Positions 1 to 64,000 of a stretch of 64,000 nucleotides of DNA are shown here, one piece after another. The stretch's first letter is position 1. The number at the start of each line of letters is the position of its first letter. The DNA is from Clostridia bacterium (GTDB lineage: Bacteria; Bacillota; Clostridia; Oscillospirales; CAG-272): assembly GCA_017464565.1 (NCBI GenBank), contig JAFTZH010000054.1, positions 1 to 64,000 of the forward strand. The letters run 5' to 3'. The notes beneath the pieces were generated by a model that was given only the letters and a program-made list of their open reading frames with translations, was not told the origin of the DNA and did not search any database. The position numbers were made by a program, and so were the translations under genes.

Positions 1-1
1 G

Positions 2-154
2 GCTGAATCCAAGGCAAATTGGGAGGAAGCGAAGATGTCTCCCAAGGCAAGACAGGAAATGATGCAGAAGGAGCGCGACGAGCAGATAGCCGAGGCTAAC
101 GCGAGAAAAGCCGAGGCAGAGGCGCGCATCGACGCCGCAAAAGGCAGTAAATAA
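2..154 (+). CDS. C-terminal end of an unidentified protein (5' end outside window)
   Basis: An open frame enters from the left edge and stops at TAA 152-154, giving the last 50 residues. The visible part is very hydrophilic, rich in Glu, Lys, Arg and Ala (ending EARIDAAKGSK), and looks helical or coiled-coil. It has no membrane segment and no catalytic motif I recognise. It lies about 90 bases before the condensation-like gene on the same strand, so it may be the preceding operon member. The gap holds a weak hairpin but no convincing T-tract terminator. Function cannot be assigned from this fragment. Confidence 0.6.
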   Translation, partial: AESKANWEEAKMSPKARQEMMQKERDEQIAEANARKAEAEARIDAAKGSK

Positions 155-244
155 AATATAAATAAGCGGGACGAAAACAATCGTTGTCTCGCTTTTCCCG
201 TTTTTCACGGCAGACGTGATTCCATAGGTTTAGGAGGTAATGCT

Positions 245-1615
245 TTGGGTAACGTTTTTCACGAATTTTACGACACCTTAAAACAAAATGAAAAAGATTT
301 GTTGATTCGGACGTCCGGCTCTACGTCCAAGGATAAAAACGAACGCATACGTTCGGGACAGAGCTATCTCTACAAGAAGCAGGGAATGGAGAGCGAGGTC
401 ATCGAGATACGCTTTGACAAAAAGGTTTCGGGCTCGGCGCTTACTTCCGCTCTTGCTTTGACGAAAAAGCGATATCCGTATTTCAGAACGAAGCTCGTGG
501 AGAAGGACGGAGATTTTTATATCGTGCAAAATCGAGGCGTACTCTCCTCAAGAAGAACCAAAAAGCTTTCAAAGCTCGGTCATATCAGCGTCGGAAAGCA
601 TTTGATAGACGTTACCTATCACGGAAATACGATTTTCGTTTCTTTTCACCACGCTCTCTGCGACGGACGCGGAGTAATGCCGTTCGTGGAAACTCTGGTG
701 TACTATTATTGCAGACAGCAATATAAGACGAAAAAAGTTCCCGAGGGCGTTCGTCTGCGAAACGACCCGCTGCTCCCGGGAGAGACCTTCGATCCCTTTA
801 TGCAGGGATACGAATTTGACGAGAACAAAGAATTTATTTCTCTTTCACGCGATGCGTTTGCCATTCCCGAAAATAAGCCCTCCGAGGACTCGACCGATTA
901 TCGCTGCGAATTCAAGGTGTCTCATACGGACTTTATGAGAGTGTGTAAGGAAAACAACGCAACGCCCGTTATTCTCGTGTCGCTGCTTATGAGCAAGGCG
1001 ATAGCCGAGATATATCCGGATTACGACAAGCCTATAAACGCCAATATCGCAACCGATATGCGCGAGGCGCTGGATTGTCCGAATACGTATAAAAACTGCG
1101 TTAAGAGTATGATTCTTCCGTACAGTCGGGAGCTTTCGCAAAAAACGCTCAAAATGCAGGCTACCGAGCAGAGAGAAATACTTAAGGCACAGCGCGACCG
1201 AGACTATTGCAGAAAAGAAGCAAACGCTATGCTCGGCTTGTTCAACAAGCTTGACTCTCTTCCGTCTTTTGAGGAAAAGCAAAAAATTATGTCGTATTTT
1301 GACAGCTTTCTTCTGAATACCTACGTCGTCAGCTATCTCGGACAGTTCAAGCTGGGAGAGAACGCCGAGCACGTAAGGGAAATGTATTTTTATAATTCGG
1401 GTGCGGCGGGACTCGGTATCAATATGATTGCGTGTGAAAGCTCGTTTTGTATCGAATTTAAGCAGAGCTTTGCATCCAATCGTTATGCGAGAGCCTTCAG
1501 CGCACAGCTTGACAAGCTCGGCATAGGACACACGATGAGTGAGATGATTCCGTTTCTCACCCCGACTGATTCTATTATGAAAAGGAAAAAATCAAGAAAA
1601 GGAGACGAAAAATGA
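245..1615 (+). CDS. Condensation-domain-fold acyltransferase-like protein (alcohol acetyltransferase/PapA/WS-DGAT superfamily)
   Basis: This 456-residue protein starts at TTG 245, chosen because AGGAGGT (232-238) sits 6 bases upstream. The segment around residues 131-141 (FVSFHHALCDG) carries the HHxxxDG motif of the chloramphenicol-acetyltransferase-like fold used by NRPS condensation domains, PapA acyltransferases and alcohol acetyltransferases. In those families the second His is the catalytic base for acyl transfer. A free-standing single domain suggests acylation of a small alcohol, amine or lipid, but the substrate cannot be read. It has no signal peptide and ends in a basic tail (KRKKSRKGDEK). 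Its stop overlaps the start of the first ABC ATPase (ATGA at 1612-1615), so it is translationally coupled to the export cassette; the product may be an exported or membrane-embedded acylated compound (inference). Confidence 0.78.
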   Translation: MGNVFHEFYDTLKQNEKDLLIRTSGSTSKDKNERIRSGQSYLYKKQGMESEVIEIRFDKKVSGSALTSALALTKKRYPYFRTKLVEKDGDFYIVQNRGVLSSRRTKKLSKLGHISVGKHLIDVTYHGNTIFVSFHHALCDGRGVMPFVETLVYYYCRQQYKTKKVPEGVRLRNDPLLPGETFDPFMQGYEFDENKEFISLSRDAFAIPENKPSEDSTDYRCEFKVSHTDFMRVCKENNATPVILVSLLMSKAIAEIYPDYDKPINANIATDMREALDCPNTYKNCVKSMILPYSRELSQKTLKMQATEQREILKAQRDRDYCRKEANAMLGLFNKLDSLPSFEEKQKIMSYFDSFLLNTYVVSYLGQFKLGENAEHVREMYFYNSGAAGLGINMIACESSFCIEFKQSFASNRYARAFSAQLDKLGIGHTMSEMIPFLTPTDSIMKRKKSRKGDEK

Positions 1616-2514
1616 ACGCTATCGAAATCAGAAATCTTTCAAAGAGCTTTCGCGGAATGTACGCGGTAGATCACTTGAATATGACCGTACCCGTGGGAGC
1701 TATTTACGGATTTATCGGTGAGAACGGTTCGGGTAAATCCACCACGGAGAAGCTTATCTGCGGACATCTCGTTCCCGACGAGGGAGAGATAAAGCTGTTC
1801 GGAAGGGACTATACTGACGCGGGCGTGCGCGTAAGAGTGGGAGCGCTTATCGAGAACGCGGGCTGTTTCCCGGGGTCGAGCGTGTACCAGAACCTGCGTA
1901 TGCAGACGATAAACCTCGGTCTTGAAAATCCCGACGAGGAGATAAGACGAGTGCTTGAGATTGTGCGTATGGAGGATAGCGCCAATATCAAATTCAAGAG
2001 CTGTTCTCTCGGTATGAAACAGCGTATAGGAATCGCTATGGCTCTGCTTGGAGACCCCGCGCTTCTTATTCTTGACGAGCCTATAAACGGACTTGATACC
2101 GACGGTATGAGAATTATGCGTGAAATACTCGTGGATATCACGCAAAAATACGGCTGTACCGTCCTTATATCCTCGCATATTCTCGGAGAGCTTGAAAAGA
2201 TAGCTACTCATTACGGTATTATCCGCCAGGGGAAAATGATTATGGAGATAAGCGCCGAGGAGATGGATAGCCGCGCGCAGGTGTTCGTCTCTGTCAAGAC
2301 GAAAGATATGAAAGGAGCCGGGGACGCGCTGCTTGCAAAATACGGCAACGTCAAGACGGAGGACGGATATCTCCGCGTTTACGACGTAAACGACACCGAG
2401 GAGCTTGTAGCGTACCTTTACGAAAAGGGACACGTCGTAAGCGAGCTTAAGAAGAATAAAATAGGTCTTGAAGAATATTACATTGAGCTTATGTCAAAAA
2501 AGGAGGCGGAATAA
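1612..2514 (+). CDS. ABC transporter ATP-binding protein (BcrA/lantibiotic-immunity type), copy 1
   Basis: 300-residue ABC ATPase. It shows Walker A GENGSGKST (about residue 37), a degenerate signature CSLGMKQR in place of LSGGQ, Walker B LLILDEP, and an H-loop (ISSHIL). The C-terminal ~90 residues form the accessory domain typical of bacitracin/lantibiotic-type exporters. It is predicted to energise the permease encoded 1 base downstream. It is closely related to the ATPase at 3398-4300, with long shared stretches such as GENGSGKSTTEK and LDEPINGLD, so the two ATPase/permease pairs probably arose by tandem duplication. It overlaps the condensation-like gene by 4 bases. The exported substrate is unknown; self-protection or lipid-linked export are options. 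Confidence 0.93.
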   Translation: MNAIEIRNLSKSFRGMYAVDHLNMTVPVGAIYGFIGENGSGKSTTEKLICGHLVPDEGEIKLFGRDYTDAGVRVRVGALIENAGCFPGSSVYQNLRMQTINLGLENPDEEIRRVLEIVRMEDSANIKFKSCSLGMKQRIGIAMALLGDPALLILDEPINGLDTDGMRIMREILVDITQKYGCTVLISSHILGELEKIATHYGIIRQGKMIMEISAEEMDSRAQVFVSVKTKDMKGAGDALLAKYGNVKTEDGYLRVYDVNDTEELVAYLYEKGHVVSELKKNKIGLEEYYIELMSKKEAE

Positions 2515-2515
2515 T

Positions 2516-3352
2516 ATGACACGCGAAATCAAGTTTGAATCCCCAAGCTTCGCACAGAGGATAAAGGGTATGCTCGGCGTTGACTTTTACCGTTTGTTCC
2601 ATACGCCTCTGTTCTATATTTTTCTGGCTATCGCCGCGGTTATTCCCGCTATGGTTTCGGCTATGACTATGATGCCCGACCAAAGCGGAAATACGATGGA
2701 ACCGCTGTATTCCAACGTATGGCAGATTATCGCCGCGTCCGAGCCTCTTTACGTAATCAAAAGCATTGCCGATTACGCCAATATGAATATGGTATTTATA
2801 TTCGGCGGAATTATGGTATCCATATTTATCGGACACGATTATAAGTCGGGATACGTAAAGCAGCTTTTCACCACTCACGCTAAAAAGCAGGATTATATGA
2901 TGTCCAAGAGTATCGTCTGCGCTTTCGCTATGGCTTGTATGTGTATAACTTATTTCGTCGGCGGAACCGTCGGCGGACTTCTCGTGGGATATTCGGTTGA
3001 GGTGAACGCAGGCTCTCTCATAATTGCCATTATCGGCAAAATAATTATGAGTCTCGGCTGGGCAAGCCTTTATACCTTCCTCAACGTTATTTTCAGAAAA
3101 TACTTCGGAATTTCGATTGCGTCGTCCTTCTTCTTCGGCACGGGTATCGTTATCATAGGTATGGCTGCCGTGGTTGAAAATCTGTCGCTTCCCACTTCCT
3201 TCCTCAATATTTTCCTTTACGGCGCGTCGGTCAACGCTTGTCTCGTCAGCAACGTATGGACGCTCGTTATATGTATCGCGGTATCGGCGGTGTGGACGGT
3301 GTTCTATAACGTACTCGGAACTCATATTCTCAACAAGAGCGACGTATATTGA
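2516..3352 (+). CDS. ABC-2 type permease, copy 1
   Basis: 278-residue integral membrane protein. Start ATG 2516 is supported by AGGAGG (2501-2506) and lies just after the ATPase stop; a longer frame would begin inside the ATPase gene. A soluble N-terminus (MTREIKFESP) precedes a first hydrophobic helix after GVDFYRLFHTPLFY, followed by a large extracytoplasmic segment with GNTMEPLYSNVWQII and then about five more helices. The layout matches the BcrB/ABC-2 permease of two-component exporters. It partners with the ATPase immediately upstream and is paralogous to the permease at 4300-5127: both share VDFxRxFxxPLxYI near the N-terminus and a middle motif of the form GYxKxLFTxxAKKxDY. Confidence 0.88.
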   Translation: MTREIKFESPSFAQRIKGMLGVDFYRLFHTPLFYIFLAIAAVIPAMVSAMTMMPDQSGNTMEPLYSNVWQIIAASEPLYVIKSIADYANMNMVFIFGGIMVSIFIGHDYKSGYVKQLFTTHAKKQDYMMSKSIVCAFAMACMCITYFVGGTVGGLLVGYSVEVNAGSLIIAIIGKIIMSLGWASLYTFLNVIFRKYFGISIASSFFFGTGIVIIGMAAVVENLSLPTSFLNIFLYGASVNACLVSNVWTLVICIAVSAVWTVFYNVLGTHILNKSDVY

Positions 3353-3397
3353 TGCGGAGATCGGGCGCAAACAGCCAAATGAAAGGAAATTAGAAAT

Positions 3398-4300
3398 ATG
3401 AACGCGATAGAAATTAAAAATCTTACTAAAAATTTCGGTCCCAAGCAAGCGCTCGCGGGCTTGAATATGACCGTTCCCGCGGGAGCGATTTACGGTTTTA
3501 TCGGAGAGAACGGCTCGGGTAAATCAACTACCGAGAAGATTATCTGCGGACTCATTCACGAGAGCGGCGGCTCGGTTAGGCTCTTTGGCAGAGATTATAC
3601 CGACGCGGACGTAAGAGCGAAAATAGGCGTGCTTATCGAGGCTCCGGGGTGCTTTCCGAATTACAGCGTATGGAACAATATGAAGCTTCAGGCGGCGAAC
3701 CTTGGTATGAAGAACGCGGAACCTGAAATCGTCAAGGTTCTCAAAATGGTGAGAATGGAGGGCGCCGCGTCCAATAAATACAAAAACTGCTCGCTCGGTA
3801 TGAAACAGCGTATCGGCATCGCGATGGCACTGCTTGGCAATCCGGACTTGCTCGTGCTCGACGAGCCTATAAACGGACTTGATGCAGACGGTATGAGAAT
3901 TATGCGTGAGGTGCTGTGCGATCTCGCGCAGAATCACGGGGTTACTATCGTCATCTCCTCGCACATTCTCGGTGAGCTTGAAAAGATAGCGACGCATTAC
4001 GGTATAGTCCGCGGAGGAAAAATGCTTTGCGAGATGACCGCCGACGAGCTGGAGGCGAGCTGCCGTACTTACGTTGCTCTCAAGGCAAAAGATATGAACC
4101 GCGCTAAATTTATTCTCGGAAGCAGGTATTCCCGCGTGGAAGAGGACGAGGCGGGATATATCCGCGTATACGATATTACGACCCCAGAGGAGACGGTAAC
4201 TTGTCTTTACGAGAACGGCATACTCGTCAGCGAGATAAAAACCGACAAGATAGGTCTTGAGGAATATTATATCGACTTGATGAAGGAGGGCAGAAAATAA
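3398..4300 (+). CDS. ABC transporter ATP-binding protein (BcrA type), copy 2
   Basis: 300-residue ATPase with Walker A GENGSGKST, signature CSLGMKQR, Walker B LLVLDEP and H-loop ISSHIL, the same length as copy 1 and strikingly similar over the nucleotide-binding domain. The C-terminal accessory domain is more diverged, which suggests the two pairs now differ in substrate or regulation, or form mixed complexes. A GGAAAT-type site lies 10 bases before ATG 3398. Its stop overlaps the start of the second permease (ATAATG at 4297-4302), so expression is coupled. Confidence 0.93.
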   Translation: MNAIEIKNLTKNFGPKQALAGLNMTVPAGAIYGFIGENGSGKSTTEKIICGLIHESGGSVRLFGRDYTDADVRAKIGVLIEAPGCFPNYSVWNNMKLQAANLGMKNAEPEIVKVLKMVRMEGAASNKYKNCSLGMKQRIGIAMALLGNPDLLVLDEPINGLDADGMRIMREVLCDLAQNHGVTIVISSHILGELEKIATHYGIVRGGKMLCEMTADELEASCRTYVALKAKDMNRAKFILGSRYSRVEEDEAGYIRVYDITTPEETVTCLYENGILVSEIKTDKIGLEEYYIDLMKEGRK

Positions 4301-5127
4301 TGGAAAAGAAATTTGAACGCAATACGTTCGGAAAAAGACTCGGCAGTATGCTGAAAGTGGATTTTCGCAGAATGTTTACTATGCCTCTCGTTTACATTAT
4401 CGTAGCCGCTTGTCTGGTGATACCCGTAGTTATACTCATTATGACGACTATGATGGACGGAACGGTATCGGTAGATCCCCAAACGGGTGCGGAAACGGTG
4501 GTAGAGGGCTTTGATAACGTATGGCAGATTATCGGCTCCGTCAGCGGCGGCTCGTCGGAAAGCGCCGACGCGTCGGGTATGGGCGCGGGAATGAGTCTTA
4601 CGTCTATGGCAAACATAAATATGCTTTATTTTGGTATCGCGGCGCTCGTGTGTATCTTCGTTGCTGAGGATTTCAGAAGCGGATACGCCAAGAATCTGTT
4701 TACCATACGCGCGAAAAAGAGCGATTACGTGATATCCAAAACCATCGTATGCTCGTTTGGCGCCGCGCTTATGATTCTCGCCTTCTTTATAGGCTCCTTG
4801 CTCGGCGGCGCTATATCAGGGCTTTCGTTTGAGATGGTCGGCTTCGGTGTGGGAAATTTGATTATGAGCGTTCTCGCGAAGGTGATACTCGTGAGCGTTT
4901 TCGTTCCTATCTATCTTATTATGAGCGTAGTTGCAAAGCAGAAGCTTTGGCTGTCTCTCGTTTTGTCGTTTATGGTCGGAATGTTCCTCTTTATGATGAT
5001 TCCGATGCTCACGCCTCTGAACGCCACGATAATGAACGTTCTCCTCTGCCTCGCGGGCGGAGTGCTGTTTGGCGCGGGTCTCGGAGCGATAAGCAATATC
5101 GTGCTCAAAAAGACGAGCCTCGTATAA
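4300..5127 (+). CDS. ABC-2 type permease, copy 2
   Basis: 275-residue membrane protein with an N-terminal cytoplasmic tail, a first helix (VYIIVAACLVIPVVILIM), an extracytoplasmic Ser/Gly-rich segment of about 65 residues and five further hydrophobic helices. It resembles the permease at 2516-3352, including the conserved SGYAKNLFTIRAKKSDY segment, and pairs with the ATPase it overlaps by one base. It is the last gene of the five-gene cassette and is followed by a perfect-stem terminator at 5172. Confidence 0.88.
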   Translation: MEKKFERNTFGKRLGSMLKVDFRRMFTMPLVYIIVAACLVIPVVILIMTTMMDGTVSVDPQTGAETVVEGFDNVWQIIGSVSGGSSESADASGMGAGMSLTSMANINMLYFGIAALVCIFVAEDFRSGYAKNLFTIRAKKSDYVISKTIVCSFGAALMILAFFIGSLLGGAISGLSFEMVGFGVGNLIMSVLAKVILVSVFVPIYLIMSVVAKQKLWLSLVLSFMVGMFLFMMIPMLTPLNATIMNVLLCLAGGVLFGAGLGAISNIVLKKTSLV

Positions 5128-5171
5128 TATTACGAAAAACTTTGTCAAATACTTTAAAAACGGATATATGT

Positions 5172-5206
5172 GAAAAGCGCGCGGAGATTATCTCCGCGCG
5201 CTTTTC
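5172..5206 (+). terminator. Terminator after the ABC cassette
   Basis: A perfect 16-bp stem (GAAAAGCGCGCGGAGA and its complement) with loop TTA ends in CTTTTC. It follows the last ABC permease stop by 45 bases and precedes the promoter of the next gene. Confidence 0.85.
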
Positions 5207-5281
5207 GCTTTGCCACAGATAACCGCAAAACGGAAAGCTTCTAAAAGTCTTGATTTTTTGATTATATGTCGTGATTTTTAC

Positions 5282-5310
5282 TTGAACGTGTATCGGGTTT
5301 GTGATATACT
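5282..5310 (+). promoter_or_regulatory. Sigma-A promoter for the serine hydrolase
   Basis: TTGAAC (5282-5287), a 17-base spacer and TATACT (5305-5310) preceded by TG (extended -10). It lies 31 bases before ATG 5342. Confidence 0.75.
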
Positions 5311-5341
5311 TTTTATAAAGACTGTTAAAAGGAGACGAAAT

Positions 5342-6463
5342 ATGTTTTCAAAGCTTGATGAATTGATGGAGGCTATGACCTCGCGAGGTATTCCCGCGTG
5401 TGATTTGGCGGTTACGAAGGACGGAAAGTCTATATATCGAAAAATGGTGGGCTTTTCCGACTCAAAAGGCACGAAGCCCGTATCTGAAAACGATTTGTAT
5501 TGGATTTTTTCAGCGTCGAAGGTAATAACCTGTATCGCCGCTTTGCGTCTGATTGAGAGGGGATTGATAAGCGTTGACGACCCCGTTTCCAAATATATTC
5601 CCGAGTACGCGGAGCTGAAGGTAAAGGCGAAGGGCGGGGTGATTGTTCCCGCAAGCAACGTGATGACGATAGAACATCTGTTTACGATGACGGGCGGAAT
5701 GAGCTACGTAATAAACACCGAGAACATATTATACGCTATCGAGCATAACCCCTCTACCTTGGGTGTTGTAAAGGCTATGGCGAAGGACCCGCTGCTCTTT
5801 GAGCCGGGAACGCGCTATAAATACAGCCTGTGCCACGACGTTCTTGCGGCGGTGGTGGAGGTCGCTTCGGGAATGAAGTTTTCGGAGTATCTTAAAAAGA
5901 ATATCTTCGAGCCTCTCGGAATAAAGGATATGGGCTTTCGTCCGAGCGAAGAACAGCTGACGAGATTCTCGGCTATGTATACCTATCGCAACGGGCTTGG
6001 AGAGGCTATTGAAAAGAAGATTGAAAATAAGTATGCGCTGATTCCCGAATACGACAGCGGAGGTGCGGGACTGTTCTGCTCGGTAGACGAATATATGAAG
6101 ATAATAACGGCTGTCGCGTGCGGAGGAAGGGCGGAGAACGGATACGAGCTTCTGAAGCCCGAGACGGTAAAGATGATGACGCTCAACCGCCAGTGCGACG
6201 CGGCTTTGGACGATTTCGCGGGTGCGAGATATTTCGGATACGGCTGGGGGCTGTGCTGTCGTACTCATATGAATCCCACTTTGTCGCTCTCGCTCTCACC
6301 CGTAGGGGAGTGCGGCTGGGACGGCGCGGCAGGCGCGTTTTCGATGATAGATACCACCAACAGAATAGCGCTTTATTTTGGTATGCACGTTATGGGCTGT
6401 AACTACGTATATCAGATGATACACCCGAGGATAAGAAATCTCGTTTACGAGGAGCTTTTGTGA
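5342..6463 (+). CDS. Serine hydrolase of the beta-lactamase (class C / esterase EstB) family
   Basis: 373 residues. ATG 5342 is chosen over more upstream starts because AAAGGAG (5327-5333) precedes it and a promoter lies at 5282-5310. The SxxK motif SASK (about residue 58) supplies the acylating Ser and the general-base Lys of the penicillin-binding fold. The segment TRYKYSLCHD occupies the position of the usual YxN motif but reads YSL, and no KTG is present; GWDGAAG near the C-terminus is the likely HxG/KTG equivalent. These changes suggest an esterase or peptidase-like hydrolase rather than a beta-lactamase. No signal peptide is visible, so the protein is probably cytoplasmic. It is monocistronic, closed by the terminator at 6484. 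Confidence 0.88.
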   Translation: MFSKLDELMEAMTSRGIPACDLAVTKDGKSIYRKMVGFSDSKGTKPVSENDLYWIFSASKVITCIAALRLIERGLISVDDPVSKYIPEYAELKVKAKGGVIVPASNVMTIEHLFTMTGGMSYVINTENILYAIEHNPSTLGVVKAMAKDPLLFEPGTRYKYSLCHDVLAAVVEVASGMKFSEYLKKNIFEPLGIKDMGFRPSEEQLTRFSAMYTYRNGLGEAIEKKIENKYALIPEYDSGGAGLFCSVDEYMKIITAVACGGRAENGYELLKPETVKMMTLNRQCDAALDDFAGARYFGYGWGLCCRTHMNPTLSLSLSPVGECGWDGAAGAFSMIDTTNRIALYFGMHVMGCNYVYQMIHPRIRNLVYEELL

Positions 6464-6483
6464 TTAGATTTCTTTAATAAATA

Positions 6484-6511
6484 AAAATCCAACTCGTCAG
6501 AGTTGGATTTT
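6484..6511. terminator. Bidirectional terminator between convergent genes
   Basis: AAATCCAACTC and its complement around GTCA form an 11-bp stem, with A-run before and T-run after. It closes the serine hydrolase on the plus strand. It also covers the last codons of the XRE gene on the minus strand, whose stop TGA (6497-6499) lies in the loop. Confidence 0.85.
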
Positions 6512-6715
6512 TTTATACGGCTTACGGTCGTCGGTAAGACCTAAAACGTAATCGACGGAAGTATTATAATATTTTGCCAATTTAATAAGAGTTTCTATTG
6601 GAATTTGTCTTTCTTCATTTTCGTATTGCGAATAGGTATTTTGCTTGACGTTCAGATATTTTGCTATTTCAGCCTGCGTAATATCGCTATCTTCCCTCAA
6701 ATCTTTCAATCGCAT
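6497..6715 (-). CDS. Small XRE-family helix-turn-helix regulator
   Basis: 72 residues, read as MRLKDLRED..., with an XRE/Cro-type HTH: residues 3-30 cover LKDLREDSDITQAEIAKYLN and the recognition helix VKQNTYSQYE, followed by LAKYYNTSVDYVLGLTD, typical of HTH_3 single-domain repressors. ATG 6715 is preferred because GGAGAAGG lies just upstream; a TTG four codons earlier overlaps that ribosome site. It has no sensor domain. Its target is unknown; it stands alone between two convergent or co-directional transcription units and may regulate itself. Confidence 0.9.
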   Translation of the reverse strand: MRLKDLREDSDITQAEIAKYLNVKQNTYSQYENEERQIPIETLIKLAKYYNTSVDYVLGLTDDRKPYKKIQL

Positions 6716-6757
6716 AACCTTCTCCAATGAAATTTTATATAGTTATTATAAAAATCG

Positions 6758-7417
6758 TTATAAAAGCTCAAAATGATTTTTCTGACATTTTATCAATCCT
6801 TCTCTTTTTAGCTTGCTTATCTCTGCCGAAAGACCGCTTCGGTCTACCTCAAGATAATCGGCAAGCTCCTGGCGGTCGAAGGGAATATCAAAACTCGGAG
6901 CGTTGGCTTCTTTTGCGTATAAGGACAGGTAGGTCATAAGCTTTTCTCTCGTGCTTCGCTTTGAGGTTATTTCTATCTTTTGATGAAAAAGTATAGTTTT
7001 GGTCGCTATGTCTTTCATTAAATTAAAAATGAGCTGCTGATGAAAAAAACAGTTGTTGCCGCAGGTGTAAAGCACACGTCTGCAGTCTATCAGCATTATC
7101 TCGCAGGGTTCGTCGGCTATCACGCTGACGGGCAGAGAGGGCGTTTCGGCACAGGCGAACGCCTCGGCGAATACCTGCGGCGGAGTTATATTCGATAGAA
7201 TACTTCTGTTTCCGTTGTAATCTATCTGTATTATCTGCGCCGAGCCGGAAAGAACGATGCCTATATACTTTGCGGGTGAGCCTTCGGCTAAAATAGTGTA
7301 TTTTTTGTCAAAGCTTTCAACCTTTGCGTTAAGACAACCGAGTATTCCGAGCAGGTTTTCTTCCTCAATTTGCTCGAAAAGCGGACATTTTTTTAAAATA
7401 TTCAAATATTTTTTCAA
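6758..7417 (-). CDS. Crp/Fnr-family transcriptional regulator
   Basis: 219 residues from TTG 7417, preceded by AAGGAG with 6-base spacing; an earlier TTG at 7444 has no ribosome site. Residues ~15-130 form a cyclic-nucleotide-binding-like beta barrel (YTILAEGSPAKYIGIVLSGSAQI). The C-terminal ~70 residues are a winged HTH with recognition segment RQELADYLEVDRSGLSAEI. Several cysteines (C19, C35, CGNNC) are present but not the N-terminal cluster of oxygen-sensing FNR, so the signal is uncertain. It is divergent from the D-2-hydroxyacid dehydrogenase/ferredoxin unit and shares an 84-base intergenic promoter region with it, so that unit is its likely target. Confidence 0.9.
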   Translation of the reverse strand: MKKYLNILKKCPLFEQIEEENLLGILGCLNAKVESFDKKYTILAEGSPAKYIGIVLSGSAQIIQIDYNGNRSILSNITPPQVFAEAFACAETPSLPVSVIADEPCEIMLIDCRRVLYTCGNNCFFHQQLIFNLMKDIATKTILFHQKIEITSKRSTREKLMTYLSLYAKEANAPSFDIPFDRQELADYLEVDRSGLSAEISKLKREGLIKCQKNHFELL

Positions 7418-7439
7418 AAATTTCTCCTTTTGTTGAAAA

Positions 7440-7489
7440 TTCAACGGATTATTTTGATTTATTATACTATAATAATATCAGAAAATCAA
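7440..7489. promoter_or_regulatory. Overlapping divergent promoters of the Crp/Fnr gene and the dehydrogenase operon
   Basis: Minus strand: TTGATT (7489-7484), 17-base spacer, TATAAT (7466-7461). Plus strand: TTCAAC (7440-7445), 17-base spacer, TATACT (7463-7468). The two -10 boxes overlap inside a 17-base palindrome, TTATTATAC and complement (7459-7475). Overlapping -10 sites mean the two units compete for polymerase. Confidence 0.6.
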
Positions 7490-7501
7490 GGAGGATTTTA
7501 T

Positions 7502-8536
7502 ATGAAATTCGCTTTTTTTGACGCAAAGCCCTACGATAAACCGTCTTTTGATAAATTCGGGGCGGAAAACGGGGTTGAGTTTAAATATTTTGAGACTAAA
7601 TTGAACGAGGATACAGTGGGACTCGCGAAAGATTTTGACGGCGTTTGCGTATTCGTCAACGATACGGTGAACTCCGCGGTTATAGACAAGCTTTGCGAGA
7701 TGAACGTTCGGGTCGTCGCGCTCCGCTGCGCGGGATTCAACAACGTGGATATGAAATACGCTTTCGGCAGAATACACGTTCTGCGCGTTCCCGCGTATTC
7801 TCCTTACGCCGTGGCGGAGCATACGATGGCTATGCTGCTTACCTCTATACGCCGTATACACAAGGCGTATATCCGAACCAGAGATTTTAACTTCAGTCTC
7901 GCGGGAATGACGGGCTTTGACCTTCACGGAAAAACGGTCGGAGTTATAGGTACGGGGCGAATAGGAAGGGTGTTTATTGATATTTGCCGAGGCTTTGGAA
8001 TGAAGGTGCTGGCTTACGACAAGTTTCCCGCGCGGGAGATAGAAGACGGAGAGACGGTAAGATACGCTGACCTTGACGAGCTTTTTTCGCAGAGCGATAT
8101 TATTTCTTTGCACTGTCCGCTGACCGATGACACCTATCATATAATAGATGAAAAAAGTGTCGAAAAATGCAAAAAAGGGGTTGTGATACTCAACACCTCG
8201 CGAGGCGCTCTCGTCGATGCCGAGGCGTTGCTTTCGGGAATAAAATCACGAAAGATCGGAGCGGCTTGCCTTGACGTATACGAGGAGGAATCGGATTTCT
8301 TCTTCGAGGATTTTTCGGGGCATATTTTGGAGGACGACGTGCTTGCCAGACTTATTTCGATGCCTAACGTTATAGTTACGTCTCATCAGGCGTTTCTTAC
8401 CGAAGAGGCGCTATCGAATATAGCTCAGACGACCGTGGAAAATATAGTTGGATATTTTAAAAATAAGCAGTGTCCAAACGAGCTTTGCTACCGATGCGGA
8501 AACGCGGAGGATTGCAGGGACGGAAAGTGCTTTTGA
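7502..8536 (+). CDS. D-2-hydroxyacid dehydrogenase (D-lactate dehydrogenase-like) with a Cys-rich C-terminal tail
   Basis: 344 residues. ATG 7502 follows AAGGAGG (7488-7494). The fold is that of NAD-dependent D-isomer dehydrogenases: nucleotide-binding GTGRIGRVF (about residue 157), HCPLTDDTYHII, the catalytic-Arg segment NTSRGALVDAEAL, the Glu region YEEE, and the catalytic His in SHQAFLTEEAL. It likely reduces pyruvate or another 2-oxoacid to the D-hydroxyacid. After the normal end of the family, about 20 extra residues carry five cysteines (QCPNELCYRCGNAEDC then RDGKCF), which could bind a metal or an Fe-S cluster. An [4Fe-4S] protein gene follows after 18 bases, so electron transfer between the two is plausible (inference). 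Confidence 0.92.
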   Translation: MKFAFFDAKPYDKPSFDKFGAENGVEFKYFETKLNEDTVGLAKDFDGVCVFVNDTVNSAVIDKLCEMNVRVVALRCAGFNNVDMKYAFGRIHVLRVPAYSPYAVAEHTMAMLLTSIRRIHKAYIRTRDFNFSLAGMTGFDLHGKTVGVIGTGRIGRVFIDICRGFGMKVLAYDKFPAREIEDGETVRYADLDELFSQSDIISLHCPLTDDTYHIIDEKSVEKCKKGVVILNTSRGALVDAEALLSGIKSRKIGAACLDVYEEESDFFFEDFSGHILEDDVLARLISMPNVIVTSHQAFLTEEALSNIAQTTVENIVGYFKNKQCPNELCYRCGNAEDCRDGKCF

Positions 8537-8554
8537 TAGAAGGAGGAAATTTTT

Positions 8555-9250
8555 ATGATAAGAAAAATAATAAAAATTGATGCGGAAAAATGCAACGGCT
8601 GCGGCGCTTGCGCCGCGGCGTGCCACGAAGGAGCGATAGAAATGATAGACGGAAAGGCAAGGCTTACGCGCGAGGATTATTGCGACGGTCTTGGAGATTG
8701 TCTGCCTGCCTGTCCCACCAACGCCATTACCTTTGAGGAGCGGGAGGCTCCCGCTTACAACGAGGATGCGGTGCGTCAGGCGAAGATGAAAAAATTCGGA
8801 GTCAAGCTTCCGTGCGGTTGTCCGGGAACTCAATCCAAAGCTATCAAGCGAGAAGCGGCGGCGCCCGTCAAGTCTTCGTCGGTATCGAGCCAGCTTATGC
8901 AGTGGCCCTGCCAGATAAAGCTCGTGCCCGTGAATGCTCCGTATTTTGAAAACGCTAATTTACTTATTGCGGCTGATTGTACGGCTTACGCTTACGGAAA
9001 TTTTCACAATGAATTTATCCGTAACCATATTACACTTATAGGCTGTCCGAAGCTTGACGAGGGAGATTACGCCGAAAAGCTGACGCAGATAATTTCTCAA
9101 AACGATATAAAAAGCGTCAAGATAGTGCGTATGGAGGTTCCTTGCTGCGGAGGTATTGAGAATGCTGTGAAGCGGGCTTTGCAGGCAAGCGGTAAGTTCA
9201 TTCCGTGGCAGGTGATTACGATATCCACAGACGGAAGAATAATTGAATAA
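8555..9250 (+). CDS. 4Fe-4S dicluster ferredoxin-domain protein with additional Cys-rich C-terminal domain
   Basis: 231 residues, with AAGGAGG 10 bases before ATG 8555. Residues ~10-60 hold two ferredoxin-type motifs, CNGCGACAAAC and CDGLGDCLPAC with CP, for two [4Fe-4S] clusters; the second departs from CxxC spacing (CxxxxxC). The remaining ~150 residues contain CGCPG, DCTAYAYG, IGCP and VPCCGG, a Cys-rich domain seen in Clostridial proteins annotated only as 4Fe-4S binding. It is a cytoplasmic electron carrier, presumably working with the dehydrogenase before it or the rubredoxin after it. Role in detoxification or redox balance is inferred from the Crp/Fnr neighbour. Confidence 0.88.
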   Translation: MIRKIIKIDAEKCNGCGACAAACHEGAIEMIDGKARLTREDYCDGLGDCLPACPTNAITFEEREAPAYNEDAVRQAKMKKFGVKLPCGCPGTQSKAIKREAAAPVKSSSVSSQLMQWPCQIKLVPVNAPYFENANLLIAADCTAYAYGNFHNEFIRNHITLIGCPKLDEGDYAEKLTQIISQNDIKSVKIVRMEVPCCGGIENAVKRALQASGKFIPWQVITISTDGRIIE

Positions 9251-9406
9251 AAAAGCACTTGTATATGTGTGATATATTTTAAAATTATAATTTTAATAAA
9301 TATAGTAAAACAAACAAACTAATATATATTTTATGTGTTTGATTTTACATAACGCCTTTGGCGTTTGGTAAAAATAATTATTATATTAAAACAAAAGGAG
9401 AAAATT

Positions 9407-9568
9407 ATGAAAAAGTACGTATGCGACATTTGCGGATGGGAGTATGACGAGGAGGCGGGCTCGCCCGAAAACAATATTGCCCCCGGAACCAAATTCGAGG
9501 ATCTTCCCGAGGATTTTGAGTGCCCTCTTTGCGGTGTTGGCAAGGACAATTTCAGCGAAGCTGAATAG
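9407..9568 (+). CDS. Rubredoxin
   Basis: 53 residues, the usual rubredoxin length. The four iron ligands are in CDICGW (residues 6-9) and CPLCGVGK (near residue 39), and the aromatic/acidic core [16 protein letters not shown] and [11 protein letters not shown] is textbook. ATG 9407 follows AAAAGGAG. The protein is a one-electron carrier, commonly used in anaerobes with peroxide or superoxide reductases. The 156 bases before it are very AT-rich and hold a short AACGCC/GGCGTT hairpin, so it may be transcribed separately from the 4Fe-4S gene. Confidence 0.97.
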
Positions 9569-9601
9569 GATAGTTTCTTAAATAAATATTATTTAATTTG
9601 T

Positions 9602-9790
9602 GGGGAGTGCATTTTTGCAAAAAGGCGCTCCCCTAAAGTTTCCCCTTTTCAAAAAACTTTAAACGATATACGAACAGGGGAAAGACGAAGCCTCCCACGG
9701 TGGAAGCAAAACAAAAAATCAAACTAAAACCCAACGTTTAGAGTTTTTGAAGAGGAATTAGGGGAGAAACTTTTGCAAAAGTTTCTCCCC
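9602..9790. repeat. Composite palindromic repeat, copy A
   Basis: 189 bases bounded by two strong palindromes. The left one (9602-9633) is GGGGAGTGC...GCGCTCCCC. The right one (9761-9790) is GGGGAGAAACTTTTG joined to its exact complement. Between them the core has partly inverted arms: TTTTCAAAAAACTTTAAACG on the left and CCAACGTTTAGAGTTTTTGA on the right. Copies lie at 22553-22767, 63661-63850 and, shortened, 40025-40113. It may act as a terminator after rubredoxin, but its size and two-ended symmetry resemble a MITE/REP-type element. Confidence 0.85.
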
Positions 9791-10031
9791 TAATAATCCT
9801 AAAGATAGATATATTTTTTTGAAAATGACTTAAAAATGCAAGAAAGGCAACCAAAAACTGCTCTGCGTATTTGTTTAAATCGGCAAATTGTTTGGCAAAA
9901 AAACGACTTGACAGGGCTAAAAAAGACCGTATTTTGTGCAATACTTATAACTGATATAGTGCAAAATAGTGTATTATCAAGAAAATTCTACTGATAGTGT
10001 AATTTGTCTTGCTTTTTCTCGTGTTTGGTTA

Positions 10032-10061
10032 TTGATTTTTATCTGCGACCAATTGTATAAT
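10032..10061 (+). promoter_or_regulatory. Promoter of the beta-propeller/secreted-protein locus
   Basis: TTGATT (10032-10037), 18-base spacer, TATAAT (10056-10061), leaving a ~95-base leader before ATG 10163. A second candidate, TTGACA-16-TATTTT (9908-9935), lies upstream and is followed by an imperfect inverted repeat, TATTTTGTGCA (9930-9940) against TGCAAAATA (9967-9975), that could be an operator. The rest of 9791-10031 is AT-rich with no gene. Confidence 0.55.
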
Positions 10062-10162
10062 TAAGTGTAACAATATGACTGAATTTTGCAGTGATACTTA
10101 TTTTGATATTGTTAAAATTTATGGTAACAAGTCTCAAAATCGTTAAAACAGGAGGAAACGTG

Positions 10163-12175
10163 ATGAAATCTTTATTTAGAAGAATTGTCGCTTTTGTGCT
10201 CGTTTTGTGCACTCTCGCGCTCGTGGCGTGCGCTAATAACGGCGAAGGCGAAAACGGCGGAACCACCGGAAGCGGCGAAGCCGATAATACGGTATGGATG
10301 AATATAGTTGAAGGAGGACTTTCCGAATATTGTATCGTCGTTCCTTTGGGGCGCACGGAGATATTTACACAGGCGTATAAGCTTGCGACTGCGATAAAGG
10401 GGGCGACGGGAGTTATGCTTCAGGTCAAGCAGGATACCTACGCCGCGCAGGATAAGGAGATACTCGTGGGTATCACATCAAGAGAGGTTGCGGGAGATTA
10501 CGGCGACGATATAGCTACTCCCGACGACTTCGTGGTAGCTGCCGTCGGAAGCAAGGTACTTCTTTACGGTTCTACCGACGACGCGGTTACCGCCGCCGTC
10601 GATTACGTTATATCCGAGTACGTCGATACCGCGAGCGACAGTATTTTCAAAGTTCCCGAGGATATGAAGCACCTCGTTCTTTCAAATAAAGAATATATTA
10701 CGATAACCGACGGAAGCAAGAGCGATTATATAATATCGGTACAAAGCTCTGACGGCGAGGGGGCGCTCAAGCTTCAGTCCGCGATAGAAAAGCTGACGGG
10801 AGCGAAGCTTGCGATATCAACGGGCAACGATGCTTCCGAAAAAGAAATAGTTATAGGCTCCGAACTCAGAACCGAGGCGCTTGCGGTGCAGGAGCTTTGC
10901 ACCTCGGCTTTCGGGGGCAAGATGAAGGCTGTGGGCAAAAAGCTCTTTATCGTGGGAGGCTGTAAGGAAGCGCTTGGCTTTATGGTAGAGCACGTGGCGG
11001 AGAATCTTGGAGCGTATATATTTAAAGGAAATCTTATGATAGCTGTAGGAGACGAGTATTCAAAGACCTTCGGAGACGAGCTTGCCGAGCCGTTCCTCGA
11101 ATCTATAAACTTCAAGCTCTCCGGCGTAAAATACCTCTCCTCGTCCACCGAGGTTTCGAGAGTTTATACTCCCGACGGAACCGAGAGCGCGTGGTATTAT
11201 TCGCACCATCCTTTTATGACCTATTTTAAGGGAACTTACTACATATTCTATTCCTCGTCCAAGCGAAACGAGGACTGTCTCGGACAGAGAATAATGATGG
11301 CTACCTCGACCGACTATAAGAACTGGACGGTAAAGCCTTTGGTTGATTCCATTCAGGGAGAAAATTACCTTGAGACTCTGACCTGCTTCGGCGTATACGT
11401 ATACGAGGGAACGCTTACCGTTTACGTAATGACCTACGAGTACGCATCGATTGAGAAGGAGTCCGACGGTGTAACCGACCGCAGACCTCTTGAGGAGAAC
11501 GCGATAAGACGCAACAGAGAGACCCTTTATCTCCAGACCACAGACGGACAAAATTGGAGCGAGCTTAAGAGCCTCGGCGGCTACTACGGAGGAAACCTCA
11601 GCCCCGTGCGTATGGGCAACCTGCTTATCTGGGCGGGCTACGGCTCACTTTCCTATACCGAGGACCTTTCGGGTACGAGCGGCTGGAAATTCGTAAGACT
11701 CAAGCTTGCCCTCGGAGTTGAGGAGCCAAACGTCATTACCGAGTCGGGACTTTATCAGATGGCTGACGGAACTATCGTTATATTCAGCAGAACCAACGAC
11801 GAAAAGGTTCTCACGGCGGCAAGCTTTGACGGCGGATATACCTGGACGGATATGTACGAGTCTAATTTCAACGATTATTCGGCAAAATTTGAGCTTGGTA
11901 CGCTGCCTGACGGACGGTATTATTTCTTAGGAAACATATCAACGGGCAGAAACGAGCTCGTGCTTATGACCTCGGAGAACGGAGTTGACTTTAATAAGTG
12001 CTATTATCTTGGTAACAGGGCTTATACACAGCAGAAGCAGGGACTTTACAAGGGAGGCGACTACGGTTATCCCACGTCCTACTTTGACGACGAATATATG
12101 TACGTCGTATACTCCTGCGGCAAGGAAGCGGTTGAAACTCTCAGAATAAAGCTCACCGCGATAGAGGTGAAATAA
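10163..12175 (+). CDS. Secreted lipoprotein: tandem N-terminal module plus sialidase/GH43-like beta-propeller
   Basis: 670 residues. ATG 10163 follows AGGAGG with 7-base spacing. A type II signal peptide ends in lipobox LVAC (Cys24), so the protein is tethered outside the membrane. Residues ~45-330 hold two tandem copies of an alpha/beta module (copy 1: YCIVVP...EILVGITSR...VGSKVLLYG; copy 2: DYIISV...EIVIGSELR...GKKLFIVGG), like the N-terminal domains of some family 20/67 glycosidases. Residues ~345-670 form a beta-propeller with WYYSHHPFMTYFKG, NEDCLGQRIMMATS and an Asp-box-like SFDGGYTWTDM. This half is closely related to the next gene and more distantly to 19742-20848. A glycan-binding or hydrolase role is likely, but no catalytic residue can be proven. 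Confidence 0.82.
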   Translation: MKSLFRRIVAFVLVLCTLALVACANNGEGENGGTTGSGEADNTVWMNIVEGGLSEYCIVVPLGRTEIFTQAYKLATAIKGATGVMLQVKQDTYAAQDKEILVGITSREVAGDYGDDIATPDDFVVAAVGSKVLLYGSTDDAVTAAVDYVISEYVDTASDSIFKVPEDMKHLVLSNKEYITITDGSKSDYIISVQSSDGEGALKLQSAIEKLTGAKLAISTGNDASEKEIVIGSELRTEALAVQELCTSAFGGKMKAVGKKLFIVGGCKEALGFMVEHVAENLGAYIFKGNLMIAVGDEYSKTFGDELAEPFLESINFKLSGVKYLSSSTEVSRVYTPDGTESAWYYSHHPFMTYFKGTYYIFYSSSKRNEDCLGQRIMMATSTDYKNWTVKPLVDSIQGENYLETLTCFGVYVYEGTLTVYVMTYEYASIEKESDGVTDRRPLEENAIRRNRETLYLQTTDGQNWSELKSLGGYYGGNLSPVRMGNLLIWAGYGSLSYTEDLSGTSGWKFVRLKLALGVEEPNVITESGLYQMADGTIVIFSRTNDEKVLTAASFDGGYTWTDMYESNFNDYSAKFELGTLPDGRYYFLGNISTGRNELVLMTSENGVDFNKCYYLGNRAYTQQKQGLYKGGDYGYPTSYFDDEYMYVVYSCGKEAVETLRIKLTAIEVK

Positions 12176-12205
12176 TTATACCTTAAAATTTAAGGAGGAC
12201 TTGTT

Positions 12206-13339
12206 ATGTTTTTGAACGATGACGGAAGCTTCCGCAAGGAAAAGATATCGGATACCTTGAAGTCGATAAACAGCGAGGCGAAAACGGTTTGCGACCTGCG
12301 GGAGTCGGTGGAGGTGTCGGATATATATATCCCCGACGGAAGCGACGAGGCGTGGTACTATACGCACCACCCGTTTATGACTAAATTCAAGGGAAGGTAT
12401 TACGGCTTTTATTCCTCGGCACGCAGAAACGAGGACGATATCGGTCAGAGAGTTATGATGGCAACCTCGGACGATTTCAAGTCTTGGAAGATAAAGCCCG
12501 CGGTCGATATACTGCGGGGCGAGCACACCGACGAGACGCTGACCTGCGCGGGAGTGCTCTTGAACGGTGAAAAGCTTACGCTGTTTTACTTTGCCTACGA
12601 ATACGGGGCGGCTACCGTGCGGAAAAACGAGGACGGAAGCGATTTGCGCCCCGAGGAAAAGGATTCGGTAAGAGAGAGACGCAGAAGCTACTACGTCGAG
12701 ACCGAGGACGGCGAGACGTGGAGCGAGCCCGTTTGCCTCGGAGGCTGGCACAGCGGAAACTTAAGTCCAGAGCGCTTTGGTAATTTGCTTCTCTGGGCGG
12801 GTTACGGCTCGTATTCATACACCGAGGACCTCACGGGACGCGGCGGCTGGAATACGCAGTGGCTGCGGCGCGACCCCGAGAGCGAGAAGCCGAGACATAT
12901 AACCGAATCGGCGTTTTACAGGACCGCTGACGGAACTATATTCCACCTCAGCCGAACCGACGCGACGCAGGTTTTTGCGGCGGCAAGCTTTGACGGCGGA
13001 TACACCTTTACCGATATGTACCGCACGCGCTTTACCGATTACGACGCGAAGTTCCAGTGCGGAACTCTCCCCGACGGAAGATACTATTATATAGGTAACA
13101 AATCGCGGGCGAGAGCCGAGCTGTTTCTTATGATATCGGAGAACGGTATTGATTTTGACACGCATTATCTGCTTGGAGACATACCGTATACGCAGAAGCG
13201 CAAGGGAATGTATAAGGGCGGAAATTACGGATATCCGACGACCTATATTGACGGCGAATATCTGCACGTTATATATTCGAGGGGCAAGGAGGCTCTTTCC
13301 GCCGTGCGCGTAAAGCTTACGGACATAGGCGTGAAATGA
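12206..13339 (+). CDS. Sialidase/GH43-like beta-propeller protein without signal peptide
   Basis: 377 residues, ATG 12206 after AAGGAGG. It aligns over its length with the propeller half of the preceding lipoprotein: WYYTHHPFMTKFKGRYYGFY, NEDDIGQRVMMATSDD, the Asp-box-like SFDGGYTFTDM and the C-terminal GMYKGGNYGYPTTY. No signal peptide or membrane segment is present, so it should be cytoplasmic, in contrast to its neighbour. A secreted/cytosolic pair of the same fold suggests extracellular capture or trimming followed by intracellular processing of a related glycoside (inference). It starts 30 bases after the lipoprotein stop. Confidence 0.82.
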   Translation: MFLNDDGSFRKEKISDTLKSINSEAKTVCDLRESVEVSDIYIPDGSDEAWYYTHHPFMTKFKGRYYGFYSSARRNEDDIGQRVMMATSDDFKSWKIKPAVDILRGEHTDETLTCAGVLLNGEKLTLFYFAYEYGAATVRKNEDGSDLRPEEKDSVRERRRSYYVETEDGETWSEPVCLGGWHSGNLSPERFGNLLLWAGYGSYSYTEDLTGRGGWNTQWLRRDPESEKPRHITESAFYRTADGTIFHLSRTDATQVFAAASFDGGYTFTDMYRTRFTDYDAKFQCGTLPDGRYYYIGNKSRARAELFLMISENGIDFDTHYLLGDIPYTQKRKGMYKGGNYGYPTTYIDGEYLHVIYSRGKEALSAVRVKLTDIGVK

Positions 13340-13368
13340 GCGTATCAGCCATAATAGGAACGATAAAC

Positions 13369-13402
13369 AATAATCTGAATTAAACCGCAAGGGTTTAAAA
13401 TA
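13369..13402 (+). promoter_or_regulatory. Conserved upstream palindrome, copy 1
   Basis: AATAATCTGAATTAAACC, then GCAAG, then GGTTTAAAATA. TTAAACC and GGTTTAA form an inverted repeat (13380-13398) 38 bases before ATG 13437. The same 18-base block and palindrome recur at 15521-15555 before the paralogous secreted gene. It could be an operator or an mRNA hairpin. Confidence 0.7.
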
Positions 13403-13436
13403 AAAAACAAAATATATAAAAAAGGAGAAAAGGAAA

Positions 13437-15293
13437 ATGAGAAAAATTTTTAAAATCGCTTTGGCGATGATACTCACGCTCACGATGCTTGCGGGCTCAC
13501 TTATCTTCGTGAGCGCGGCGGAGTATTCCGACGGAACTATCATTATGAACGAAGCGATGATCGCCCAGCTCGCGGGCGACGACGGAAATACCGACGGAAT
13601 TTTCGGTACGAATACGAGTATGACGTGGGACGGAGATGAGTTGGTTTACGCGCCTACGGGCAACTCACAGATAGCGCTCTCCTCCTTCCCGACCGCTGAC
13701 GAGCTTCCCAACGGATATACCGTAAGCGTTGACTTCTGTATAACCAATACGGGCAGCGTAAGCGCAACTACGACGAAAATCGTAAATATGGGTATCAACA
13801 ATATCGTCGCGTGGGGACAGGGAAGCTTTTTGCAGTTCCAGCCCAAAGGTACGTACGACGGAACTACGATTACAGACGAGAATAATAAAAAGGTTTACGT
13901 TCAAAACAGAACGTCGTCTACCGATAAATCCGGTGAGACCAACGTTACGTTTACAAAATCGGCGTTCGGTACTTACTTTAACTACACGATAAAGGTTGGT
14001 GCGGAGAACGCGGAGTTCTATTTTGACGGCTCGCTGCTTTCCGCTATTCCCGTAAGTGAGCTCAGAGCAAGCACGTGGTCGGCTCCTTATCTCGGCGCGC
14101 GCGGCGGTATTACCGTTCGTTTTGACAATTTCAAGGTATGGGCGGGAACGGGTGAACCTATAACTCTTGACCCCGTATACGACGTTGAGAGCGGCGACCA
14201 GTACGGTGCGGGACTTCCCGTCGTAAACGAAGCAATAATCGACGAGCTTGCAGGTGATGACGGAGATACGAGCGGTATTTTCCAGTCTAATACCGTTCTT
14301 ACTTGGGACGGAGAAAAGCTCGTTTATAAGCCTACGAGTACGAACGTAGGGGACGGCAGAGTTGCCCTGGGTCTTTTCCCGACAGCGCTTGACGAATATA
14401 CGGTAAGTGCAGACTTTATTCTTGCCGCAGGCTCTGCCTCAAATACTAAAAATCTTATGCAGCTTGTTATAGGCAATAGAGTTGCTTGGGCAGACGGAAG
14501 CTACCTTGAGCTTGCTACCGTTTACGATACGGCAACCGAGACTGACGGTATCGGCGCGTCGAGTACGTGGGGCTTCTGCAACTATAACAAGAGTATAGAT
14601 ACCACAAACCCCAACGGTAAGACGAATCAGACGTATGATAACGGCTCGTACACGCTGGGAACGGCTATAAACGTTAAATTCGTAGTTGGTAAGGATACGA
14701 CGACGATATACGTGGGCGGCGCACAGGCTTGGAGTCTTTCTACGTCGGCGCTTCGCAACGGTACGGAGGGCATCTTTATCGGCGGACGTACAGGTACTAC
14801 TATCTATATAGACAATTTCAATTTCTACGAGGGCACGGGCGAGGCTTCAACGAGCACGACCGAGCGCATAGGCGCTGACGGAAACGTTAAATATTTTGGA
14901 CATCAGAGAACCACCGAGGCAAAGACGGGCTACGGACTTCGCTTTATATCCGAGGTTAACGTTACCTCCGCTTACAAGGCTCTCGGCTTTAAGGTGGATG
15001 TGACAAGCTCTGCTGACAATAACGCAACCGTTATCAAGAGCTTTGACGAGCAGGGAAGCACAGTATTCAAGAAGGTATCGGGTCTTGTTAACGGACAGTC
15101 CGCTTATTATGAGCCTCATTCGGGCTACACCGCGCTTCAGGCTATCGTTATAACCGATATTCCTATGACTGCGGGTGTTACGTATACCTTCACGGTTACG
15201 CCTTACGCGGTAATGAAGGACGGAGATACGGTTTACTACACGCCTTATATAGTACAGTACGACGGAACGGCAGCTCCCGTTGACAGAGCGTAA
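13437..15293 (+). CDS. Secreted protein with two repeated LamG-like modules and a C-terminal beta domain
   Basis: 618 residues, ATG 13437 after AAAGGAG and AAGGAA. A type I signal peptide (MRKIFKIALAMILTLTMLAG to VSAAE) is followed by two copies of a ~220-residue module (about 28-240 and 255-470). Each begins with NEA(M/I)I...LAGDDG(N/D)T.GIF..NT...WDG..LVY and ends with ARGGITVRFDNFKVWAG or GGRTGTTIYIDNFNFYEG. These look like concanavalin-type jelly rolls (compare DUF1080/LamG). The last ~140 residues (GYGLRFISEVNV...) form a distinct domain. Two more modules of the same type occur in the protein at 15576. There is no cell-wall anchor here, so it is secreted or bound to its anchored relative. 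A glycan-binding role is likely but unproven. Confidence 0.8.
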   Translation: MRKIFKIALAMILTLTMLAGSLIFVSAAEYSDGTIIMNEAMIAQLAGDDGNTDGIFGTNTSMTWDGDELVYAPTGNSQIALSSFPTADELPNGYTVSVDFCITNTGSVSATTTKIVNMGINNIVAWGQGSFLQFQPKGTYDGTTITDENNKKVYVQNRTSSTDKSGETNVTFTKSAFGTYFNYTIKVGAENAEFYFDGSLLSAIPVSELRASTWSAPYLGARGGITVRFDNFKVWAGTGEPITLDPVYDVESGDQYGAGLPVVNEAIIDELAGDDGDTSGIFQSNTVLTWDGEKLVYKPTSTNVGDGRVALGLFPTALDEYTVSADFILAAGSASNTKNLMQLVIGNRVAWADGSYLELATVYDTATETDGIGASSTWGFCNYNKSIDTTNPNGKTNQTYDNGSYTLGTAINVKFVVGKDTTTIYVGGAQAWSLSTSALRNGTEGIFIGGRTGTTIYIDNFNFYEGTGEASTSTTERIGADGNVKYFGHQRTTEAKTGYGLRFISEVNVTSAYKALGFKVDVTSSADNNATVIKSFDEQGSTVFKKVSGLVNGQSAYYEPHSGYTALQAIVITDIPMTAGVTYTFTVTPYAVMKDGDTVYYTPYIVQYDGTAAPVDRA

Positions 15294-15308
15294 GAAAAGG
15301 AGGATACG

Positions 15309-15443
15309 ATGATGAAAAAAATATACGCAGAGCCTTCTATACTTAAGCTTGATATCTCGGCAGAGGATATTATGAAAACCTCAATCGAAGTTCAGGACGA
15401 GGGAGACGACGATACCGTACTCTCGGCATCGTGGAACGGCTGA
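15309..15443 (+). CDS. 44-residue peptide of the MKKxYxxPxxxxLxxxxxDIMxTS type
   Basis: AAAAGGAGG (15296-15303) precedes a double ATG (15309, 15312) and an open frame of 44 residues that begins MMKKIYAEPSILKLDISAED and ends SASWNG. It starts 16 bases after the preceding secreted-protein stop. The K-x-Y-x-x-P start and the acidic DIMKTS middle are reminiscent of short unannotated peptides near secreted-protein genes of Clostridia. It has no signal sequence and no Cys. It could be a ribosomally made peptide precursor or a small partner of the flanking secreted proteins; I know of no proven function. Confidence 0.65.
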   Translation: MMKKIYAEPSILKLDISAEDIMKTSIEVQDEGDDDTVLSASWNG

Positions 15444-15461
15444 AAATTATAAAACGAAACG

Positions 15462-15520
15462 ATTCCCGCGGGGGCTTACCTAACCTTTATCGGTTTTCGT
15501 TAAGCCTCCGCAGGGGGAAT
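15462..15520 (+). other. Imperfect hairpin in the operon, after the peptide gene
   Basis: ATTCCCGCGGGGGCTTA (15462-15478) pairs imperfectly with TAAGCCTCCGCAGGGGGAAT (15501-15520); inside is a short AACC/GGTT stem. No T-tract follows, so it is more likely an mRNA stabiliser, processing site or leaky attenuator than a full terminator. Confidence 0.5.
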
Positions 15521-15555
15521 AATAATCTGAATTAAACCCAGAATGGTTTAAAATA
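15521..15555 (+). promoter_or_regulatory. Conserved upstream palindrome, copy 2
   Basis: AATAATCTGAATTAAACC, then CAGAAT, then GGTTTAAAATA, with inverted repeat TTAAACC/GGTTTAA (15532-15551), 24 bases before the ribosome-site/ATG region of the anchored protein. It shares its first 18 bases exactly with 13369-13386. Confidence 0.7.
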
Positions 15556-15575
15556 TAAATCAAAGGAGAAAAACT

Positions 15576-17246
15576 ATGAAAAAGTTTGCAAAGCTTTCAC
15601 TTGTCGTCGTTCTCGTTCTGGCAACTCTGCTCAGTACGATAATTATGGCAGGCGCGGCTAATTACAACGAGGGCGACGTTATCATCAACGAGACGACGAT
15701 TGCCCAGGCGGCAGGACAGGACGGAAACACCAACGCTATCTTCGGCGACAACACGTATATGAAGTGGGACGGAGAGAAGCTCGTGTATCTCAATGCGGAC
15801 GCTAACGCCAACCTTGCGCTCACTTCCTTCCCAACGGCAACCGAGCTTGCGAGCGGCTATACGGTCAGCGTTGACGTCGCTATGGCAGAGGCTCCCACCT
15901 CCGATTCTTATAAGATGATAAACGTCGGAGTCGGCTCCGAATCCTCTTGGGGAAAGGGCGCTTTCATTCAGTGGAAGGTGCAGGGAACCACTCCTACCAA
16001 CGCGGCAGGCTCCGGCGCGGTTACTTATCTGCAGAACGTTGGTTCTGACAACTCCAAGGGAACGGGTAACAACGTAAACGTTGCTTACGGCGACGGATCT
16101 TACACCTGGGGCGCTTACGTAAACCTCAAACTAAAGGTCGGCGCTGAAAAAACTCAATTTTTCGTTGACAACGCTATGTTCAAGGAAATAAACACCTCCG
16201 ACCTCAAGAACGGTACCACCGGTGTTTTCCTTGGCGGACGCAAGGGCTGTACTATACACTTTGACAATTTCCAGGTAATCGCGGGAACTCCCGCCGACGC
16301 TAACGAGAGCAGCGCTACCACCACGCAGAGAGCAGTGGACGACGCCGTATATTATCCCGGCGGAACCATTATTCTCTCCGAGGATATGATAAAGGACAAG
16401 ATAACCGACGTCGTTAAGGCGACCAACTCTCCCGACCCCACCAAGTATACCTACGGCTACAATACCGAGACGGGAAGAATTTCGATAGCGGCTGCGGCTA
16501 ATAACAACCTTGTCAGCGTTATAACCGAATATCCCAAGGGACTTGACAACTACACTCTCACCGCCGACGTTTACCTTACCGTAAACGACTACGGCAACAA
16601 CGCTATATTCGGAATGGGTATCAACGCAAGCGAAAAGCAGATGTGGGCTGCAGGCGTTTATCTCGAGAACCATATATACACCGACGGAAACAAGCCGAAG
16701 GTTTATATGCAGAACAAAACTACCGACGGAACTACGGTTACAAGCTCTAATCTGACGCTTGAGAACGACAATCTGCTGGGCGTTACCAAGACGACCTTTA
16801 AGATAGTAGTGGCTCCCGACGTCGTTACCTTCTACGTTGACGATATGTTCGTGGGACTCGTCGTTAAATCGGATCTCGGAGAGAAGAGCGGTCTTCCTTT
16901 CATCACACTCCGCGGAGGCTGTAGCATTGAGATAGACAATCTTCTCGTTTATTCCGGCTCCGAAGCTGACAGACAGCCTGATTTCTCGAAGGTTATAGGC
17001 GAGGTCAATCCTATTGACGCTCCCGATATAGCGACCACGGCTGCTACCACTACCGAGGCGCCTTCCACCACCACCGCTGCGACCACGACGGCTGCTACCA
17101 CCGCCGCTGTTACGACGACTGCGGCTGAGACCACGGCTGAGGAAGAGAAGAGCGGATGCGGAAGCTCGGTTGGATTTGGAATCGTTGCTATGGCAGGAGC
17201 GGTTTGCGCGGCGGCTGTTTCGACGCGTAAGCGCAGAAGAAAATAA
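15576..17246 (+). CDS. Secreted, C-terminally anchored protein with two LamG-like modules
   Basis: 556 residues, ATG 15576 after AAAGGAG. A type I signal peptide (to about AGA|AN) precedes a module at ~30-240 (NETTIAQAAGQDGNTNAIFG ... GGRKGCTIHFDNFQV) and a more diverged one at ~265-470 (RGGCSIEIDNLLVYSGS), both related to those of the protein at 13437. A Thr/Ala-rich linker (~490-520) follows. The tail has KSGCGSS (Cys ~528), one hydrophobic helix and RKRRRK: a three-part C-terminal sorting signal without LPxTG. The Cys-containing motif resembles MYXO-CTERM or SYNERG-CTERM signals in layout. The product should sit at the cell surface with its linker spanning the wall. Confidence 0.83.
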   Translation: MKKFAKLSLVVVLVLATLLSTIIMAGAANYNEGDVIINETTIAQAAGQDGNTNAIFGDNTYMKWDGEKLVYLNADANANLALTSFPTATELASGYTVSVDVAMAEAPTSDSYKMINVGVGSESSWGKGAFIQWKVQGTTPTNAAGSGAVTYLQNVGSDNSKGTGNNVNVAYGDGSYTWGAYVNLKLKVGAEKTQFFVDNAMFKEINTSDLKNGTTGVFLGGRKGCTIHFDNFQVIAGTPADANESSATTTQRAVDDAVYYPGGTIILSEDMIKDKITDVVKATNSPDPTKYTYGYNTETGRISIAAAANNNLVSVITEYPKGLDNYTLTADVYLTVNDYGNNAIFGMGINASEKQMWAAGVYLENHIYTDGNKPKVYMQNKTTDGTTVTSSNLTLENDNLLGVTKTTFKIVVAPDVVTFYVDDMFVGLVVKSDLGEKSGLPFITLRGGCSIEIDNLLVYSGSEADRQPDFSKVIGEVNPIDAPDIATTAATTTEAPSTTTAATTTAATTAAVTTTAAETTAEEEKSGCGSSVGFGIVAMAGAVCAAAVSTRKRRRK

Positions 17247-17275
17247 TTACGGCTGATAATTTTAGGGTAAAAGCT

Positions 17276-18784
17276 ATGAAAAATTTGAAAAGAATATTAC
17301 TTATAGTACTTGCCTGCGTTATGACGCTGTCCTGCTTCGTCGGCTGTAAGAAGGACGAAGAGGAAGGCGGAGGAACTACGGGAGCTACGGCGGCGACCGT
17401 GGCTGAACCGGGACCTTACGACAGCGAGCTTCCCGCGGACCTCAATTACGGAGATGAGGTAATAACGATTATAAGCAGAGACGTGATAGGACAGAGCGAC
17501 GAGTTCTACTCCACGGGAGAGGACGGCGCGAATATAGTTTCAAACGCGGTATATACCAGAAACCAGGCGGTAGCAGGACGTCTTGGCGTCAAGCTCGACG
17601 TAATACCCGTTGTTGACGACACGACCAACGCTCACGCTACCGTTATAGCTAAGGTGTCAAGCGATATTACCTCCGGAAGCGGAGAGTACGATATAATAAC
17701 GGCGCCCGCGTACACGGCGCTTGCCAAGGTTACCGAGGGACTTTTCTACAACCTCAGGGACGTTGAGAATCTCAATCTTGACAAGTATTATTGGGCGCAG
17801 GGATTTAACGAATTCGGAACCGTAGGCTCGGCGCAGTATCTCGCTACCGGTATGGTTTCGCTCTCGCTTTACCGTTTTATGTACGTAACGGTATATAACA
17901 ACGCGATATTTGAAGAGCGCGACCTTGAGAGCATATACGACAAGGTAAAGAACAACACGTGGACAATGGAAGAGCAGTACCAGATGACCTCCAAGCTTTA
18001 TATCGACGACGGAGACGAGTCGGGAGTTTACGACGAGAAAGATACTTACGGCTTCGTGTCGGGCGCGAGAACGAGCGTGGACGCTTATTTGGCTTCCGCT
18101 AACGTCGAGATAATCGGCAAGGACAGCGAGGGCTATTACACATACGTCGGCACGCAGGAGAAGCTGTCGGGTCTTGCGGATAAGATAATCAAGCTCTTCT
18201 ACACTAATGAGGGCGCGTATATAATTCCCACGGGCAGAGATAATACCGACAACGCCGATATCGCGGATATGTTTGCGGGCAAAAAGGTGGCTATGGCAAG
18301 TATGAAGGTTCAGGCGCTTGAGGAAAAGCTCCGCAAGCTTGAATTTGAGTACAGTATCGCTCCTCTTCCCAAGTACGACGCGAATCAGGAGAATTACGGA
18401 ACTTTGGTTCAGGACCAGGTAACGATTATGGCTCTTCCTATGACCGTAACCGAGGACAACCGCGCTATGCTTGGCGCGGTTATGGAGTGCTTTGCGGCTG
18501 AAAGCTACAAGAACACTTACAGCGCGTACTTTGAGACCGCTCTCTCGTATCAGTATCTTCAGAACCAAGAGTCTCTTGAGATGCTCAAGATAATTTACGA
18601 GAGCATTGATTTCGCACCGCTTCTTTCAGCTTACGCGACCGACGTGGGATGGAATACGATGCTGAGGAACGTTGCGGGGCAGAAATACAATTCTATTTCC
18701 TTCCAATTCGCCTCTACCGCTAAAAACGTTCAGACAAAGGTTGACGAGGTAAATCAGAAGTACCGAGACCTTTTGGCAGGCTGA
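17276..18784 (+). CDS. Extracellular solute-binding lipoprotein (sugar ABC transporter type)
   Basis: 502 residues with a type II signal peptide and lipobox FVGC (Cys ~24), then an acidic Gly/Thr-rich linker and a two-lobe solute-binding fold. Conserved features include GDEVITIISRD at the start of the mature domain, AVAGRLGVKLDVIP, NNTWTMEEQYQM, and VQDQVTIMALPMTV. It is of the kind that delivers oligosaccharides to ABC importers. No permease or ATPase gene lies nearby, so it depends on distant transporter subunits or serves only as a surface binding protein. It starts 30 bases after the anchored protein stop and 14 bases before the nucleoside hydrolase gene, fitting one operon. Confidence 0.85.
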   Translation: MKNLKRILLIVLACVMTLSCFVGCKKDEEEGGGTTGATAATVAEPGPYDSELPADLNYGDEVITIISRDVIGQSDEFYSTGEDGANIVSNAVYTRNQAVAGRLGVKLDVIPVVDDTTNAHATVIAKVSSDITSGSGEYDIITAPAYTALAKVTEGLFYNLRDVENLNLDKYYWAQGFNEFGTVGSAQYLATGMVSLSLYRFMYVTVYNNAIFEERDLESIYDKVKNNTWTMEEQYQMTSKLYIDDGDESGVYDEKDTYGFVSGARTSVDAYLASANVEIIGKDSEGYYTYVGTQEKLSGLADKIIKLFYTNEGAYIIPTGRDNTDNADIADMFAGKKVAMASMKVQALEEKLRKLEFEYSIAPLPKYDANQENYGTLVQDQVTIMALPMTVTEDNRAMLGAVMECFAAESYKNTYSAYFETALSYQYLQNQESLEMLKIIYESIDFAPLLSAYATDVGWNTMLRNVAGQKYNSISFQFASTAKNVQTKVDEVNQKYRDLLAG

Positions 18785-18797
18785 CGAAGGGTTTAAA

Positions 18798-19670
18798 ATG
18801 AAAAAGATAATATTCGATACCGATATCGGAAGCGATATCGACGACGCTCTGGCACTTGCGTATCTGCTCAACGAGCCCGAATGCGACCTGCTCGGTATAA
18901 CGACTGTCAGCGGGTGCCCTGTTGAGAGAGCGAAGCTTGTCAGCGCAATATGCCGCTCGGTTGGCAGATACGATATTCCGATATATCCCGGAATGGAAGG
19001 TCCTTTTATAGGCAAGCAGTGGCAGCCCAAGGTTCCGCAGGCTGAAAAGCTGTGTAATTGGGAGCACGAGAAAGAGTATCCTATGTATGAGGCCGTTGAA
19101 TTTATGCGAAGGACTATCAGAGAAAATCCCGGGGAGATAACTCTGCTTGCGGTAGGTCCTATGACCAACGTTGCAACGCTTTTCGCGATAGATCCCGAGA
19201 TACCCTTGCTTCTCGAAGGACTCGTACTTATGTGCGGTATGTTCGACGAGACGGTTACTAAGCCCGAATGGAACGCCAAATGCGACTGGGTAGCGACTGC
19301 GGGAATATATTCAAAGAATATAAAGCTTCACCGCTCTTACGGGCTTAACGTAACCCTTCAGCTCACTTTCAGCGCCGATGAGGTAAAGGAAAAATTTACG
19401 GGCAGCGTAATGCGTTCCGTGAGGGATTTTTCGGATACCTGGTTTCAGAAGGCGACGAAGATGATATTCCACGATCCGCTGGCGGCTATGGCGGTCTTTC
19501 ATCCCGAGGTGTGTACCTATAAGAGAGGAAACGTCAAGGTTGACGTAAGCAACCCCGATACTCTCGGAAGGACTCTCTTTGAGGAAAGAAACGACGGTAT
19601 GCACGAAATAGCGGTAACGGTAGATAAGGATAAATTTTTTGAATTGTATCTGAATACCGTAAATAAATAA
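18798..19670 (+). CDS. Nucleoside hydrolase (inosine-uridine preferring family)
   Basis: 290 residues. The Ca2+-binding cluster FDTDIGSDIDDALAL near the N-terminus (residues 5-19) and the C-terminal HDPLAAMAVF are diagnostic of the IunH fold, which hydrolyses the N-glycosidic bond of nucleosides to base and ribose. The usual length is 300-320, so this is slightly short but complete. The product is cytoplasmic. Its place among glycan-type genes suggests it may act on a nucleoside-like or other N-ribosyl compound imported by the same system. A hairpin terminator follows the stop at once. Confidence 0.93.
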   Translation: MKKIIFDTDIGSDIDDALALAYLLNEPECDLLGITTVSGCPVERAKLVSAICRSVGRYDIPIYPGMEGPFIGKQWQPKVPQAEKLCNWEHEKEYPMYEAVEFMRRTIRENPGEITLLAVGPMTNVATLFAIDPEIPLLLEGLVLMCGMFDETVTKPEWNAKCDWVATAGIYSKNIKLHRSYGLNVTLQLTFSADEVKEKFTGSVMRSVRDFSDTWFQKATKMIFHDPLAAMAVFHPEVCTYKRGNVKVDVSNPDTLGRTLFEERNDGMHEIAVTVDKDKFFELYLNTVNK

Positions 19671-19672
19671 CT

Positions 19673-19716
19673 AATCGGCGGAGGCTGACGGTGTTTTCCG
19701 TCGGCTGTCCGCCGAT
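19673..19716 (+). terminator. Terminator-like hairpin after the nucleoside hydrolase
   Basis: AATCGGCGGA-GGCTGACGG, loop TGTTTT, CCGTCGGCT-GT-CCGCCGATT, then TATTTAT. The long stem with a small bulge lies between the hydrolase stop and the ribosome site of the next gene. Confidence 0.7.
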
Positions 19717-19741
19717 TTATTTATCACAAGGAGATTTTGAA

Positions 19742-20848
19742 ATGTTTAATAACGACAACAGCTTGGAAAATCAGAAAAATCTTGAAAACGTAAAGAAAAC
19801 TATGATATATACGGCTAACGAGGAGGGCGGGAGCTACTGCCACCACGCGAGCCTCGCGTATTATAAGGGTAAATTTTACGCTATGTGGTCGAACGGCAAG
19901 GTTAACGAGGACGATAACGGTCAGAGAGTTATGATGGCGGTCTCCGAGGACGGAGAAAATTACTCCGAGCCGAAGCCGATTTTCGATTCGATGGAAGGGA
20001 ACGCCGTGCTCACATCGGCGGGCTGGTACGTCAGAGATGACGGACTGCTCAACGCTTACGCGGGACTTTATTACTATCCCGACGCTATACGTCCCGAGGG
20101 AGATAAAAACCATATAGGAACGACACTGCTTGCGAGGACTACCGACGACGGAGAAAATTGGTCGGATATAATAGACCTTAAGGTGCCGATAATTCCCAAT
20201 CAGGGACCGCACAAGCTGAATGACGGCAGACTTATGATTGCGGGAAATATAACGTTCCCGTGGACAGACTCGCCCGACGGAATCACGGGCTGGAAGGTAG
20301 CGGGAGTACCGCCCTGTCCCGTTGAAAATCTTCAGGACGACTCGGAGGGCTTTCACGTCCATACCGAGCTTCGCGGCGACGAGATGCATCTTTGCGAGGG
20401 AAGCTTCTTCCAAAAGCCCGACGGCATTATATATATGCTCCTCCGCGACGCGAGCAGAAATCCCGCAGAGCTTCGTCTTATGAAGCTTACGAAGAGCTTT
20501 GATAACGGCGAGACCTACACTCTGCCCGAAAAAACCGAGATTACCGATAACAATTCCAAGTTCTACTGTATGATTCTCAGCGACGGAAGATACGCTATAA
20601 TTTCAAATCCCGATCAGAAGGGACGAAGATGCCCGCTGTCTATACTTTTGTCCGAGGACGGAGAAAATTTCCCGAAGAGATATAATATAGCTGCCGAGGA
20701 GCTTCCTCGCCGCTTTGAGGGAATGTATAAGGGTGGTGTTTACGGCTATCCGCACGCCGTTGAGGTGAACGGAAGGCTGTACGTTATCTGTTCGATAAAC
20801 AAAGAGGATGTGGTTCAGTTCAGCTTCAATATATCCGAGCTTGCTTGA
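19742..20848 (+). CDS. Third sialidase/GH43-like beta-propeller protein
   Basis: 368 residues from ATG 19742 (AAGGAG upstream). No signal peptide. It shares the landmarks of the 12206 protein: CHHASLAYYKGKFYAMWS, NEDDNGQRVMMAVSEDG, an Asp-box-like SFDNGETYTL and GMYKGGVYGYPHAVE near the end, but is clearly more diverged. Extra repeats of the form SEDGENxxxP suggest several propeller blades. It is probably an intracellular glycoside-processing enzyme or binding protein. It is the last gene before a new promoter at 20906. Confidence 0.8.
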   Translation: MFNNDNSLENQKNLENVKKTMIYTANEEGGSYCHHASLAYYKGKFYAMWSNGKVNEDDNGQRVMMAVSEDGENYSEPKPIFDSMEGNAVLTSAGWYVRDDGLLNAYAGLYYYPDAIRPEGDKNHIGTTLLARTTDDGENWSDIIDLKVPIIPNQGPHKLNDGRLMIAGNITFPWTDSPDGITGWKVAGVPPCPVENLQDDSEGFHVHTELRGDEMHLCEGSFFQKPDGIIYMLLRDASRNPAELRLMKLTKSFDNGETYTLPEKTEITDNNSKFYCMILSDGRYAIISNPDQKGRRCPLSILLSEDGENFPKRYNIAAEELPRRFEGMYKGGVYGYPHAVEVNGRLYVICSINKEDVVQFSFNISELA

Positions 20849-20905
20849 TATTGAAAAAAGGTCTTAATTATAACAGCATTTGTATAGTTATGACGAAATA
20901 TTGAC

Positions 20906-20934
20906 TTGATTTTACCTTTTATCTGTGATAAAAT
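20906..20934 (+). promoter_or_regulatory. Promoter of the SGNH-hydrolase gene
   Basis: TTGATT (20906-20911), 17-base spacer, TAAAAT (20929-20934), 34 bases before ATG 20969. Confidence 0.65.
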
Positions 20935-20968
20935 GTAAATATCAGTTAAAATATGGAGGTATATAATT

Positions 20969-22525
20969 ATGAAAGGCTTTTCTAAAAAACTGATTTGCTT
21001 GATAATGGGAGCGTTGCTTATGCTTTTGCCAATCGGCTGTGCCAAGGATAACGATGATAACGCCGAGACTACGGTTGCTTCTACCGAAGCTACTACGACG
21101 GCTGCCACCGCGCCTGTGCCCGTTACCGTCAGCGAGAAATATATGCCCGACGGACTTATAGATAAAATATCCGCGAGTATGTCAATCACCTCGGTTATGG
21201 CACAGGGATCTGCTCCTTATGCCAGTCAGAACGTAGGCGCTATTGGAGGCGGAAGGCTTACTTCTATTACGATTCCGATATTTAAAACCCTTGTGGCTGA
21301 CTCAAACGGAGACTTTTCTCTCACTCTTTCGGTTTTCGGTACGTCGGGAAACGGAATGAAATCGGAGGCTAAACGTCAATATATCGTAAAAATAAATCAG
21401 AACGAACATTCTTTGGCTCTCGGAACGGTCAGAAAACTCGTAACGATAGACGTATCCGGGTACGATATAGTGCTTGGCGACGACGAGACGCTCGCTTTTT
21501 ATTCGAAGGGAGATACTGTAATACCCGCGTATTTAACCGGAAGCGGTTTAAGCTCGGAAATAGCGAGCGAATTTCCGAATATAAGCGGAATATTTCATAG
21601 CGTAGGAACCGAAAATCTTACGACCATCGACGGCGCTCTCATCTTTGATTTTACCTTTGAAAGAACCTACGAAAGTCAGGCGGCTTACGACGCAAAGCTT
21701 GCTGCCGACAACGAATACGCCTCTATCGTAGAGAGCCTCAAGGCAAAATACGCGGGCAAAAAGGTGTCTATTCTCGGAGACTCCATATCGACCTATCAGG
21801 GAGTTTCAAACAATACGAGCTATAATTCTACAATAGGAAGCAACGCGATATATTACAGAAGCGACCGTCTGCCCTCGCCCGATAATACCTATTGGGGAAG
21901 ACTTATAAAGGATACGGGAATGACGCTTTGCGTGAATAATTCGTACAGCGGTTCAAAGGTATACGAGACAGACGTTGCCAGCAGCGCGGTTCACCGCGCA
22001 AATCAGCTTCATAATAACTCGGGAGAGAAGCCCGACGTCGTGCTCGTTTATCTCGGAACCAACGACCTCAACGGAAGCGCATCTCTCGGAAGCTTGACTT
22101 CGTCTCTTACCTCGGGAGAGGGACAGCACGATAAAGTTGATGCGTGGTGGCAGGGCGTTATGACCGCTACCTCAAACGGAACCAATATCACTGTCGGAAC
22201 TACTTACAAGACCTTTGACGAGGGTTACGCTCTTATTCTTTATCAAATAAAGCAGGCGTATCCCGACGCGGAGATAATCTGTATGACGCCTTTCCCGAAT
22301 AACAGAACCAATTTCAGCGCGGTAAGGCTTAAGTCGCTGAATAACTGCGTTGAGGCTCTCTCCGAATATTTCGGAGCGACTTACCTTAATCTGAGCGACG
22401 CTACGGGTATTAATTACAACAATTGCAAATACTTTATGAGAGACGTTCCTAACGCTTTTCATCCTACCGCCTACGGACATTTCCGTATGACGTTAGCGAT
22501 AGCGAAGCTCTTGGATGAGAAATAA
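20969..22525 (+). CDS. SGNH/GDSL-family hydrolase lipoprotein
   Basis: 518 residues. A type II signal peptide with lipobox PIGC (Cys ~24) and a Thr/Ala-rich linker lead to a ~200-residue beta-rich domain of unknown type. An SGNH hydrolase follows: block I LGDSIST (catalytic Ser, about residue 270), block III LGTNDLN, and block V near the C-terminus PNAFHPTAYGH with the His of the triad. Such enzymes are esterases, often deacetylating polysaccharides; surface location fits action on an acetylated glycan together with the propeller proteins upstream. AGGAGGT-like GGAGGT precedes ATG 20969, and composite repeat copy B follows. Confidence 0.9.
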   Translation: MKGFSKKLICLIMGALLMLLPIGCAKDNDDNAETTVASTEATTTAATAPVPVTVSEKYMPDGLIDKISASMSITSVMAQGSAPYASQNVGAIGGGRLTSITIPIFKTLVADSNGDFSLTLSVFGTSGNGMKSEAKRQYIVKINQNEHSLALGTVRKLVTIDVSGYDIVLGDDETLAFYSKGDTVIPAYLTGSGLSSEIASEFPNISGIFHSVGTENLTTIDGALIFDFTFERTYESQAAYDAKLAADNEYASIVESLKAKYAGKKVSILGDSISTYQGVSNNTSYNSTIGSNAIYYRSDRLPSPDNTYWGRLIKDTGMTLCVNNSYSGSKVYETDVASSAVHRANQLHNNSGEKPDVVLVYLGTNDLNGSASLGSLTSSLTSGEGQHDKVDAWWQGVMTATSNGTNITVGTTYKTFDEGYALILYQIKQAYPDAEIICMTPFPNNRTNFSAVRLKSLNNCVEALSEYFGATYLNLSDATGINYNNCKYFMRDVPNAFHPTAYGHFRMTLAIAKLLDEK

Positions 22526-22552
22526 TGAAATAATATAAAGGGGAAATATAAA

Positions 22553-22767
22553 GGGGAGAAACTTTTGCAAAAGTTTCTCCCCTTTACCCTCTTCAAAAAT
22601 CTTTAAACATTGGGTATGGTTGAGTTTTTGCCTTGCTTACTGCCGAGTATGGTAAAATCCGCATTAAGCGCTCTGTAGGGAACAAGATAAAACAAAAAAT
22701 AAACCTAACTTTTAAATTTTTTGAGGAGGGGGCGGGGGAGGCGCTGTTTTCAAAAAGCGCATCCCCC
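22553..22767. repeat. Composite palindromic repeat, copy B
   Basis: 215 bases. The left palindrome (22553-22582) is identical to the right palindrome of copy A. The right one (22734-22767) is GGGGGAGGCGCT...AAGCGCATCCCCC. The core begins CTCTTCAAAAATCTTTAAAC and ends AACTTTTAAATTTTTTGAGG, again roughly inverted, with GTAGGGAACAAGATAAAAC in between, matching copies A and D. The bases 22768-22843 beyond it hold only a likely promoter (TTGAAT 22793, GATAAT 22817). Confidence 0.85.
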
Positions 22768-22843
22768 GCAAAAGATCCTCAATAATAACTTTTTGAATAT
22801 AATTGTCATTTAAAATGATAATACTATTCAAGAGGTGATATTT

Positions 22844-24139
22844 ATGGAAGGTTCTATATGGCGAAGTACGGTGAAGAAGCCTGAGTTTGATGCTTTGGAG
22901 GGCGATATAAAGACCGACGTACTGATAATCGGCGGAGGAATAGCGGGGATATTATGTGCCGATACGTTAAAACGCGCGGGAGTGGATTATATTCTCGCGG
23001 AGGCGGAGGGGATATGCGGCGGTGTGAGTGAGAACACGACCGCTAAAATTACGCTTCAGCACGGACTTATTTACGGCGAGCTTATACGAAAGTTTGGACT
23101 TGAGAGGGCGAGGCTTTATCTTGAAGCACAGCTTTGCGCTTTGAGGAGATACCGGGAGCTTTGCGCGGATATAGAATGTGATTTTGAGGACAAGCCCTCT
23201 TACGTTTATTCGACGGACGACAGGAATAAGCTTGAGCGAGAGGCGTCGGCACTCGATAAGCTTGGATTTTCCGCAAGCTTTACCGATAATATTCCTCTGC
23301 CGATTAGGACGGTGGGGGGAGTAAAAACGGACGGTCAGGCGCAGTTTAATCCCTTGAAATTCGCATACTCCTTAGCGAAAGATTTGAAGATATTCGAAAA
23401 CACGAGAATACTGAGGCTTGAGCCGAACGGAGCCGTGAGCGATAGGGGAAGAATTACGGCGAAAAAGATTATCGTGGCAACTCATTTTCCGTTTATCAAT
23501 AAACACGGCTTTTATTTTTTAAAGCTCTATCAGCACCGCTCGTACGTTATCGCTCTGAAAAACGCCGAGGACGTCGGCGGAATGTACGTTGATGAAAAGG
23601 ACACGGGAATGTCCTTCAGAAACTATAAGGATATGCTTCTGCTTGGCGGAGGTGGTCATCGTACGGGAAAGAAGGGTGGCGGGTGGCAAGAGCTTTCGCG
23701 TTTTGCGAGTGATGCCTATCCCGATTCCAAAGAGGTGCGCAGGTGGGCAACGCAGGACTGTATGAGCCTTGACGGTGCGGCGTATATAGGTCAATACTCA
23801 AAGGGAACGACCGGTGTGTATACGGCGTCAGGATTTAACAAATGGGGAATGACGTCCGCTATGGTGTCGGCGTCGGTGCTTTGCGATTTGGTTCTGGAAA
23901 GAAAAAATCCATACGTCTCCTTGTTCTCACCGTCGCGCTCTATGCTTCGCAAACAGCTTTTTATAAACACGGGCGAGGCTCTTCTTGGTCTGATAACTCC
24001 AATGACGCCGAGGTGTACGCATATGGGGTGCGTACTGAAATATAACAAATACGAGCATTCTTGGGACTGCGCCTGCCACGGCTCGCGTTTTTCAAAGGAC
24101 GGACGGGTGCTTAACAATCCCGCGAAAAGAAACAAATAG
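22844..24139 (+). CDS. FAD-dependent oxidoreductase with C-terminal Rieske [2Fe-2S] domain (YhfW-like)
   Basis: 431 residues from ATG 22844, preceded by AGAGGTGAT. The N-terminal Rossmann motif IIGGGIAGILCADTL binds FAD in a glycine-oxidase/DAO-type fold. Later GMSFRNYKDMLLLGGGGHRTG and GVYTASGFNKWGMTSAM are typical of this family. The C-terminal Rieske ligands are CTHMGC and CACHGS; only 20 residues follow the second pair, so the Rieske domain is compact but has all four ligands. It probably oxidises an amine or amino acid and passes electrons to the Rieske centre; the substrate is unknown. Monocistronic between repeat B and a bidirectional terminator. Confidence 0.92.
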   Translation: MEGSIWRSTVKKPEFDALEGDIKTDVLIIGGGIAGILCADTLKRAGVDYILAEAEGICGGVSENTTAKITLQHGLIYGELIRKFGLERARLYLEAQLCALRRYRELCADIECDFEDKPSYVYSTDDRNKLEREASALDKLGFSASFTDNIPLPIRTVGGVKTDGQAQFNPLKFAYSLAKDLKIFENTRILRLEPNGAVSDRGRITAKKIIVATHFPFINKHGFYFLKLYQHRSYVIALKNAEDVGGMYVDEKDTGMSFRNYKDMLLLGGGGHRTGKKGGGWQELSRFASDAYPDSKEVRRWATQDCMSLDGAAYIGQYSKGTTGVYTASGFNKWGMTSAMVSASVLCDLVLERKNPYVSLFSPSRSMLRKQLFINTGEALLGLITPMTPRCTHMGCVLKYNKYEHSWDCACHGSRFSKDGRVLNNPAKRNK

Positions 24140-24145
24140 ACGCAA

Positions 24146-24180
24146 AAATACAGCCTCGGATAAGATTCGAGGCTGTATTT
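24146..24180. terminator. Bidirectional terminator between convergent genes
   Basis: AAATACAGCCTCG and its complement around GATAAGATT make a 13-bp stem with A- and T-flanks. It serves the oxidoreductase on the plus strand and the ThuA-like gene on the minus strand. Confidence 0.85.
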
Positions 24181-24185
24181 GTCTT

Positions 24186-24923
24186 TTAAAGTATATCAAC
24201 GTAAGGCTCGCCGCAGTCTATATTTCGTACCTTGGGGCAGGTGGTCTGCTGACGGTACGAGGGGGCAACGTAGTGAACGGCGTTGCGGATTATTGTCTGA
24301 ATTTCGGGAACCTTGAACGTCGGGAAGGTTTCGTGTCCGGGCTGGAGATAGAACAGCTTTCCGTTTCCTCTCTCGTAGAGGCAGCCCGAACGGAACGCCT
24401 CTCCGCCGCTGAAGCTTCCGATAAGCAGGAGCTTGTCGGGAGTGGGGATAACGAAAGGCTCGCCGTAAGTTTCTTCGTGCTCAAGGACAAAATAACGGTC
24501 TATTCCTCTAGTTATGGGGTGAGAAGGCTCGGTTACCCATAGAACCTCTCTATCGCCCGATTCGCGCCAGCAGAGATTGCAGGAAGTTCCTAAAAGATAT
24601 CTGAAAGGCTTTGAATGGTGGGCGGAATGAAGGAATATCGCGCCCATTCCCTCGAGAACCGCGTCTCTTACCATAAACGCCGCCTCGTCGGGAACGAGGT
24701 CGTGTCTCATATGTCCCCACCATATCAGAACGTCGGTGTTTGAAAGTATTTCCTTTGATATACCGCAGTTCTCATCGTCAAGAGTGGCGGTTCTTATTTC
24801 AAGCTCCTCGTCGCTCCTCAAAAAATCCGCTATGGTTTTGTGTATGCCGTCGGGATAAATTTTCATTGCATCTTGGTCAAATTTTTCGTGATAAAATTCA
24901 TTCCATATAAGTACGCGTATCAT
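24186..24923 (-). CDS. ThuA-like protein (trehalose utilization family, glutamine-amidotransferase-like fold)
   Basis: 245 residues. Features of the ThuA family include the N-terminal VLIWNEFYHEK, LSNTDVLIWWGHMRH in the middle, the nucleophile-elbow-like GMGAIFLHSAHHSKPF, and HPITRGIDRYF with EHEETYGEP. ThuA proteins have a flavodoxin/GATase-like fold and are linked to disaccharide (trehalose, 3-keto-sugar) use. The length matches. AAAGGAG precedes the ATG at 24923, and its own promoter lies just upstream. It is monocistronic. Confidence 0.9.
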   Translation of the reverse strand: MIRVLIWNEFYHEKFDQDAMKIYPDGIHKTIADFLRSDEELEIRTATLDDENCGISKEILSNTDVLIWWGHMRHDLVPDEAAFMVRDAVLEGMGAIFLHSAHHSKPFRYLLGTSCNLCWRESGDREVLWVTEPSHPITRGIDRYFVLEHEETYGEPFVIPTPDKLLLIGSFSGGEAFRSGCLYERGNGKLFYLQPGHETFPTFKVPEIQTIIRNAVHYVAPSYRQQTTCPKVRNIDCGEPYVDIL

Positions 24924-24955
24924 AACTATATTCTCCTTTAAAGGTTTATGATAAC

Positions 24956-24984
24956 ATTATAAGAAATATTTTGTGCTTTTTCAA
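24956..24984 (-). promoter_or_regulatory. Promoter of the ThuA-like gene
   Basis: On the minus strand TTGAAA (24984-24979), 17-base spacer, TATAAT (24961-24956), 33 bases before the start codon. Confidence 0.8.
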
Positions 24985-25028
24985 GTCATAATAAAGCGAA
25001 TTAAGGACAAAAATTGTTCAAATTAAAG

Positions 25029-25053
25029 GGCGGCTGTGAAAACCACAGCCGCC
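25029..25053 (-). terminator. Terminator of the ftsH operon
   Basis: GGCGGCTGTG, loop AAAAC, CACAGCCGCC; on the minus strand the stem is followed by CTTTAATTT. It lies 14 bases beyond the ftsH stop. Confidence 0.85.
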
Positions 25054-25066
25054 TTAAATTATCAAA

Positions 25067-27220
25067 TTACTCTTTGGGAGTATTTTCGTCGCTTTTGCTT
25101 TCGTCCGCGTCAGAGTCGTCCGCGGGGGAGTTATCGTCTATTTCGGTAATATTTTCATCTTCCGGCTCCGCGGGGAATGGGAAAGGTCTCTTATTTTCCG
25201 CGTTATCGTTTGCCTCTGCCGCTTCCTTTTCAAGACGCTCACGCTCTGCTTTTTCTTTTTCAAGCAGGCGTCTGCGCTCGTCGTTTTCCTCACGGCTCTT
25301 GCGCTTCTTCGCCTCTGTCATCTCCTCAAGCTCCTCAAAGGTGGGAGTGCCGTCCATAGCAGCCGCGAATTGCTCGCCGTCCATAACCTCGTTCTTGAGA
25401 AGAAATTCGGCTATGAAATGAAGCTTGTCGATGTTTTCGTTGAGAATAGCTTTTGCTCTGTCATAAGCCTCCGATATGATAGCGTGTATCTCGCTGTCTA
25501 TCTTTGCGGCTACCTCTTCGGAATAATCCTGCGAGCTTGAAAAATCTCTTCCGAGGAACACCTCGCCGTGTCCCGAACCGAAGGCTCTGGGACCGAGAAT
25601 CTCGCTCATACCGAGCTGAGTTACCATTTTCTTCGCGGTATCGGTGGCTCTTTGAATGTCGTTTGAAGCGCCTCCCGAAATGTCTCCGAAGATGATTTCC
25701 TCCGCCGCGCGTCCGCCGAGAAGCATAGCTATCTTTTCCTTAAGCTCCTCTTTATAAACGCTGAATTTGTCCTCGGCGGGAGGATTGAGCGTATATCCGA
25801 GAGCGTTTCCGCTCGGAATAATAGATATCTGCTGAACGGGGTCCATATGGGGAAGAACGTGGGCAATTATCGCGTGCCCCGCCTCGTGATAAGCGGTGTT
25901 TCGCTTTTCTCTTTCCTTCATAGTTCTGGACTTCTTCTTGGGACCCGCTATTACCTTGATGAACGCATCCTCAATGTCCTCCATACCTATAAGCGTCTTA
26001 CCGCGTCTGGATGCGAGAAGAGCGGCTTCGTTGAGAAGGTTAGCGAGGTCGGCACCCGTAAATCCTGCCGTCGTCTTGGCTATCTTGGCAAGATCAACTC
26101 CGTCCTCAAGAGGCTTATTCCTCGAATGAACCTTGAGTATCTCCTCACGGCCCTTTATATCGGGATAGTTGACTGTTATCTGTCTGTCAAAACGACCGGG
26201 GCGGAGAAGCGCAGGGTCGAGAATATCGGGTCTGTTGGTCGCGGCTATTACTATGATTCCCTCGTGAGAACCAAAGCCGTCCATTTCCACGAGAAGCTGA
26301 TTGAGCGTTTGCTCACGCTCGTCGTGTCCGCCGCCGAGACCCGCGCCTCTGTGACGTCCTACGGCGTCTATTTCGTCTATGAATATTATCGAGGCGGGTG
26401 CTTTGCGTGCGTTTTCAAACAAGTCTCTTACACGAGACGCTCCGACACCGACGTACATTTCTACGAAATCCGAGCCGGAAATAGAGAAAAATGGAACTCC
26501 CGCTTCTCCGGCTACCGCTTTTGCGAGAAGCGTTTTACCCGTTCCGGGAGGGCCTACGAGAAGCACTCCGTGAGGAATTTTGGCGCCGAGCTTTGCGAAT
26601 CTTGCGGGGTCTTTAAGGAACTCAACTACCTCTTCAAGCTCTTCTTTTTCTTCATCTGCGCCTGCTACGTCGCTGAAAAGCACCTTGTTTTTGTCATCCT
26701 GCGGCATTTTTACTCTTGCCTTACCGAAGGAGTTGAGCTTGCCGGGGCCCGACTTTCCGCCTGCCTGGTTAGCGAATACAATCCATACCACTATCAAGAG
26801 AATGATAACTATAAGGTAGGGAAGGAAGGCTACCCACCACGGAAGCGTGGTAGCCGGCTCAAAATCGAAGGCTTCTATATTGGTATCCTCGGGATTTTGC
26901 AGATAATATTTTTCGCACTCGGCTCGGAACGAGTCGAGGTCGGTAAGCTGGTAACCGATAGTTCTCTTTTCGTTGGTTACCTTGCCCTCTTTATCATAGT
27001 TCAGCTTTCCGTCAGCGTCGAGAACGTAAACCTCCATCACGAGATAATCAGAGTTGTCCACGGTGAACTCTATAACGGCGTCCTCCTCAAAATAATGGAT
27101 AACGTCGCTGTAAAGCACGGGTTCGGGTTCGTCCTTGTTGAGAACGACGGCGATAACCGCGAAGACCACTATGATGAGTACCGCATATGAAATCAGTACT
27201 TTAAAGTTGTTCTTTTTCAT
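25067..27220 (-). CDS. ftsH: ATP-dependent zinc metalloprotease FtsH
   Basis: 717 residues. Two N-terminal membrane helices (about 8-25 and 129-150) flank an extracytoplasmic domain. The AAA+ module has Walker A GPPGTGKT, pore motif FVEMYVG, Walker B FIDEID, and the second region of homology [18 protein letters not shown]. The zinc site is HEAGH, with the third ligand downstream. It degrades misfolded membrane and some soluble proteins. The last ~90 residues are an unusual tail: a charged EKR-rich helix followed by a very acidic stretch ([14 protein letters not shown]). It is last in the operon with hpt and tilS, a conserved Bacillota order. Confidence 0.98.
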
Positions 27221-27262
27221 TTGATAATTGCCTTTCTTGAAAGAATTATGCTCGTTTATTTA

Positions 27263-27811
27263 TCAGCCGCCGTAAACCTCGGGCTTAAGGATACCCACGA
27301 AGGGGAGATTACGGTATTGCTCGTTGTAATCGAGACCGTATCCGACGACGAATTTATCGGGTATCTCGACGCCGCAGTAATCGGGGGTGAAATCCACGAC
27401 GCGGCGCTCGGGTTTATCGAGAAGCGTGCAGGTTTTTACGCTGTTCGCTCCTCTTTCGGATAAATATTTTACAAGATGCGAAAGCGTTCTTCCGCTGTCG
27501 ATGATGTCTTCCACTACGATAAAGTCAACGTCGGTGAGGTCCTCTCTTTTTATATCGAGGTGTATATTGATAACCCCCGCCGACGAGGTACCCGCTCCGT
27601 AGGACGAGACCTTCATAAAGTCTATCTCAATGGGGAACGGTATTTTTTTCATCAGATCGCAAGTGAACGTAATAGAACCCTTGAGAATACAGATAAGTAC
27701 GAGCTTTTTACCCGAATTTGCGTAATCCTTGGTGATTTGCTCGGCTATTTCGGTCGTTATGTTGTCGATTTGTTTTTCGTCGACGAGTACGCTTTCAATG
27801 TCGTTTAACAT
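27263..27811 (-). CDS. hpt: Hypoxanthine phosphoribosyltransferase
   Basis: 182 residues, the family's length. The PRPP-binding motif VVEDIIDSGRTL (about residue 99) and the N-terminal LICILKGSITF are characteristic. It converts hypoxanthine and guanine plus PRPP to IMP and GMP in purine salvage. AAAGGCA precedes ATG 27811. It lies between tilS and ftsH as in Bacillus and Clostridium, so it is co-transcribed with them. Confidence 0.97.
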   Translation of the reverse strand: MLNDIESVLVDEKQIDNITTEIAEQITKDYANSGKKLVLICILKGSITFTCDLMKKIPFPIEIDFMKVSSYGAGTSSAGVINIHLDIKREDLTDVDFIVVEDIIDSGRTLSHLVKYLSERGANSVKTCTLLDKPERRVVDFTPDYCGVEIPDKFVVGYGLDYNEQYRNLPFVGILKPEVYGG

Positions 27812-27837
27812 AGTACGTGCCTTTCCTTGATTTTAAA

Positions 27838-29232
27838 CTATAAAAGATTTATTTCTATGCAAAGGGTATTACGCGTGTCATCGGACGGCGCGTAACCGTC
27901 TTTTACGCCGATAAGAGGGACCGCTATTATTCCGCTTTCGTCGCATATAACGGGAAGCCTTGAGCGAATGTCCAGCGGTATTTTTTTATCGCACAGGAGC
28001 TTTTTGAGATTTTTACTCATAGAGTTCATTTTTATTTTATCTCCCGCAGTACGGTTCCGTGCGTAAATCACACCTACTATTCTATCAAAATCAATGAATA
28101 AGTTCATTGACTTTTTGTAAATATTTTTCTTTTTTTGTGTTTTTTCTATGACTATTTCGGCATTTATCGGTGAAATGGGGTTCACTCCCTCAAAAAGCTC
28201 TGCCGAAAATTCCTGTGGTGCGGAAGCTTTTTGCGGATTTGCTTTGGTAAATTCGAGCGAGCCGTTTTCTATTACCGCTCTGACCCCTTTCGGAAGGTCG
28301 AGAGAGGAGTGCGGAACGGCTTTTTTTGAGAGTTCAAGGACTGCCTTGACGTGAATGTATTCAAGCGAGGCTCCGTCTGATATCTCGCCGTACAGCGCCA
28401 TTACCGCCCTTGACGATATAGCCGCGGGCGAGCCGTTCAGCTTTTCGGTTTCGATAGAATATCCCTTTCTCGTTTCGTCGAGAAACCATTTTGCCATACT
28501 GTCAAGGCAAAGCGCGTCCTGACGCAGATTTTCGGATAGCTTCGTTGCCGCGTCCTCGGGAGAGGGAGAAATCTTCTTCAGCTCGGGTATTATAAGGCCT
28601 CTTATTCTGTTTCTCGTATAGTCGGTATCGGCGTTCGTGCTGTCGGTAACGTATTCAATATTATTCTCCGCGCAGTATCGGTTTATGTCTGTCTTGGACA
28701 TTTCCAAAATCGGGCGGACTATCACACCGCCCTCAAAATCTCTCGTTTGAGGTATACCGCATACACCGCAAAGCCCGCTTCCTCTCGCGATATTGAATAT
28801 TATCGTCTCAAGGTTGTCGTTTGCGTTGTGAGCTACGCAGAGCGTGGGAATATCGTGCTCAAGCATAAGCTTTGCGAAATAATCGTATCTTACGTCTCTT
28901 GCCGCGGTCTCAACGCTTTTTTGTTCTTTTTTGGCTATCGCGGGAACGTCTGCGCGGAGCACGAATAGCTCCACACCGTATTTTTCGGCTGTCATTCGGC
29001 AGAAATTCTCGTCTCTGTCGGCTTCCGCTCCGCGTATTCCGTGATTGACGTGGGCGGCGTAAATCTTCGCTCCGCTGATTGCGGAGTATTTTACCGCCAT
29101 ATGAAGCAGAGCGCCCGAATCGGCGCCTCCCGAGTAAGCCACGAGAATGGGAGAATTTTCGGGAAGACCGGATAAGATATGAGGGGCTTTAAAGCCTTTT
29201 GGAAGCGAGTAGACGCTTTTTTTAGAATTCAT
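27838..29232 (-). CDS. tilS: tRNA(Ile)-lysidine synthetase
   Basis: 464 residues. The N-terminal PP-loop ATPase motif YSGGADSGALLHM (about residue 33) and HVNHGIRGAEADRDE, then VAHNANDNLETI and TRNRIRGLIIPEL, identify TilS, which makes lysidine at C34 of the tRNA reading AUA. The C-terminal part carries a substrate-binding domain ending DGYAPSDDTRN. Essential in most bacteria. AAAAGGAAT precedes ATG 29232. It sits between dnaB and hpt in the housekeeping operon. Confidence 0.96.
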   Translation of the reverse strand: MNSKKSVYSLPKGFKAPHILSGLPENSPILVAYSGGADSGALLHMAVKYSAISGAKIYAAHVNHGIRGAEADRDENFCRMTAEKYGVELFVLRADVPAIAKKEQKSVETAARDVRYDYFAKLMLEHDIPTLCVAHNANDNLETIIFNIARGSGLCGVCGIPQTRDFEGGVIVRPILEMSKTDINRYCAENNIEYVTDSTNADTDYTRNRIRGLIIPELKKISPSPEDAATKLSENLRQDALCLDSMAKWFLDETRKGYSIETEKLNGSPAAISSRAVMALYGEISDGASLEYIHVKAVLELSKKAVPHSSLDLPKGVRAVIENGSLEFTKANPQKASAPQEFSAELFEGVNPISPINAEIVIEKTQKKKNIYKKSMNLFIDFDRIVGVIYARNRTAGDKIKMNSMSKNLKKLLCDKKIPLDIRSRLPVICDESGIIAVPLIGVKDGYAPSDDTRNTLCIEINLL

Positions 29233-29262
29233 TTATTGATTCCTTTTCTGAAACTGAGTCCA

Positions 29263-30594
29263 TTATTCGGTTTCGGTCGCAAGCGTTCTGAATTTCGTAA
29301 AGCGGCCTATCCAGCCCATTTTTACGTTACCCGTAGAGCCGTGTCGGTTTTTCGCGATTATAACCTCGGCGATATTTCCCTCGTCCTGATTGCCCTCGGT
29401 TTTATAGTATTCGTCTCTGTAAAGGAAGATAACGGTATCGGCGTCCTGCTCGATAGCTCCCGAATCACGAAGGTCGGAAAGCATAGGTCTCTTGTCTGTT
29501 CTCGATTCGGGACCTCTGGAGAGCTGCGCGCAGCATATAACGGGAACGTTCAGCTCCTTTGCCATTATTTTCAGCGCTCTCGATATATCGGCTACCTCTT
29601 GAACTCGGTTGTCGTTTCTCCTGTCGCTCTGCATAAGCTGGAGATAGTCTATAACGACGAGTCCGAGATTGGTTATACGGCGCAGCTTCGCTTTCATAGC
29701 CGTTACCGAAATTCCCGAGGTATCGTCTATAAGAATATCACAGCCCGCGAGCTTTGAGGTCGCTGCGGCAATATCGTCCCACTGCTTGTTATCGAGCTTT
29801 CCGGTTCGGAGCGCATAGCTGTCAACCATAGCTTCGCTTGATATAACTCGGGATACGAGCTGTTCAGCCGACATCTCAAGAGAGAAAAGGCATACCTTTT
29901 TCTTGGTCTGGAGAGCCACGTTGGTCGCAATATTCAGCGCGAACGAGGTCTTTCCCATACCGGGACGCGCTCCTATGAGCACGAGGTCGGAGTCTCCCAT
30001 TCCCGCGAGCAGATTGTCTACTCCCGAAAAGCCGGTTTTCGTTCCTTGCGCCGACTCTCCCTCGGTAGCCATAGTGTGAAGATTTTTATATACCTCTCCT
30101 ATGACCTCTCGGATATGACGGAAATTCTTGGTGTCGCGTCCCTGCGCGATATCGAATATACGGCTCTCCGCATAGTCTATTATTTCGTTTGCCGAGCCTT
30201 CCTCGCTGAACGCGGTATCCGATATATCGGAGCAGACGTCGATAAGCTGGCGCAAAAGACTTTTTTGCTTGACTATCGCGGCGTAATCTTTTATATTGAG
30301 GGCGTTCGGAACGGTCTGGCAGAGCGTTTTGATATAATCCTGTCCGCCCGATTTGCTGTATATACCTTTAGTTACCAGCATATCTATAAGCGTTACGATA
30401 TCTATTTCCTTATTGGCGAGGAAAAGCTCGTGCATCGCCGTAAATATCTGCGAATGCTCGGTGAGGTAAAAGTCGGTCGAATTTACCGAGTCAGCAATAT
30501 CGTTGAGCGCCTCGGGGTCTACGAGTATAGCGCCGAGAAGCGATTGCTCTGCGATAAGCGAGAAGGGTAGCTTTTTCGTAAGTTGTTCTTCCAT
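29263..30594 (-). CDS. dnaB: Replicative DNA helicase DnaB
   Basis: 443 residues. The N-terminal helical domain starts with AEQSLLGAILVDPEAL. The RecA-like domain has Walker A GARPGMGKTSFALNIA, Walker B LVVIDYLQLM, and QLSRGPESRTDKRPMLSDLR with the arginine finger region. It is the hexameric 5'-3' helicase at the fork. Placed directly after rplI, the usual order in Bacillota. No strong ribosome site precedes ATG 30594 (AAAGG is 17 bases away), so translation may rely on coupling. Confidence 0.98.
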   Translation of the reverse strand: MEEQLTKKLPFSLIAEQSLLGAILVDPEALNDIADSVNSTDFYLTEHSQIFTAMHELFLANKEIDIVTLIDMLVTKGIYSKSGGQDYIKTLCQTVPNALNIKDYAAIVKQKSLLRQLIDVCSDISDTAFSEEGSANEIIDYAESRIFDIAQGRDTKNFRHIREVIGEVYKNLHTMATEGESAQGTKTGFSGVDNLLAGMGDSDLVLIGARPGMGKTSFALNIATNVALQTKKKVCLFSLEMSAEQLVSRVISSEAMVDSYALRTGKLDNKQWDDIAAATSKLAGCDILIDDTSGISVTAMKAKLRRITNLGLVVIDYLQLMQSDRRNDNRVQEVADISRALKIMAKELNVPVICCAQLSRGPESRTDKRPMLSDLRDSGAIEQDADTVIFLYRDEYYKTEGNQDEGNIAEVIIAKNRHGSTGNVKMGWIGRFTKFRTLATETE

Positions 30595-30647
30595 TTTACA
30601 ATATCTGCCTTTGCAAGTTTTATAATTCTGTCAGTTGAGTCCGAAAC

Positions 30648-31097
30648 TTACTGCTTGCTCGTAACTTCTACGGTTATCTTACCGTTTATTCCCGTGAAAA
30701 GATGGGCGTCGGCTGAAAATCTGCCGAAGGATTTTATCGGAACGGGAAGGGAAATCTTTTTCTTGTCTATCGAGATTCCGTATTCCTTTGAAAGCGCCTC
30801 CGCGATATCCTTTGACGTTACCGAGCCGTAGAGCTTTTTATCGGGGCCCGCGGCGTATTCGAATTTGAGAACTATCGTTTCCAGCTTTTTTGCCACGTCA
30901 AGAGCGTTTTGCTTCTCAACGTCTATTTTGTGCTGCTTTGACGCCTCTTTATTTTTCATTTCGTTTATTGATTTTGAGTCGGCGGGAATAGCGAGCTTTT
31001 TGGGAAGAAGATAATTCCTCGCGTATCCGTCCGATACCTCCACCATCTGATCCTTTTTTCCCTGACCTTTAACGTCAGCGGTTAAAATAACTTTCAT
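30648..31097 (-). CDS. rplI: 50S ribosomal protein L9
   Basis: 149 residues, typical length. The N-terminal signature VILTADVKGQGKKDQMVEVSDGYARNYLLPKKLA binds 23S rRNA; a long helix and C-terminal domain (KLYGSVTSKDIAEAL) follow. GGAGGTATATATACT precedes ATG 31097. It lies between gdpP and dnaB. Confidence 0.98.
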   Translation of the reverse strand: MKVILTADVKGQGKKDQMVEVSDGYARNYLLPKKLAIPADSKSINEMKNKEASKQHKIDVEKQNALDVAKKLETIVLKFEYAAGPDKKLYGSVTSKDIAEALSKEYGISIDKKKISLPVPIKSFGRFSADAHLFTGINGKITVEVTSKQ

Positions 31098-31124
31098 AGT
31101 ATATATACCTCCGTTGAGTTTTTG

Positions 31125-33209
31125 TTATTCAGACATCTTTTTGGAGCCGGGGTTCATATGCCTGTCGATAGCCTCGATAAGCATAGCCTTGGCTTCGTCT
31201 ATATTTTTATCGGAGAGCGCGGCTCCCGCCACGTCAAAGTGTCCGCCTCCTCCGATTTGCTCAAGTATGAGCTGAACGTTTATCGTTCCGTTTGAACGAG
31301 CCGATATATGAATGACGTTTCCTATCTTCACAAGCGCAAAAGCGGCGTTTACGTTTCTTACCGTAAGCAGCTTATCAGCCGCCTTTGCCGCGGCGACTCT
31401 GTCGTGTCCCGAGTCGGTACCCTCGCTCGTAGTTATAGCTATTTGCTCGCGGTATATCTCAACCCGCGCGCCGAAGAGAGCCTCCGAGCGATAATCGTCG
31501 AACGCTTCGTTGAAGAACGTGCGCGCTACCTCGGCGTTGGCTCCCGCGCCTCTGAGATAGAGAGCGGCGGAGAAGGTTCTGGTTCCCACGGTTCTCGTAA
31601 AGTTTTTCGTATCTACCATAATGCCCGAAAGCAGAACCGTGGCTTCTTCTTTGGTCAAGGCTCCCGCGGGCAGACTCTGCTCAAGTATCTCGGAGACGAG
31701 CTCACAGGCGGACGAGGCAGACGGGTCTATATAGGTAAGAGTAGGCTCGTTTTTAAATTCTTCTTTTTTGATATGGTGGTCTATTACTATCGTATTGAAG
31801 GATTTTTCGGCTATTTCCGGAGCTTCGAGAATAGCGAAGTTGTTTGCGTCAACTATTACGGTCAGCGTTCCGTAGGAGCATTTTCCAAGTCCCTCAACGC
31901 CGTCTACGAAGACGTTGCGGTATTCGTCAAGTTCAAGAAGCTTTTCGGTGCAGGCAATAAAGTTCGGATTTTCCACGTCGGTTACTACTTTTACGTCGAT
32001 GCCGAGATACATAGCGAGGCTCGCTATGCCCACGCAGGCTCCGATAGAGTCGAAGTCGGGATTACTGTGTCCCATAACTATGACGTTTGACGCGTTTGAA
32101 ATTTCGGAATAGAGCTTATTCGCGATTATTCTTGAATGAACTCTCGTTCTCTTTTGCTGACTCTTGGTCATACCTCCGAAATAATTTACGCCCTTTTCGT
32201 TTTTTACCACCGCCTGGTCTCCGCCGCGCTGGAGCGCAAGGTCAAGCAGGGAGAGGGCTTCGTGCTCTTTTTCGGCAAGTGTCGCTCCGGTTATGGCAAC
32301 ACCCATAGAAATGGTAACGGGAATATTGTCCTCGCCTATCCGTATCTCGCGGACCTCGTCGAGAATACTGAACTTGTTTTTTATACAGGTAACGAGATGC
32401 TTTCTGTTGAACACCAGCATATATTTATCTCGGTCGTATTCCCTGAGTATTCCGTCCATATCATCGGCAAATTTTTTGAGAATCGTCTCAACCTGGTTTG
32501 CCTCGGCGCGGTAGCTTCCCTTGACGTATTGCGCTATCTCCTCAAGGTTGTCTATAACGATATACGCGATAGCGGGAGTCTCGGCGTAATGAAGGTCGGT
32601 TATCTCGGTGAGCTTCGTTACGTCGTCGAATACGAGCATATAGTATATGTGTCCGTTGGAGTGAACGGGATGGCAGGAAACGTTATATTTTTTTTCGCCT
32701 ATTACCGTGATGAAGGCTTTGGGCGCGGGCTCTTTCTCTTCGTTTTCGTCATCGGAGGCGGCTTCCTGCTCGGCGGCTTCCGCATAAGACACGAGAGCGT
32801 CAAGATCAAGGTCGCACAGTTCGGAAAGCTCAAGGTTGAAATACGCGTCTCTGTTTCCCGAAGCGTTCTTCATTGACGAGTTTACAGTTACTATCTTTCC
32901 GTTTTTCGTTACGACGACGTACGGAACGTCTATCGAGTCGCGGAACGCGGCGATAACTCCGCTGTTCTGCTCCTCCGCGGCACGATGCTCCGCTTTATAC
33001 ATAGCGATGCGTCTGCGGCTGAACAAAAATATTACCGCGGATATTATGGCGTAGAGAAAAATGAAAAAGAGTGCCGACGCGGTTATAGATATTTCGGTAT
33101 ACGCGCATACGGCGGTATGGACAGCCATAAAAAGTATTCCTAAAATAATATAAAGTCTTGACGGGAGCTCATCAATGCGATTGAAAAAATCAAATTTTTT
33201 ATTTGACAT
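31125..33209 (-). CDS. gdpP: Cyclic-di-AMP phosphodiesterase GdpP (PAS-GGDEF-DHH/DHHA1 membrane protein)
   Basis: 694 residues. Two N-terminal membrane helices (about 20-65) precede a PAS-like domain and a degenerate GGDEF domain (around AYIVIDNLEEIAQYVKG). The DHH domain carries MGHSNPDFDSIGACVG, VIVDANNF and VIDHH. The C-terminal DHHA1 domain has GGGGHFDVAGAAL. It hydrolyses c-di-AMP and so tunes osmotic and cell-wall homeostasis. There is a long acidic insert (ASDDENEEKEPAP) in the PAS region. The order DUF2232-gdpP-rplI-dnaB is the standard one. Confidence 0.96.
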   Translation of the reverse strand: MSNKKFDFFNRIDELPSRLYIILGILFMAVHTAVCAYTEISITASALFFIFLYAIISAVIFLFSRRRIAMYKAEHRAAEEQNSGVIAAFRDSIDVPYVVVTKNGKIVTVNSSMKNASGNRDAYFNLELSELCDLDLDALVSYAEAAEQEAASDDENEEKEPAPKAFITVIGEKKYNVSCHPVHSNGHIYYMLVFDDVTKLTEITDLHYAETPAIAYIVIDNLEEIAQYVKGSYRAEANQVETILKKFADDMDGILREYDRDKYMLVFNRKHLVTCIKNKFSILDEVREIRIGEDNIPVTISMGVAITGATLAEKEHEALSLLDLALQRGGDQAVVKNEKGVNYFGGMTKSQQKRTRVHSRIIANKLYSEISNASNVIVMGHSNPDFDSIGACVGIASLAMYLGIDVKVVTDVENPNFIACTEKLLELDEYRNVFVDGVEGLGKCSYGTLTVIVDANNFAILEAPEIAEKSFNTIVIDHHIKKEEFKNEPTLTYIDPSASSACELVSEILEQSLPAGALTKEEATVLLSGIMVDTKNFTRTVGTRTFSAALYLRGAGANAEVARTFFNEAFDDYRSEALFGARVEIYREQIAITTSEGTDSGHDRVAAAKAADKLLTVRNVNAAFALVKIGNVIHISARSNGTINVQLILEQIGGGGHFDVAGAALSDKNIDEAKAMLIEAIDRHMNPGSKKMSE

Positions 33210-33260
33210 AGCTCATTCGTACCTTTCTGATTTTTTGGATATCATCCGAATTTAAAGGTC

Positions 33261-34478
33261 TTATTGCTTTTTGTTTGCCTTGGATTTGGCGACGTTATTG
33301 AGAATTACGATGACCGAACCCGCAAGAGCCGATACCGTAAACATAATCGAGGGGATATAGAAGAACATAAGAATTGCGGCAAAATACACGATAATTCCGA
33401 AGCAGGAGGCGTTTTTGCCGAATATAATACCCTGAAGCGCGATTACAGCCGTGAATATAAGTCCGGGCATAAGAATAATCGCTATATTTTCAGCCGTTAC
33501 CGACAGGACCGATATCTCGTTTGAGAATATCGCGGCGACGAGGAAGGCGACGAGAAATACTATCGCGGATACGATACTCATATCGAAAGCTACCATATTT
33601 CTGATTTCCTCTTTTGGAGTGTCATTGTTGATAAAACAGCTTGCCAACATAGATTGAAGAATAAAAGCGATAACGTTAGATATTACTATTATTATCGCGG
33701 GGAGAAGATTGAACGCCGTGTTTACTATTACGGACGCTAGCTCTGCCGAGTCGAACGAGCTGAGCTCGTAACCAATCTCATTATAGATGGCATAAAAGGT
33801 TTCGGATATAAGCTCGTGAAGCGAAGCCTTTGCCGAGTCGAACGCCGAGGATATCATTGAGAGATCTGTTCCGTAGCTTGCCGAATAGACTGCTGCCGCC
33901 GCCAGAACGAGCGTCAGGACTATTCCTACGGAGGTATGGCAGATTGAGCTTATTCTTCCGAGTTTTTTTGAAAATGCGTAAGACAGCAGTGCCGACGCGG
34001 GAATATACGCGAGAGATACCGCCGCGTACGCGGGGTTGGCTAAAAGAACTGCGGAAATTATATACGAGAGTATCGCGGGGACGAAAGCTAAAAGCTTATC
34101 TCTTTTACTTTTGAAGGATACGAGCATATACGAAAGGATATAAGCCGAGCCCACGAAAGAGGCGGCAAGACCGCAGATTATCGTTCCGAGGAACATAAAG
34201 CACGCGACAAGTATAAGAACGTAGGATATTACGCCTTTTCTCCCGCGCGACAGCCTTGCGAACGCGAAAGCGGCAAAGACCGACGCGGCGACCGATACGG
34301 CTTGAAGGACAAGCTCGTTTACGTCGAGAAACAAGGCGGCGGGCAGATAAAGGGAAAGAAGAAGATGAATGGCTCCCAGAAGAAAAAGCTCTGCTTTTCT
34401 CGGAATAGGTGTTTTTTTGGTTTGTTTATTTTGAGTGTTGGTATTTATTCGTTCAAAGTTCACGATGACCTCTTTCAT
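33261..34478 (-). CDS. DUF2232 (YybS-like) polytopic membrane protein
   Basis: 405 residues with about eight hydrophobic helices and short basic loops, in the position that YybS/DUF2232 proteins occupy before gdpP. The N-terminus (IPRKAELFLLGAIHLLLSLYLPAAL) enters the membrane at about residue 30. The family is ECF-transporter S-component-like in topology but its substrate is unknown. Start is uncertain: ATG 34478 has no clear ribosome site, whereas GTG 34463 has AGAGGT 4 bases upstream. First gene of the ftsH operon; its promoter lies at 34585-34613. Confidence 0.85.
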   Translation of the reverse strand: MKEVIVNFERINTNTQNKQTKKTPIPRKAELFLLGAIHLLLSLYLPAALFLDVNELVLQAVSVAASVFAAFAFARLSRGRKGVISYVLILVACFMFLGTIICGLAASFVGSAYILSYMLVSFKSKRDKLLAFVPAILSYIISAVLLANPAYAAVSLAYIPASALLSYAFSKKLGRISSICHTSVGIVLTLVLAAAAVYSASYGTDLSMISSAFDSAKASLHELISETFYAIYNEIGYELSSFDSAELASVIVNTAFNLLPAIIIVISNVIAFILQSMLASCFINNDTPKEEIRNMVAFDMSIVSAIVFLVAFLVAAIFSNEISVLSVTAENIAIILMPGLIFTAVIALQGIIFGKNASCFGIIVYFAAILMFFYIPSIMFTVSALAGSVIVILNNVAKSKANKKQ

Positions 34479-34481
34479 AGT

Positions 34482-34530
34482 GGAGACCCATTCGTATCGG
34501 GCTGCGGCATATCGGCGCTCGTCGGTCTCC
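34482..34530 (-). other. Long-range stem in the leader of the DUF2232 operon
   Basis: GGAGACC (34482-34488) and GGTCTCC (34524-34530) are exact complements 35 bases apart in the 5' leader, closing immediately before the ATG at 34478. The loop is GC-rich. It could modulate initiation but no riboswitch class is recognised. Confidence 0.4.
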
Positions 34531-34584
34531 GAAAACGGATATTTTTTCCATATAGAATAATGAAGATATTTACCCTATTATAAT

Positions 34585-34613
34585 AGTATACCATAAATAT
34601 GTGAATTTGTAAA
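34585..34613 (-). promoter_or_regulatory. Promoter of the DUF2232-gdpP-rplI-dnaB-tilS-hpt-ftsH operon
   Basis: On the minus strand TTTACA (34613-34608), 17-base spacer, TATACT (34590-34585). Confidence 0.8.
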
Positions 34614-34729
34614 CATTAAATCGGAAGTAAATGTTAAGGTTTTGCGAATTTATTTCGTTTTACAACCGAATACGGAGGAAACCGCGGGAGCGTAAATATA
34701 AAAAAGATATAAAAATATTAAAAAAACTA

Positions 34730-34758
34730 TTGCATTCGCGGAAAATATGTGATATACT
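34730..34758 (+). promoter_or_regulatory. rimP: Promoter of the rimP-infB operon
   Basis: TTGCAT (34730-34735), 17-base spacer, TATACT (34753-34758) with TG two bases before it (extended -10). The ten bases GTGATATACT are identical to those of the promoter at 5282-5310. Confidence 0.85.
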
Positions 34759-34776
34759 ATGTACAGCAGATTATGG

Positions 34777-34800
34777 GAGTGGGTTTGAAAGAACCCACTC
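34777..34800 (+). ncRNA. rimP leader hairpin
   Basis: GAGTGGGTT, loop TGAAAG, AACCCACTC begins about 18 bases downstream of the -10 box, thus close to the 5' end of the transcript. GTGGG/CCCAC hairpins at this place are common before rimP in Bacillota. It is followed by TTAATTG, not a proper T-run, so it is more likely a structured leader than a terminator. Confidence 0.6.
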
Positions 34801-34865
34801 TTAATTGTTGAAAGGGCGAATTTTGTACGTTGGCCCGTTATTATTTTGAGAAAGGCGGTCTTTAA

Positions 34866-35333
34866 ATGGCAAAAAATCCAACCGTTGCCGAAACCGTTTC
34901 CGCTCTCGCGTCTCCGCTTGCCGAGGAATTCGGATATTTTCTGTGGGACGTGGAGTTCGTAAAGGAAGGCGGAAGAAAGATACTCAGGGTTACGATAGAC
35001 TCGGAGGAAGGAATAACGATAGACGATTGCGAGAAGATGCACCGAGCGCTTGATCCCGTGCTTGACGAAGCCGACCCGATACAAGAGGCGTATTACCTTG
35101 AGGTAAGCTCGCCCGGAATAGAAAGAGAGCTTCGTACCGATATGCATATCGACGCCTGCGAGGGCTGGGACGTGGAGGTAAGACTGTACGCTCCTGTCGA
35201 TAACTCAAAGAGCTTTCGCGGAAAGCTTCTTCCTATGGGAGAGGAGCGTCAGATAAGAATAGACGCGGCGGGAAAAATAAAAGAGTTCCCGAGGGAAGCG
35301 GTTGCGAAGATACGCACTTATTTTGAGTTCTGA
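34866..35333 (+). CDS. rimP: Ribosome maturation factor RimP
   Basis: 155 residues. The N-terminal domain has LAEEFGYFLWDVEFVKEGG and LRVTIDSEEGITIDDCEK, then YYLEVSSPGIERELRT, the hallmark of RimP (YlxS), which aids 30S assembly. The C-terminal SH3-like domain follows. AAGGCGG lies before ATG 34866. First gene of the rimP-nusA-rnpM-ylxQ-infB operon. Confidence 0.97.
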   Translation: MAKNPTVAETVSALASPLAEEFGYFLWDVEFVKEGGRKILRVTIDSEEGITIDDCEKMHRALDPVLDEADPIQEAYYLEVSSPGIERELRTDMHIDACEGWDVEVRLYAPVDNSKSFRGKLLPMGEERQIRIDAAGKIKEFPREAVAKIRTYFEF

Positions 35334-35432
35334 TTTGATACGAATACGGCGATACGCCTGCCGATAAAGGCTTGTCAACGCCCGACGAGGCGGACGGTAC
35401 CTGCGGGTACACAGAAAGGAATGGAGTTTGAT

Positions 35433-36458
35433 ATGAACAAGGAATTTTTCGTTGCTTTGGACCTTCTTGAAAAGGAGAAGGGAATTCCGAAGGAGTATAT
35501 GATTGAAAAGATTGAGGCGGCGCTTCTGTCGGCTGTAAAGAAGGAGTTTGGAAGCAGCGCTCTTATGCGCGTGGTTATAGACCCCGCTAAAGAGGACGTC
35601 AAGGTATATCAGCAGAAGGAGGTTGTTGAGGAGGTTATCAATCCTCAATGCCAGATATCTCTTGAGGAAGCAAAGGCCGTCAGCAAGAGAAATACTCTCG
35701 GAAAGATGATGGAGACCGAGGTTAAGCCCAAGAATTTCCGCAGACTCAGCGCGGCAGCCGCGAAATCGGTTATTATTCAGGGCATCAGAGAGGGCGAGCG
35801 CAAGGCTATGCAGGACGCTTACGAGAGCAAGCGCGAGGAGATAATTACGGCTACGGTAAGCAAGGTCGATTCGGTAAATGGAAACGTAGTTCTCGAAACG
35901 GGAACCAGCCACGCGGTACTTATGAAGAGCGAACAGATACCCGGTGAGAGCTTTACCGTGGGCGAGAGAATAAAGGTGTTCGTTCTTGAGGTCAACAAAG
36001 AGACCAGAGGACCTCTCGTAACTCTCTCAAGAGTACATCCCGGACTCGTGCGCCGTATGTTTGAGCTTGAGATACCGGAGATACAGGACGGTATAGTTAT
36101 AGTCAAGGGAGTCTCCCGTGAGGCAGGCTCAAGAACTAAGATATCGGTATATTCGAGAGACGAGGACGTTGACGCGGTCGGCGCTTGTATAGGAAACCAC
36201 GGAATGAGAATTTCGGGTATCGTTGACGAGCTTCGCGGAGAAAAGATAGATATCGTAAAATACAGCGAAACCCCCGAGGAGTACGTCGCGGCGGCTCTCG
36301 CGCCCGCTTCCGTCCGTTCGGTAGAGATGACGGGAGATCGTTCCTGCAAGGTAATAGTTGACGCGGATCAGCTCTCGCTTGCTATCGGCAAGGAGGGTCA
36401 GAACGCAAGACTCGCGGCAAGACTTACGGGAATGAAGATAGATATAAAATCAGAATGA
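35433..36458 (+). CDS. nusA: Transcription termination/antitermination factor NusA
   Basis: 341 residues. The start is ATG 35433, with GGAG 6 bases upstream, giving the canonical MNKEFFVALDLLEKEKGI; an in-frame ATG 12 bases earlier overlaps its own ribosome site. An N-terminal polymerase-binding domain, an S1 domain (about 135-200), and KH1/KH2 domains follow: SREAGSRTKISVYS, VGACIGNHGMRISGIVDEL and LAIGKEGQNARLAARLTG. It lacks the C-terminal acidic repeats, as usual in Bacillota. It modulates pausing and termination. Confidence 0.98.
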   Translation: MNKEFFVALDLLEKEKGIPKEYMIEKIEAALLSAVKKEFGSSALMRVVIDPAKEDVKVYQQKEVVEEVINPQCQISLEEAKAVSKRNTLGKMMETEVKPKNFRRLSAAAAKSVIIQGIREGERKAMQDAYESKREEIITATVSKVDSVNGNVVLETGTSHAVLMKSEQIPGESFTVGERIKVFVLEVNKETRGPLVTLSRVHPGLVRRMFELEIPEIQDGIVIVKGVSREAGSRTKISVYSRDEDVDAVGACIGNHGMRISGIVDELRGEKIDIVKYSETPEEYVAAALAPASVRSVEMTGDRSCKVIVDADQLSLAIGKEGQNARLAARLTGMKIDIKSE

Positions 36459-36511
36459 TTCAAAGCGTCCGTTAAACTCTTAAAATATTCGTGAAAGGAG
36501 CTGATGCAACG

Positions 36512-36787
36512 ATGGAAGTCAAAAAAAGAAAGATACCCGAGCGGCAGTGCCTCGGCTGTAACGAGCACAAGCCAAAATCCGAGCTGTTACGCGTCGTAAA
36601 GGATCCCGAGGGAAATATTTCGCTTGATTTCACGGGTAAAAAATCGGGAAGAGGGGCGTATATATGCAGGTCGCTGAAGTGCCTCAAAAAAGCGCGCAAG
36701 TCGCGCAGGATAGACAGGAGTCTTGACTGCGACGTTCCCGACGAGGTGTACGACAGAATGGAGACGGAGCTTTCGGAAAATGAGTGA
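36512..36787 (+). CDS. rnpM: RNase P modulator RnpM (YlxR)
   Basis: 91 residues from ATG 36512; AGGAG lies at 36496-36500, and an upstream GTG overlaps that site. The family signature is PERQCLGCNEHKPKSELLRV, then GRGAYICRSLKCLKKA, both clear here. YlxR proteins bind RNase P RNA and modulate its activity. It overlaps ylxQ by 8 bases. Confidence 0.93.
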   Translation: MEVKKRKIPERQCLGCNEHKPKSELLRVVKDPEGNISLDFTGKKSGRGAYICRSLKCLKKARKSRRIDRSLDCDVPDEVYDRMETELSENE

Positions 36788-37124
36788 AACGGTAATTACT
36801 GACGAGAAAAAACTTCTTTCCGCTCTCGGACTTTGCGCAAGGGCGCGAAAGATAACGATAGGAGTTCCGATGATATGCGAGGCGTTAAAGCGCGGAGGCG
36901 AGGCGTTGCCGAGACTTGTGTTTGAGGCGTCTGATACTTCGGAAAACACTCATAAAAGAATATCCGACCGTTGCGGATATTACAACGTCAGACAGATAAG
37001 GCTTAAAGCCGACGGGATGGAGCTTGCTTTGGCAATAGGCAAAGCCTCGTTCGTAGCGGCGGTAGCTCTTGCTGACGAGCGATTCTGCACGTTGGCAGAA
37101 AAATATATCCGATTCGACGGATGA
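36780..37124 (+). CDS. ylxQ: L7Ae/L30e-family ribosomal protein (YlxQ)
   Basis: 114 residues. ATG 36780 overlaps the end of rnpM. LLSALGLCARARKITIG and ALKRGGEALPRLVFEASDTS fit the L7Ae/L30e/Gadd45 RNA-binding fold of YlxQ, which recognises kink-turn RNA. It is conserved between rnpM and infB throughout Bacillota. Confidence 0.93.
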   Translation: MSETVITDEKKLLSALGLCARARKITIGVPMICEALKRGGEALPRLVFEASDTSENTHKRISDRCGYYNVRQIRLKADGMELALAIGKASFVAAVALADERFCTLAEKYIRFDG

Positions 37125-37193
37125 TTCGGTTTGACACAAAATCCTAATTAAATGAATTTATTCGTTTTAATGTGAAAGGACACGGTACGAAGA

Positions 37194-40004
37194 ATGGCAA
37201 ATAATCCACAATTTAAAGTAAGTCAGCTCGCGAAGGACCTCAACCTGAAGAACAAGGACGTAATGGAGGCGCTTGCGGCGAAGGGTATAACCGTAAAATC
37301 CGCGCAGGCAAATCTTGAGCCTGCTCAGTTTGATATTCTTTTTGAATCCCTTACAAGAGACAATCAGATAGACAGTATAGAAAAATATATGAACGGAACT
37401 ACTTATATTCCGTCCAAGAAGCCGAAGGCGGAAAAGGCGGAACAGGAAAAGCCTGCCGAAAAGGCGGAAGAACCGAAGGCATCCGAAAAGACCGAGGAGA
37501 TAAAGGTCGAGAAGACCGAGAAAGAGGTCAAGGCACAAAATGAAAAGCCCGAGACCGCAGCGGAAAAGCAGACGGTTCGGAAGACCGATAAGGCAGAAAT
37601 CAAGACTGAGACTGCGTCGGAAGCAAAGCCCGAGGCAAGACCCGAAAGAAAAGAATTTTCGGAGTCGGCTTCCAAAGTACCGCAGAGAACGTCTTCCGCA
37701 CCCGTGTCCGACCGCAGAGCCTCCGCTCCGCAGGGAAAACCCGATTGGCAGAAGAACAACTCTTACGGTGATAAGAGAGGTTCTGCGGGACAACAGCAAA
37801 GAGGAGAATACCGTCAGGCTCAGACGGGCGAGGGAAGAAATTACGACCGCTTCTCAAATCCCTACGGACAGCAGCGTCAGCCCCAGCAGAAGAACAATTA
37901 CGACCGTCAGGGCGGAGGACAGTTCAGAGATAAGGACAAGGATCAGAGAAGTCAGAACGCGCCCAGAGAAAAGTTTAAGCCCCAGCCTATAATCCGTTCG
38001 CAGACCGTAAAGGGAGATGACGCTCCGAAAACGAGAGGTGCCACGAGAGTCGTGGATATGAGAGCCGGCTCGGTAGACCTTTCCAAATACGATGAAAAGC
38101 TCGACACCTTCGTACCGGATTCGGTTGCGGACGCGCGCGGAGGAAGCTTCAAGGTCAAAAAGCAGACTCCATCGGGCAACCGTATGAACGGAATGAGCGG
38201 AGGCAAAAACAATAAATTCAATAAGAATAAAAAATCAGCCGCGCCCGTTACCAAGGCGCCCATAAGCGTAACGCTTCCCGACGAGATAGTTGTGAGCGAC
38301 CTTGCGTCAAGGCTCAAGGTTACCTCGTCTGAGATAGTCAAGCGCCTTATGATGCTTGGAATGATGGTTACCGTAAACCAGACGGTTGATTACGATACGG
38401 CGGCAATAGTTGCCGACGAGATGGGAATAGCGGCGACGAAAGAGGTCGTTGTTACGATAGAGGAGAGACTCTTTGAGGACGGCGAGGACGACGAGAAGGA
38501 TCTCGTCGGAAGAGCGCCCGTCGTCTGCGTAATGGGACACGTTGACCACGGAAAGACCTCTATACTCGACGCTATAAGGCATACGAGCGTTACCTCGGGA
38601 GAGGCGGGAGGAATCACCCAGCATATCGGTGCTTACAGAGTTAAGGTGAACGGTCAGAACATCACGTTCCTCGATACCCCCGGACACGAGGCGTTCACCG
38701 CGATGAGAGCGAGAGGCGCGCAGGCTACCGATATCGCTATTCTCGTTGTTGCGGCTGACGACGGAATTATGCCACAGACCATAGAGGCTATAAATCACGC
38801 TAAAGCGGCGGGAGTAGATATAATCGTCGCGATAAATAAGATGGATAAGCCCAGCGCTAATCCCGACGCCGTTAAGCAGGAGCTTACGAAATACGATCTC
38901 GTTCCCGAGGAATGGGGCGGAGACGTTATATGCGTTCCCGTATCGGCGCTTACGAAGCAGGGTATCGACGACTTGCTTGAAAACGTTCTGCTCGTCGCGG
39001 AGGTCAAGGAGCTTCGCGCCAATCCCAACAGACACGCCAAGGGTATCGTAATAGAAGCGAAGCTTGATAAGGGAAGAGGCCCCGTGGCTACGGTGCTCGT
39101 TCAGAATGGAACTCTCCGCAACGGCGATATAGTTATCGCGGGAACTGCGGTAGGACGCGTAAGAGCGATGACCGACCACAACGGAAAGCTCGTCAAGGAG
39201 GCAGGTCCTTCGGTTCCCGTTGAGATAATCGGTCTTGCCGACGTACCGCTCGCGGGAGACGAGTTTAACGCCGTCGAGGACGAGAGAATGGCGAGAACTC
39301 TTGCAGACCAGCGCAAAGCCAAGGCTAAAGAGGAAGAATTTAAAGCTAACGCGAGAGCTAATCTCAACGACCTGTTCGCACAGATATCCGAGGGCGTCAA
39401 GGAGCTTAACATTATCGTTAAGGCTGACGTCGGAGGCTCAGCAGAGGCGGTCAAGCAGTCGCTTGAAAAGATATCCAACGAGGAAGTCAAGGTGCGCGTT
39501 ATTCACGCCGCTGCGGGAGGAATACGCGAGGGAGACGTTATGCTCGCATCCGCTTCAAACGCTATAATCGTTGGATTTAACGTTCGTCCCGACAAGGCGG
39601 CTATAGACAGCGCAGAGAGACAGAACGTTGATATACGCACTTACAGAATAATTTACGATTGTATCAACGAGATAACCGACGCTATGAAGGGAATGCTGGC
39701 TCCCAAGTTCAAAGAGAACCTTCTCGGACACGCTGAGGTCAGACAGACTATTCACGTTCCTAACGTCGGAACTATCGCAGGCTCTTACGTTCAGGACGGT
39801 AAGGTTGCCCGCTCGGCTATGATAAGAGTCGTAAGAGACGGAATCGTTATATTTGAGGATAAGATATCCTCCCTTAAGAGATTTAAGGACGACGTCCGTG
39901 AGGTAGCACAGGGCTACGAGTGCGGTATAGGTCTCGAACGCTTTAACGATATTAAGGTCGGAGACATCCTTGAAGCGTATGTTATGGAAGAGATAGAGAG
40001 ATAG
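37194..40004 (+). CDS. infB: Translation initiation factor IF-2
   Basis: 936 residues. The N-terminal IF2N domain ([26 protein letters not shown]) is followed by a ~300-residue low-complexity linker rich in Lys, Glu, Gln, Arg and Asn, a second IF2N-like segment ([19 protein letters not shown]), and the G domain with G1 GHVDHGKT, G3 DTPGHE, G4 NKMD and G5 VSAL. Domains II-IV end with fMet-tRNA-binding C2 ([13 protein letters not shown]). No rbfA follows, unlike most Bacillota; repeat C and convergent genes come next. Confidence 0.98.
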
Positions 40005-40024
40005 ATTAAATAATTATAATTAAG

Positions 40025-40113
40025 GGGGAGAAACTTTTGCAAAAGTTTCTCCCCTATATAATCCACATACAAACTAACTTTTAGGGAGGAGCTTTTTTCA
40101 AAAAGCTCCTCCC
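40025..40113. repeat. Composite palindromic repeat, copy C (short form)
   Basis: Both end palindromes are kept (40025-40054, identical to the right one of A and the left one of B; and 40084-40113, GGGAGGAGCTTTTTT with complement), but the core is cut to 29 bases with a trace AACTAACTTTTAG. It lies between the convergent infB and DUF4340 genes and can terminate both. Confidence 0.85.
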
Positions 40114-40140
40114 ATATAACAAATAAAACATATAACTTAT

Positions 40141-42333
40141 TCAATTTTTCGCGTCGGGGTCTATTGTTTCAAGAGCGAAGAAGCGTTGAGCGTCGTTTAT
40201 AAATTTCTGAACTCTGCTTGAGAGGACGTAGAAATTTCCGTTTCCGTTTATAGTGATATAAGCTTTACGCTTTGAGTCGGGAATGGAATAGAATTTATAT
40301 TCCGACGTTTCGTCTTTGCTGTTCGTGATAGTTATAGTGAGCAGCCAATTCTCGTCGGTTACGATAGCGCTTTCCTCCTCATCGGTAACCTCGTAAGAGT
40401 TTTCAATCGACGAGGCAATCATAGTCTGGAAGAATTTCCTGAAAAGGCTGGTAGCGTAACGAACGTATTCGGCTATTACCTCGTCATTGGAGTTGGTAAC
40501 CGTAACCGCGTCTGCCGTTACGTAAACTCTCGTTCCGTCGGCGCAGGGGATATATCCCGATACCACGCGAACCTGTGAGCCGAGCTTATTGTAGGCGTAA
40601 TAAGCGGTATCAATGGTAAGCTTGGTTCCACTGCTGTCGTACGCGTTTATAGCCGACGTGGTTATTTCCCATATCAGACCGTCCTTGTCAATTACGGTCA
40701 GAGACGAGAAAGTATTGACCGAGTTTCCGTTTGAATCGGACGCGATTACCTCAAGGCGATCGGAATTCGTTCCGTTGCTCTGACTGCTCTTTGAGTTGTC
40801 AAGGTCAAAGGTTGCCGAGTAATTCGGGGAGGCAAGCGTAACCTCTTCACAATAAGCTATGTTGAGATATATATAGGTCTGATTTATCCATTTAAGCGAG
40901 TTCCAATTGAGAAATTCAAGGCTATAGCCTTCTATCTCGACTATCATATCGTACGAGTAAGCGAAATCGTAGCCTTTATCGGTTTTAACGTATACGAGGG
41001 TGTATGCGTAATAGTTTCCGTCCTCGTTCTTATCGCTTATAAGCACGCGCTGCTGTATGGTGCTTTCGTATTCACCGTCGTCGTCCAATAAATCAAAATC
41101 AAAGGTCATAATATATTTGGACGCAAGCTCTACCGTAGTCTTACCGTTTTCATCGGTCGATTCCTTTGCCAATCCGTATTTAAGAAGGTCGGAGTCGGTA
41201 GGTGAAAGCTTCGTTACTCCCACGAACGCCGTGTCGTAAAGGGCGTACAGCGCGGTGTTTATATTGTCCGAGTCGGGAGTATATCCGTCAAGGGTTTCCG
41301 CCGTGAAAACGTAGGGGAAGTTTGCTTCTATCGTGTTTTCACGAAGAGAGAGGTCTATATAGGAGAATCCGACCACTTGCTCGTAACCGTTCTCCGACTC
41401 CGCGTTTTCTCTTATTATAGAGAAGTTCTCAACGTCGAAATAGTTATTCATACTCATCGGATATACTATCTGAGGCGTTACGAAGGTTTCTATCGGCTGG
41501 AGCAGAGTGTCTCCGACGGTCGTTGAGAGAACGTATACCGCGTCCCGCTTTTCCTCAACGCCGTTTTCCATATTGACGTACTGAACGTAATATCCTCCTC
41601 CCGTTACGAGCATATCGCCGATAATTACCTTATGCTTGTTTCCGCTCGTGTCGGTTAGTATATAATAGGCGGGCATATAGGCGTATTCCTCGCCGTCCTC
41701 GTCGACTCTCATTTCGCTGACGAGTCCGTATTCGGTGTATTCTCCATTCGCGTCTTTAATCGGGTCTTGTATCTTCCTGGTGGTGAGCGTATATCCCGCC
41801 GTTACGTATAGGGAAGCGAATAATTCTTGATCGAATGATACAAGCGGAGAACCCTTGATAATAAAATCGCAGGAATCGTCTACCGTATTCTTTTCAACGT
41901 TATATCTGACAAAGGTGAAGCTTCCTTCGTCGTTTACAACCTCGATAGAACGAATATTTTTCTTTTCTATATTGGGGAACATAAGGATTCTGGAGTTATG
42001 TCCGACCTCCTCGGTACCTTCGGTATCGACTATGGCGACTATCTCGTATTCTCCCGTTTCGCTGTCAAGGTCTATAAGAGTGCCGCTTGCGGTAACGTAG
42101 TATCCGTACTCATCGTCCACGTCAAGCTCGATACCGTCGGTATCGTATATCGAGTAGCTTCCGTCCTTATATTTTATTATATATTTCGTGTCGTCCACGT
42201 CGTAAATCGTTTCGGTTTTTACGAAATAATTGACGAATATAAGGGTCGGAATGAGAAGCACGATGAAAGCGGATATAGCAATAATTGCTATCTTACGCCT
42301 TTTCAGTAAAGTGCTTTTTTGTTTTTCAATCAT
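40141..42333 (-). CDS. DUF4340 domain membrane-anchored protein
   Basis: 730 residues. A basic N-terminus and one membrane helix (about 14-32) leave the rest outside: a large beta-rich region with KYIIKYKDGSYSIYD, IRSIEVVNDEGSFTFVR and repeated sheet-like segments, matching DUF4340, which is found with Gld-type ABC systems. It overlaps the GldG-like gene by 4 bases and is last in that operon. Function is unknown; a surface partner of the ABC exporter is likely. Confidence 0.82.
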   Translation of the reverse strand: MIEKQKSTLLKRRKIAIIAISAFIVLLIPTLIFVNYFVKTETIYDVDDTKYIIKYKDGSYSIYDTDGIELDVDDEYGYYVTASGTLIDLDSETGEYEIVAIVDTEGTEEVGHNSRILMFPNIEKKNIRSIEVVNDEGSFTFVRYNVEKNTVDDSCDFIIKGSPLVSFDQELFASLYVTAGYTLTTRKIQDPIKDANGEYTEYGLVSEMRVDEDGEEYAYMPAYYILTDTSGNKHKVIIGDMLVTGGGYYVQYVNMENGVEEKRDAVYVLSTTVGDTLLQPIETFVTPQIVYPMSMNNYFDVENFSIIRENAESENGYEQVVGFSYIDLSLRENTIEANFPYVFTAETLDGYTPDSDNINTALYALYDTAFVGVTKLSPTDSDLLKYGLAKESTDENGKTTVELASKYIMTFDFDLLDDDGEYESTIQQRVLISDKNEDGNYYAYTLVYVKTDKGYDFAYSYDMIVEIEGYSLEFLNWNSLKWINQTYIYLNIAYCEEVTLASPNYSATFDLDNSKSSQSNGTNSDRLEVIASDSNGNSVNTFSSLTVIDKDGLIWEITTSAINAYDSSGTKLTIDTAYYAYNKLGSQVRVVSGYIPCADGTRVYVTADAVTVTNSNDEVIAEYVRYATSLFRKFFQTMIASSIENSYEVTDEEESAIVTDENWLLTITITNSKDETSEYKFYSIPDSKRKAYITINGNGNFYVLSSRVQKFINDAQRFFALETIDPDAKN

Positions 42334-44024
42334 TTGTTCTTTCTCCTGATTAATACGACGGCACCCGCGACGACAGCGGCAACCACGGGTACTACGGTAA
42401 GTACTATGGTGTATTGCGTCGTTTCGGCAGTGGTTATGCTGTCTATGGTATAATCGGCAAACGGTTTGAATTCAAGTCCTACGGGAACCGGCTCACGTCC
42501 TATCGCGCGGCAGGCGGAGAGCAGAAGATCAGTGTTGCCGTAGGCTGAGGATTGAAGCAGTGCCTCGCTCGCAAAGTCTGTTGAACCGCAGGCTATAACG
42601 TAAGACGCTTCGTTTACCGTGGTGTAGTTGGATTCCTGGGTAGTTCTGTCCTCTCTGGATATCGTCATAAGGGCGAGGGGATTTTGTTCGGTCGCTTTCG
42701 CTACCTCGTAGCCTCCCGCCTCAGCCGTCGCGTTCTCGCTCGTTACGAAGAGATTGAATACCGAGCGCGATACTCCGTTAGAGTAGTACGAACCGTAATC
42801 GTACTGGTCGGTCTCGTCGTCCTCGTTGGTATAATGGGTTAGCTCGTAGGTGTCGGAGAGAGAGATTGACATAGCGTTCTGGAAAATGACTTTCTTGGGA
42901 TAGGGAACGCTTCTCATATCCTCGGTGAGTGAGCCGCCCAGACCGTAATCCACGTATTCGGATACTATCGTAAATCCGTCGGTGGTGAGGGCTTGCGAGG
43001 TATCTCTTACGTGATAGCTTTCGCCGTTTTCGTTTCTGTCAAACGCTATGCCCCATTCCTCGAGATATTCCTCAAATTTAGGCATAGGCTTTGCGTCGGG
43101 AGACATAAATACCATAAGGGAGTTGGTACCGTCAAGGAAAGCGTCGAGCTTGTCTATCTCGTCAACCTCGTAAATACCGTTGCTTACTTCAAAGTCCGAG
43201 TTCGGATTGAAAACGACGATAAGTCTGCAATCCTCGGGTATCTCGTCTTCCGAGAGGTCAATCTCTTGTATAAGATATCCCGCGTCGATAAGTGTGTTGG
43301 CGAAAGCCAAGTCATCAATTTGCTCACCGTGGTTAGTGGTAAAGCAAGCGATGGGGGATTCGGCTCTCGTTACGGCAAGGATACCCGCCGTAAATTTCTT
43401 TTCGCCGTCGTACGCCCACGGCGCCTCGTCGTCTGACGAGTCGAAGGTAAAGAAGTTTCTGAGGCTGTATACTCTGAATTCGGTGCCGAATTCAAGAATA
43501 ACGTTGGTAGTCGTGATAGTAGAGGTAGAGGTTACCTTATACTTTGATACTGCCGAGGGATTTCTGTAAATGTTGTAATTGGTTATTTTTATATGGTCGG
43601 GGAATTCATTCTGAAGCTCAAGAGCCGTGTTATAAACGTATCTCTGTGACGACTCGCTCTGTATCGTGTCGATTTCATCGCAGAAGATTATGTTTATATA
43701 AAGGTTTTCGTCGCGGTAGTTTTCGTCTCCCTCGGAAAGACCGTTCTCTTCGTTGTACGCCTTGTTTTCGGCACGCACCTTGTTTACCATTTCTATCGGG
43801 GATTCGCTGTCAAACTCCTCGTCTCCGCTGCGAATAAGCTCTATACACTCGTCGGAGAGGGTGTAGAGAAGGTCGGGAGTCATATCCACGTACCATAAAA
43901 ATTTCGTTGAAAGCGCCGAGAATATTACGTTTACGATTATTACGACGGCGATGATGAGCGCTGTGAGTGCCGCCGTTACGCCTCCATATCGGAGCTTACG
44001 GCTGTTTACAGATGTTTTTCTCAT
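42330..44024 (-). CDS. GldG-like auxiliary protein of an ABC system
   Basis: 564 residues with one N-terminal helix (about 17-37), an extracellular GldG-type region (YINIIFCDEIDTIQSESSQR; FTTNHGEQIDDLAFANTLID) and a C-terminal helix. GldG forms, with GldF and GldA, a transporter needed for gliding in Bacteroidota; homologues in Bacillota have no known gliding role. It is followed by DUF4340 with an ATGA overlap and preceded by the permease. Confidence 0.87.
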   Translation of the reverse strand: MRKTSVNSRKLRYGGVTAALTALIIAVVIIVNVIFSALSTKFLWYVDMTPDLLYTLSDECIELIRSGDEEFDSESPIEMVNKVRAENKAYNEENGLSEGDENYRDENLYINIIFCDEIDTIQSESSQRYVYNTALELQNEFPDHIKITNYNIYRNPSAVSKYKVTSTSTITTTNVILEFGTEFRVYSLRNFFTFDSSDDEAPWAYDGEKKFTAGILAVTRAESPIACFTTNHGEQIDDLAFANTLIDAGYLIQEIDLSEDEIPEDCRLIVVFNPNSDFEVSNGIYEVDEIDKLDAFLDGTNSLMVFMSPDAKPMPKFEEYLEEWGIAFDRNENGESYHVRDTSQALTTDGFTIVSEYVDYGLGGSLTEDMRSVPYPKKVIFQNAMSISLSDTYELTHYTNEDDETDQYDYGSYYSNGVSRSVFNLFVTSENATAEAGGYEVAKATEQNPLALMTISREDRTTQESNYTTVNEASYVIACGSTDFASEALLQSSAYGNTDLLLSACRAIGREPVPVGLEFKPFADYTIDSITTAETTQYTIVLTVVPVVAAVVAGAVVLIRRKNK

Positions 44025-44048
44025 TATTTTAATACCTGCCTTTCCGTA

Positions 44049-44795
44049 TCAGCCCCAGCGGCGCTTGTCGTATACGCGCACCGTGAGAAGAAGGAATACT
44101 CCCGTAAGCGAGAGATAATATAGTATCGCGGCAAAGTCGATATATCCGTTTGCGAAAGCGGAGAAGCGGCTGAGAACGCATATCCAGTCGATAACGAATC
44201 TTATCGCGTAAATGTCGATATACTCGTTTACTATGTTAAGAAGAAGCATTACCACGATTATCGAAATAGTTATAACGGCGGCGGCAAGCTGGTTTTCGGT
44301 AAGAGAGGATACGAACATACCGATAGCGATGAACGCGGTTCCTATAAGGAAAACGCCTATCAGACAGCCTACTATCTGCGCCGTGGAGGGACCTATGTGA
44401 GACGACGCGTAATCCTGCGCCGCTCTTTCTTCATTCGCGTATGAATAAAGAGGGAAGAAGTTTATGCAGGACGCGAGAAGCGTTCCGGCAAAGAGAGTCA
44501 GCGCCGCTAAAAACTTTCCGAGCACCATTCCCCAGATAGAGACGGGAGCGGTGAGGAGAAGCTGTTCGGTGCGAAGCTTTTTTTCCTCCGCAAAGAGCTT
44601 CATCGTAAGAAGCGGAATAAGTATTATAAACGCGAATATAAGCATCGTGAAATACGACGACGTATTGTAGCTTTGAGAGGCGAGCGTCGTGTAGCAGAGC
44701 ATAAGAGCCGCTGCGGCAAGGAATACGCCCACGTAAACGTATCCGATAGCGTTTATGAAATACGAGCGTAATTCTTTTTTGTAAATTGCAATCAT
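44049..44795 (-). CDS. ABC-2 permease, GldF-like
   Basis: 248 residues with six hydrophobic helices. IYKKELRSYFINAIGYVYVGVFLAA at the N-terminus and ILIPLLTMKLFAEEKKLRTEQLLLT in the second loop are hallmarks of the GldF/ABC-2 family. It is the membrane partner of the ATPase encoded just before it. Confidence 0.92.
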   Translation of the reverse strand: MIAIYKKELRSYFINAIGYVYVGVFLAAAALMLCYTTLASQSYNTSSYFTMLIFAFIILIPLLTMKLFAEEKKLRTEQLLLTAPVSIWGMVLGKFLAALTLFAGTLLASCINFFPLYSYANEERAAQDYASSHIGPSTAQIVGCLIGVFLIGTAFIAIGMFVSSLTENQLAAAVITISIIVVMLLLNIVNEYIDIYAIRFVIDWICVLSRFSAFANGYIDFAAILYYLSLTGVFLLLTVRVYDKRRWG

Positions 44796-44854
44796 TTTAT
44801 TTTTACCGCCGAGGGTTTCCCGGCAAAGCTCCTTTCTTAATTTGAGGCTATCCT

Positions 44855-45940
44855 TTATTTTTTATAGTCGTTGTCGTCGTCAAAGAGTCCCGAAAATTCG
44901 GAATCGTTCTTTTTCGATTTAGCGATAATACTTTCCGCGACCTCGGATTCGATATTGCTCTTTTGACGTTTTGACTTTTGAGAGTGCCGTTCATATCGGT
45001 TTTTAGCCGAGGTCTGATCGACGATGGTTATAAATATGTCCTCAAGATTCATTCCGAGAGCTTCTATACCTATAAGCGGCCATTTCTTTTCGGCAAGCGT
45101 GTAGAAAAGCGTTTTTCTTACGTCTATACCGACCTCGCTCTCTATCATATAGGTGTAAGCGTCTCCGTCGCGCTGTGAGAGCAGCTCGGCGTATACGATA
45201 CCCGGCTTCGATTTGAGCATAGCGAGAACCTCCTTCTGAGGACCGCATATCTTTACGTTGAAGCGGCGGTTGTTTTCAACCGCGCGGGTTATGTTTTCGG
45301 TAAGCTCGTCCGCCACTATTTTGCCTTTGTTTATGATAATGATACGGTCGCATACCGCCTGTACCTCCTGCAGAATGTGCGTCGAGAGGATAACCGTGTG
45401 GTCGCGTCCGAGAGTACGGATAAGGTTTCTGACCTCGATTATCTGCTTGGGGTCAAGACCTACGGTAGGTTCGTCAAAGATTATTACCTCGGGGCTTCCT
45501 ATAAGCGCCTGAGCTATACCCACTCTCTGCTTGTAGCCCTTTGAGAGATGCTTGATAACTCTCTTATATACGTCGGTTATCTTAACCACGTCGCATATCT
45601 CGGCAAGGTGCTTGTCCCTGTTGAGCTTACAGCCCTTGAGGTCGTAGTTGAAGATGAGGTATTCCTCGACTGTCATATCGAGGTAGAGCGGGGGCTGCTC
45701 GGGAAGATAACCTATGTGCTTTTTGGCTTCGAGAGGGTTGTCAAGAATATCGAGTCCCGCCACCGAGACGTTTCCCGAGGTGGCCGAGAGATATCCCGTG
45801 AGAATATTCATCGTCGTACTTTTTCCCGCGCCGTTAGGCCCGAGCAGACCGACGATTTCACCCTTTTTGACTTCAAAGCTGATATCATCCACGGCACAGT
45901 TGGGTCCGTAATTTTTTACAAGATGATCAATTTTTATCAT
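44855..45940 (-). CDS. ABC ATPase, GldA-like
   Basis: 361 residues. Walker A GPNGAGKST, Q-loop GYLPEQPPLY, signature LSKGYKQRVG, Walker B IIFDEP and H-loop STHILQEV are present. The C-terminal ~120 residues beyond the ATPase core form an accessory domain ending in a charged tail (RQKSNIESEVAESIIAKSKK). AAAGGACC lies upstream of ATG 45940. First gene of the gldA-F-G-DUF4340-like operon. Confidence 0.94.
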   Translation of the reverse strand: MIKIDHLVKNYGPNCAVDDISFEVKKGEIVGLLGPNGAGKSTTMNILTGYLSATSGNVSVAGLDILDNPLEAKKHIGYLPEQPPLYLDMTVEEYLIFNYDLKGCKLNRDKHLAEICDVVKITDVYKRVIKHLSKGYKQRVGIAQALIGSPEVIIFDEPTVGLDPKQIIEVRNLIRTLGRDHTVILSTHILQEVQAVCDRIIIINKGKIVADELTENITRAVENNRRFNVKICGPQKEVLAMLKSKPGIVYAELLSQRDGDAYTYMIESEVGIDVRKTLFYTLAEKKWPLIGIEALGMNLEDIFITIVDQTSAKNRYERHSQKSKRQKSNIESEVAESIIAKSKKNDSEFSGLFDDDNDYKK

Positions 45941-46120
45941 AATGAGGCGTTGGTCCTTTCATAATTTTTCAAAGTAAAAAATACAGGTATATAAATTTAC
46001 CTAAATATACATAATATATTATATCATATATATATAAACAAAATGTGAACGCGGAGGCTTTTTAACCAATTTTATTGTGTTTTTTCTGTGTTATTTGTGT
46101 GAGGGATATAAAGAGAGAAT

Positions 46121-46148
46121 GGCTCTCCGCGATTTTTTGCGGAGAGCC
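46121..46148 (-). terminator. Terminator-like hairpin after the HEPN-like gene
   Basis: GGCTCTCCGC, loop GATTTTTT, GCGGAGAGCC, 19 bases past the stop of the minus-strand 415-aa gene. The rest of 45941-46166 is AT-rich, with an AGGTA-TACCT inverted repeat at 45984-46001 and no gene. Confidence 0.65.
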
Positions 46149-46166
46149 GAATTGTTGCGGCAGATT

Positions 46167-47414
46167 TTATCCCATTAAAGATACCGCGTGCTCCTCGGAC
46201 AGCTCGATAGAGCCGAGAATGAGCATATAGAGATATATCGTTTCTTTTCTTACGCTTTCTATCGTGTTTTTATCGTTCAGCTTTTCCTTGTGCAGATAGC
46301 CGTTTCTGTATTTTCTTCGCCAATCGGATATCTGCGATTTGAGGTATATGACGACGAATTCCTTATTGTCTCCGAAAACATCTCTGAAAAGATCGAGGTT
46401 TTCCGGTTCGGCAAAGAATTGCTCAAGTGAGCCGAGAGCCTTGTTCAGCGAGTCGTAATTCTCTTCGGCAATAATTTTGTTTTTTAGCTTTCTGCCGTTG
46501 CCGAGCAGGCGGATAACGTCCCAAAGAAGCTGTTCGATAGATTTCAAATACCCCGAAACTATAAAGGTGTTGTCCAAATCCTTCAGGGTGAAGTATTTTT
46601 TATACAGCCATTCCGACGTAATAAAGGATTCGGCAAAGTCGCCGTTTCCGACGAGAAGCTTATACAGCTTCTTATCCCGAAAGCTGTTTAATATTTCACG
46701 AAAAGAGTTATCATCAAGCTCGGCGCCGGCGCAAAGACTTTTTTCGTCTTTGACAGCTGAATAATCGAAGCTTTCAAGCTCCGAAAGAAGATTTTCTCTC
46801 AATATCAGTCTGTTTTTTGAGCTGCATATCTCGGTAATCTGATAACCTATGACCTCGTGCATCTCCTCCCTGAAACCGTTCATTGAGTTTAAAAATTTCA
46901 GCTTTTCCTCATATCCGAAAAGCATTTCGATAAGTTCCTCAAACAGCAGAACTTCTATATTTACCCGAGGGTTGAACTTTTGCGCTCGGAGCGTGAAATT
47001 GCGGAGACTTTCCTGTGCGGCGACGCTGTCTTTCAATAAGAAAACTATCAGCAAAGGCTGTCCCGTTTCTTCCTGCCTGTTCAGATAAGCCTTGAGCTTT
47101 CCCGAATCAAAGCCCGACGGTGAGGTTTTGAAATCCAAGGCGGTAGACCTGCCGTTTATATTTATAGTCATATCGAATAGGTTTTCGATTGATATATTGG
47201 TATTATGAGCCTTGCAGAGATTTACTATCAGCCTATCGACGTTTCGCAGAATAGTCATCTCAAAATTTCTCAATATTTTGATGTATAATTTATCGTTTGT
47301 ACTTTTGATGTCGAATAAAGCTTCGGGCGCGTTTATGCGCTCCCGTACTATCGTCATATCTCTTTCACGCTCAAGCTCGTCAAGGAGCCGTTTCTTGAAC
47401 TCCGCGTATATCAT
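46167..47414 (-). CDS. Unknown protein with PD-(D/E)xK-like and HEPN-like (Rx4H) motifs; candidate defence nuclease
   Basis: 415 residues, solitary, with GAGGAT before ATG 47414 and its own promoter. Residues ~75-165 resemble a restriction-endonuclease core: D81 (NLFDMTI), then ALDFK (D94-F95-K96) giving D...DxK, then strand PLLIVFLL and NIEVLLFEELIEMLFG. Residues ~305-415 resemble a HEPN helical bundle: KSIEQLLWDVIRLLG, then RNGYLH (R370-H375, Rx4H), then a helix ending YMLILGSIEL. HEPN proteins are often RNases in abortive-infection and toxin systems. I do not recognise a named family. It lies in an accessory region with a decayed gene and an ssrA scar. Function is inferred from motifs only. 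Confidence 0.55.
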   Translation of the reverse strand: MIYAEFKKRLLDELERERDMTIVRERINAPEALFDIKSTNDKLYIKILRNFEMTILRNVDRLIVNLCKAHNTNISIENLFDMTININGRSTALDFKTSPSGFDSGKLKAYLNRQEETGQPLLIVFLLKDSVAAQESLRNFTLRAQKFNPRVNIEVLLFEELIEMLFGYEEKLKFLNSMNGFREEMHEVIGYQITEICSSKNRLILRENLLSELESFDYSAVKDEKSLCAGAELDDNSFREILNSFRDKKLYKLLVGNGDFAESFITSEWLYKKYFTLKDLDNTFIVSGYLKSIEQLLWDVIRLLGNGRKLKNKIIAEENYDSLNKALGSLEQFFAEPENLDLFRDVFGDNKEFVVIYLKSQISDWRRKYRNGYLHKEKLNDKNTIESVRKETIYLYMLILGSIELSEEHAVSLMG

Positions 47415-47442
47415 AAAAATCCTCGCTCAAAATCTTTTTTTC

Positions 47443-47471
47443 ATTATAGCATATATTTCGTCAAAACTCAA
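47443..47471 (-). promoter_or_regulatory. Promoter of the HEPN-like gene
   Basis: On the minus strand TTGAGT (47471-47466), 17-base spacer, TATAAT (47448-47443), 29 bases before the start. Confidence 0.75.
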
Positions 47472-47577
47472 TCTTTTTGTTTGGATATGTGTGAAAGTAT
47501 AAAAAGATATTTTCCGTCATTTCGTCATAGAGTTAAACTCTCGCGCTTCTTCACAAATTTTTTATTATCGCTTTGGA

Positions 47578-48039
47578 TCATCTGTGAAACAAATCACCCC
47601 GCTTTTTCTTCTTGATACCAAACCGGAAGATCGAGAATCCGCCGAGTCCGACCACTGCCGCCGCAACCTGTTCCGCGGTGCCGTCAGTGTATTATATCCG
47701 TCGTAGCAAATGGCATCAACGTAAGTATCTTCGGTACGGTAAATACTTGCGGCTCTTAAAATAACCGTGGGTTTCTCTCTGCATCGGTCTCTATCTTGAC
47801 GGTGTAGTTGTCGGCATTTGCATCCTCAAAGCTCACCGCACCGTTTCATCCGTTATAGTGTAAACGGGCTCCATGTTTTTTGAAAGTGCAATTGAATTTC
47901 CCGCGATAACAAGCACCTCTTTATCGTCCTCGGCAGCACTTGCTCAGATCGTGCCGATTCCAACCAGTCCGCATAATATGATCGCGCACGTCAAAAGGGA
48001 TGTAATGATTATTTTTAATGATGTTGTTTTTGTTTTCAT
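47578..48039 (-). pseudogene. Decayed gene for a small secreted, C-terminally membrane-anchored protein
   Basis: From ATG 48039 (GGAG 8 bases upstream) the frame reads a signal peptide MKTKTTSLKIIITSLLTC..., then an in-frame TGA, then ASAAEDDKEVLVIAGNSIAL. About three frameshifts later (GAVSFEDANADNYTVKIETD; TVILRAASIYRTEDTYVDAI) it ends GTAEQVAAAVVGLGGFSIFR followed by KKKKRGDLFHR and TGA (47580). Signal peptide, beta-like middle, C-terminal helix and basic tail are all still visible across three frames, so this is a recent pseudogene rather than noise. It lies downstream of the TetR gene, its likely former regulator. Confidence 0.75.
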
Positions 48040-48137
48040 TTTGTTTTCTCCAAATAGGATTAATATAGCTTGTGTTGTATGGTTGCGTTAGCAAGCATAC
48101 AACAAGGGCTATCCCTTGGCTTTTTTATATAAATCAA

Positions 48138-48854
48138 TTATTTTTTCATTTTTTCTTTCGCATATTTTTGCACCTCATCAAGCGCGTGCGCATTCGTTTC
48201 GGTTACGTACCTCTTGAAATCGGCATACACCTTTTTTCCGATTGCTCGGTAGTCCATCGCAAGCACCTTTTCGAGTTTCGTTTTTCGGACATCTTCGGGA
48301 ACACCAAAGAGCATCATAATGGTATCGAGTGCTCCCTCTATTCTATGCTCAACAGATGCGGAATGCTCGGTATTCGACAAGGTAGCGTATTCGATGCCCG
48401 AAATAAGCGCCTCGGCTTCGATGAATTTCTCATCGTCCCAGCCCTCGGTGTACTCGGCGAACACCTGCTTGATTTTCTCCACGTCGTTGGTGCGTATGAG
48501 GTCAAGCGGAATTTGATGAGCGTATGCCGCCACAAAGAAGTCCTGCATTTGCGGTATTTCCTCTCCGACCGCAACCATTGTGGTAAGCTCAAGGCAGTAC
48601 GCGAGAAGTGAGCTTTTTCCCTCGTCCGTTGCGTTTTCCATCTCTCTCCACTGGAAATCGCACATCATTTTCACGATATCCGCAAGAATGTGTTCTTTCG
48701 TGGGGAAATAAAAGGTCAGGTTACCTGTGCTGATATTTGCCTTTTTGCATAGCTCGGTTGCCGTCGTCTTGGAAAATCCGTTCTCAAAGAACAATTCCGA
48801 TGCCGATTTGATGATGATTGCTTTCGTTGGCGTGGGTTTGCGCCTTCCTGCCAA
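48138..48854 (-). CDS. TetR/AcrR-family regulator
   Basis: 238 residues from TTG 48854, which has AAGGGAGGG 6 bases upstream; an earlier TTG (48875) lies before that site. The N-terminal HTH is clear: IIIKSASELFFENGFSKTTATELCKKANISTGNLTFYFPTKEHIL, with recognition helix and the TFYFPTKE turn. The C-terminal ligand domain is generic. Codon use (for example TTC, ATC, GTG, TGC) differs from neighbouring genes, consistent with transfer. Its promoter sits between two near-identical palindromes, so it very likely represses itself. Its target gene downstream is now a pseudogene. Confidence 0.92.
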   Translation of the reverse strand: MAGRRKPTPTKAIIIKSASELFFENGFSKTTATELCKKANISTGNLTFYFPTKEHILADIVKMMCDFQWREMENATDEGKSSLLAYCLELTTMVAVGEEIPQMQDFFVAAYAHQIPLDLIRTNDVEKIKQVFAEYTEGWDDEKFIEAEALISGIEYATLSNTEHSASVEHRIEGALDTIMMLFGVPEDVRKTKLEKVLAMDYRAIGKKVYADFKRYVTETNAHALDEVQKYAKEKMKK

Positions 48855-48900
48855 ATTGATCCCTCCCTTGTTCAAGCATGGATGTTTTTATTACTTTATA

Positions 48901-48978
48901 TTTGGAATTTTCCTAATTATAGCATGTTCTAAAAAGAAATACAAGTAGTTTTGATGAATGCTTTTGGAAATTTCCTAA
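48901..48978 (-). promoter_or_regulatory. TetR-gene promoter flanked by twin operators
   Basis: TTTGGAATTTTCCTAA (48901-48916) and TTTGGAAATTTCCTAA (48963-48978) differ at one base and contain the palindrome GGAAATTTCC. Between them lies the minus-strand promoter TTGTAT (48944-48939), 17-base spacer, TATAAT (48921-48916). Centres are 62 bases apart, close to six helical turns. Confidence 0.75.
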
Positions 48979-48997
48979 TAATTTTTTGAAATAAAAA

Positions 48998-49157
48998 GCA
49001 CAGAGTTTTTTCTGTGCGCGTTTCGTTTTATTCGATTTTGACTCTGACGGGAGTTCGAGTCTATTCAGTATCGGAAAATACCCATTTTTCATCTGCAAAA
49101 TCGAACATAAAATTTCGCCCTCAAAAAGCGAAAATCCCTTGAAAAATCAAGGGATTT
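48998..49157. other. Gene-free stretch with two hairpins between the TetR gene and the ssrA scar
   Basis: GCACAGA/TCTGTGC (48998-49017) is followed on the minus strand by CTTTTTATTTC. AAATCCCTTGA/TCAAGGGATTT (49132-49157) is followed by CGCTTTTTGA. Both look like minus-strand terminators. The second sits just beyond the displaced copy of the ssrA 3' end and may be the original ssrA terminator. No open frame of note is present. Confidence 0.55.
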
Positions 49158-49186
49158 CGGGGAGATATCTTTTTGTCGCCCATTGA

Positions 49187-49206
49187 TGGTGGACCCGAGG
49201 GGAATC
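49187..49206 (-). other. Displaced copy of the ssrA 3' end (attachment-site-like scar)
   Basis: TGGTGGACCCGAGGGGAATC is an exact 20-base direct repeat of the tmRNA 3' end at 49352-49371. The 3' end of ssrA is a common target of integrases, which leave such a duplicate at the far end of the element. Here the copies are only 165 bases apart. Confidence 0.75.
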
Positions 49207-49315
49207 TGAAGCCTCACGTGCGCCCAAATAAGCTTTCATTGAGGTATGATAAGCGCACGTAATTCAAATTGCTTGCAATTTGAGAGGCGTTCGTCTGCAC
49301 GCGAATCTATCAAAA

Positions 49316-49349
49316 AAGCAAAGCACCGTTTGGACGGTGCTTTGCTTTT
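49316..49349 (-). terminator. ssrA terminator
   Basis: AGCAAAGCACCGT, loop TTGG, ACGGTGCTTTGCT with a T-run on either strand. It lies 2 bases beyond the mature tmRNA 3' end. Confidence 0.85.
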
Positions 49350-49351
49350 TT

Positions 49352-49720
49352 TGGTGGACCCGAGGGGAATCGAACCCCTGTCCGAAAACCTCTTGATATG
49401 ACCTTCTCCGAGTGCAGTCTGTTATTTAAAATTCCCCTCAGTCGGCGTCAACAGACAGACTCCAACCTCGGGTAGCCATTTTTTGCGTGATCGGTTCAAT
49501 GGCGAAACACCGATGCACGTTCATCACTTACTTGACGCTCAGTCCCGAGCCGTGATACTCTCGGGAGGAACGGGCGGCTTATGCCGCGGCACTGCACTTA
49601 GGCAGCCAATGCAACGTTATTATCGTTAGCGTTTATTTTTTCGTTTGGACCTTTTAAGAGATTGTCCGGCTCTACTCGCTTATCATACCTCAAAATCCCC
49701 GTCGAAACCTTTACGGGCCC
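49352..49720 (-). ncRNA. ssrA: Transfer-messenger RNA (tmRNA)
   Basis: 369 nt. The 5' end GGGCCCGTAAAGGTTTCGAC and the 3' end GGTTCGATTCCCCTCGGGTC plus CACCA pair as a 7-bp acceptor stem (GGGCCCG/CGGGTCC) and a T-arm. The tag reading frame ends ANDNNVALAA and stops at TAA (49600-49598); the exact resume codon upstream is not certain. tmRNA rescues stalled ribosomes with SmpB, whose gene lies 80 bases upstream on the same strand. No strong promoter is seen directly before it, so it may be cut from a transcript that starts at or before smpB. Confidence 0.96.
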
Positions 49721-49800
49721 ATATTTGAAGTAAAAGGTAATAGTGAAAAGTGAAAAATAATAGGTAATAGGGAAGAGCGAAAAGGCGGTTTGGCGAGGCG

Positions 49801-50280
49801 TTAATCAAAGCGCGACTGCTCCTTCATTCGCCTTTCCATTTCGCGCGACGCTTCCGATTTGGCGGCTGAATCACGCTTGTCGTAAAGCTTCTTTCCTCGG
49901 CAAAGCCCTATCTCTGCCTTGACGTTCTTTCCCGAAAAATAGAGAGAAAGCGGAACGAGCGTATAACCCTTCTGCGCCGTAAGCCCTCCGAGCTTCAAAA
50001 TCTCCTTTTTGTGCATAAGGAGCTTTTTGTCGCGCATAGGGTCTCTGTTGAAAATGTTGCCCTTTTCGTACGGGCTTATTCTCATTCCGACGATAAACAG
50101 CTCTCCGCCGCGAAGTGAGCAGTAGGAATCCTTGAGATTTACCGCTCCCATACGGACGCTTTTTACCTCGGTGCCGTAAAGAGCTATGCCTGCCTCGTAT
50201 TTCTCATCGACGAAATAATCGTGCCAAGCTTTTTTGTTTTGCGCTATTATCTTTTGCGGAGCTTTTTTCGTTTGACTCAC
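49801..50280 (-). CDS. smpB: SsrA-binding protein SmpB
   Basis: 159 residues from GTG 50280 with AAAGGAGG upstream. NKKAWHDYFVDEKYEAGIAL, GTEVKSVRMGAVNLKDSYC and the basic tail KKLYDKRDSAAKSEASREM are family hallmarks. It binds the tRNA-like domain of tmRNA and the 30S decoding site. The ssrA gene follows directly. Confidence 0.98.
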   Translation of the reverse strand: MSQTKKAPQKIIAQNKKAWHDYFVDEKYEAGIALYGTEVKSVRMGAVNLKDSYCSLRGGELFIVGMRISPYEKGNIFNRDPMRDKKLLMHKKEILKLGGLTAQKGYTLVPLSLYFSGKNVKAEIGLCRGKKLYDKRDSAAKSEASREMERRMKEQSRFD

Positions 50281-50411
50281 AACTATTCCTCCTTTGCGAA
50301 ATACGCTACTGCATATTGTATCACAGTTTTACCGAAAAATCAAGAACAATATGTCGAATTTAAATGATTTGAGGCCTTATTTAAAGCTTTTGAAAAAATG
50401 AACGAGCGAAA

Positions 50412-50437
50412 GGGGAGAAGAAAGCTTTCTTCTCCCC
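50412..50437 (-). terminator. Palindromic terminator of the secreted-protein operon
   Basis: GGGGAGAAGAAAG and its exact complement. It lies 28 bases past the stop of the 507-aa protein. Its sequence style matches the end palindromes of the composite repeats, but it stands alone. Confidence 0.7.
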
Positions 50438-50464
50438 GCAGTCAAATCCGTATTTATAATCGGA

Positions 50465-51988
50465 TTATTTCAATACAAATCTTTTCTTTTCGGGCAATTT
50501 TACAATTGCCATAATTGCCGCGACAGATGCTGCCGCAAGGACTACGCCGTGCTGAACGGAAGCACAGCCTTTTTCGTTATCGTTATCCGCGGTCTCGCTC
50601 GCGGTGCTGTTAACGTTCGCCTCGGTCGCCGCGGTCTCGGGCTCGGAGGCTTTAGGCAATTCGGTCCGTATACCAAGAAGCCCTATCGAATCGCTTGTTA
50701 TATACCATATATTGCTATCAAGTCCCGAGACAGCCGTAGGTTCGGTTATCTGAGTAACGCTTACGGGATATTTGGCGGGATCTACGTAAATATCGGGGAG
50801 TCCGTTGTTAAGAGCTTTCATATAACAATTTTTCAGTACGAACTGAAGATCCGTAATAGAAGAATTGTCGGGGAGTCCATATGTGAAATTACCTGTTTTT
50901 TTGGTCGAACCCGAAAGAATTGCTTCTCTGGGGAAGCAGACGCAATTTTCGAGATAACTGTCCGTTTGAAAAAATTCTCCTATAAAGGCGCCGTTGCAAG
51001 TACCCGTTGCGACTATCTTGCCCGTCGCAAGAACGTTGCGGAAAATCATATCGTAACAGGAAGAATTGGTATACGCTCGAACAATAGACGTAATCAGTCC
51101 CGCGCGGCTGCCTGCGGTAGAATCAACGTCGGCTATTACTGTACCGTTTACCCAACAATTCTCGGTCAGCATAATTCCGCCCTTTTCCTTGGTCTCACAA
51201 GAGCTTTTATCGCAGAGCTTCATCATTCCGAAAAGTCCGCCCGCGCGCTTACGCGAAAAAGAGTCTAAGGGCATCTCCACCAGTGTGTCGGAATAGAGAT
51301 TTTTATATATCGCCGCGTTTCCCGCGGCAAGATCCTGCGCGTACTCATCGCTGTTGGCGTTCAAAACCTTCGGTACGGTTCCCAGAGCGTAGCCCGCGAT
51401 CGAGCCGACGCAGCTATATCCCGTAAAATAGGAATTCACAACCGAAAGATTCTTTATATATTCTCCGCAATAAACCGAGAAGAGTCCAACCCATACTGCC
51501 GATTCGTCTCCGCAGTAAAGACCGCTGATAATATGACCTTGACCGTCAAAATTTCCCCAAAAAAAGAGACAATCCTTGGGGTCAACGCTTTCAAAATTTG
51601 AGTATTGAGGAGTTGCGACCTCTCCTATCGGTTCCCACGAATATTGCGGCGCGGTGTTTCCCCATTCGGAAGCGTCTCCGGTGTTCCAGACTATATCGCA
51701 GTCAAGATAGAAGGTTACGCCTTCAAAAACGCGGTGCTGAGGCTCAAAATCCTTATCAAGCACGGCTCCGTTGCGAACGAGCGCCGAAAGTCCCGCAAGC
51801 TGAGCGGCAGAGGTTATATGGTATTCCGTCTTATATATTGCGGGGTCGTACCATGAAAGGTCAACCGTTCCGTCGTAATATGAAACGACCGAGTCCGCGT
51901 TATCCTCCGCACCAGAAGAAAAAATAAGACCTGCCGATATTAATAACACTGATAAAAGAAATGATAAAACGGATTTGAGAATTTTCAT
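50465..51988 (-). CDS. Secreted protein with GLUG-like repeats and a Cys-containing C-terminal anchor
   Basis: 507 residues from ATG 51988 (AAAGGAAACGATT upstream; an ATG seven codons earlier has no site). A signal peptide (MKILKSVLSFLLSVLLISAG to SSGAED) is followed by YHITSAAQLAGLSALV, FWGNFDGQGHIISGLY and VWVGLFSVYCGEYIKNLSVV, typical of GLUG-type beta-helix repeats in surface proteins. The tail has a short Thr/Ala/Glu linker, NEKGCASVQHG (Cys ~475), a hydrophobic helix and a basic end (KLPEKKRFVLK). This matches the layout of the anchor in the protein at 15576. Second gene of a two-gene operon with the lipoprotein encoded before it (gap 42 bases). Confidence 0.8.
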   Translation of the reverse strand: MKILKSVLSFLLSVLLISAGLIFSSGAEDNADSVVSYYDGTVDLSWYDPAIYKTEYHITSAAQLAGLSALVRNGAVLDKDFEPQHRVFEGVTFYLDCDIVWNTGDASEWGNTAPQYSWEPIGEVATPQYSNFESVDPKDCLFFWGNFDGQGHIISGLYCGDESAVWVGLFSVYCGEYIKNLSVVNSYFTGYSCVGSIAGYALGTVPKVLNANSDEYAQDLAAGNAAIYKNLYSDTLVEMPLDSFSRKRAGGLFGMMKLCDKSSCETKEKGGIMLTENCWVNGTVIADVDSTAGSRAGLITSIVRAYTNSSCYDMIFRNVLATGKIVATGTCNGAFIGEFFQTDSYLENCVCFPREAILSGSTKKTGNFTYGLPDNSSITDLQFVLKNCYMKALNNGLPDIYVDPAKYPVSVTQITEPTAVSGLDSNIWYITSDSIGLLGIRTELPKASEPETAATEANVNSTASETADNDNEKGCASVQHGVVLAAASVAAIMAIVKLPEKKRFVLK

Positions 51989-52030
51989 AATCGTTTCCTT
52001 TCTTAACACTGGTTTATTGAAAAGTTTAAT

Positions 52031-53755
52031 TTATCGGTAACTTGACTGCGTAACCGCAAAGGGAGTTGCGTCCGCGGCAGTGACTGCCTCTCTGATGGCG
52101 GCAAGCTCTGCTTCGCCTATATAGTCGTAGGCGGTCGGATACCACGTAATAAGATCGGGGTCTCCTCCGAACAAAGTAACGTACCAGCTCATACTTACGA
52201 GATATCGTCCGAGTCCCAGGGACAAATGTGCCGAGTCTCTCACGAGATTTTCACCGATAAAGCTTGTTCTCATATTCTGAATGGACGTTCCCGAAGGAAT
52301 GATAACCTCGTATTTGTCGCCCGAATCAACGTATTTTTTAGTTGCGTCAACTATCATACTATAGTTTTTCGCCTGATCGTAGTCGTACAGCTTCTGGCTG
52401 CTATGATTCAGACCTTTTGCCAAAGCCCAGACCATCTGCCAGACGATTTTGCAGTCAGCGGATTTTGTAGCGGTGTTATTTACGTAGTTGTAGAAATTAT
52501 CAAGATTTTTATAATACGATTCTACTCCGCCGCTTGTAGCCTGCTGAAGTGAAATAATATCCCATTCGGTATAAGTGAGACCATACTTGAGATTGACGTC
52601 ATCGCTTCCCGTTACCCATTGTCCGTTGGTGTTCAAACGGAATTTATATTGCGCCTGATTATTCTGCGCAAGCGTCCAATGGTTTTCGATAGTAGCTCCG
52701 CCTTTAGCGAGATTTCCCAATGTAATGTCTTCGTATCCCGCGTCGTGCAGGATATTCCACAGGTGCTCGAAGGCGTCGTCGCTCCAACTGTTTCCGATAG
52801 CAAGCAGGCGTATTCTTCCCAAGGATGGAGGGGTTTCCGTCTTTTCAAAATCGGTTATTTCAAGCTCTAAATCGGAAGAAGCGTCCGACGGAAAATATTC
52901 ATCCGCAAAGGCTTTGAGTCCCGATTTCAAGGTATAGGTGGTATCGCCGTCTATATATATCAAAGAGTTCTTAACGCCAAGACGGTAAGAGCCGCTCGCG
53001 AGCGTTTGTTCGGAAGGGAAAAGTGAGCTTTGGCCCACCGCGATTACGTGTTCATAAGAAGAAGCTTGTTCCGCGGGGATTATATTAAGGCTGATTCCCG
53101 CAATATCTATAAGACGATTGTTAATTACACGTGAGCAGTCTTTATAGTTCGGAGACTCCGCGGTAGATGGCGCGTACGCAATAACGTAATCTTTTACGTT
53201 GATTCCGTTTATAGTTATCTGATTTACGGGATAATCAATAAGGTTATTTTTTACTTCTTTGTCAGCGGCAAAGCTTATTTCGGACGAATCGAGAAGCTCC
53301 GTAAATTGAGCCGCGGCAGAAAGAGTTGTTCTGTCGTCGTCTCCGATAATAACCAATTTTGAACCTACCATTGTAATAACACTCTCTCCAAGTCTGAGCT
53401 TTTTGTGAATTTCTTGGGATTCCTTGCGGTTCGTAAGTCCTATAAGTATCTCAAATTCGCTCTCGGCAATTTCAGAATCTCTGCCGTGAGCAACCTCTAT
53501 ACCGTATACGCTCAGTATCTTATTGTAGATTTTAGCCATTGCCGAGGCAACCTGACCTTTTGCGTCGTTTGGATATACGATGGTGTAATCGCAGCCCTCC
53601 CGAGAGATTATTTTATAAATAACGTCTTCAAGCCGTTCGCTTGAGCTAATGCTCGTCTCCGCCGGCGTATCGGTATTCGGCGCTCCCTTGCAGGAAGAAA
53701 GTATTGGCAATAACAAAAGGATCAATGAGAGCAGTAAAATAAAAAACCTTTTCAT
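52031..53755 (-). CDS. DUF4886-type SGNH-like lipoprotein with tandem N-terminal module
   Basis: 574 residues from ATG 53755 (GGAGGATATTTTA upstream). Signal peptide with lipobox LSSC (Cys ~22). Residues ~45-310 hold two copies of the same module as the lipoprotein at 10163: copy 1 with YTIVYP...EILIGLTNR...VGSKLVIIG, copy 2 with DYVIAYAP...HVIAVGQS...KNSLIYIDG. The C-terminal ~250 residues are DUF4886: RLLAIGNSWSDDAFEHLW (Ser nucleophile in GNSW), DIISLQQATSGG, and RDSAHLSLGLGRYL with a conserved Asp/His pair as in SGNH hydrolases. Probably a surface esterase on a glycan. Confidence 0.83.
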   Translation of the reverse strand: MKRFFILLLSLILLLLPILSSCKGAPNTDTPAETSISSSERLEDVIYKIISREGCDYTIVYPNDAKGQVASAMAKIYNKILSVYGIEVAHGRDSEIAESEFEILIGLTNRKESQEIHKKLRLGESVITMVGSKLVIIGDDDRTTLSAAAQFTELLDSSEISFAADKEVKNNLIDYPVNQITINGINVKDYVIAYAPSTAESPNYKDCSRVINNRLIDIAGISLNIIPAEQASSYEHVIAVGQSSLFPSEQTLASGSYRLGVKNSLIYIDGDTTYTLKSGLKAFADEYFPSDASSDLELEITDFEKTETPPSLGRIRLLAIGNSWSDDAFEHLWNILHDAGYEDITLGNLAKGGATIENHWTLAQNNQAQYKFRLNTNGQWVTGSDDVNLKYGLTYTEWDIISLQQATSGGVESYYKNLDNFYNYVNNTATKSADCKIVWQMVWALAKGLNHSSQKLYDYDQAKNYSMIVDATKKYVDSGDKYEVIIPSGTSIQNMRTSFIGENLVRDSAHLSLGLGRYLVSMSWYVTLFGGDPDLITWYPTAYDYIGEAELAAIREAVTAADATPFAVTQSSYR

Positions 53756-53798
53756 TAAAATATCCTCCAAATACGTTTTTATTGTCAAATTAAAATGT

Positions 53799-53856
53799 AT
53801 AAGATATAAGATAATTATAATATAATTTCAAAAATCAATCAACCCTTATATCTTAT
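53799..53856 (-). promoter_or_regulatory. Promoter bracketed by a 12-bp inverted repeat
   Basis: On the minus strand: ATAAGATATAAG (53856-53845), 2 bases, TTGATT (53842-53837), 17-base spacer, TATAAT (53819-53814), 3 bases, CTTATATCTTAT (53810-53799). The two 12-base arms are perfect complements and fit tightly around the promoter, as operators for a repressor would. Confidence 0.75.
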
Positions 53857-53924
53857 TTTTGATGTTTTGAACAAAAAACTTTAACTCGTTTATAAATTAT
53901 AACAAAAGCAGAGCTTATATAAGC

Positions 53925-53994
53925 TCTGCTCGGTCCGCATAACAGAAAATGGCATTTTCGAAGTTATGGGAGGAAAAAACGTTTCTCCTCCCAT
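53925..53994 (-). terminator. Two tandem terminator hairpins after mrdA
   Basis: ATGGGAGGA...TCCTCCCAT (53966-53994) lies 9 bases past the mrdA stop. GCAGAGCTTAT and complement (53927-53948) follows and is trailed by TTTTGTTATAA on the minus strand. Confidence 0.75.
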
Positions 53995-54002
53995 ATAAGC
54001 TT

Positions 54003-56018
54003 TTATTTCTTTTTATTCTCAAAATATTTCTCGAATACGTCTGCCACGGGGATTGCCGCGTTGCCTCCGTTCACACCCTGCTCGATGACGCATACCGATA
54101 CTATTTCGGGCGAGTCGAGGGGAGCGAATCCCGCGAAGAGCGCGTAATCTTTCTTGCCCGAAACCTCCGCCGTACCCGTTTTGCCGCCAACCTCCGCGTC
54201 AACCGACATAAAGTATTTCGTAAGGCTTGAGCTTTCAAGAACCTGCCTCATACCCGCTATCAGCGTGTCGTACGTGCTGTCGGAGATATCCACCGAGTCG
54301 AGTATCTGCGGGTTATAGATTATTCTCGGCTCGTCGGCGTAAAAATCCTTGACCGAATGAAGCAGATGCGCGCTGTATCGGTCTCCGCCGTTTACTACCG
54401 AGGACATAAATACTCCGAGCTGTAAGGGGGTGTAAGTATGGTCCGACTGACCTATGACAGCCGAGAGATCGTCTCCCTGCGTCCACGTGCCTCCGAGAAG
54501 CTCTCGGTATTCGGTTCCCGCCACGCTTCCCGTCCTCTCTGGCAGTTCTATGCCCGTGGAAACTCCAAGCCCCAATTTTGAGGTGTAGGAATTTATACTG
54601 TCGGTTCCCATTCTCCAGCCTATTTCGTAGAAAAAGCAGTTACAGGAAACTCCTATCGCGTCTATAACGTTGATGTCCCCGTGTTTTCCGTCTTTTCCAT
54701 TAACGCCGAGACAGGTGGGTTCGTGGAGACGGGGATATGTTCCGGCGCAGTTCAGGAGAGTTGAGGAGGTTATAACGCTCTCCTCAAGCGCGGCGAGGGA
54801 AGAGCCTATCTTGTATATCGAGCCGGGGGCGTACTCTCCGAGCAGAGCCCTGTCAAGCAGGGGCTTTGCGGGGTTCTCAAGCAGCGCGTTGTAGTAGTCT
54901 ATACTGTCAAATTGAGTAATATCATAGGTGGGATACGAAGCTATGGCGAGTATCTCGCCCGTGTCGGGGTCGAGAGAAACCGCCGCTCCCGCATCAGAAT
55001 AAGCGAGAGAATTTACCGTGTCCCGCAGGGAATCCTCGGTGGCGATCTGAAGCTCTATGTCTATCGTGAGATAAACGTCGCTTCCGCTTATAGGCTCCTC
55101 TATATATTCCTTGCTTATCACGTTTCCGTCGGCATCGTAGCTTATCTCCATCGTTCCGTCCTGACCGCGCAGATAGCTTTCAAATTCCTTTTCACAGCCC
55201 GAAGTACCCACGTAAGCGTCCATCGGGTATCCGAGCGCGTCGTAATATTCTGCGTCCTCCGCCTGTATCTTGCCGAGCCTGCCGAGAATATGCGAGGCGT
55301 ATCCGGGGTACATATACTGTCTTTCGGAATTTGTTTTTATGTTTATGCCGTCGATATTTGCTTCCTCGACGTACGACACCAGCTCAATGCTTATATCGGA
55401 CGCTATCGTAAAGGGCTGGTAAAGACCGAATTTTATGCGCTCCATAGCGTATCTTACGCGGAGCAGAGCGGTTATTTCTTTATTTGTATAAAGCGTGGGG
55501 GAGAGGCTGTATTTGTCGATAAAATGCTCGACCAGCTCTTCCTCCGTAGTACTCGTCGTATCAAGCCCGTTGGCCTCAAGTATTTTTTTGAGGTTCTGAT
55601 ATTCCTCCGAGTCGCTGTAAGCCACCTCGTCGATATAGGTCAGATGAGGATAGGTTCCGTCGAGAACATAATAGTCCTCGCAGAGCTTGTCCGCGCTGTC
55701 CGTGGCGTTTACCGCTTCAAGTACGTTCAGTATAGAGCGGTTCAGCTCCGCCGTGGTGTCCGGTATCGCTCCGTATTCGAATACGAGGTCGTAGCTCGTG
55801 CTGTTGCCGACGAGAAGCACGCCGTTGCGGTCGTATATCTCGCCGCGCAGTCCCGATACCGTAACCGTTCTGGTATACGCTACCGAGGGGTCGGTCTCCT
55901 TGCCCGAGGAGCCTTCTATCTGGATTTTTGCGAGAACGATGACGTAAAAGAGCATTACCGCCAAAAATACCGAAAGAAGCGATATATATCTTACCGTTCG
56001 GTTAAATCCTTTTTTCAC
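54003..56018 (-). CDS. mrdA: Penicillin-binding protein 2 (class B, elongasome transpeptidase)
   Basis: 671 residues from GTG 56018. One N-terminal helix (about 10-30), then the dimerisation domain (VSGLRGEIYDRNGVLLVGN). The transpeptidase domain has SxxK in GSIYKIG, SxN in SCNC-type ISCN region (GVSCNCFFYEIG) and KTG in GGKTGTAEVSG. It cross-links peptidoglycan during rod elongation and may be the target of beta-lactams. Last gene of the maf-mreB-X-mreC-mreD-mrdA operon. Confidence 0.96.
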   Translation of the reverse strand: MKKGFNRTVRYISLLSVFLAVMLFYVIVLAKIQIEGSSGKETDPSVAYTRTVTVSGLRGEIYDRNGVLLVGNSTSYDLVFEYGAIPDTTAELNRSILNVLEAVNATDSADKLCEDYYVLDGTYPHLTYIDEVAYSDSEEYQNLKKILEANGLDTTSTTEEELVEHFIDKYSLSPTLYTNKEITALLRVRYAMERIKFGLYQPFTIASDISIELVSYVEEANIDGINIKTNSERQYMYPGYASHILGRLGKIQAEDAEYYDALGYPMDAYVGTSGCEKEFESYLRGQDGTMEISYDADGNVISKEYIEEPISGSDVYLTIDIELQIATEDSLRDTVNSLAYSDAGAAVSLDPDTGEILAIASYPTYDITQFDSIDYYNALLENPAKPLLDRALLGEYAPGSIYKIGSSLAALEESVITSSTLLNCAGTYPRLHEPTCLGVNGKDGKHGDINVIDAIGVSCNCFFYEIGWRMGTDSINSYTSKLGLGVSTGIELPERTGSVAGTEYRELLGGTWTQGDDLSAVIGQSDHTYTPLQLGVFMSSVVNGGDRYSAHLLHSVKDFYADEPRIIYNPQILDSVDISDSTYDTLIAGMRQVLESSSLTKYFMSVDAEVGGKTGTAEVSGKKDYALFAGFAPLDSPEIVSVCVIEQGVNGGNAAIPVADVFEKYFENKKK

Positions 56019-56063
56019 GGAAAAAGCCTGCCTTCCTTGATTGGTTCGTAGAAAGTAAATATT

Positions 56064-56609
56064 CTACATTTTGAATTTGTTTTTTGCCTCCGCTATCCTT
56101 ACGCACAGCTTGACGATAAAGAAAATAGGAAGTGAAAATACAGCGGTAGTCAGCGCTTCGGGAAGCAGTATGCTTTTGAATACAGCCGAAAACGCCGCGT
56201 TTTCAAACGATAGGGATATGTAAGCGTACGTGAACAGCGAGTTCAGCACGCTTGCCGCGGCGAGTACGAATATCCAGGAGAGAAAGCTCTGAAGCATCTT
56301 TTTTGAAAGCTCGGAGCAGATAAGCGCTATCGCGAAATATACGATAGGGGAAAGAGAGAGTCCCGAGCCGCCGAGCGCGTCTATCATAAAGCCGGAGGCT
56401 ATTCCGCATATTGCCGCGGTTTTCTGCGTGTCAAGCAGAGCAACGGCGGCAACGGCTCCGAGTACTATATCGGGTACCGCACTCAAAAAAGACAGATTCG
56501 TAAAGAAGGAGCATTGCGCGACACCGAGTATGAAAAAAAGAATACCGTACGCCGCGACGCGCTTGAGTACCGCCGATTTCGGCGTATCGTTTCTTCTGTG
56601 AAATGTCAT
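56064..56609 (-). CDS. mreD: Rod shape-determining membrane protein MreD
   Basis: 181 residues with about five helices (FFILGVAQCSFFTNLSFLSAVPDIVLG and later segments). Poor sequence signature, but size, topology and place between mreC and mrdA fit MreD. GGAGGT precedes ATG 56609, which overlaps the mreC stop by 4 bases. Confidence 0.88.
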   Translation of the reverse strand: MTFHRRNDTPKSAVLKRVAAYGILFFILGVAQCSFFTNLSFLSAVPDIVLGAVAAVALLDTQKTAAICGIASGFMIDALGGSGLSLSPIVYFAIALICSELSKKMLQSFLSWIFVLAAASVLNSLFTYAYISLSFENAAFSAVFKSILLPEALTTAVFSLPIFFIVKLCVRIAEAKNKFKM

Positions 56610-57457
56610 TTCTGCGTACCTCCGGCGTCGTACCCCGTTATTATCATAACGCGGCTCGTTGCGTTAATATCGGAGAAGTCAACCGCAGGCTCGACGACAG
56701 CCACGAGAGTTCTGTCCGATTCGTTTGCCTCTATCGACACCACAGTGCCTATAAGAAGCCCGTCGGGATATATATTTCCCGTGCCTCCCGTATATACCTT
56801 GTCGCCTATCTTTATATCCGATTCGGCGTCTATATGTATCATACGGCACTGTCCGTCACCTCGCAGCAGGCTGTCGCCCTCGACGACTCCCACCGCTCCG
56901 CCTCGGTCGGTATACGCGCTTACCGAGCTTGCCGTCTCGACTATGCTTACGACCTTGCACCAATCAAGCCCCGCCTCGCTTACGTATCCGAAAACTCCGT
57001 CGGCGGTAATCACGGGCATATTCTTTTTTATGCCGTGGACGCTTCCGCGGTTGAGGGTGAGTACGGTCGAGTAATTGCCCGCTTCTCTCGCCACTATCGC
57101 GGCGTCGGTAAGAAGAAGACTCGGGTGATCGGTTTTCATTTTGAGATAGCTTTTGAGCCAGTCGTTTTCTTCGCGAAGGACTTCCTTTTCGTATTCGTCG
57201 TTTTCTGCGGCTTCAAGAGCCGCGCGAAGCTCCTCGTTCTCGGCTTTGAGGTCGTCGTATTCCGTAAATACTCCGACGAAGCCCGAAACGGCGTCGGCTG
57301 CCTTTGAGGCGCACCATTCAAACGGCTTTGCCGCCGTCTTGAGCGCACTCCGCACTATGTCGGTATATCCGAATATTGAGAGAGCAGACGGTATGAGGAC
57401 GAGCAGGACCGCGACGGCAAGGCATATCACGAAGAATTTCGATTTGTAGAACTTCAT
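56606..57457 (-). CDS. mreC: Rod shape-determining protein MreC
   Basis: 283 residues. One N-terminal membrane helix (about 8-28), a coiled coil (DLKAENEELRAALEAAENDEYEKEV region, ~70-105) and a beta-rich periplasmic-type domain with LNRGSVHGIKKNMPVITADG and GYVSEAGLDWCKVV. It links MreB filaments to PBP2. AAAGGAGA precedes ATG 57457. Confidence 0.95.
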   Translation of the reverse strand: MKFYKSKFFVICLAVAVLLVLIPSALSIFGYTDIVRSALKTAAKPFEWCASKAADAVSGFVGVFTEYDDLKAENEELRAALEAAENDEYEKEVLREENDWLKSYLKMKTDHPSLLLTDAAIVAREAGNYSTVLTLNRGSVHGIKKNMPVITADGVFGYVSEAGLDWCKVVSIVETASSVSAYTDRGGAVGVVEGDSLLRGDGQCRMIHIDAESDIKIGDKVYTGGTGNIYPDGLLIGTVVSIEANESDRTLVAVVEPAVDFSDINATSRVMIITGYDAGGTQK

Positions 57458-57498
57458 AGCGTCTCCTTTCTCTTATATTCCGCTTGGATTTTAAAGCT

Positions 57499-58194
57499 TT
57501 ATTTCTGCGCGGTATCTTTCTTTGCCGCGGTATTTTTCTTGTTCTTTTTCTTAGGTATCGGAGGGTATTTTGCATCGAATTTCAGGTTAAGGGAAGAGAA
57601 GTCGGTCTTTTTTTCTATTCTTTCCCAATCCTTCTCGCTGCCCTCAAAATGGATCTCGCAGAGAGACGGGCAATCCTCGAATATATTCTCGCCTATTTCT
57701 TTGAGAGTCGAGGGAAGAAAAACGCATTTCAATTCTTCGTTTTTAGGCGACGAGAAGGCGCGGTCGTCGATTCTTATAACGTCAAAGCCAATAATGCGGG
57801 AGGGTAACCAGAATACCTCTCCGTATCTCGCGCGGCACGCCGAAACGGCGGCTCCGCCCGCGATGCTTTTGTATTTCACGCCGAGCTTTTTGTACGCTTC
57901 GTCCGATACGAACACCGCGTAGATTACGGCGGCAACGGCTCCTATCGAAAGCCCTATTACGACGTTATACGCCACGGCTACCGCCACCGCGAGAACGACG
58001 GCGACGCATATGGCGAAGAGAAGCTGATTGTAATAGTTGTGAAATTGCAGGTTCCGCTTTGCGTATTCCTTGTGCGGCGGCAGAGCGGGACGCTCTTCTT
58101 TTACCTCTTGCTTGGGAACTGAAGCGGTCTTAACGTCGTTTTCGGTATCGGCATTTTGCACTTTAATTTCTTCACGCTCGTTTATTTCAGACAT
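57499..58194 (-). CDS. Membrane protein with a BspA-like leucine-rich repeat, inserted in the mre operon
   Basis: 231 residues, CGGAG before ATG 58194. An acidic/Lys-rich soluble N-terminus (~55 residues) is followed by two helices (about 62-105) and a C-terminal segment resembling BspA-type LRR_5: FLPSTLKEIGENIFEDCPSL, then CEIHFEGSEKDWERI. It ends in a Lys-rich tail (KKKNKKNTAAKKDTAQK). Not a usual member of the mre operon; whether it acts in cell shape is not known. Spacing of 30-40 bases on each side suggests co-transcription. Confidence 0.65.
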   Translation of the reverse strand: MSEINEREEIKVQNADTENDVKTASVPKQEVKEERPALPPHKEYAKRNLQFHNYYNQLLFAICVAVVLAVAVAVAYNVVIGLSIGAVAAVIYAVFVSDEAYKKLGVKYKSIAGGAAVSACRARYGEVFWLPSRIIGFDVIRIDDRAFSSPKNEELKCVFLPSTLKEIGENIFEDCPSLCEIHFEGSEKDWERIEKKTDFSSLNLKFDAKYPPIPKKKNKKNTAAKKDTAQK

Positions 58195-58224
58195 AATTTA
58201 TCTCCGTTATATGATATTTTTAAT

Positions 58225-59232
58225 CTATTTTCCTCTGTATTTCAGGACGTCTCCCATCATACGCTCGCTCTCGATAACCCGTCCTATTCCCGCGCATACG
58301 CTGTCGAAGGGATTTTTTGCGATATTGACTTTTATTCCCGTTTTTTCGGCTATAAGCGTACTTATTCCGCGCAGATACGCGCCTCCTCCGGTAAGCGTCA
58401 TTCCGTTGTCGTATATATCGGAGGATAGCTCGGGGGGAGTATCCTCAAGCGTCGCCTTTATGGCGTTTATCATCTGGTCAAGCTCCTCGCTCATAGCTAA
58501 TCTGATGTCGTCGGAATTTACGAGCGCCGAGGTAGCGTGTCCCGTGCGAAGCTCTCTGCCGAATACCTCCTGCGTTCCGAACGGGGCGGAGAAGTGAGCC
58601 GCTCCTATTCTTACTTTTAAGTGTTCAGCGGTTACGTCGCCGATAAGTACGTTTTTTTCGGAGCGAAGATATTCTATTATAGATTCGTCAAGCGAGTCCC
58701 CGGCTACCCGTATCGAGCGGGATGAAACTATCCCGCCGAGGCTCATAACCGCGACCTCGGTGGTCCCTCCGCCGATGTCCACTATCATAGAGCCCTTCGG
58801 TCCTCCGACGCGAAGCCCCGTTCCGATAGCCGCCGCGAGCGGCTCCTCAATAAGCGCTACCGATCTCGCTCCCGCCTCAAACATAACGTCCTCTACCGCC
58901 CGCTTTTCTACCTCGGTAACGCCGTAAGGAACGCACACTATTACGACGGGACGGCTGAAAAAAGCGATAGAGTCGGTCAGTTCAAAAAAACTTCTAATCA
59001 TTTTAGCGGTTACGTCAAAATCGGCGATAACTCCGTTTTTAAGAGGTCTGAAGGCTTGTATTCCCTCGGGTGTTTTTCCGAGCATACGTTTTGCCGAACG
59101 GCCTATCGCGACTATTTCGCGAGTTTCTTTGTCGATAGAAACTACTGACGGCGTGCGTAAGATTATTCCTTTGCCCTTCATATAAATGAAAGTGTTTGCC
59201 GTACCGAGATCTACGCCCAAAATTTTCGGCAT
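58225..59232 (-). CDS. mreB: Rod shape-determining actin-like protein MreB
   Basis: 335 residues, typical. Phosphate 1 motif GVDLGTANTFIY, SVVSIDKETREIVAIG, phosphate 2 IVDIGGGTTEVAVMSLGG and adenosine motif LTGGGAYLRGI mark the actin fold. It forms filaments under the membrane that direct elongation. AAGGAGG precedes ATG 59232. Confidence 0.98.
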   Translation of the reverse strand: MPKILGVDLGTANTFIYMKGKGIILRTPSVVSIDKETREIVAIGRSAKRMLGKTPEGIQAFRPLKNGVIADFDVTAKMIRSFFELTDSIAFFSRPVVIVCVPYGVTEVEKRAVEDVMFEAGARSVALIEEPLAAAIGTGLRVGGPKGSMIVDIGGGTTEVAVMSLGGIVSSRSIRVAGDSLDESIIEYLRSEKNVLIGDVTAEHLKVRIGAAHFSAPFGTQEVFGRELRTGHATSALVNSDDIRLAMSEELDQMINAIKATLEDTPPELSSDIYDNGMTLTGGGAYLRGISTLIAEKTGIKVNIAKNPFDSVCAGIGRVIESERMMGDVLKYRGK

Positions 59233-59273
59233 AACGTATCCTCCTTTCCCAAGTCTTTAATCTGTATGGTTTG

Positions 59274-59861
59274 TTATAATACGGGATATCCCAGGCATTT
59301 GCGGTGCAGGTCGTTAAAAAGGTTTACGGGGAAGCCTACGACGCCGAAATAACAGCCTTCTATGCGGTTTATCCAAAGGGAAGCACGTCCCTGTATTCCG
59401 TAAGCTCCGGCTTTGTCGAACGGCTCGTCTGTGTCCACGTAATCGTTTATCTCGCTCTCTGACAGCTTATCAAAATAAACCTTCGTTTCGGAATGAGATA
59501 CGAAGCTCTCACCGCCTTTTATCAATGCCACTCCGCTGACCACCGTATGAGAGTTTCCGGAAAGAAGCCGCAGCATTCTTTTTGCGTCGGTGCGGTCGCG
59601 CGGCTTTCCGAGTATCTCGCCCCCGCAAAAAACCACGGTGTCGGCAGAGATTATCACGTCGTCCTCCGAAAGCTCGCCTTTTTGCGAAAGAAGCTCCGCG
59701 GCCGCGCGCCCTTTTCTGCGCGCCAGCTCCTCGGCAAGCTCCGACGGGTCGGAAAGAGAGCTTGTCTCGTCGGTATCCGCCGTTACCACGGTAAAATCAA
59801 TTCCTATATTCGTCAGTATCTCCCGTCGTCTTGGGGAGCGCGATGCGAGAATATATCTCAT
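59274..59861 (-). CDS. maf: Maf-family nucleotide pyrophosphatase
   Basis: 195 residues. N-terminal LASRSPRRREILTNIGIDFTV and ISADTVVFCGGEILGKPRD, then EPFDKAGAYGIQGRAS, are the family's signatures. Maf hydrolyses non-canonical or pyrimidine NTPs and is linked to septum formation. It is the first gene of the mre operon; its promoter lies at 59924. Confidence 0.96.
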   Translation of the reverse strand: MRYILASRSPRRREILTNIGIDFTVVTADTDETSSLSDPSELAEELARRKGRAAAELLSQKGELSEDDVIISADTVVFCGGEILGKPRDRTDAKRMLRLLSGNSHTVVSGVALIKGGESFVSHSETKVYFDKLSESEINDYVDTDEPFDKAGAYGIQGRASLWINRIEGCYFGVVGFPVNLFNDLHRKCLGYPVL

Positions 59862-59923
59862 ATTTTTCTCCGATAAAGCAATTTGTACGCCAAACGTATT
59901 TTAAGATAATATTATCCATAATA

Positions 59924-59952
59924 ATTATAGCACACTGAACTCCTTTTTGCAA
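59924..59952 (-). promoter_or_regulatory. Promoter of the maf-mre-mrdA operon
   Basis: On the minus strand TTGCAA (59952-59947), 17-base spacer, TATAAT (59929-59924). Confidence 0.75.
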
Positions 59953-60003
59953 TACGTTATAGGGCTAATAAATGAAAATATATTATTAAAATCAGTGCAA
60001 ATC

Positions 60004-60032
60004 TTGAAAAAAAAGAGAAATTATGTTATACT
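60004..60032 (+). promoter_or_regulatory. Promoter of the birA-tmk operon
   Basis: TTGAAA (60004-60009), 17-base spacer, TATACT (60027-60032), 48 bases before ATG 60081. Confidence 0.8.
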
Positions 60033-60080
60033 GAAAGCATAAAAAAGCGAGCCTTTCGGCAGACCTTGCACGGAGGATAT

Positions 60081-60887
60081 ATGAAGCACGGCTTTATCGA
60101 AAATAACGAGGGGATTTCCGCCGAATCCATCTGCGGAATTCTTAAAAGCAAAGAAATAAAGGTATGCGTTCTCGATTCGGTCGATTCCACGAATAACGAG
60201 GCGAGGCGTATGGCGGAGCGCGGAGACGAGGCGCCCGCTCTTATAATAGCAAATTCGCAGAGCGCGGGCAGAGGGCGAATGGGCAGGAGCTTTTATTCTC
60301 CCTCTCAAACGGGGCTTTATATGTCATTGCTTCTCGGAGCGCGGGCGGATATGGCGGATAACGTAAGGCTGACCACGGCGGCGGCGGTCGCCGTTTGCAG
60401 GTCGATAGACGAGATTTGCGGAAAGGCTTCGGGCATAAAATGGGTAAACGACGTGTATCTTGACGGAAGGAAGATATGCGGTATTCTATGCGAGAGCTTT
60501 TCGGTGTCCGCCGGAGGCAGATTCGCCGTGGTGGGAATAGGCTTGAATCTTCACACCGAGAGCTTTCCCAAAGAGCTTGCGGACAAAGCGGCGTCCCTCT
60601 TTCCCGAGGGAGACGGAAGGGCGGTTTTTGCCGCGTCGATAACCGACAAGCTCTACGGCTTTTACCGTGAGCCTGACGCTGAAAATATTATGGAATATTA
60701 CAGAGGCAGGTCTCTCGTGTTGGGAAAAAAGATAATTTTTACCGAGAACGGAAAGGCGGTCGAGGGCTTTGCCGAAGATGTGGACGATTTCGGAGGTCTT
60801 GGCGTAAGACTTCGCGACGGAAGTTTGCGGAGACTTTCGGGGGGCGAGATATCTCTCCGTCTCGGAGATAAAGGAGATATATTATGA
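60081..60887 (+). CDS. birA: Biotin--[acetyl-CoA-carboxylase] ligase without DNA-binding domain
   Basis: 268 residues from ATG 60081 (GGAGGA just upstream). SVDSTNNEARRMAERGDEAP, then SAGRGRMGRSFYSP, then IKWVNDVYLDGRKICGIL, VVGIGLNLH and a C-terminal SH3-like domain are the catalytic signatures. It attaches biotin to the carrier protein of carboxylases via biotinyl-AMP. The N-terminal winged HTH of bifunctional BirA is absent, so it is a monofunctional (class I) enzyme with no repressor role. Overlaps tmk by 4 bases. Confidence 0.95.
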   Translation: MKHGFIENNEGISAESICGILKSKEIKVCVLDSVDSTNNEARRMAERGDEAPALIIANSQSAGRGRMGRSFYSPSQTGLYMSLLLGARADMADNVRLTTAAAVAVCRSIDEICGKASGIKWVNDVYLDGRKICGILCESFSVSAGGRFAVVGIGLNLHTESFPKELADKAASLFPEGDGRAVFAASITDKLYGFYREPDAENIMEYYRGRSLVLGKKIIFTENGKAVEGFAEDVDDFGGLGVRLRDGSLRRLSGGEISLRLGDKGDIL

Positions 60888-61504
60888 GCAGAGGACGTTT
60901 TATTGTTTTCGAGGGTATCGACGGCGCGGGAAAAACGACGCAGGCGAAGCTGCTCGCAAAAAGGCTTGAGGCTATGGGAAAGCGCGTTTATATGACCGCA
61001 GAGCCTACCACTCTTGCTTCGGGCAGGGCGCTGCGCGAGGTGCTTTCGGGAAAGGTGAAGAAAAGCGACTGCGAGATAGCCGTAATGTTCGCCCTTGACA
61101 GAATAGCGCATAATACCGACGGGGATATCGGAATAGAAAAAAAGCTCTCGGATGGAGAGTACGTAATCTGCGACAGATATTATTATTCTTCTCTCGCGTA
61201 TCAGGGAAGCTCGGTGGACTACGAATGGGTAAAGAGTCTGAACGTGCGCTGTCCCGAGATACGCCGTCCCGATATATGTATCTTTCTCGACCTCACACCC
61301 GAGGAAAGTCTTGAGCGTATCAGAGCGGGAAGGGAAAGTACCGAGATATACGAGAATATCGATACGCTGACGAAGGTAAGAGGCTCGTTTATGAGAGTCA
61401 TAGAGGACCTTGGGGAGACCGACAGGATCGAGATAGTGGGTGCCGCGCGAACGGCAGACGAGATAGCCGACGGCGTTTTCGAGGCGGTCAAAGAATATTT
61501 ATAA
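60884..61504 (+). CDS. tmk: Thymidylate kinase
   Basis: 206 residues. P-loop FEGIDGAGKTTQAKLL, DRY motif VICDRYYYSSLAYQG, and a lid region DLTPEESLERIRAGRES are diagnostic. It converts dTMP to dTDP. ATGA overlap with birA shows coupling. Confidence 0.97.
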   Translation: MSRGRFIVFEGIDGAGKTTQAKLLAKRLEAMGKRVYMTAEPTTLASGRALREVLSGKVKKSDCEIAVMFALDRIAHNTDGDIGIEKKLSDGEYVICDRYYYSSLAYQGSSVDYEWVKSLNVRCPEIRRPDICIFLDLTPEESLERIRAGRESTEIYENIDTLTKVRGSFMRVIEDLGETDRIEIVGAARTADEIADGVFEAVKEYL

Positions 61505-61558
61505 AGCTATTTAACCTATAAATAAGCAATTTTTGTCTTCAAAATATGGCGTTTTGAC

Positions 61559-61587
61559 TTGATTGACGCAAACATTTGTCCTATAAT
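61559..61587 (+). promoter_or_regulatory. Promoter of the sugar isomerase/oxidoreductase pair
   Basis: TTGATT (61559-61564), 17-base spacer, TATAAT (61582-61587), 36 bases before ATG 61623. Confidence 0.8.
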
Positions 61588-61622
61588 AAAAACAGATTAA
61601 ACAAATAACGGAGGTATTTATT

Positions 61623-62438
61623 ATGGCATTACCCGTTGCGGTTCAGGTTTATTCGGTCAGAAACGAGGCGTCGGCAGATCTGAAAGGCACGCTCGAAAAA
61701 ATTAAGGAAATGGGGTACGACGGCGTCGAGTTCGCGGGACTTTACGGAAATTCTCCCGCGGATATAAAGAAGATGTGTGAAGATATAGGACTCGTTCCGA
61801 TATCCGCGCACGTTCCTTATCTCGATATGGCGAGCGATCCCCGACAGGTTCTTTCACAGTACGCGGAGATAGGCTGTAAGTACGTTGCCGTCCCCTATCT
61901 TAACGAGGAATTTCGTCCGGGACAGGAGAAATTTTCCGAGGTTATAGAGAATATCAAGCTTATCGGAGCGGTCGCGGGCGAGCTTGGGATGGAGCTTTTG
62001 TATCACAATCACGATTTCGAGTTTATCAAGCTTGACGGAAAATACGCGCTCGACGTGCTTTACGACGAGGTTCCCGCGTCTCTTCTCAAAACCGAGCTCG
62101 ACACCTGCTGGGTGAACGTCGGAGGCGAGGATCCTTCCGCTTATATACTCAAATATTCGGGAAGAGCGCCGGTGGTTCATCTTAAGGATTTTTACGGCGA
62201 GAGGTCGGACGATATGTACGAGCTGATAGGAATAGAAAATAAGGCGCCCACCCGTCCGTCGAACTTTGAGTTCCGTCCCGTAGGAAGCGGAGTTCAGGAT
62301 TTTCCGTCCATACTTGCGGCATCCGAGAAGGCGGGAGCGAAATGGGTGGTAGTTGAGCAGGACAGCCCTTCAATGAATCTCACCCCTATGGAATCCATAA
62401 AAAAGAGCAGAGAATATCTCAGAACGCTCGGTTATTAA
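61623..62438 (+). CDS. Sugar phosphate isomerase/epimerase (TIM-barrel, AP endonuclease 2 superfamily)
   Basis: 271 residues. VQVYSVRNEASADLKGTLEKIKEMGYDGVEFAGL at the N-terminus, YHNHDFEF in the middle and ELDTCWVNVGGEDP, then VHLKDFYG, supply the Glu/His/Asp metal ligands of the xylose-isomerase-like barrel. The substrate is unknown; its partner gene is a Gfo/Idh/MocA dehydrogenase, a pair typical of inositol or 3-keto-sugar routes. CGGAGGT precedes ATG 61623. Confidence 0.94.
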   Translation: MALPVAVQVYSVRNEASADLKGTLEKIKEMGYDGVEFAGLYGNSPADIKKMCEDIGLVPISAHVPYLDMASDPRQVLSQYAEIGCKYVAVPYLNEEFRPGQEKFSEVIENIKLIGAVAGELGMELLYHNHDFEFIKLDGKYALDVLYDEVPASLLKTELDTCWVNVGGEDPSAYILKYSGRAPVVHLKDFYGERSDDMYELIGIENKAPTRPSNFEFRPVGSGVQDFPSILAASEKAGAKWVVVEQDSPSMNLTPMESIKKSREYLRTLGY

Positions 62439-62463
62439 AATAAAAACGGAAAGGAATTTTGAT

Positions 62464-63642
62464 ATGGCAGACAAATCAATGGCAGGGCTCGACCACTTTT
62501 CGGTAAGAGCCGAGGATAAGGGAATTGATACGAGCAAAAAAGTAAGAGTTGGATTTATCGGCTGCGGCTGGATAGCGGATACGCATATGCAGTCCTTCAT
62601 TAAACAGCCCGACGTGGAGATAGTCGCTGGAGCGGATATAGTTCCCGGCAAGGCAGAGGCTTTTTTCAAAAAGCACGGGCTTGAGGGTGTAAAGACCGAT
62701 TACGCGTCGCACAAGGAAATGCTTGACGATGAAAGTCTCGGACTTGACGCTGTAACTATATGTACTTACAACTGTCAGCATGCGGGACCCGCTATATACG
62801 CGCTCAACAAGGGCATAAACGTACTGCTTGAAAAGCCGTTTACCGTAACTCTCGACGAAGCGGTTGAGGTTATGAGAGCCGAGAAGAAGAGCGGCAAGGT
62901 ACTTACTATCGGCTTCCAGCCGAGATTTGACGAGAATATGAAGCTTATTAAGAAGATAGTTCAGTCGGGCGAGCTTGGAGAAATTTATTACGTTCAGACG
63001 GGCGGCGGACGCAGACGCGGTATACCTACGCCTCACGGAACAAGCTTTATTGAGGAGGAGACCGCGGGAGTCGGAGCGCTTGGAGATATCGGATGCTATT
63101 CTCTCGATATGGTGCTTAACGCACTCGGATATCCGAAGCCCCTTACCGTTTCGGGCTATAAATCGGCGTATTTTGGAAAGGATTCCAAATACTGCGGTTA
63201 CGGTAAAAAGGGAGAGGAATACTCCAAAAAGTTCGGCGTCGACGATTTCGCGGCGGCGTTTATCAGACTTGAGGGCGGTATAGTTCTCGATTTCCGTATA
63301 GCTTGGGCGATGAATCTCGATACGCCCGGTGATACCATTATTATGGGTACGAAGGGAAGCTTGCGTATTCCCTCTACCGAGTGCTGGAACGGAACGGTAG
63401 GCGGTCCTATGAAGATATACCACGAGGTGTCGGGCGTGCAGGTAGAGACCGAGCTGCCCGTGCTTAAAACGTCGGGCGGTCTGTTCGACCACAAGATTCG
63501 TACCTTCCTTGACGCTTGTAAGAACGGTACGCCTTCGCCTATTCCGTCAAGCGAGATACTTTACAATCAGGCTATCATCGACGGCGTCGTAAAATCGGCT
63601 GAGGCAGGCCGCGAGGTAGAGATAGTTATTCCAGAGGTATAA
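62464..63642 (+). CDS. Gfo/Idh/MocA-family oxidoreductase
   Basis: 392 residues. The NAD(P) motif VGFIGCGWIADTHMQS lies at about residue 28, after a ~27-residue extension. EKPFTVTLDEAVEVM carries the conserved Lys, and GDIGCYSLDMVLNALG the catalytic region with Asp. It oxidises or reduces a sugar or inositol derivative with NAD(P). It starts 25 bases after the isomerase, so the two form an operon. Repeat D closes it. Confidence 0.95.
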   Translation: MADKSMAGLDHFSVRAEDKGIDTSKKVRVGFIGCGWIADTHMQSFIKQPDVEIVAGADIVPGKAEAFFKKHGLEGVKTDYASHKEMLDDESLGLDAVTICTYNCQHAGPAIYALNKGINVLLEKPFTVTLDEAVEVMRAEKKSGKVLTIGFQPRFDENMKLIKKIVQSGELGEIYYVQTGGGRRRGIPTPHGTSFIEEETAGVGALGDIGCYSLDMVLNALGYPKPLTVSGYKSAYFGKDSKYCGYGKKGEEYSKKFGVDDFAAAFIRLEGGIVLDFRIAWAMNLDTPGDTIIMGTKGSLRIPSTECWNGTVGGPMKIYHEVSGVQVETELPVLKTSGGLFDHKIRTFLDACKNGTPSPIPSSEILYNQAIIDGVVKSAEAGREVEIVIPEV

Positions 63643-63660
63643 TATATATAGGGTTTATGT

Positions 63661-63850
63661 GGGGGGAGTGCCTTTTTGCAAAAAGGCACTCCCCCCATAC
63701 CCCCTCTTCAAAAATCTTAAACGTATTGGATTTAATTTTTGATTTTCGTCTTTCTCTCTGTAGGAAGCAAGACAAAACCCAAACCCAACGTCTAAAGTTT
63801 TTTGCGGTGGGGGTTAGGGGGAGGAGCTTTTTGCAAAAAGCTCCTCCCCC
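63661..63850. repeat. Composite palindromic repeat, copy D
   Basis: 190 bases. The left palindrome (63661-63696) is GGGGGGAGTGCCTTTTTG with complement; the right (63817-63850) is GGGGGAGGAGCTTTTTG with complement. The core starts CCCTCTTCAAAAATCTTAAA and ends CCCAACGTCTAAAGTTTTTT, with GTAGGAAGCAAGACAAAACC inside. It lies between the convergent Gfo/Idh and alaS genes. Confidence 0.85.
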
Positions 63851-63873
63851 TTTATATATTATATATATTACAC

Positions 63874-64000
63874 TTACTTAACCATAGCCGCAACGGTCGA
63901 TTCGGCATTTGTCAATGCCTCGGCAATTTTTGAAGCGTCGCTTCCGCCCGCCATAGCGTTATCGGGACGTCCGCCTCCGCGTCCGCCCGTTACAGCCGCA
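63874..64000 (-). CDS. alaS: Alanyl-tRNA synthetase, C-terminal end (5' part outside window)
   Basis: The minus strand from the right edge reads 41 residues starting AAVTGGRGGGRPDNAMAGGS and ending ALTNAESTVAAMVK, stop TAA at 63876-63874. The GGRGGGRPDxAxxGG motif is the Gly-rich DHHA1 terminus of AlaRS, which charges tRNA-Ala and edits mischarged Ser/Gly. Only this piece is visible. Confidence 0.92.
   Translation of the reverse strand, partial: AAVTGGRGGGRPDNAMAGGSDASKIAEALTNAESTVAAMVK

Follow-up and report, generated by a model that had tools for sequence, protein, structure and literature searches.

The window, a 64,000-nucleotide stretch of contig JAFTZH010000054.1 from a Clostridia bacterium, has an intact ssrA gene for tmRNA next to smpB (Table 1). 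The 3' tail of the gene, which reads TGGTGGACCCGAGGGGAATC on the plus strand, is present a second time as an exact 20-mer 165 bp outside the gene and in the same orientation. The limits of the repeat are exactly positions 57-76 of the tRNA domain, starting at T-loop position 57 and including the CCA end. An exact 20-mer match within 2 kb has a computed chance probability of about 4e-9, which rules out coincidence; the repeat is real. Each copy has a hairpin behind it on the minus strand: a long one for the inner copy, and one at 49158-49131 for the outer. The original prediction of an exact direct repeat containing the T-arm/acceptor end, with a terminator-like hairpin behind each copy, was therefore confirmed by sequence and folding. 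It had also proposed a search for further copies towards 45.9 kb or beyond; there are none in the window, where the next best match is 13/20.

Table 1. Features of the ssrA locus and the adjoining element (positions in the window; blank cells, none given)
Feature	Position	Strand	Basis or remark
Probable R145 far end	47486-47544		Resembles the C51 R145/methylase island at its far end
TetR-family regulator gene, R145 cargo	48138-48875	minus	Pfam PF00440
End of second element R145, terminal sequence GGGCGACAAAAAGATAT (minus strand)	49043-49186		Abuts tRNA CCA ends elsewhere
Outer repeat copy, displaced tmRNA 3' tail (positions 57-76)	49187-49206	minus	Sequence match
Three-way-junction core	49211-49288		Fold
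Core closing stem GCCTC/GAGGC	49211-49215/49284-49288		Fold
Core hairpin 1, ACGTGCGC/GCGCACGT	49216-49223/49253-49260		Fold
17-nt exact inverted copy of tmRNA 5' domain (49677-49693), inside hairpin-1 loop	49239-49255	plus	Sequence match
Core hairpin 2, TCAAATTG/CAATTTGA	49264-49271/49276-49283		Fold
Degenerate inverted T-arm/acceptor copy GTTCGTCTGCACGCGAATCTATC	49289-49311		Comparison with other units; weak in ssrA unit
Bidirectional terminator hairpin, cassette-supplied	49312-49351		Fold; 18-bp stem, A6...T6
Inner repeat copy, 3' tail of intact ssrA	49352-49371	minus	ARAGORN, Rfam
tmRNA gene ssrA, intact	49352-49720	minus	ARAGORN; Rfam RF00023, 171.6 bits
smpB, neighbour of ssrA	49801-50280		PF01668

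Read in the sense of the tmRNA, the 165-bp unit consists of the tail, the terminator (49351-49312), a degenerate antisense T-arm and a three-way-junction core; it ends in GGCTTCA, just ahead of the displaced tail. The degenerate segment occupies the place where other units have a clear antisense T-arm. The core has no sequence homologue, and the unit is placed in the group described below by its layout and fold. There is no ORF in the 165 bp and no integrase between the att copies. No Rfam family besides tmRNA and tRNA reaches its gathering score, a low threshold adds only chance-level matches, and a search of the unit against phage records gave no match. That the 165 bp is a separate non-coding cassette, integrated by recombination in the 20-bp ssrA tail, is well supported, and the exact crossover is placed somewhere inside this 20-bp block. 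Among the units examined, the 17-nt copy of the tmRNA 5' domain has counterparts only in tRNA-Asn units, with 20 nt direct in G010 and 12 nt inverted in G029; the repeats of these two units extend to the anticodon arm.

The 3' flank of ssrA differs among about 29 relatives. Many have at least one small unit, with several core types, and others have none; the flank in G031 is a perfect tandem of units. The variety of units and spacings indicates that the flank is highly variable and not a fixed local feature. The finding named beforehand as evidence against integration, an unchanged spacing of both copies in island-free relatives, did not turn up.

Similar units also occur elsewhere in this genome (G000). 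A scan of the 3' flanks of 25 tRNA/tmRNA genes in the assembly gave three further loci, tRNA-Arg(ccg), tRNA-His(gtg) and tRNA-Glu(ttc), the last with two units in tandem, all with the same layout as the ssrA unit. The Arg and His cores share its three-way-junction fold with little sequence identity, and an alignment of the three sequences was out of register. Downstream tail copies are present at 11/92 genes in three congeners compared with 6/736 swapped-tail controls (p = 1.3e-7), and at 0/26 genes in G043, a complete genome of another family. The data are metagenome-assembled genomes with one genome per species; the comparison is between species, and no recent movement was observed. The ssrA unit belongs to a large group of hairpin cassettes, 130-300 bp long, that follow tRNA and tmRNA genes in a family of uncultured gut Clostridia. 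These cassettes are sometimes in tandem and sometimes beside gene-bearing cassettes.

One core type, type A, was traced across genomes and is a better-sampled cousin of the ssrA unit. It is found in 19/30 congeners and in 29/146 genomes and 17/71 genera of the family, in a survey whose per-genome match counts include second-strand matches of the palindromic hairpin. A search of 84,980 species genomes gave 65 matching stretches, all from uncultured Clostridia and mostly with ruminant-gut record titles. The core pattern is absent from IMG/VR viral contigs, and a type-A unit had no match in phage records or plasmids. Among 98 distinct copies, 54, spread over 14 gene kinds, are on the strand opposite to a tRNA/tmRNA gene and end 95-114 bp from its 3' end; the others include 14 at contig ends, 6 in tandem and some beside degraded tails. 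The arms fit the local tRNA and the core is conserved. The displaced tails of type-A units are followed by old terminators, and an empty site is available at tRNA-Ser(cga), where the terminator directly after the gene in G000 is the one behind the displaced tail in G001. The comparison of these two genomes shows that a type-A insertion displaced the old tail and terminator. Behind tRNA-Ser(tga) of another genome (G140:C87, 2697-5960) two type-A units, identical at 197/205 positions, lie about 3 kb apart; the two genes between them encode an HTH protein and another whose sole match, to leucine-rich repeats, is weak.

The type-A hairpins covary strongly, with 75 two-sided changes and none of 500 shuffles as high. 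One-sided changes of the G-U type number 8 against 75 two-sided changes in type A, compared with 70 against 153 in the tmRNA stems of the same genomes (p = 6e-5, with cells that are not independent and sequences that are related). Near-exclusive two-sided Watson-Crick covariation suggests that pairing may occur at the DNA level or that the hairpins may be corrected by hairpin-templated copying. The units also have conserved unpaired segments, TTCTTGA and TCTTCGGTCACCG.

On the minus strand, the outer tail copy is directly followed by the end of a dispersed element, R145, which is found at other tRNA genes. The 145-bp end lies directly at the CCA ends of tRNA-Trp in this genome and of tRNA-Ser, -Arg and -Gln in relatives, and it is separated from the tRNA/tmRNA gene by a unit at the ssrA of the window and at tRNA-Met of G029. 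Since R145 adjoins CCA ends directly elsewhere and a unit intervenes at ssrA, the unit is most simply the younger insertion, and R145 is probably the older of the two. On contig C51 of G000 an R145 element runs from tRNA-Trp across a DNA methylase gene to an inverted end. Its far end aligns with window positions 47486-47544 at a score of 47 (maximum of 40 in 200 shuffles). The matching far end suggests that the R145 element of the window, which extends over approximately 47.49-49.19 kb, holds the TetR gene. The original prediction had counted this gene towards an insertion at ssrA; it is now assigned to the second element, which adjoins the outer copy and is probably the older, and not to the 165-bp unit. 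The C51 element (9073-11703) is 2.6 kb long, has a type I-like DNA methylase gene as its sole cargo and has no tail copy at its far end, where short inverted ends GGGCGAYAAAAAAGATAT are found instead. Adjoining R145 in the window, positions 46167-47414 encode a 415-aa protein without a match in Pfam, NCBIfam or PADLOC.

The best explanation, which we consider likely, is that a 165-bp hairpin cassette belonging to the large tRNA/tmRNA-end group integrated in the ssrA tail and was probably moved in trans. Integration at ssrA, as originally predicted, is supported by an intact gene on one side, a similarly oriented 3' fragment on the other and numerous parallels. Judging from the anatomy and these parallels, recombination inside the 20-bp tail inserted the cassette, ssrA gained a new tail and terminator, and the old tail with the flanking R145 was pushed outward. 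The units have no recombinase of their own and were probably moved by a tRNA-targeting recombinase acting in trans. The hairpins may act at the DNA level, and copying across them may keep the arms matched to the local tRNA. The insertion is well supported; for the enzyme, present-day mobility and function we offer inferences.

No tyrosine or serine recombinase is near the unit in the window. G000 has three tyrosine recombinases, one of them in a prophage at tRNA-Thr and none near a unit, and one large serine recombinase of another kind than the Ccr-like family; at E<=1e-30 it has no member of the candidate Ccr/DsiB-like serine recombinase family. The examined flanks of type-A units contain no tyrosine recombinase ORF. 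Genes of the Ccr-like family are present in 53/146 genomes of the bacterial family, and 16/30 of them end in a tRNA-tail-like motif compared with 2/102 other ORFs. In G024 one R145 copy abuts such a large serine recombinase gene, the end of which runs through tRNA-tail-like sequence. In G119, a genome of another genus, the ssrA gene (190213-190584) is followed by a 16-kb island that separates it from its displaced end and finishes with a serine recombinase gene; beyond this gene come units of types C and A and a copy of the ssrA tail. Ccr-like recombinase genes are also next to units in G129 and G150. Recombinase islands and units thus occupy the same arrays and positions. The common sequence at the recombinase junctions is about 7 nt at the CCA end, which is shorter than the 20-nt repeat of the units, and the tRNA-adjacent serine recombinase islands of G001, G008 and G029 have no tail copies; therefore, not every such island follows the grammar of the units. 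A Ccr/DsiB-like serine recombinase would be the best-placed candidate for moving the units, and a tyrosine integrase is possible. The tRNA-Thr(cgt) prophage of G000 (contig C1, 49400-65021) has, from gene calls made by eye, an integrase and terminase- and portal-like genes, and it runs off the contig end. On contig C18 of G141 the C-terminal codons of a large serine recombinase ORF overlap an intact tRNA-Ser gene at its 3' end, in antisense.

The original prediction left open whether the 165 bp was a remnant after deletion or a tiny cassette, and the evidence fits the latter. A larger integrase-bearing element at ssrA that was later deleted down to 165 bp would leave an ordinary island scar. 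These genomes do contain tRNA-targeting prophages and islands, and decay into integrase-less elements (CIMEs) is a known route (PMC5704250). However, other tRNA genes, both here and in many related genomes, are followed by units of matching size and fold, and the single conserved sequence of type A is found at 14 gene kinds; random deletion scars would not converge in this way, which makes a scar quite improbable. The units could instead be structured-RNA genes whose transcription runs towards the tRNA gene, with its terminator in common and a tRNA-like T-arm at their end; their spread would then be incidental. The strong covariation, the bidirectional terminator and the conserved unpaired segments are what such genes would have. 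The Rfam result is against this, as is the scarcity of one-sided G-U type changes relative to tmRNA stems, which suggests DNA-level pairing (again with cells that are not independent). The tail duplication and empty sites require insertion anyway, and RNA genes are the least probable of the alternatives.

A somewhat better, though still unlikely, alternative is an integron-like system in which the hairpins fold as single-stranded recombination sites and the array is anchored at the tRNA end. Tandem arrays with the newest unit beside the anchor, hairpin sites, gene-bearing members between near-identical units and Watson-Crick-only covariation would all fit. However, the unit junctions are GTTCGAA and GCTTCAG, and by inspection the attC core GTTRRRY is absent from them; no integron integrase was seen, no IntI is present in the unit arrays, and the tyrosine recombinases of G000 are all away from units.

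The insertion of a trans-moved cassette, the preferred reading, also has partial precedents. MITEs and BOX-like modular palindromic repeats are small, non-coding, palindromic and multi-copy, as are the units; unlike them, the units are site-specific at tRNA 3' ends and duplicate a 20-nt tail instead of a short target. The Dehalococcoides ssrA islands have a 20-bp repeat, a T-loop junction, tandem accretion and a Ccr-like recombinase, DsiB; these islands are gene-carrying, including the members without an integration module (PMC3146451), whereas the units here are 130-300 bp, non-coding, hairpin-rich and behind many tRNA kinds. CIMEs are decayed ICEs or IMEs that have no recombination genes, keep att copies at both ends and accrete in tandem (PMC5704250). 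The ssrA unit likewise keeps att copies without integration or transfer genes; unlike products of decay, the units recur with conserved sequence and fold. No parent ICE or IME was found for the ssrA unit, and the conserved type-A cores argue against random decay. Islander identifies tDNA islands by an intact tDNA and a displaced 3' fragment in the same orientation, with an integrase and at least 2 kb required (PMC4383910). The gene and fragment arrangement is present at ssrA, but the units have no integrase and are far under the 2-kb limit. Because of these requirements, units this small are missed by tRNA-island surveys such as Islander.

The units point to a little-noticed class of miniature mobile DNA. 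A literature search of incomplete coverage turned up no account of non-coding hairpin cassettes of 130-300 bp at tRNA ends. A tentative reading, which we hold to be possible but doubtful, is that they form a new class of 130-300 bp mobile hairpin cassettes for tRNA/tmRNA 3' ends, moved in trans, assembled in integron-like arrays that can include genes, and with arms adapted to each tRNA by hairpin-templated copying. If arrays of tiny cassettes are indeed anchored at tRNA 3' ends in a major gut lineage, this would be a new route of gene capture, and the tail and terminator of essential RNA genes would be replaced repeatedly. With the conserved core of type A and the serine recombinase as candidate enzyme, mobilisation in trans can be tested straightforwardly. 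Positions 49739-49765 of the window contain a short dispersed repeat, GTGAAAAGTGAAAAATAATAGGTAATA, which is also present at other intergenic sites of relatives across the genus.
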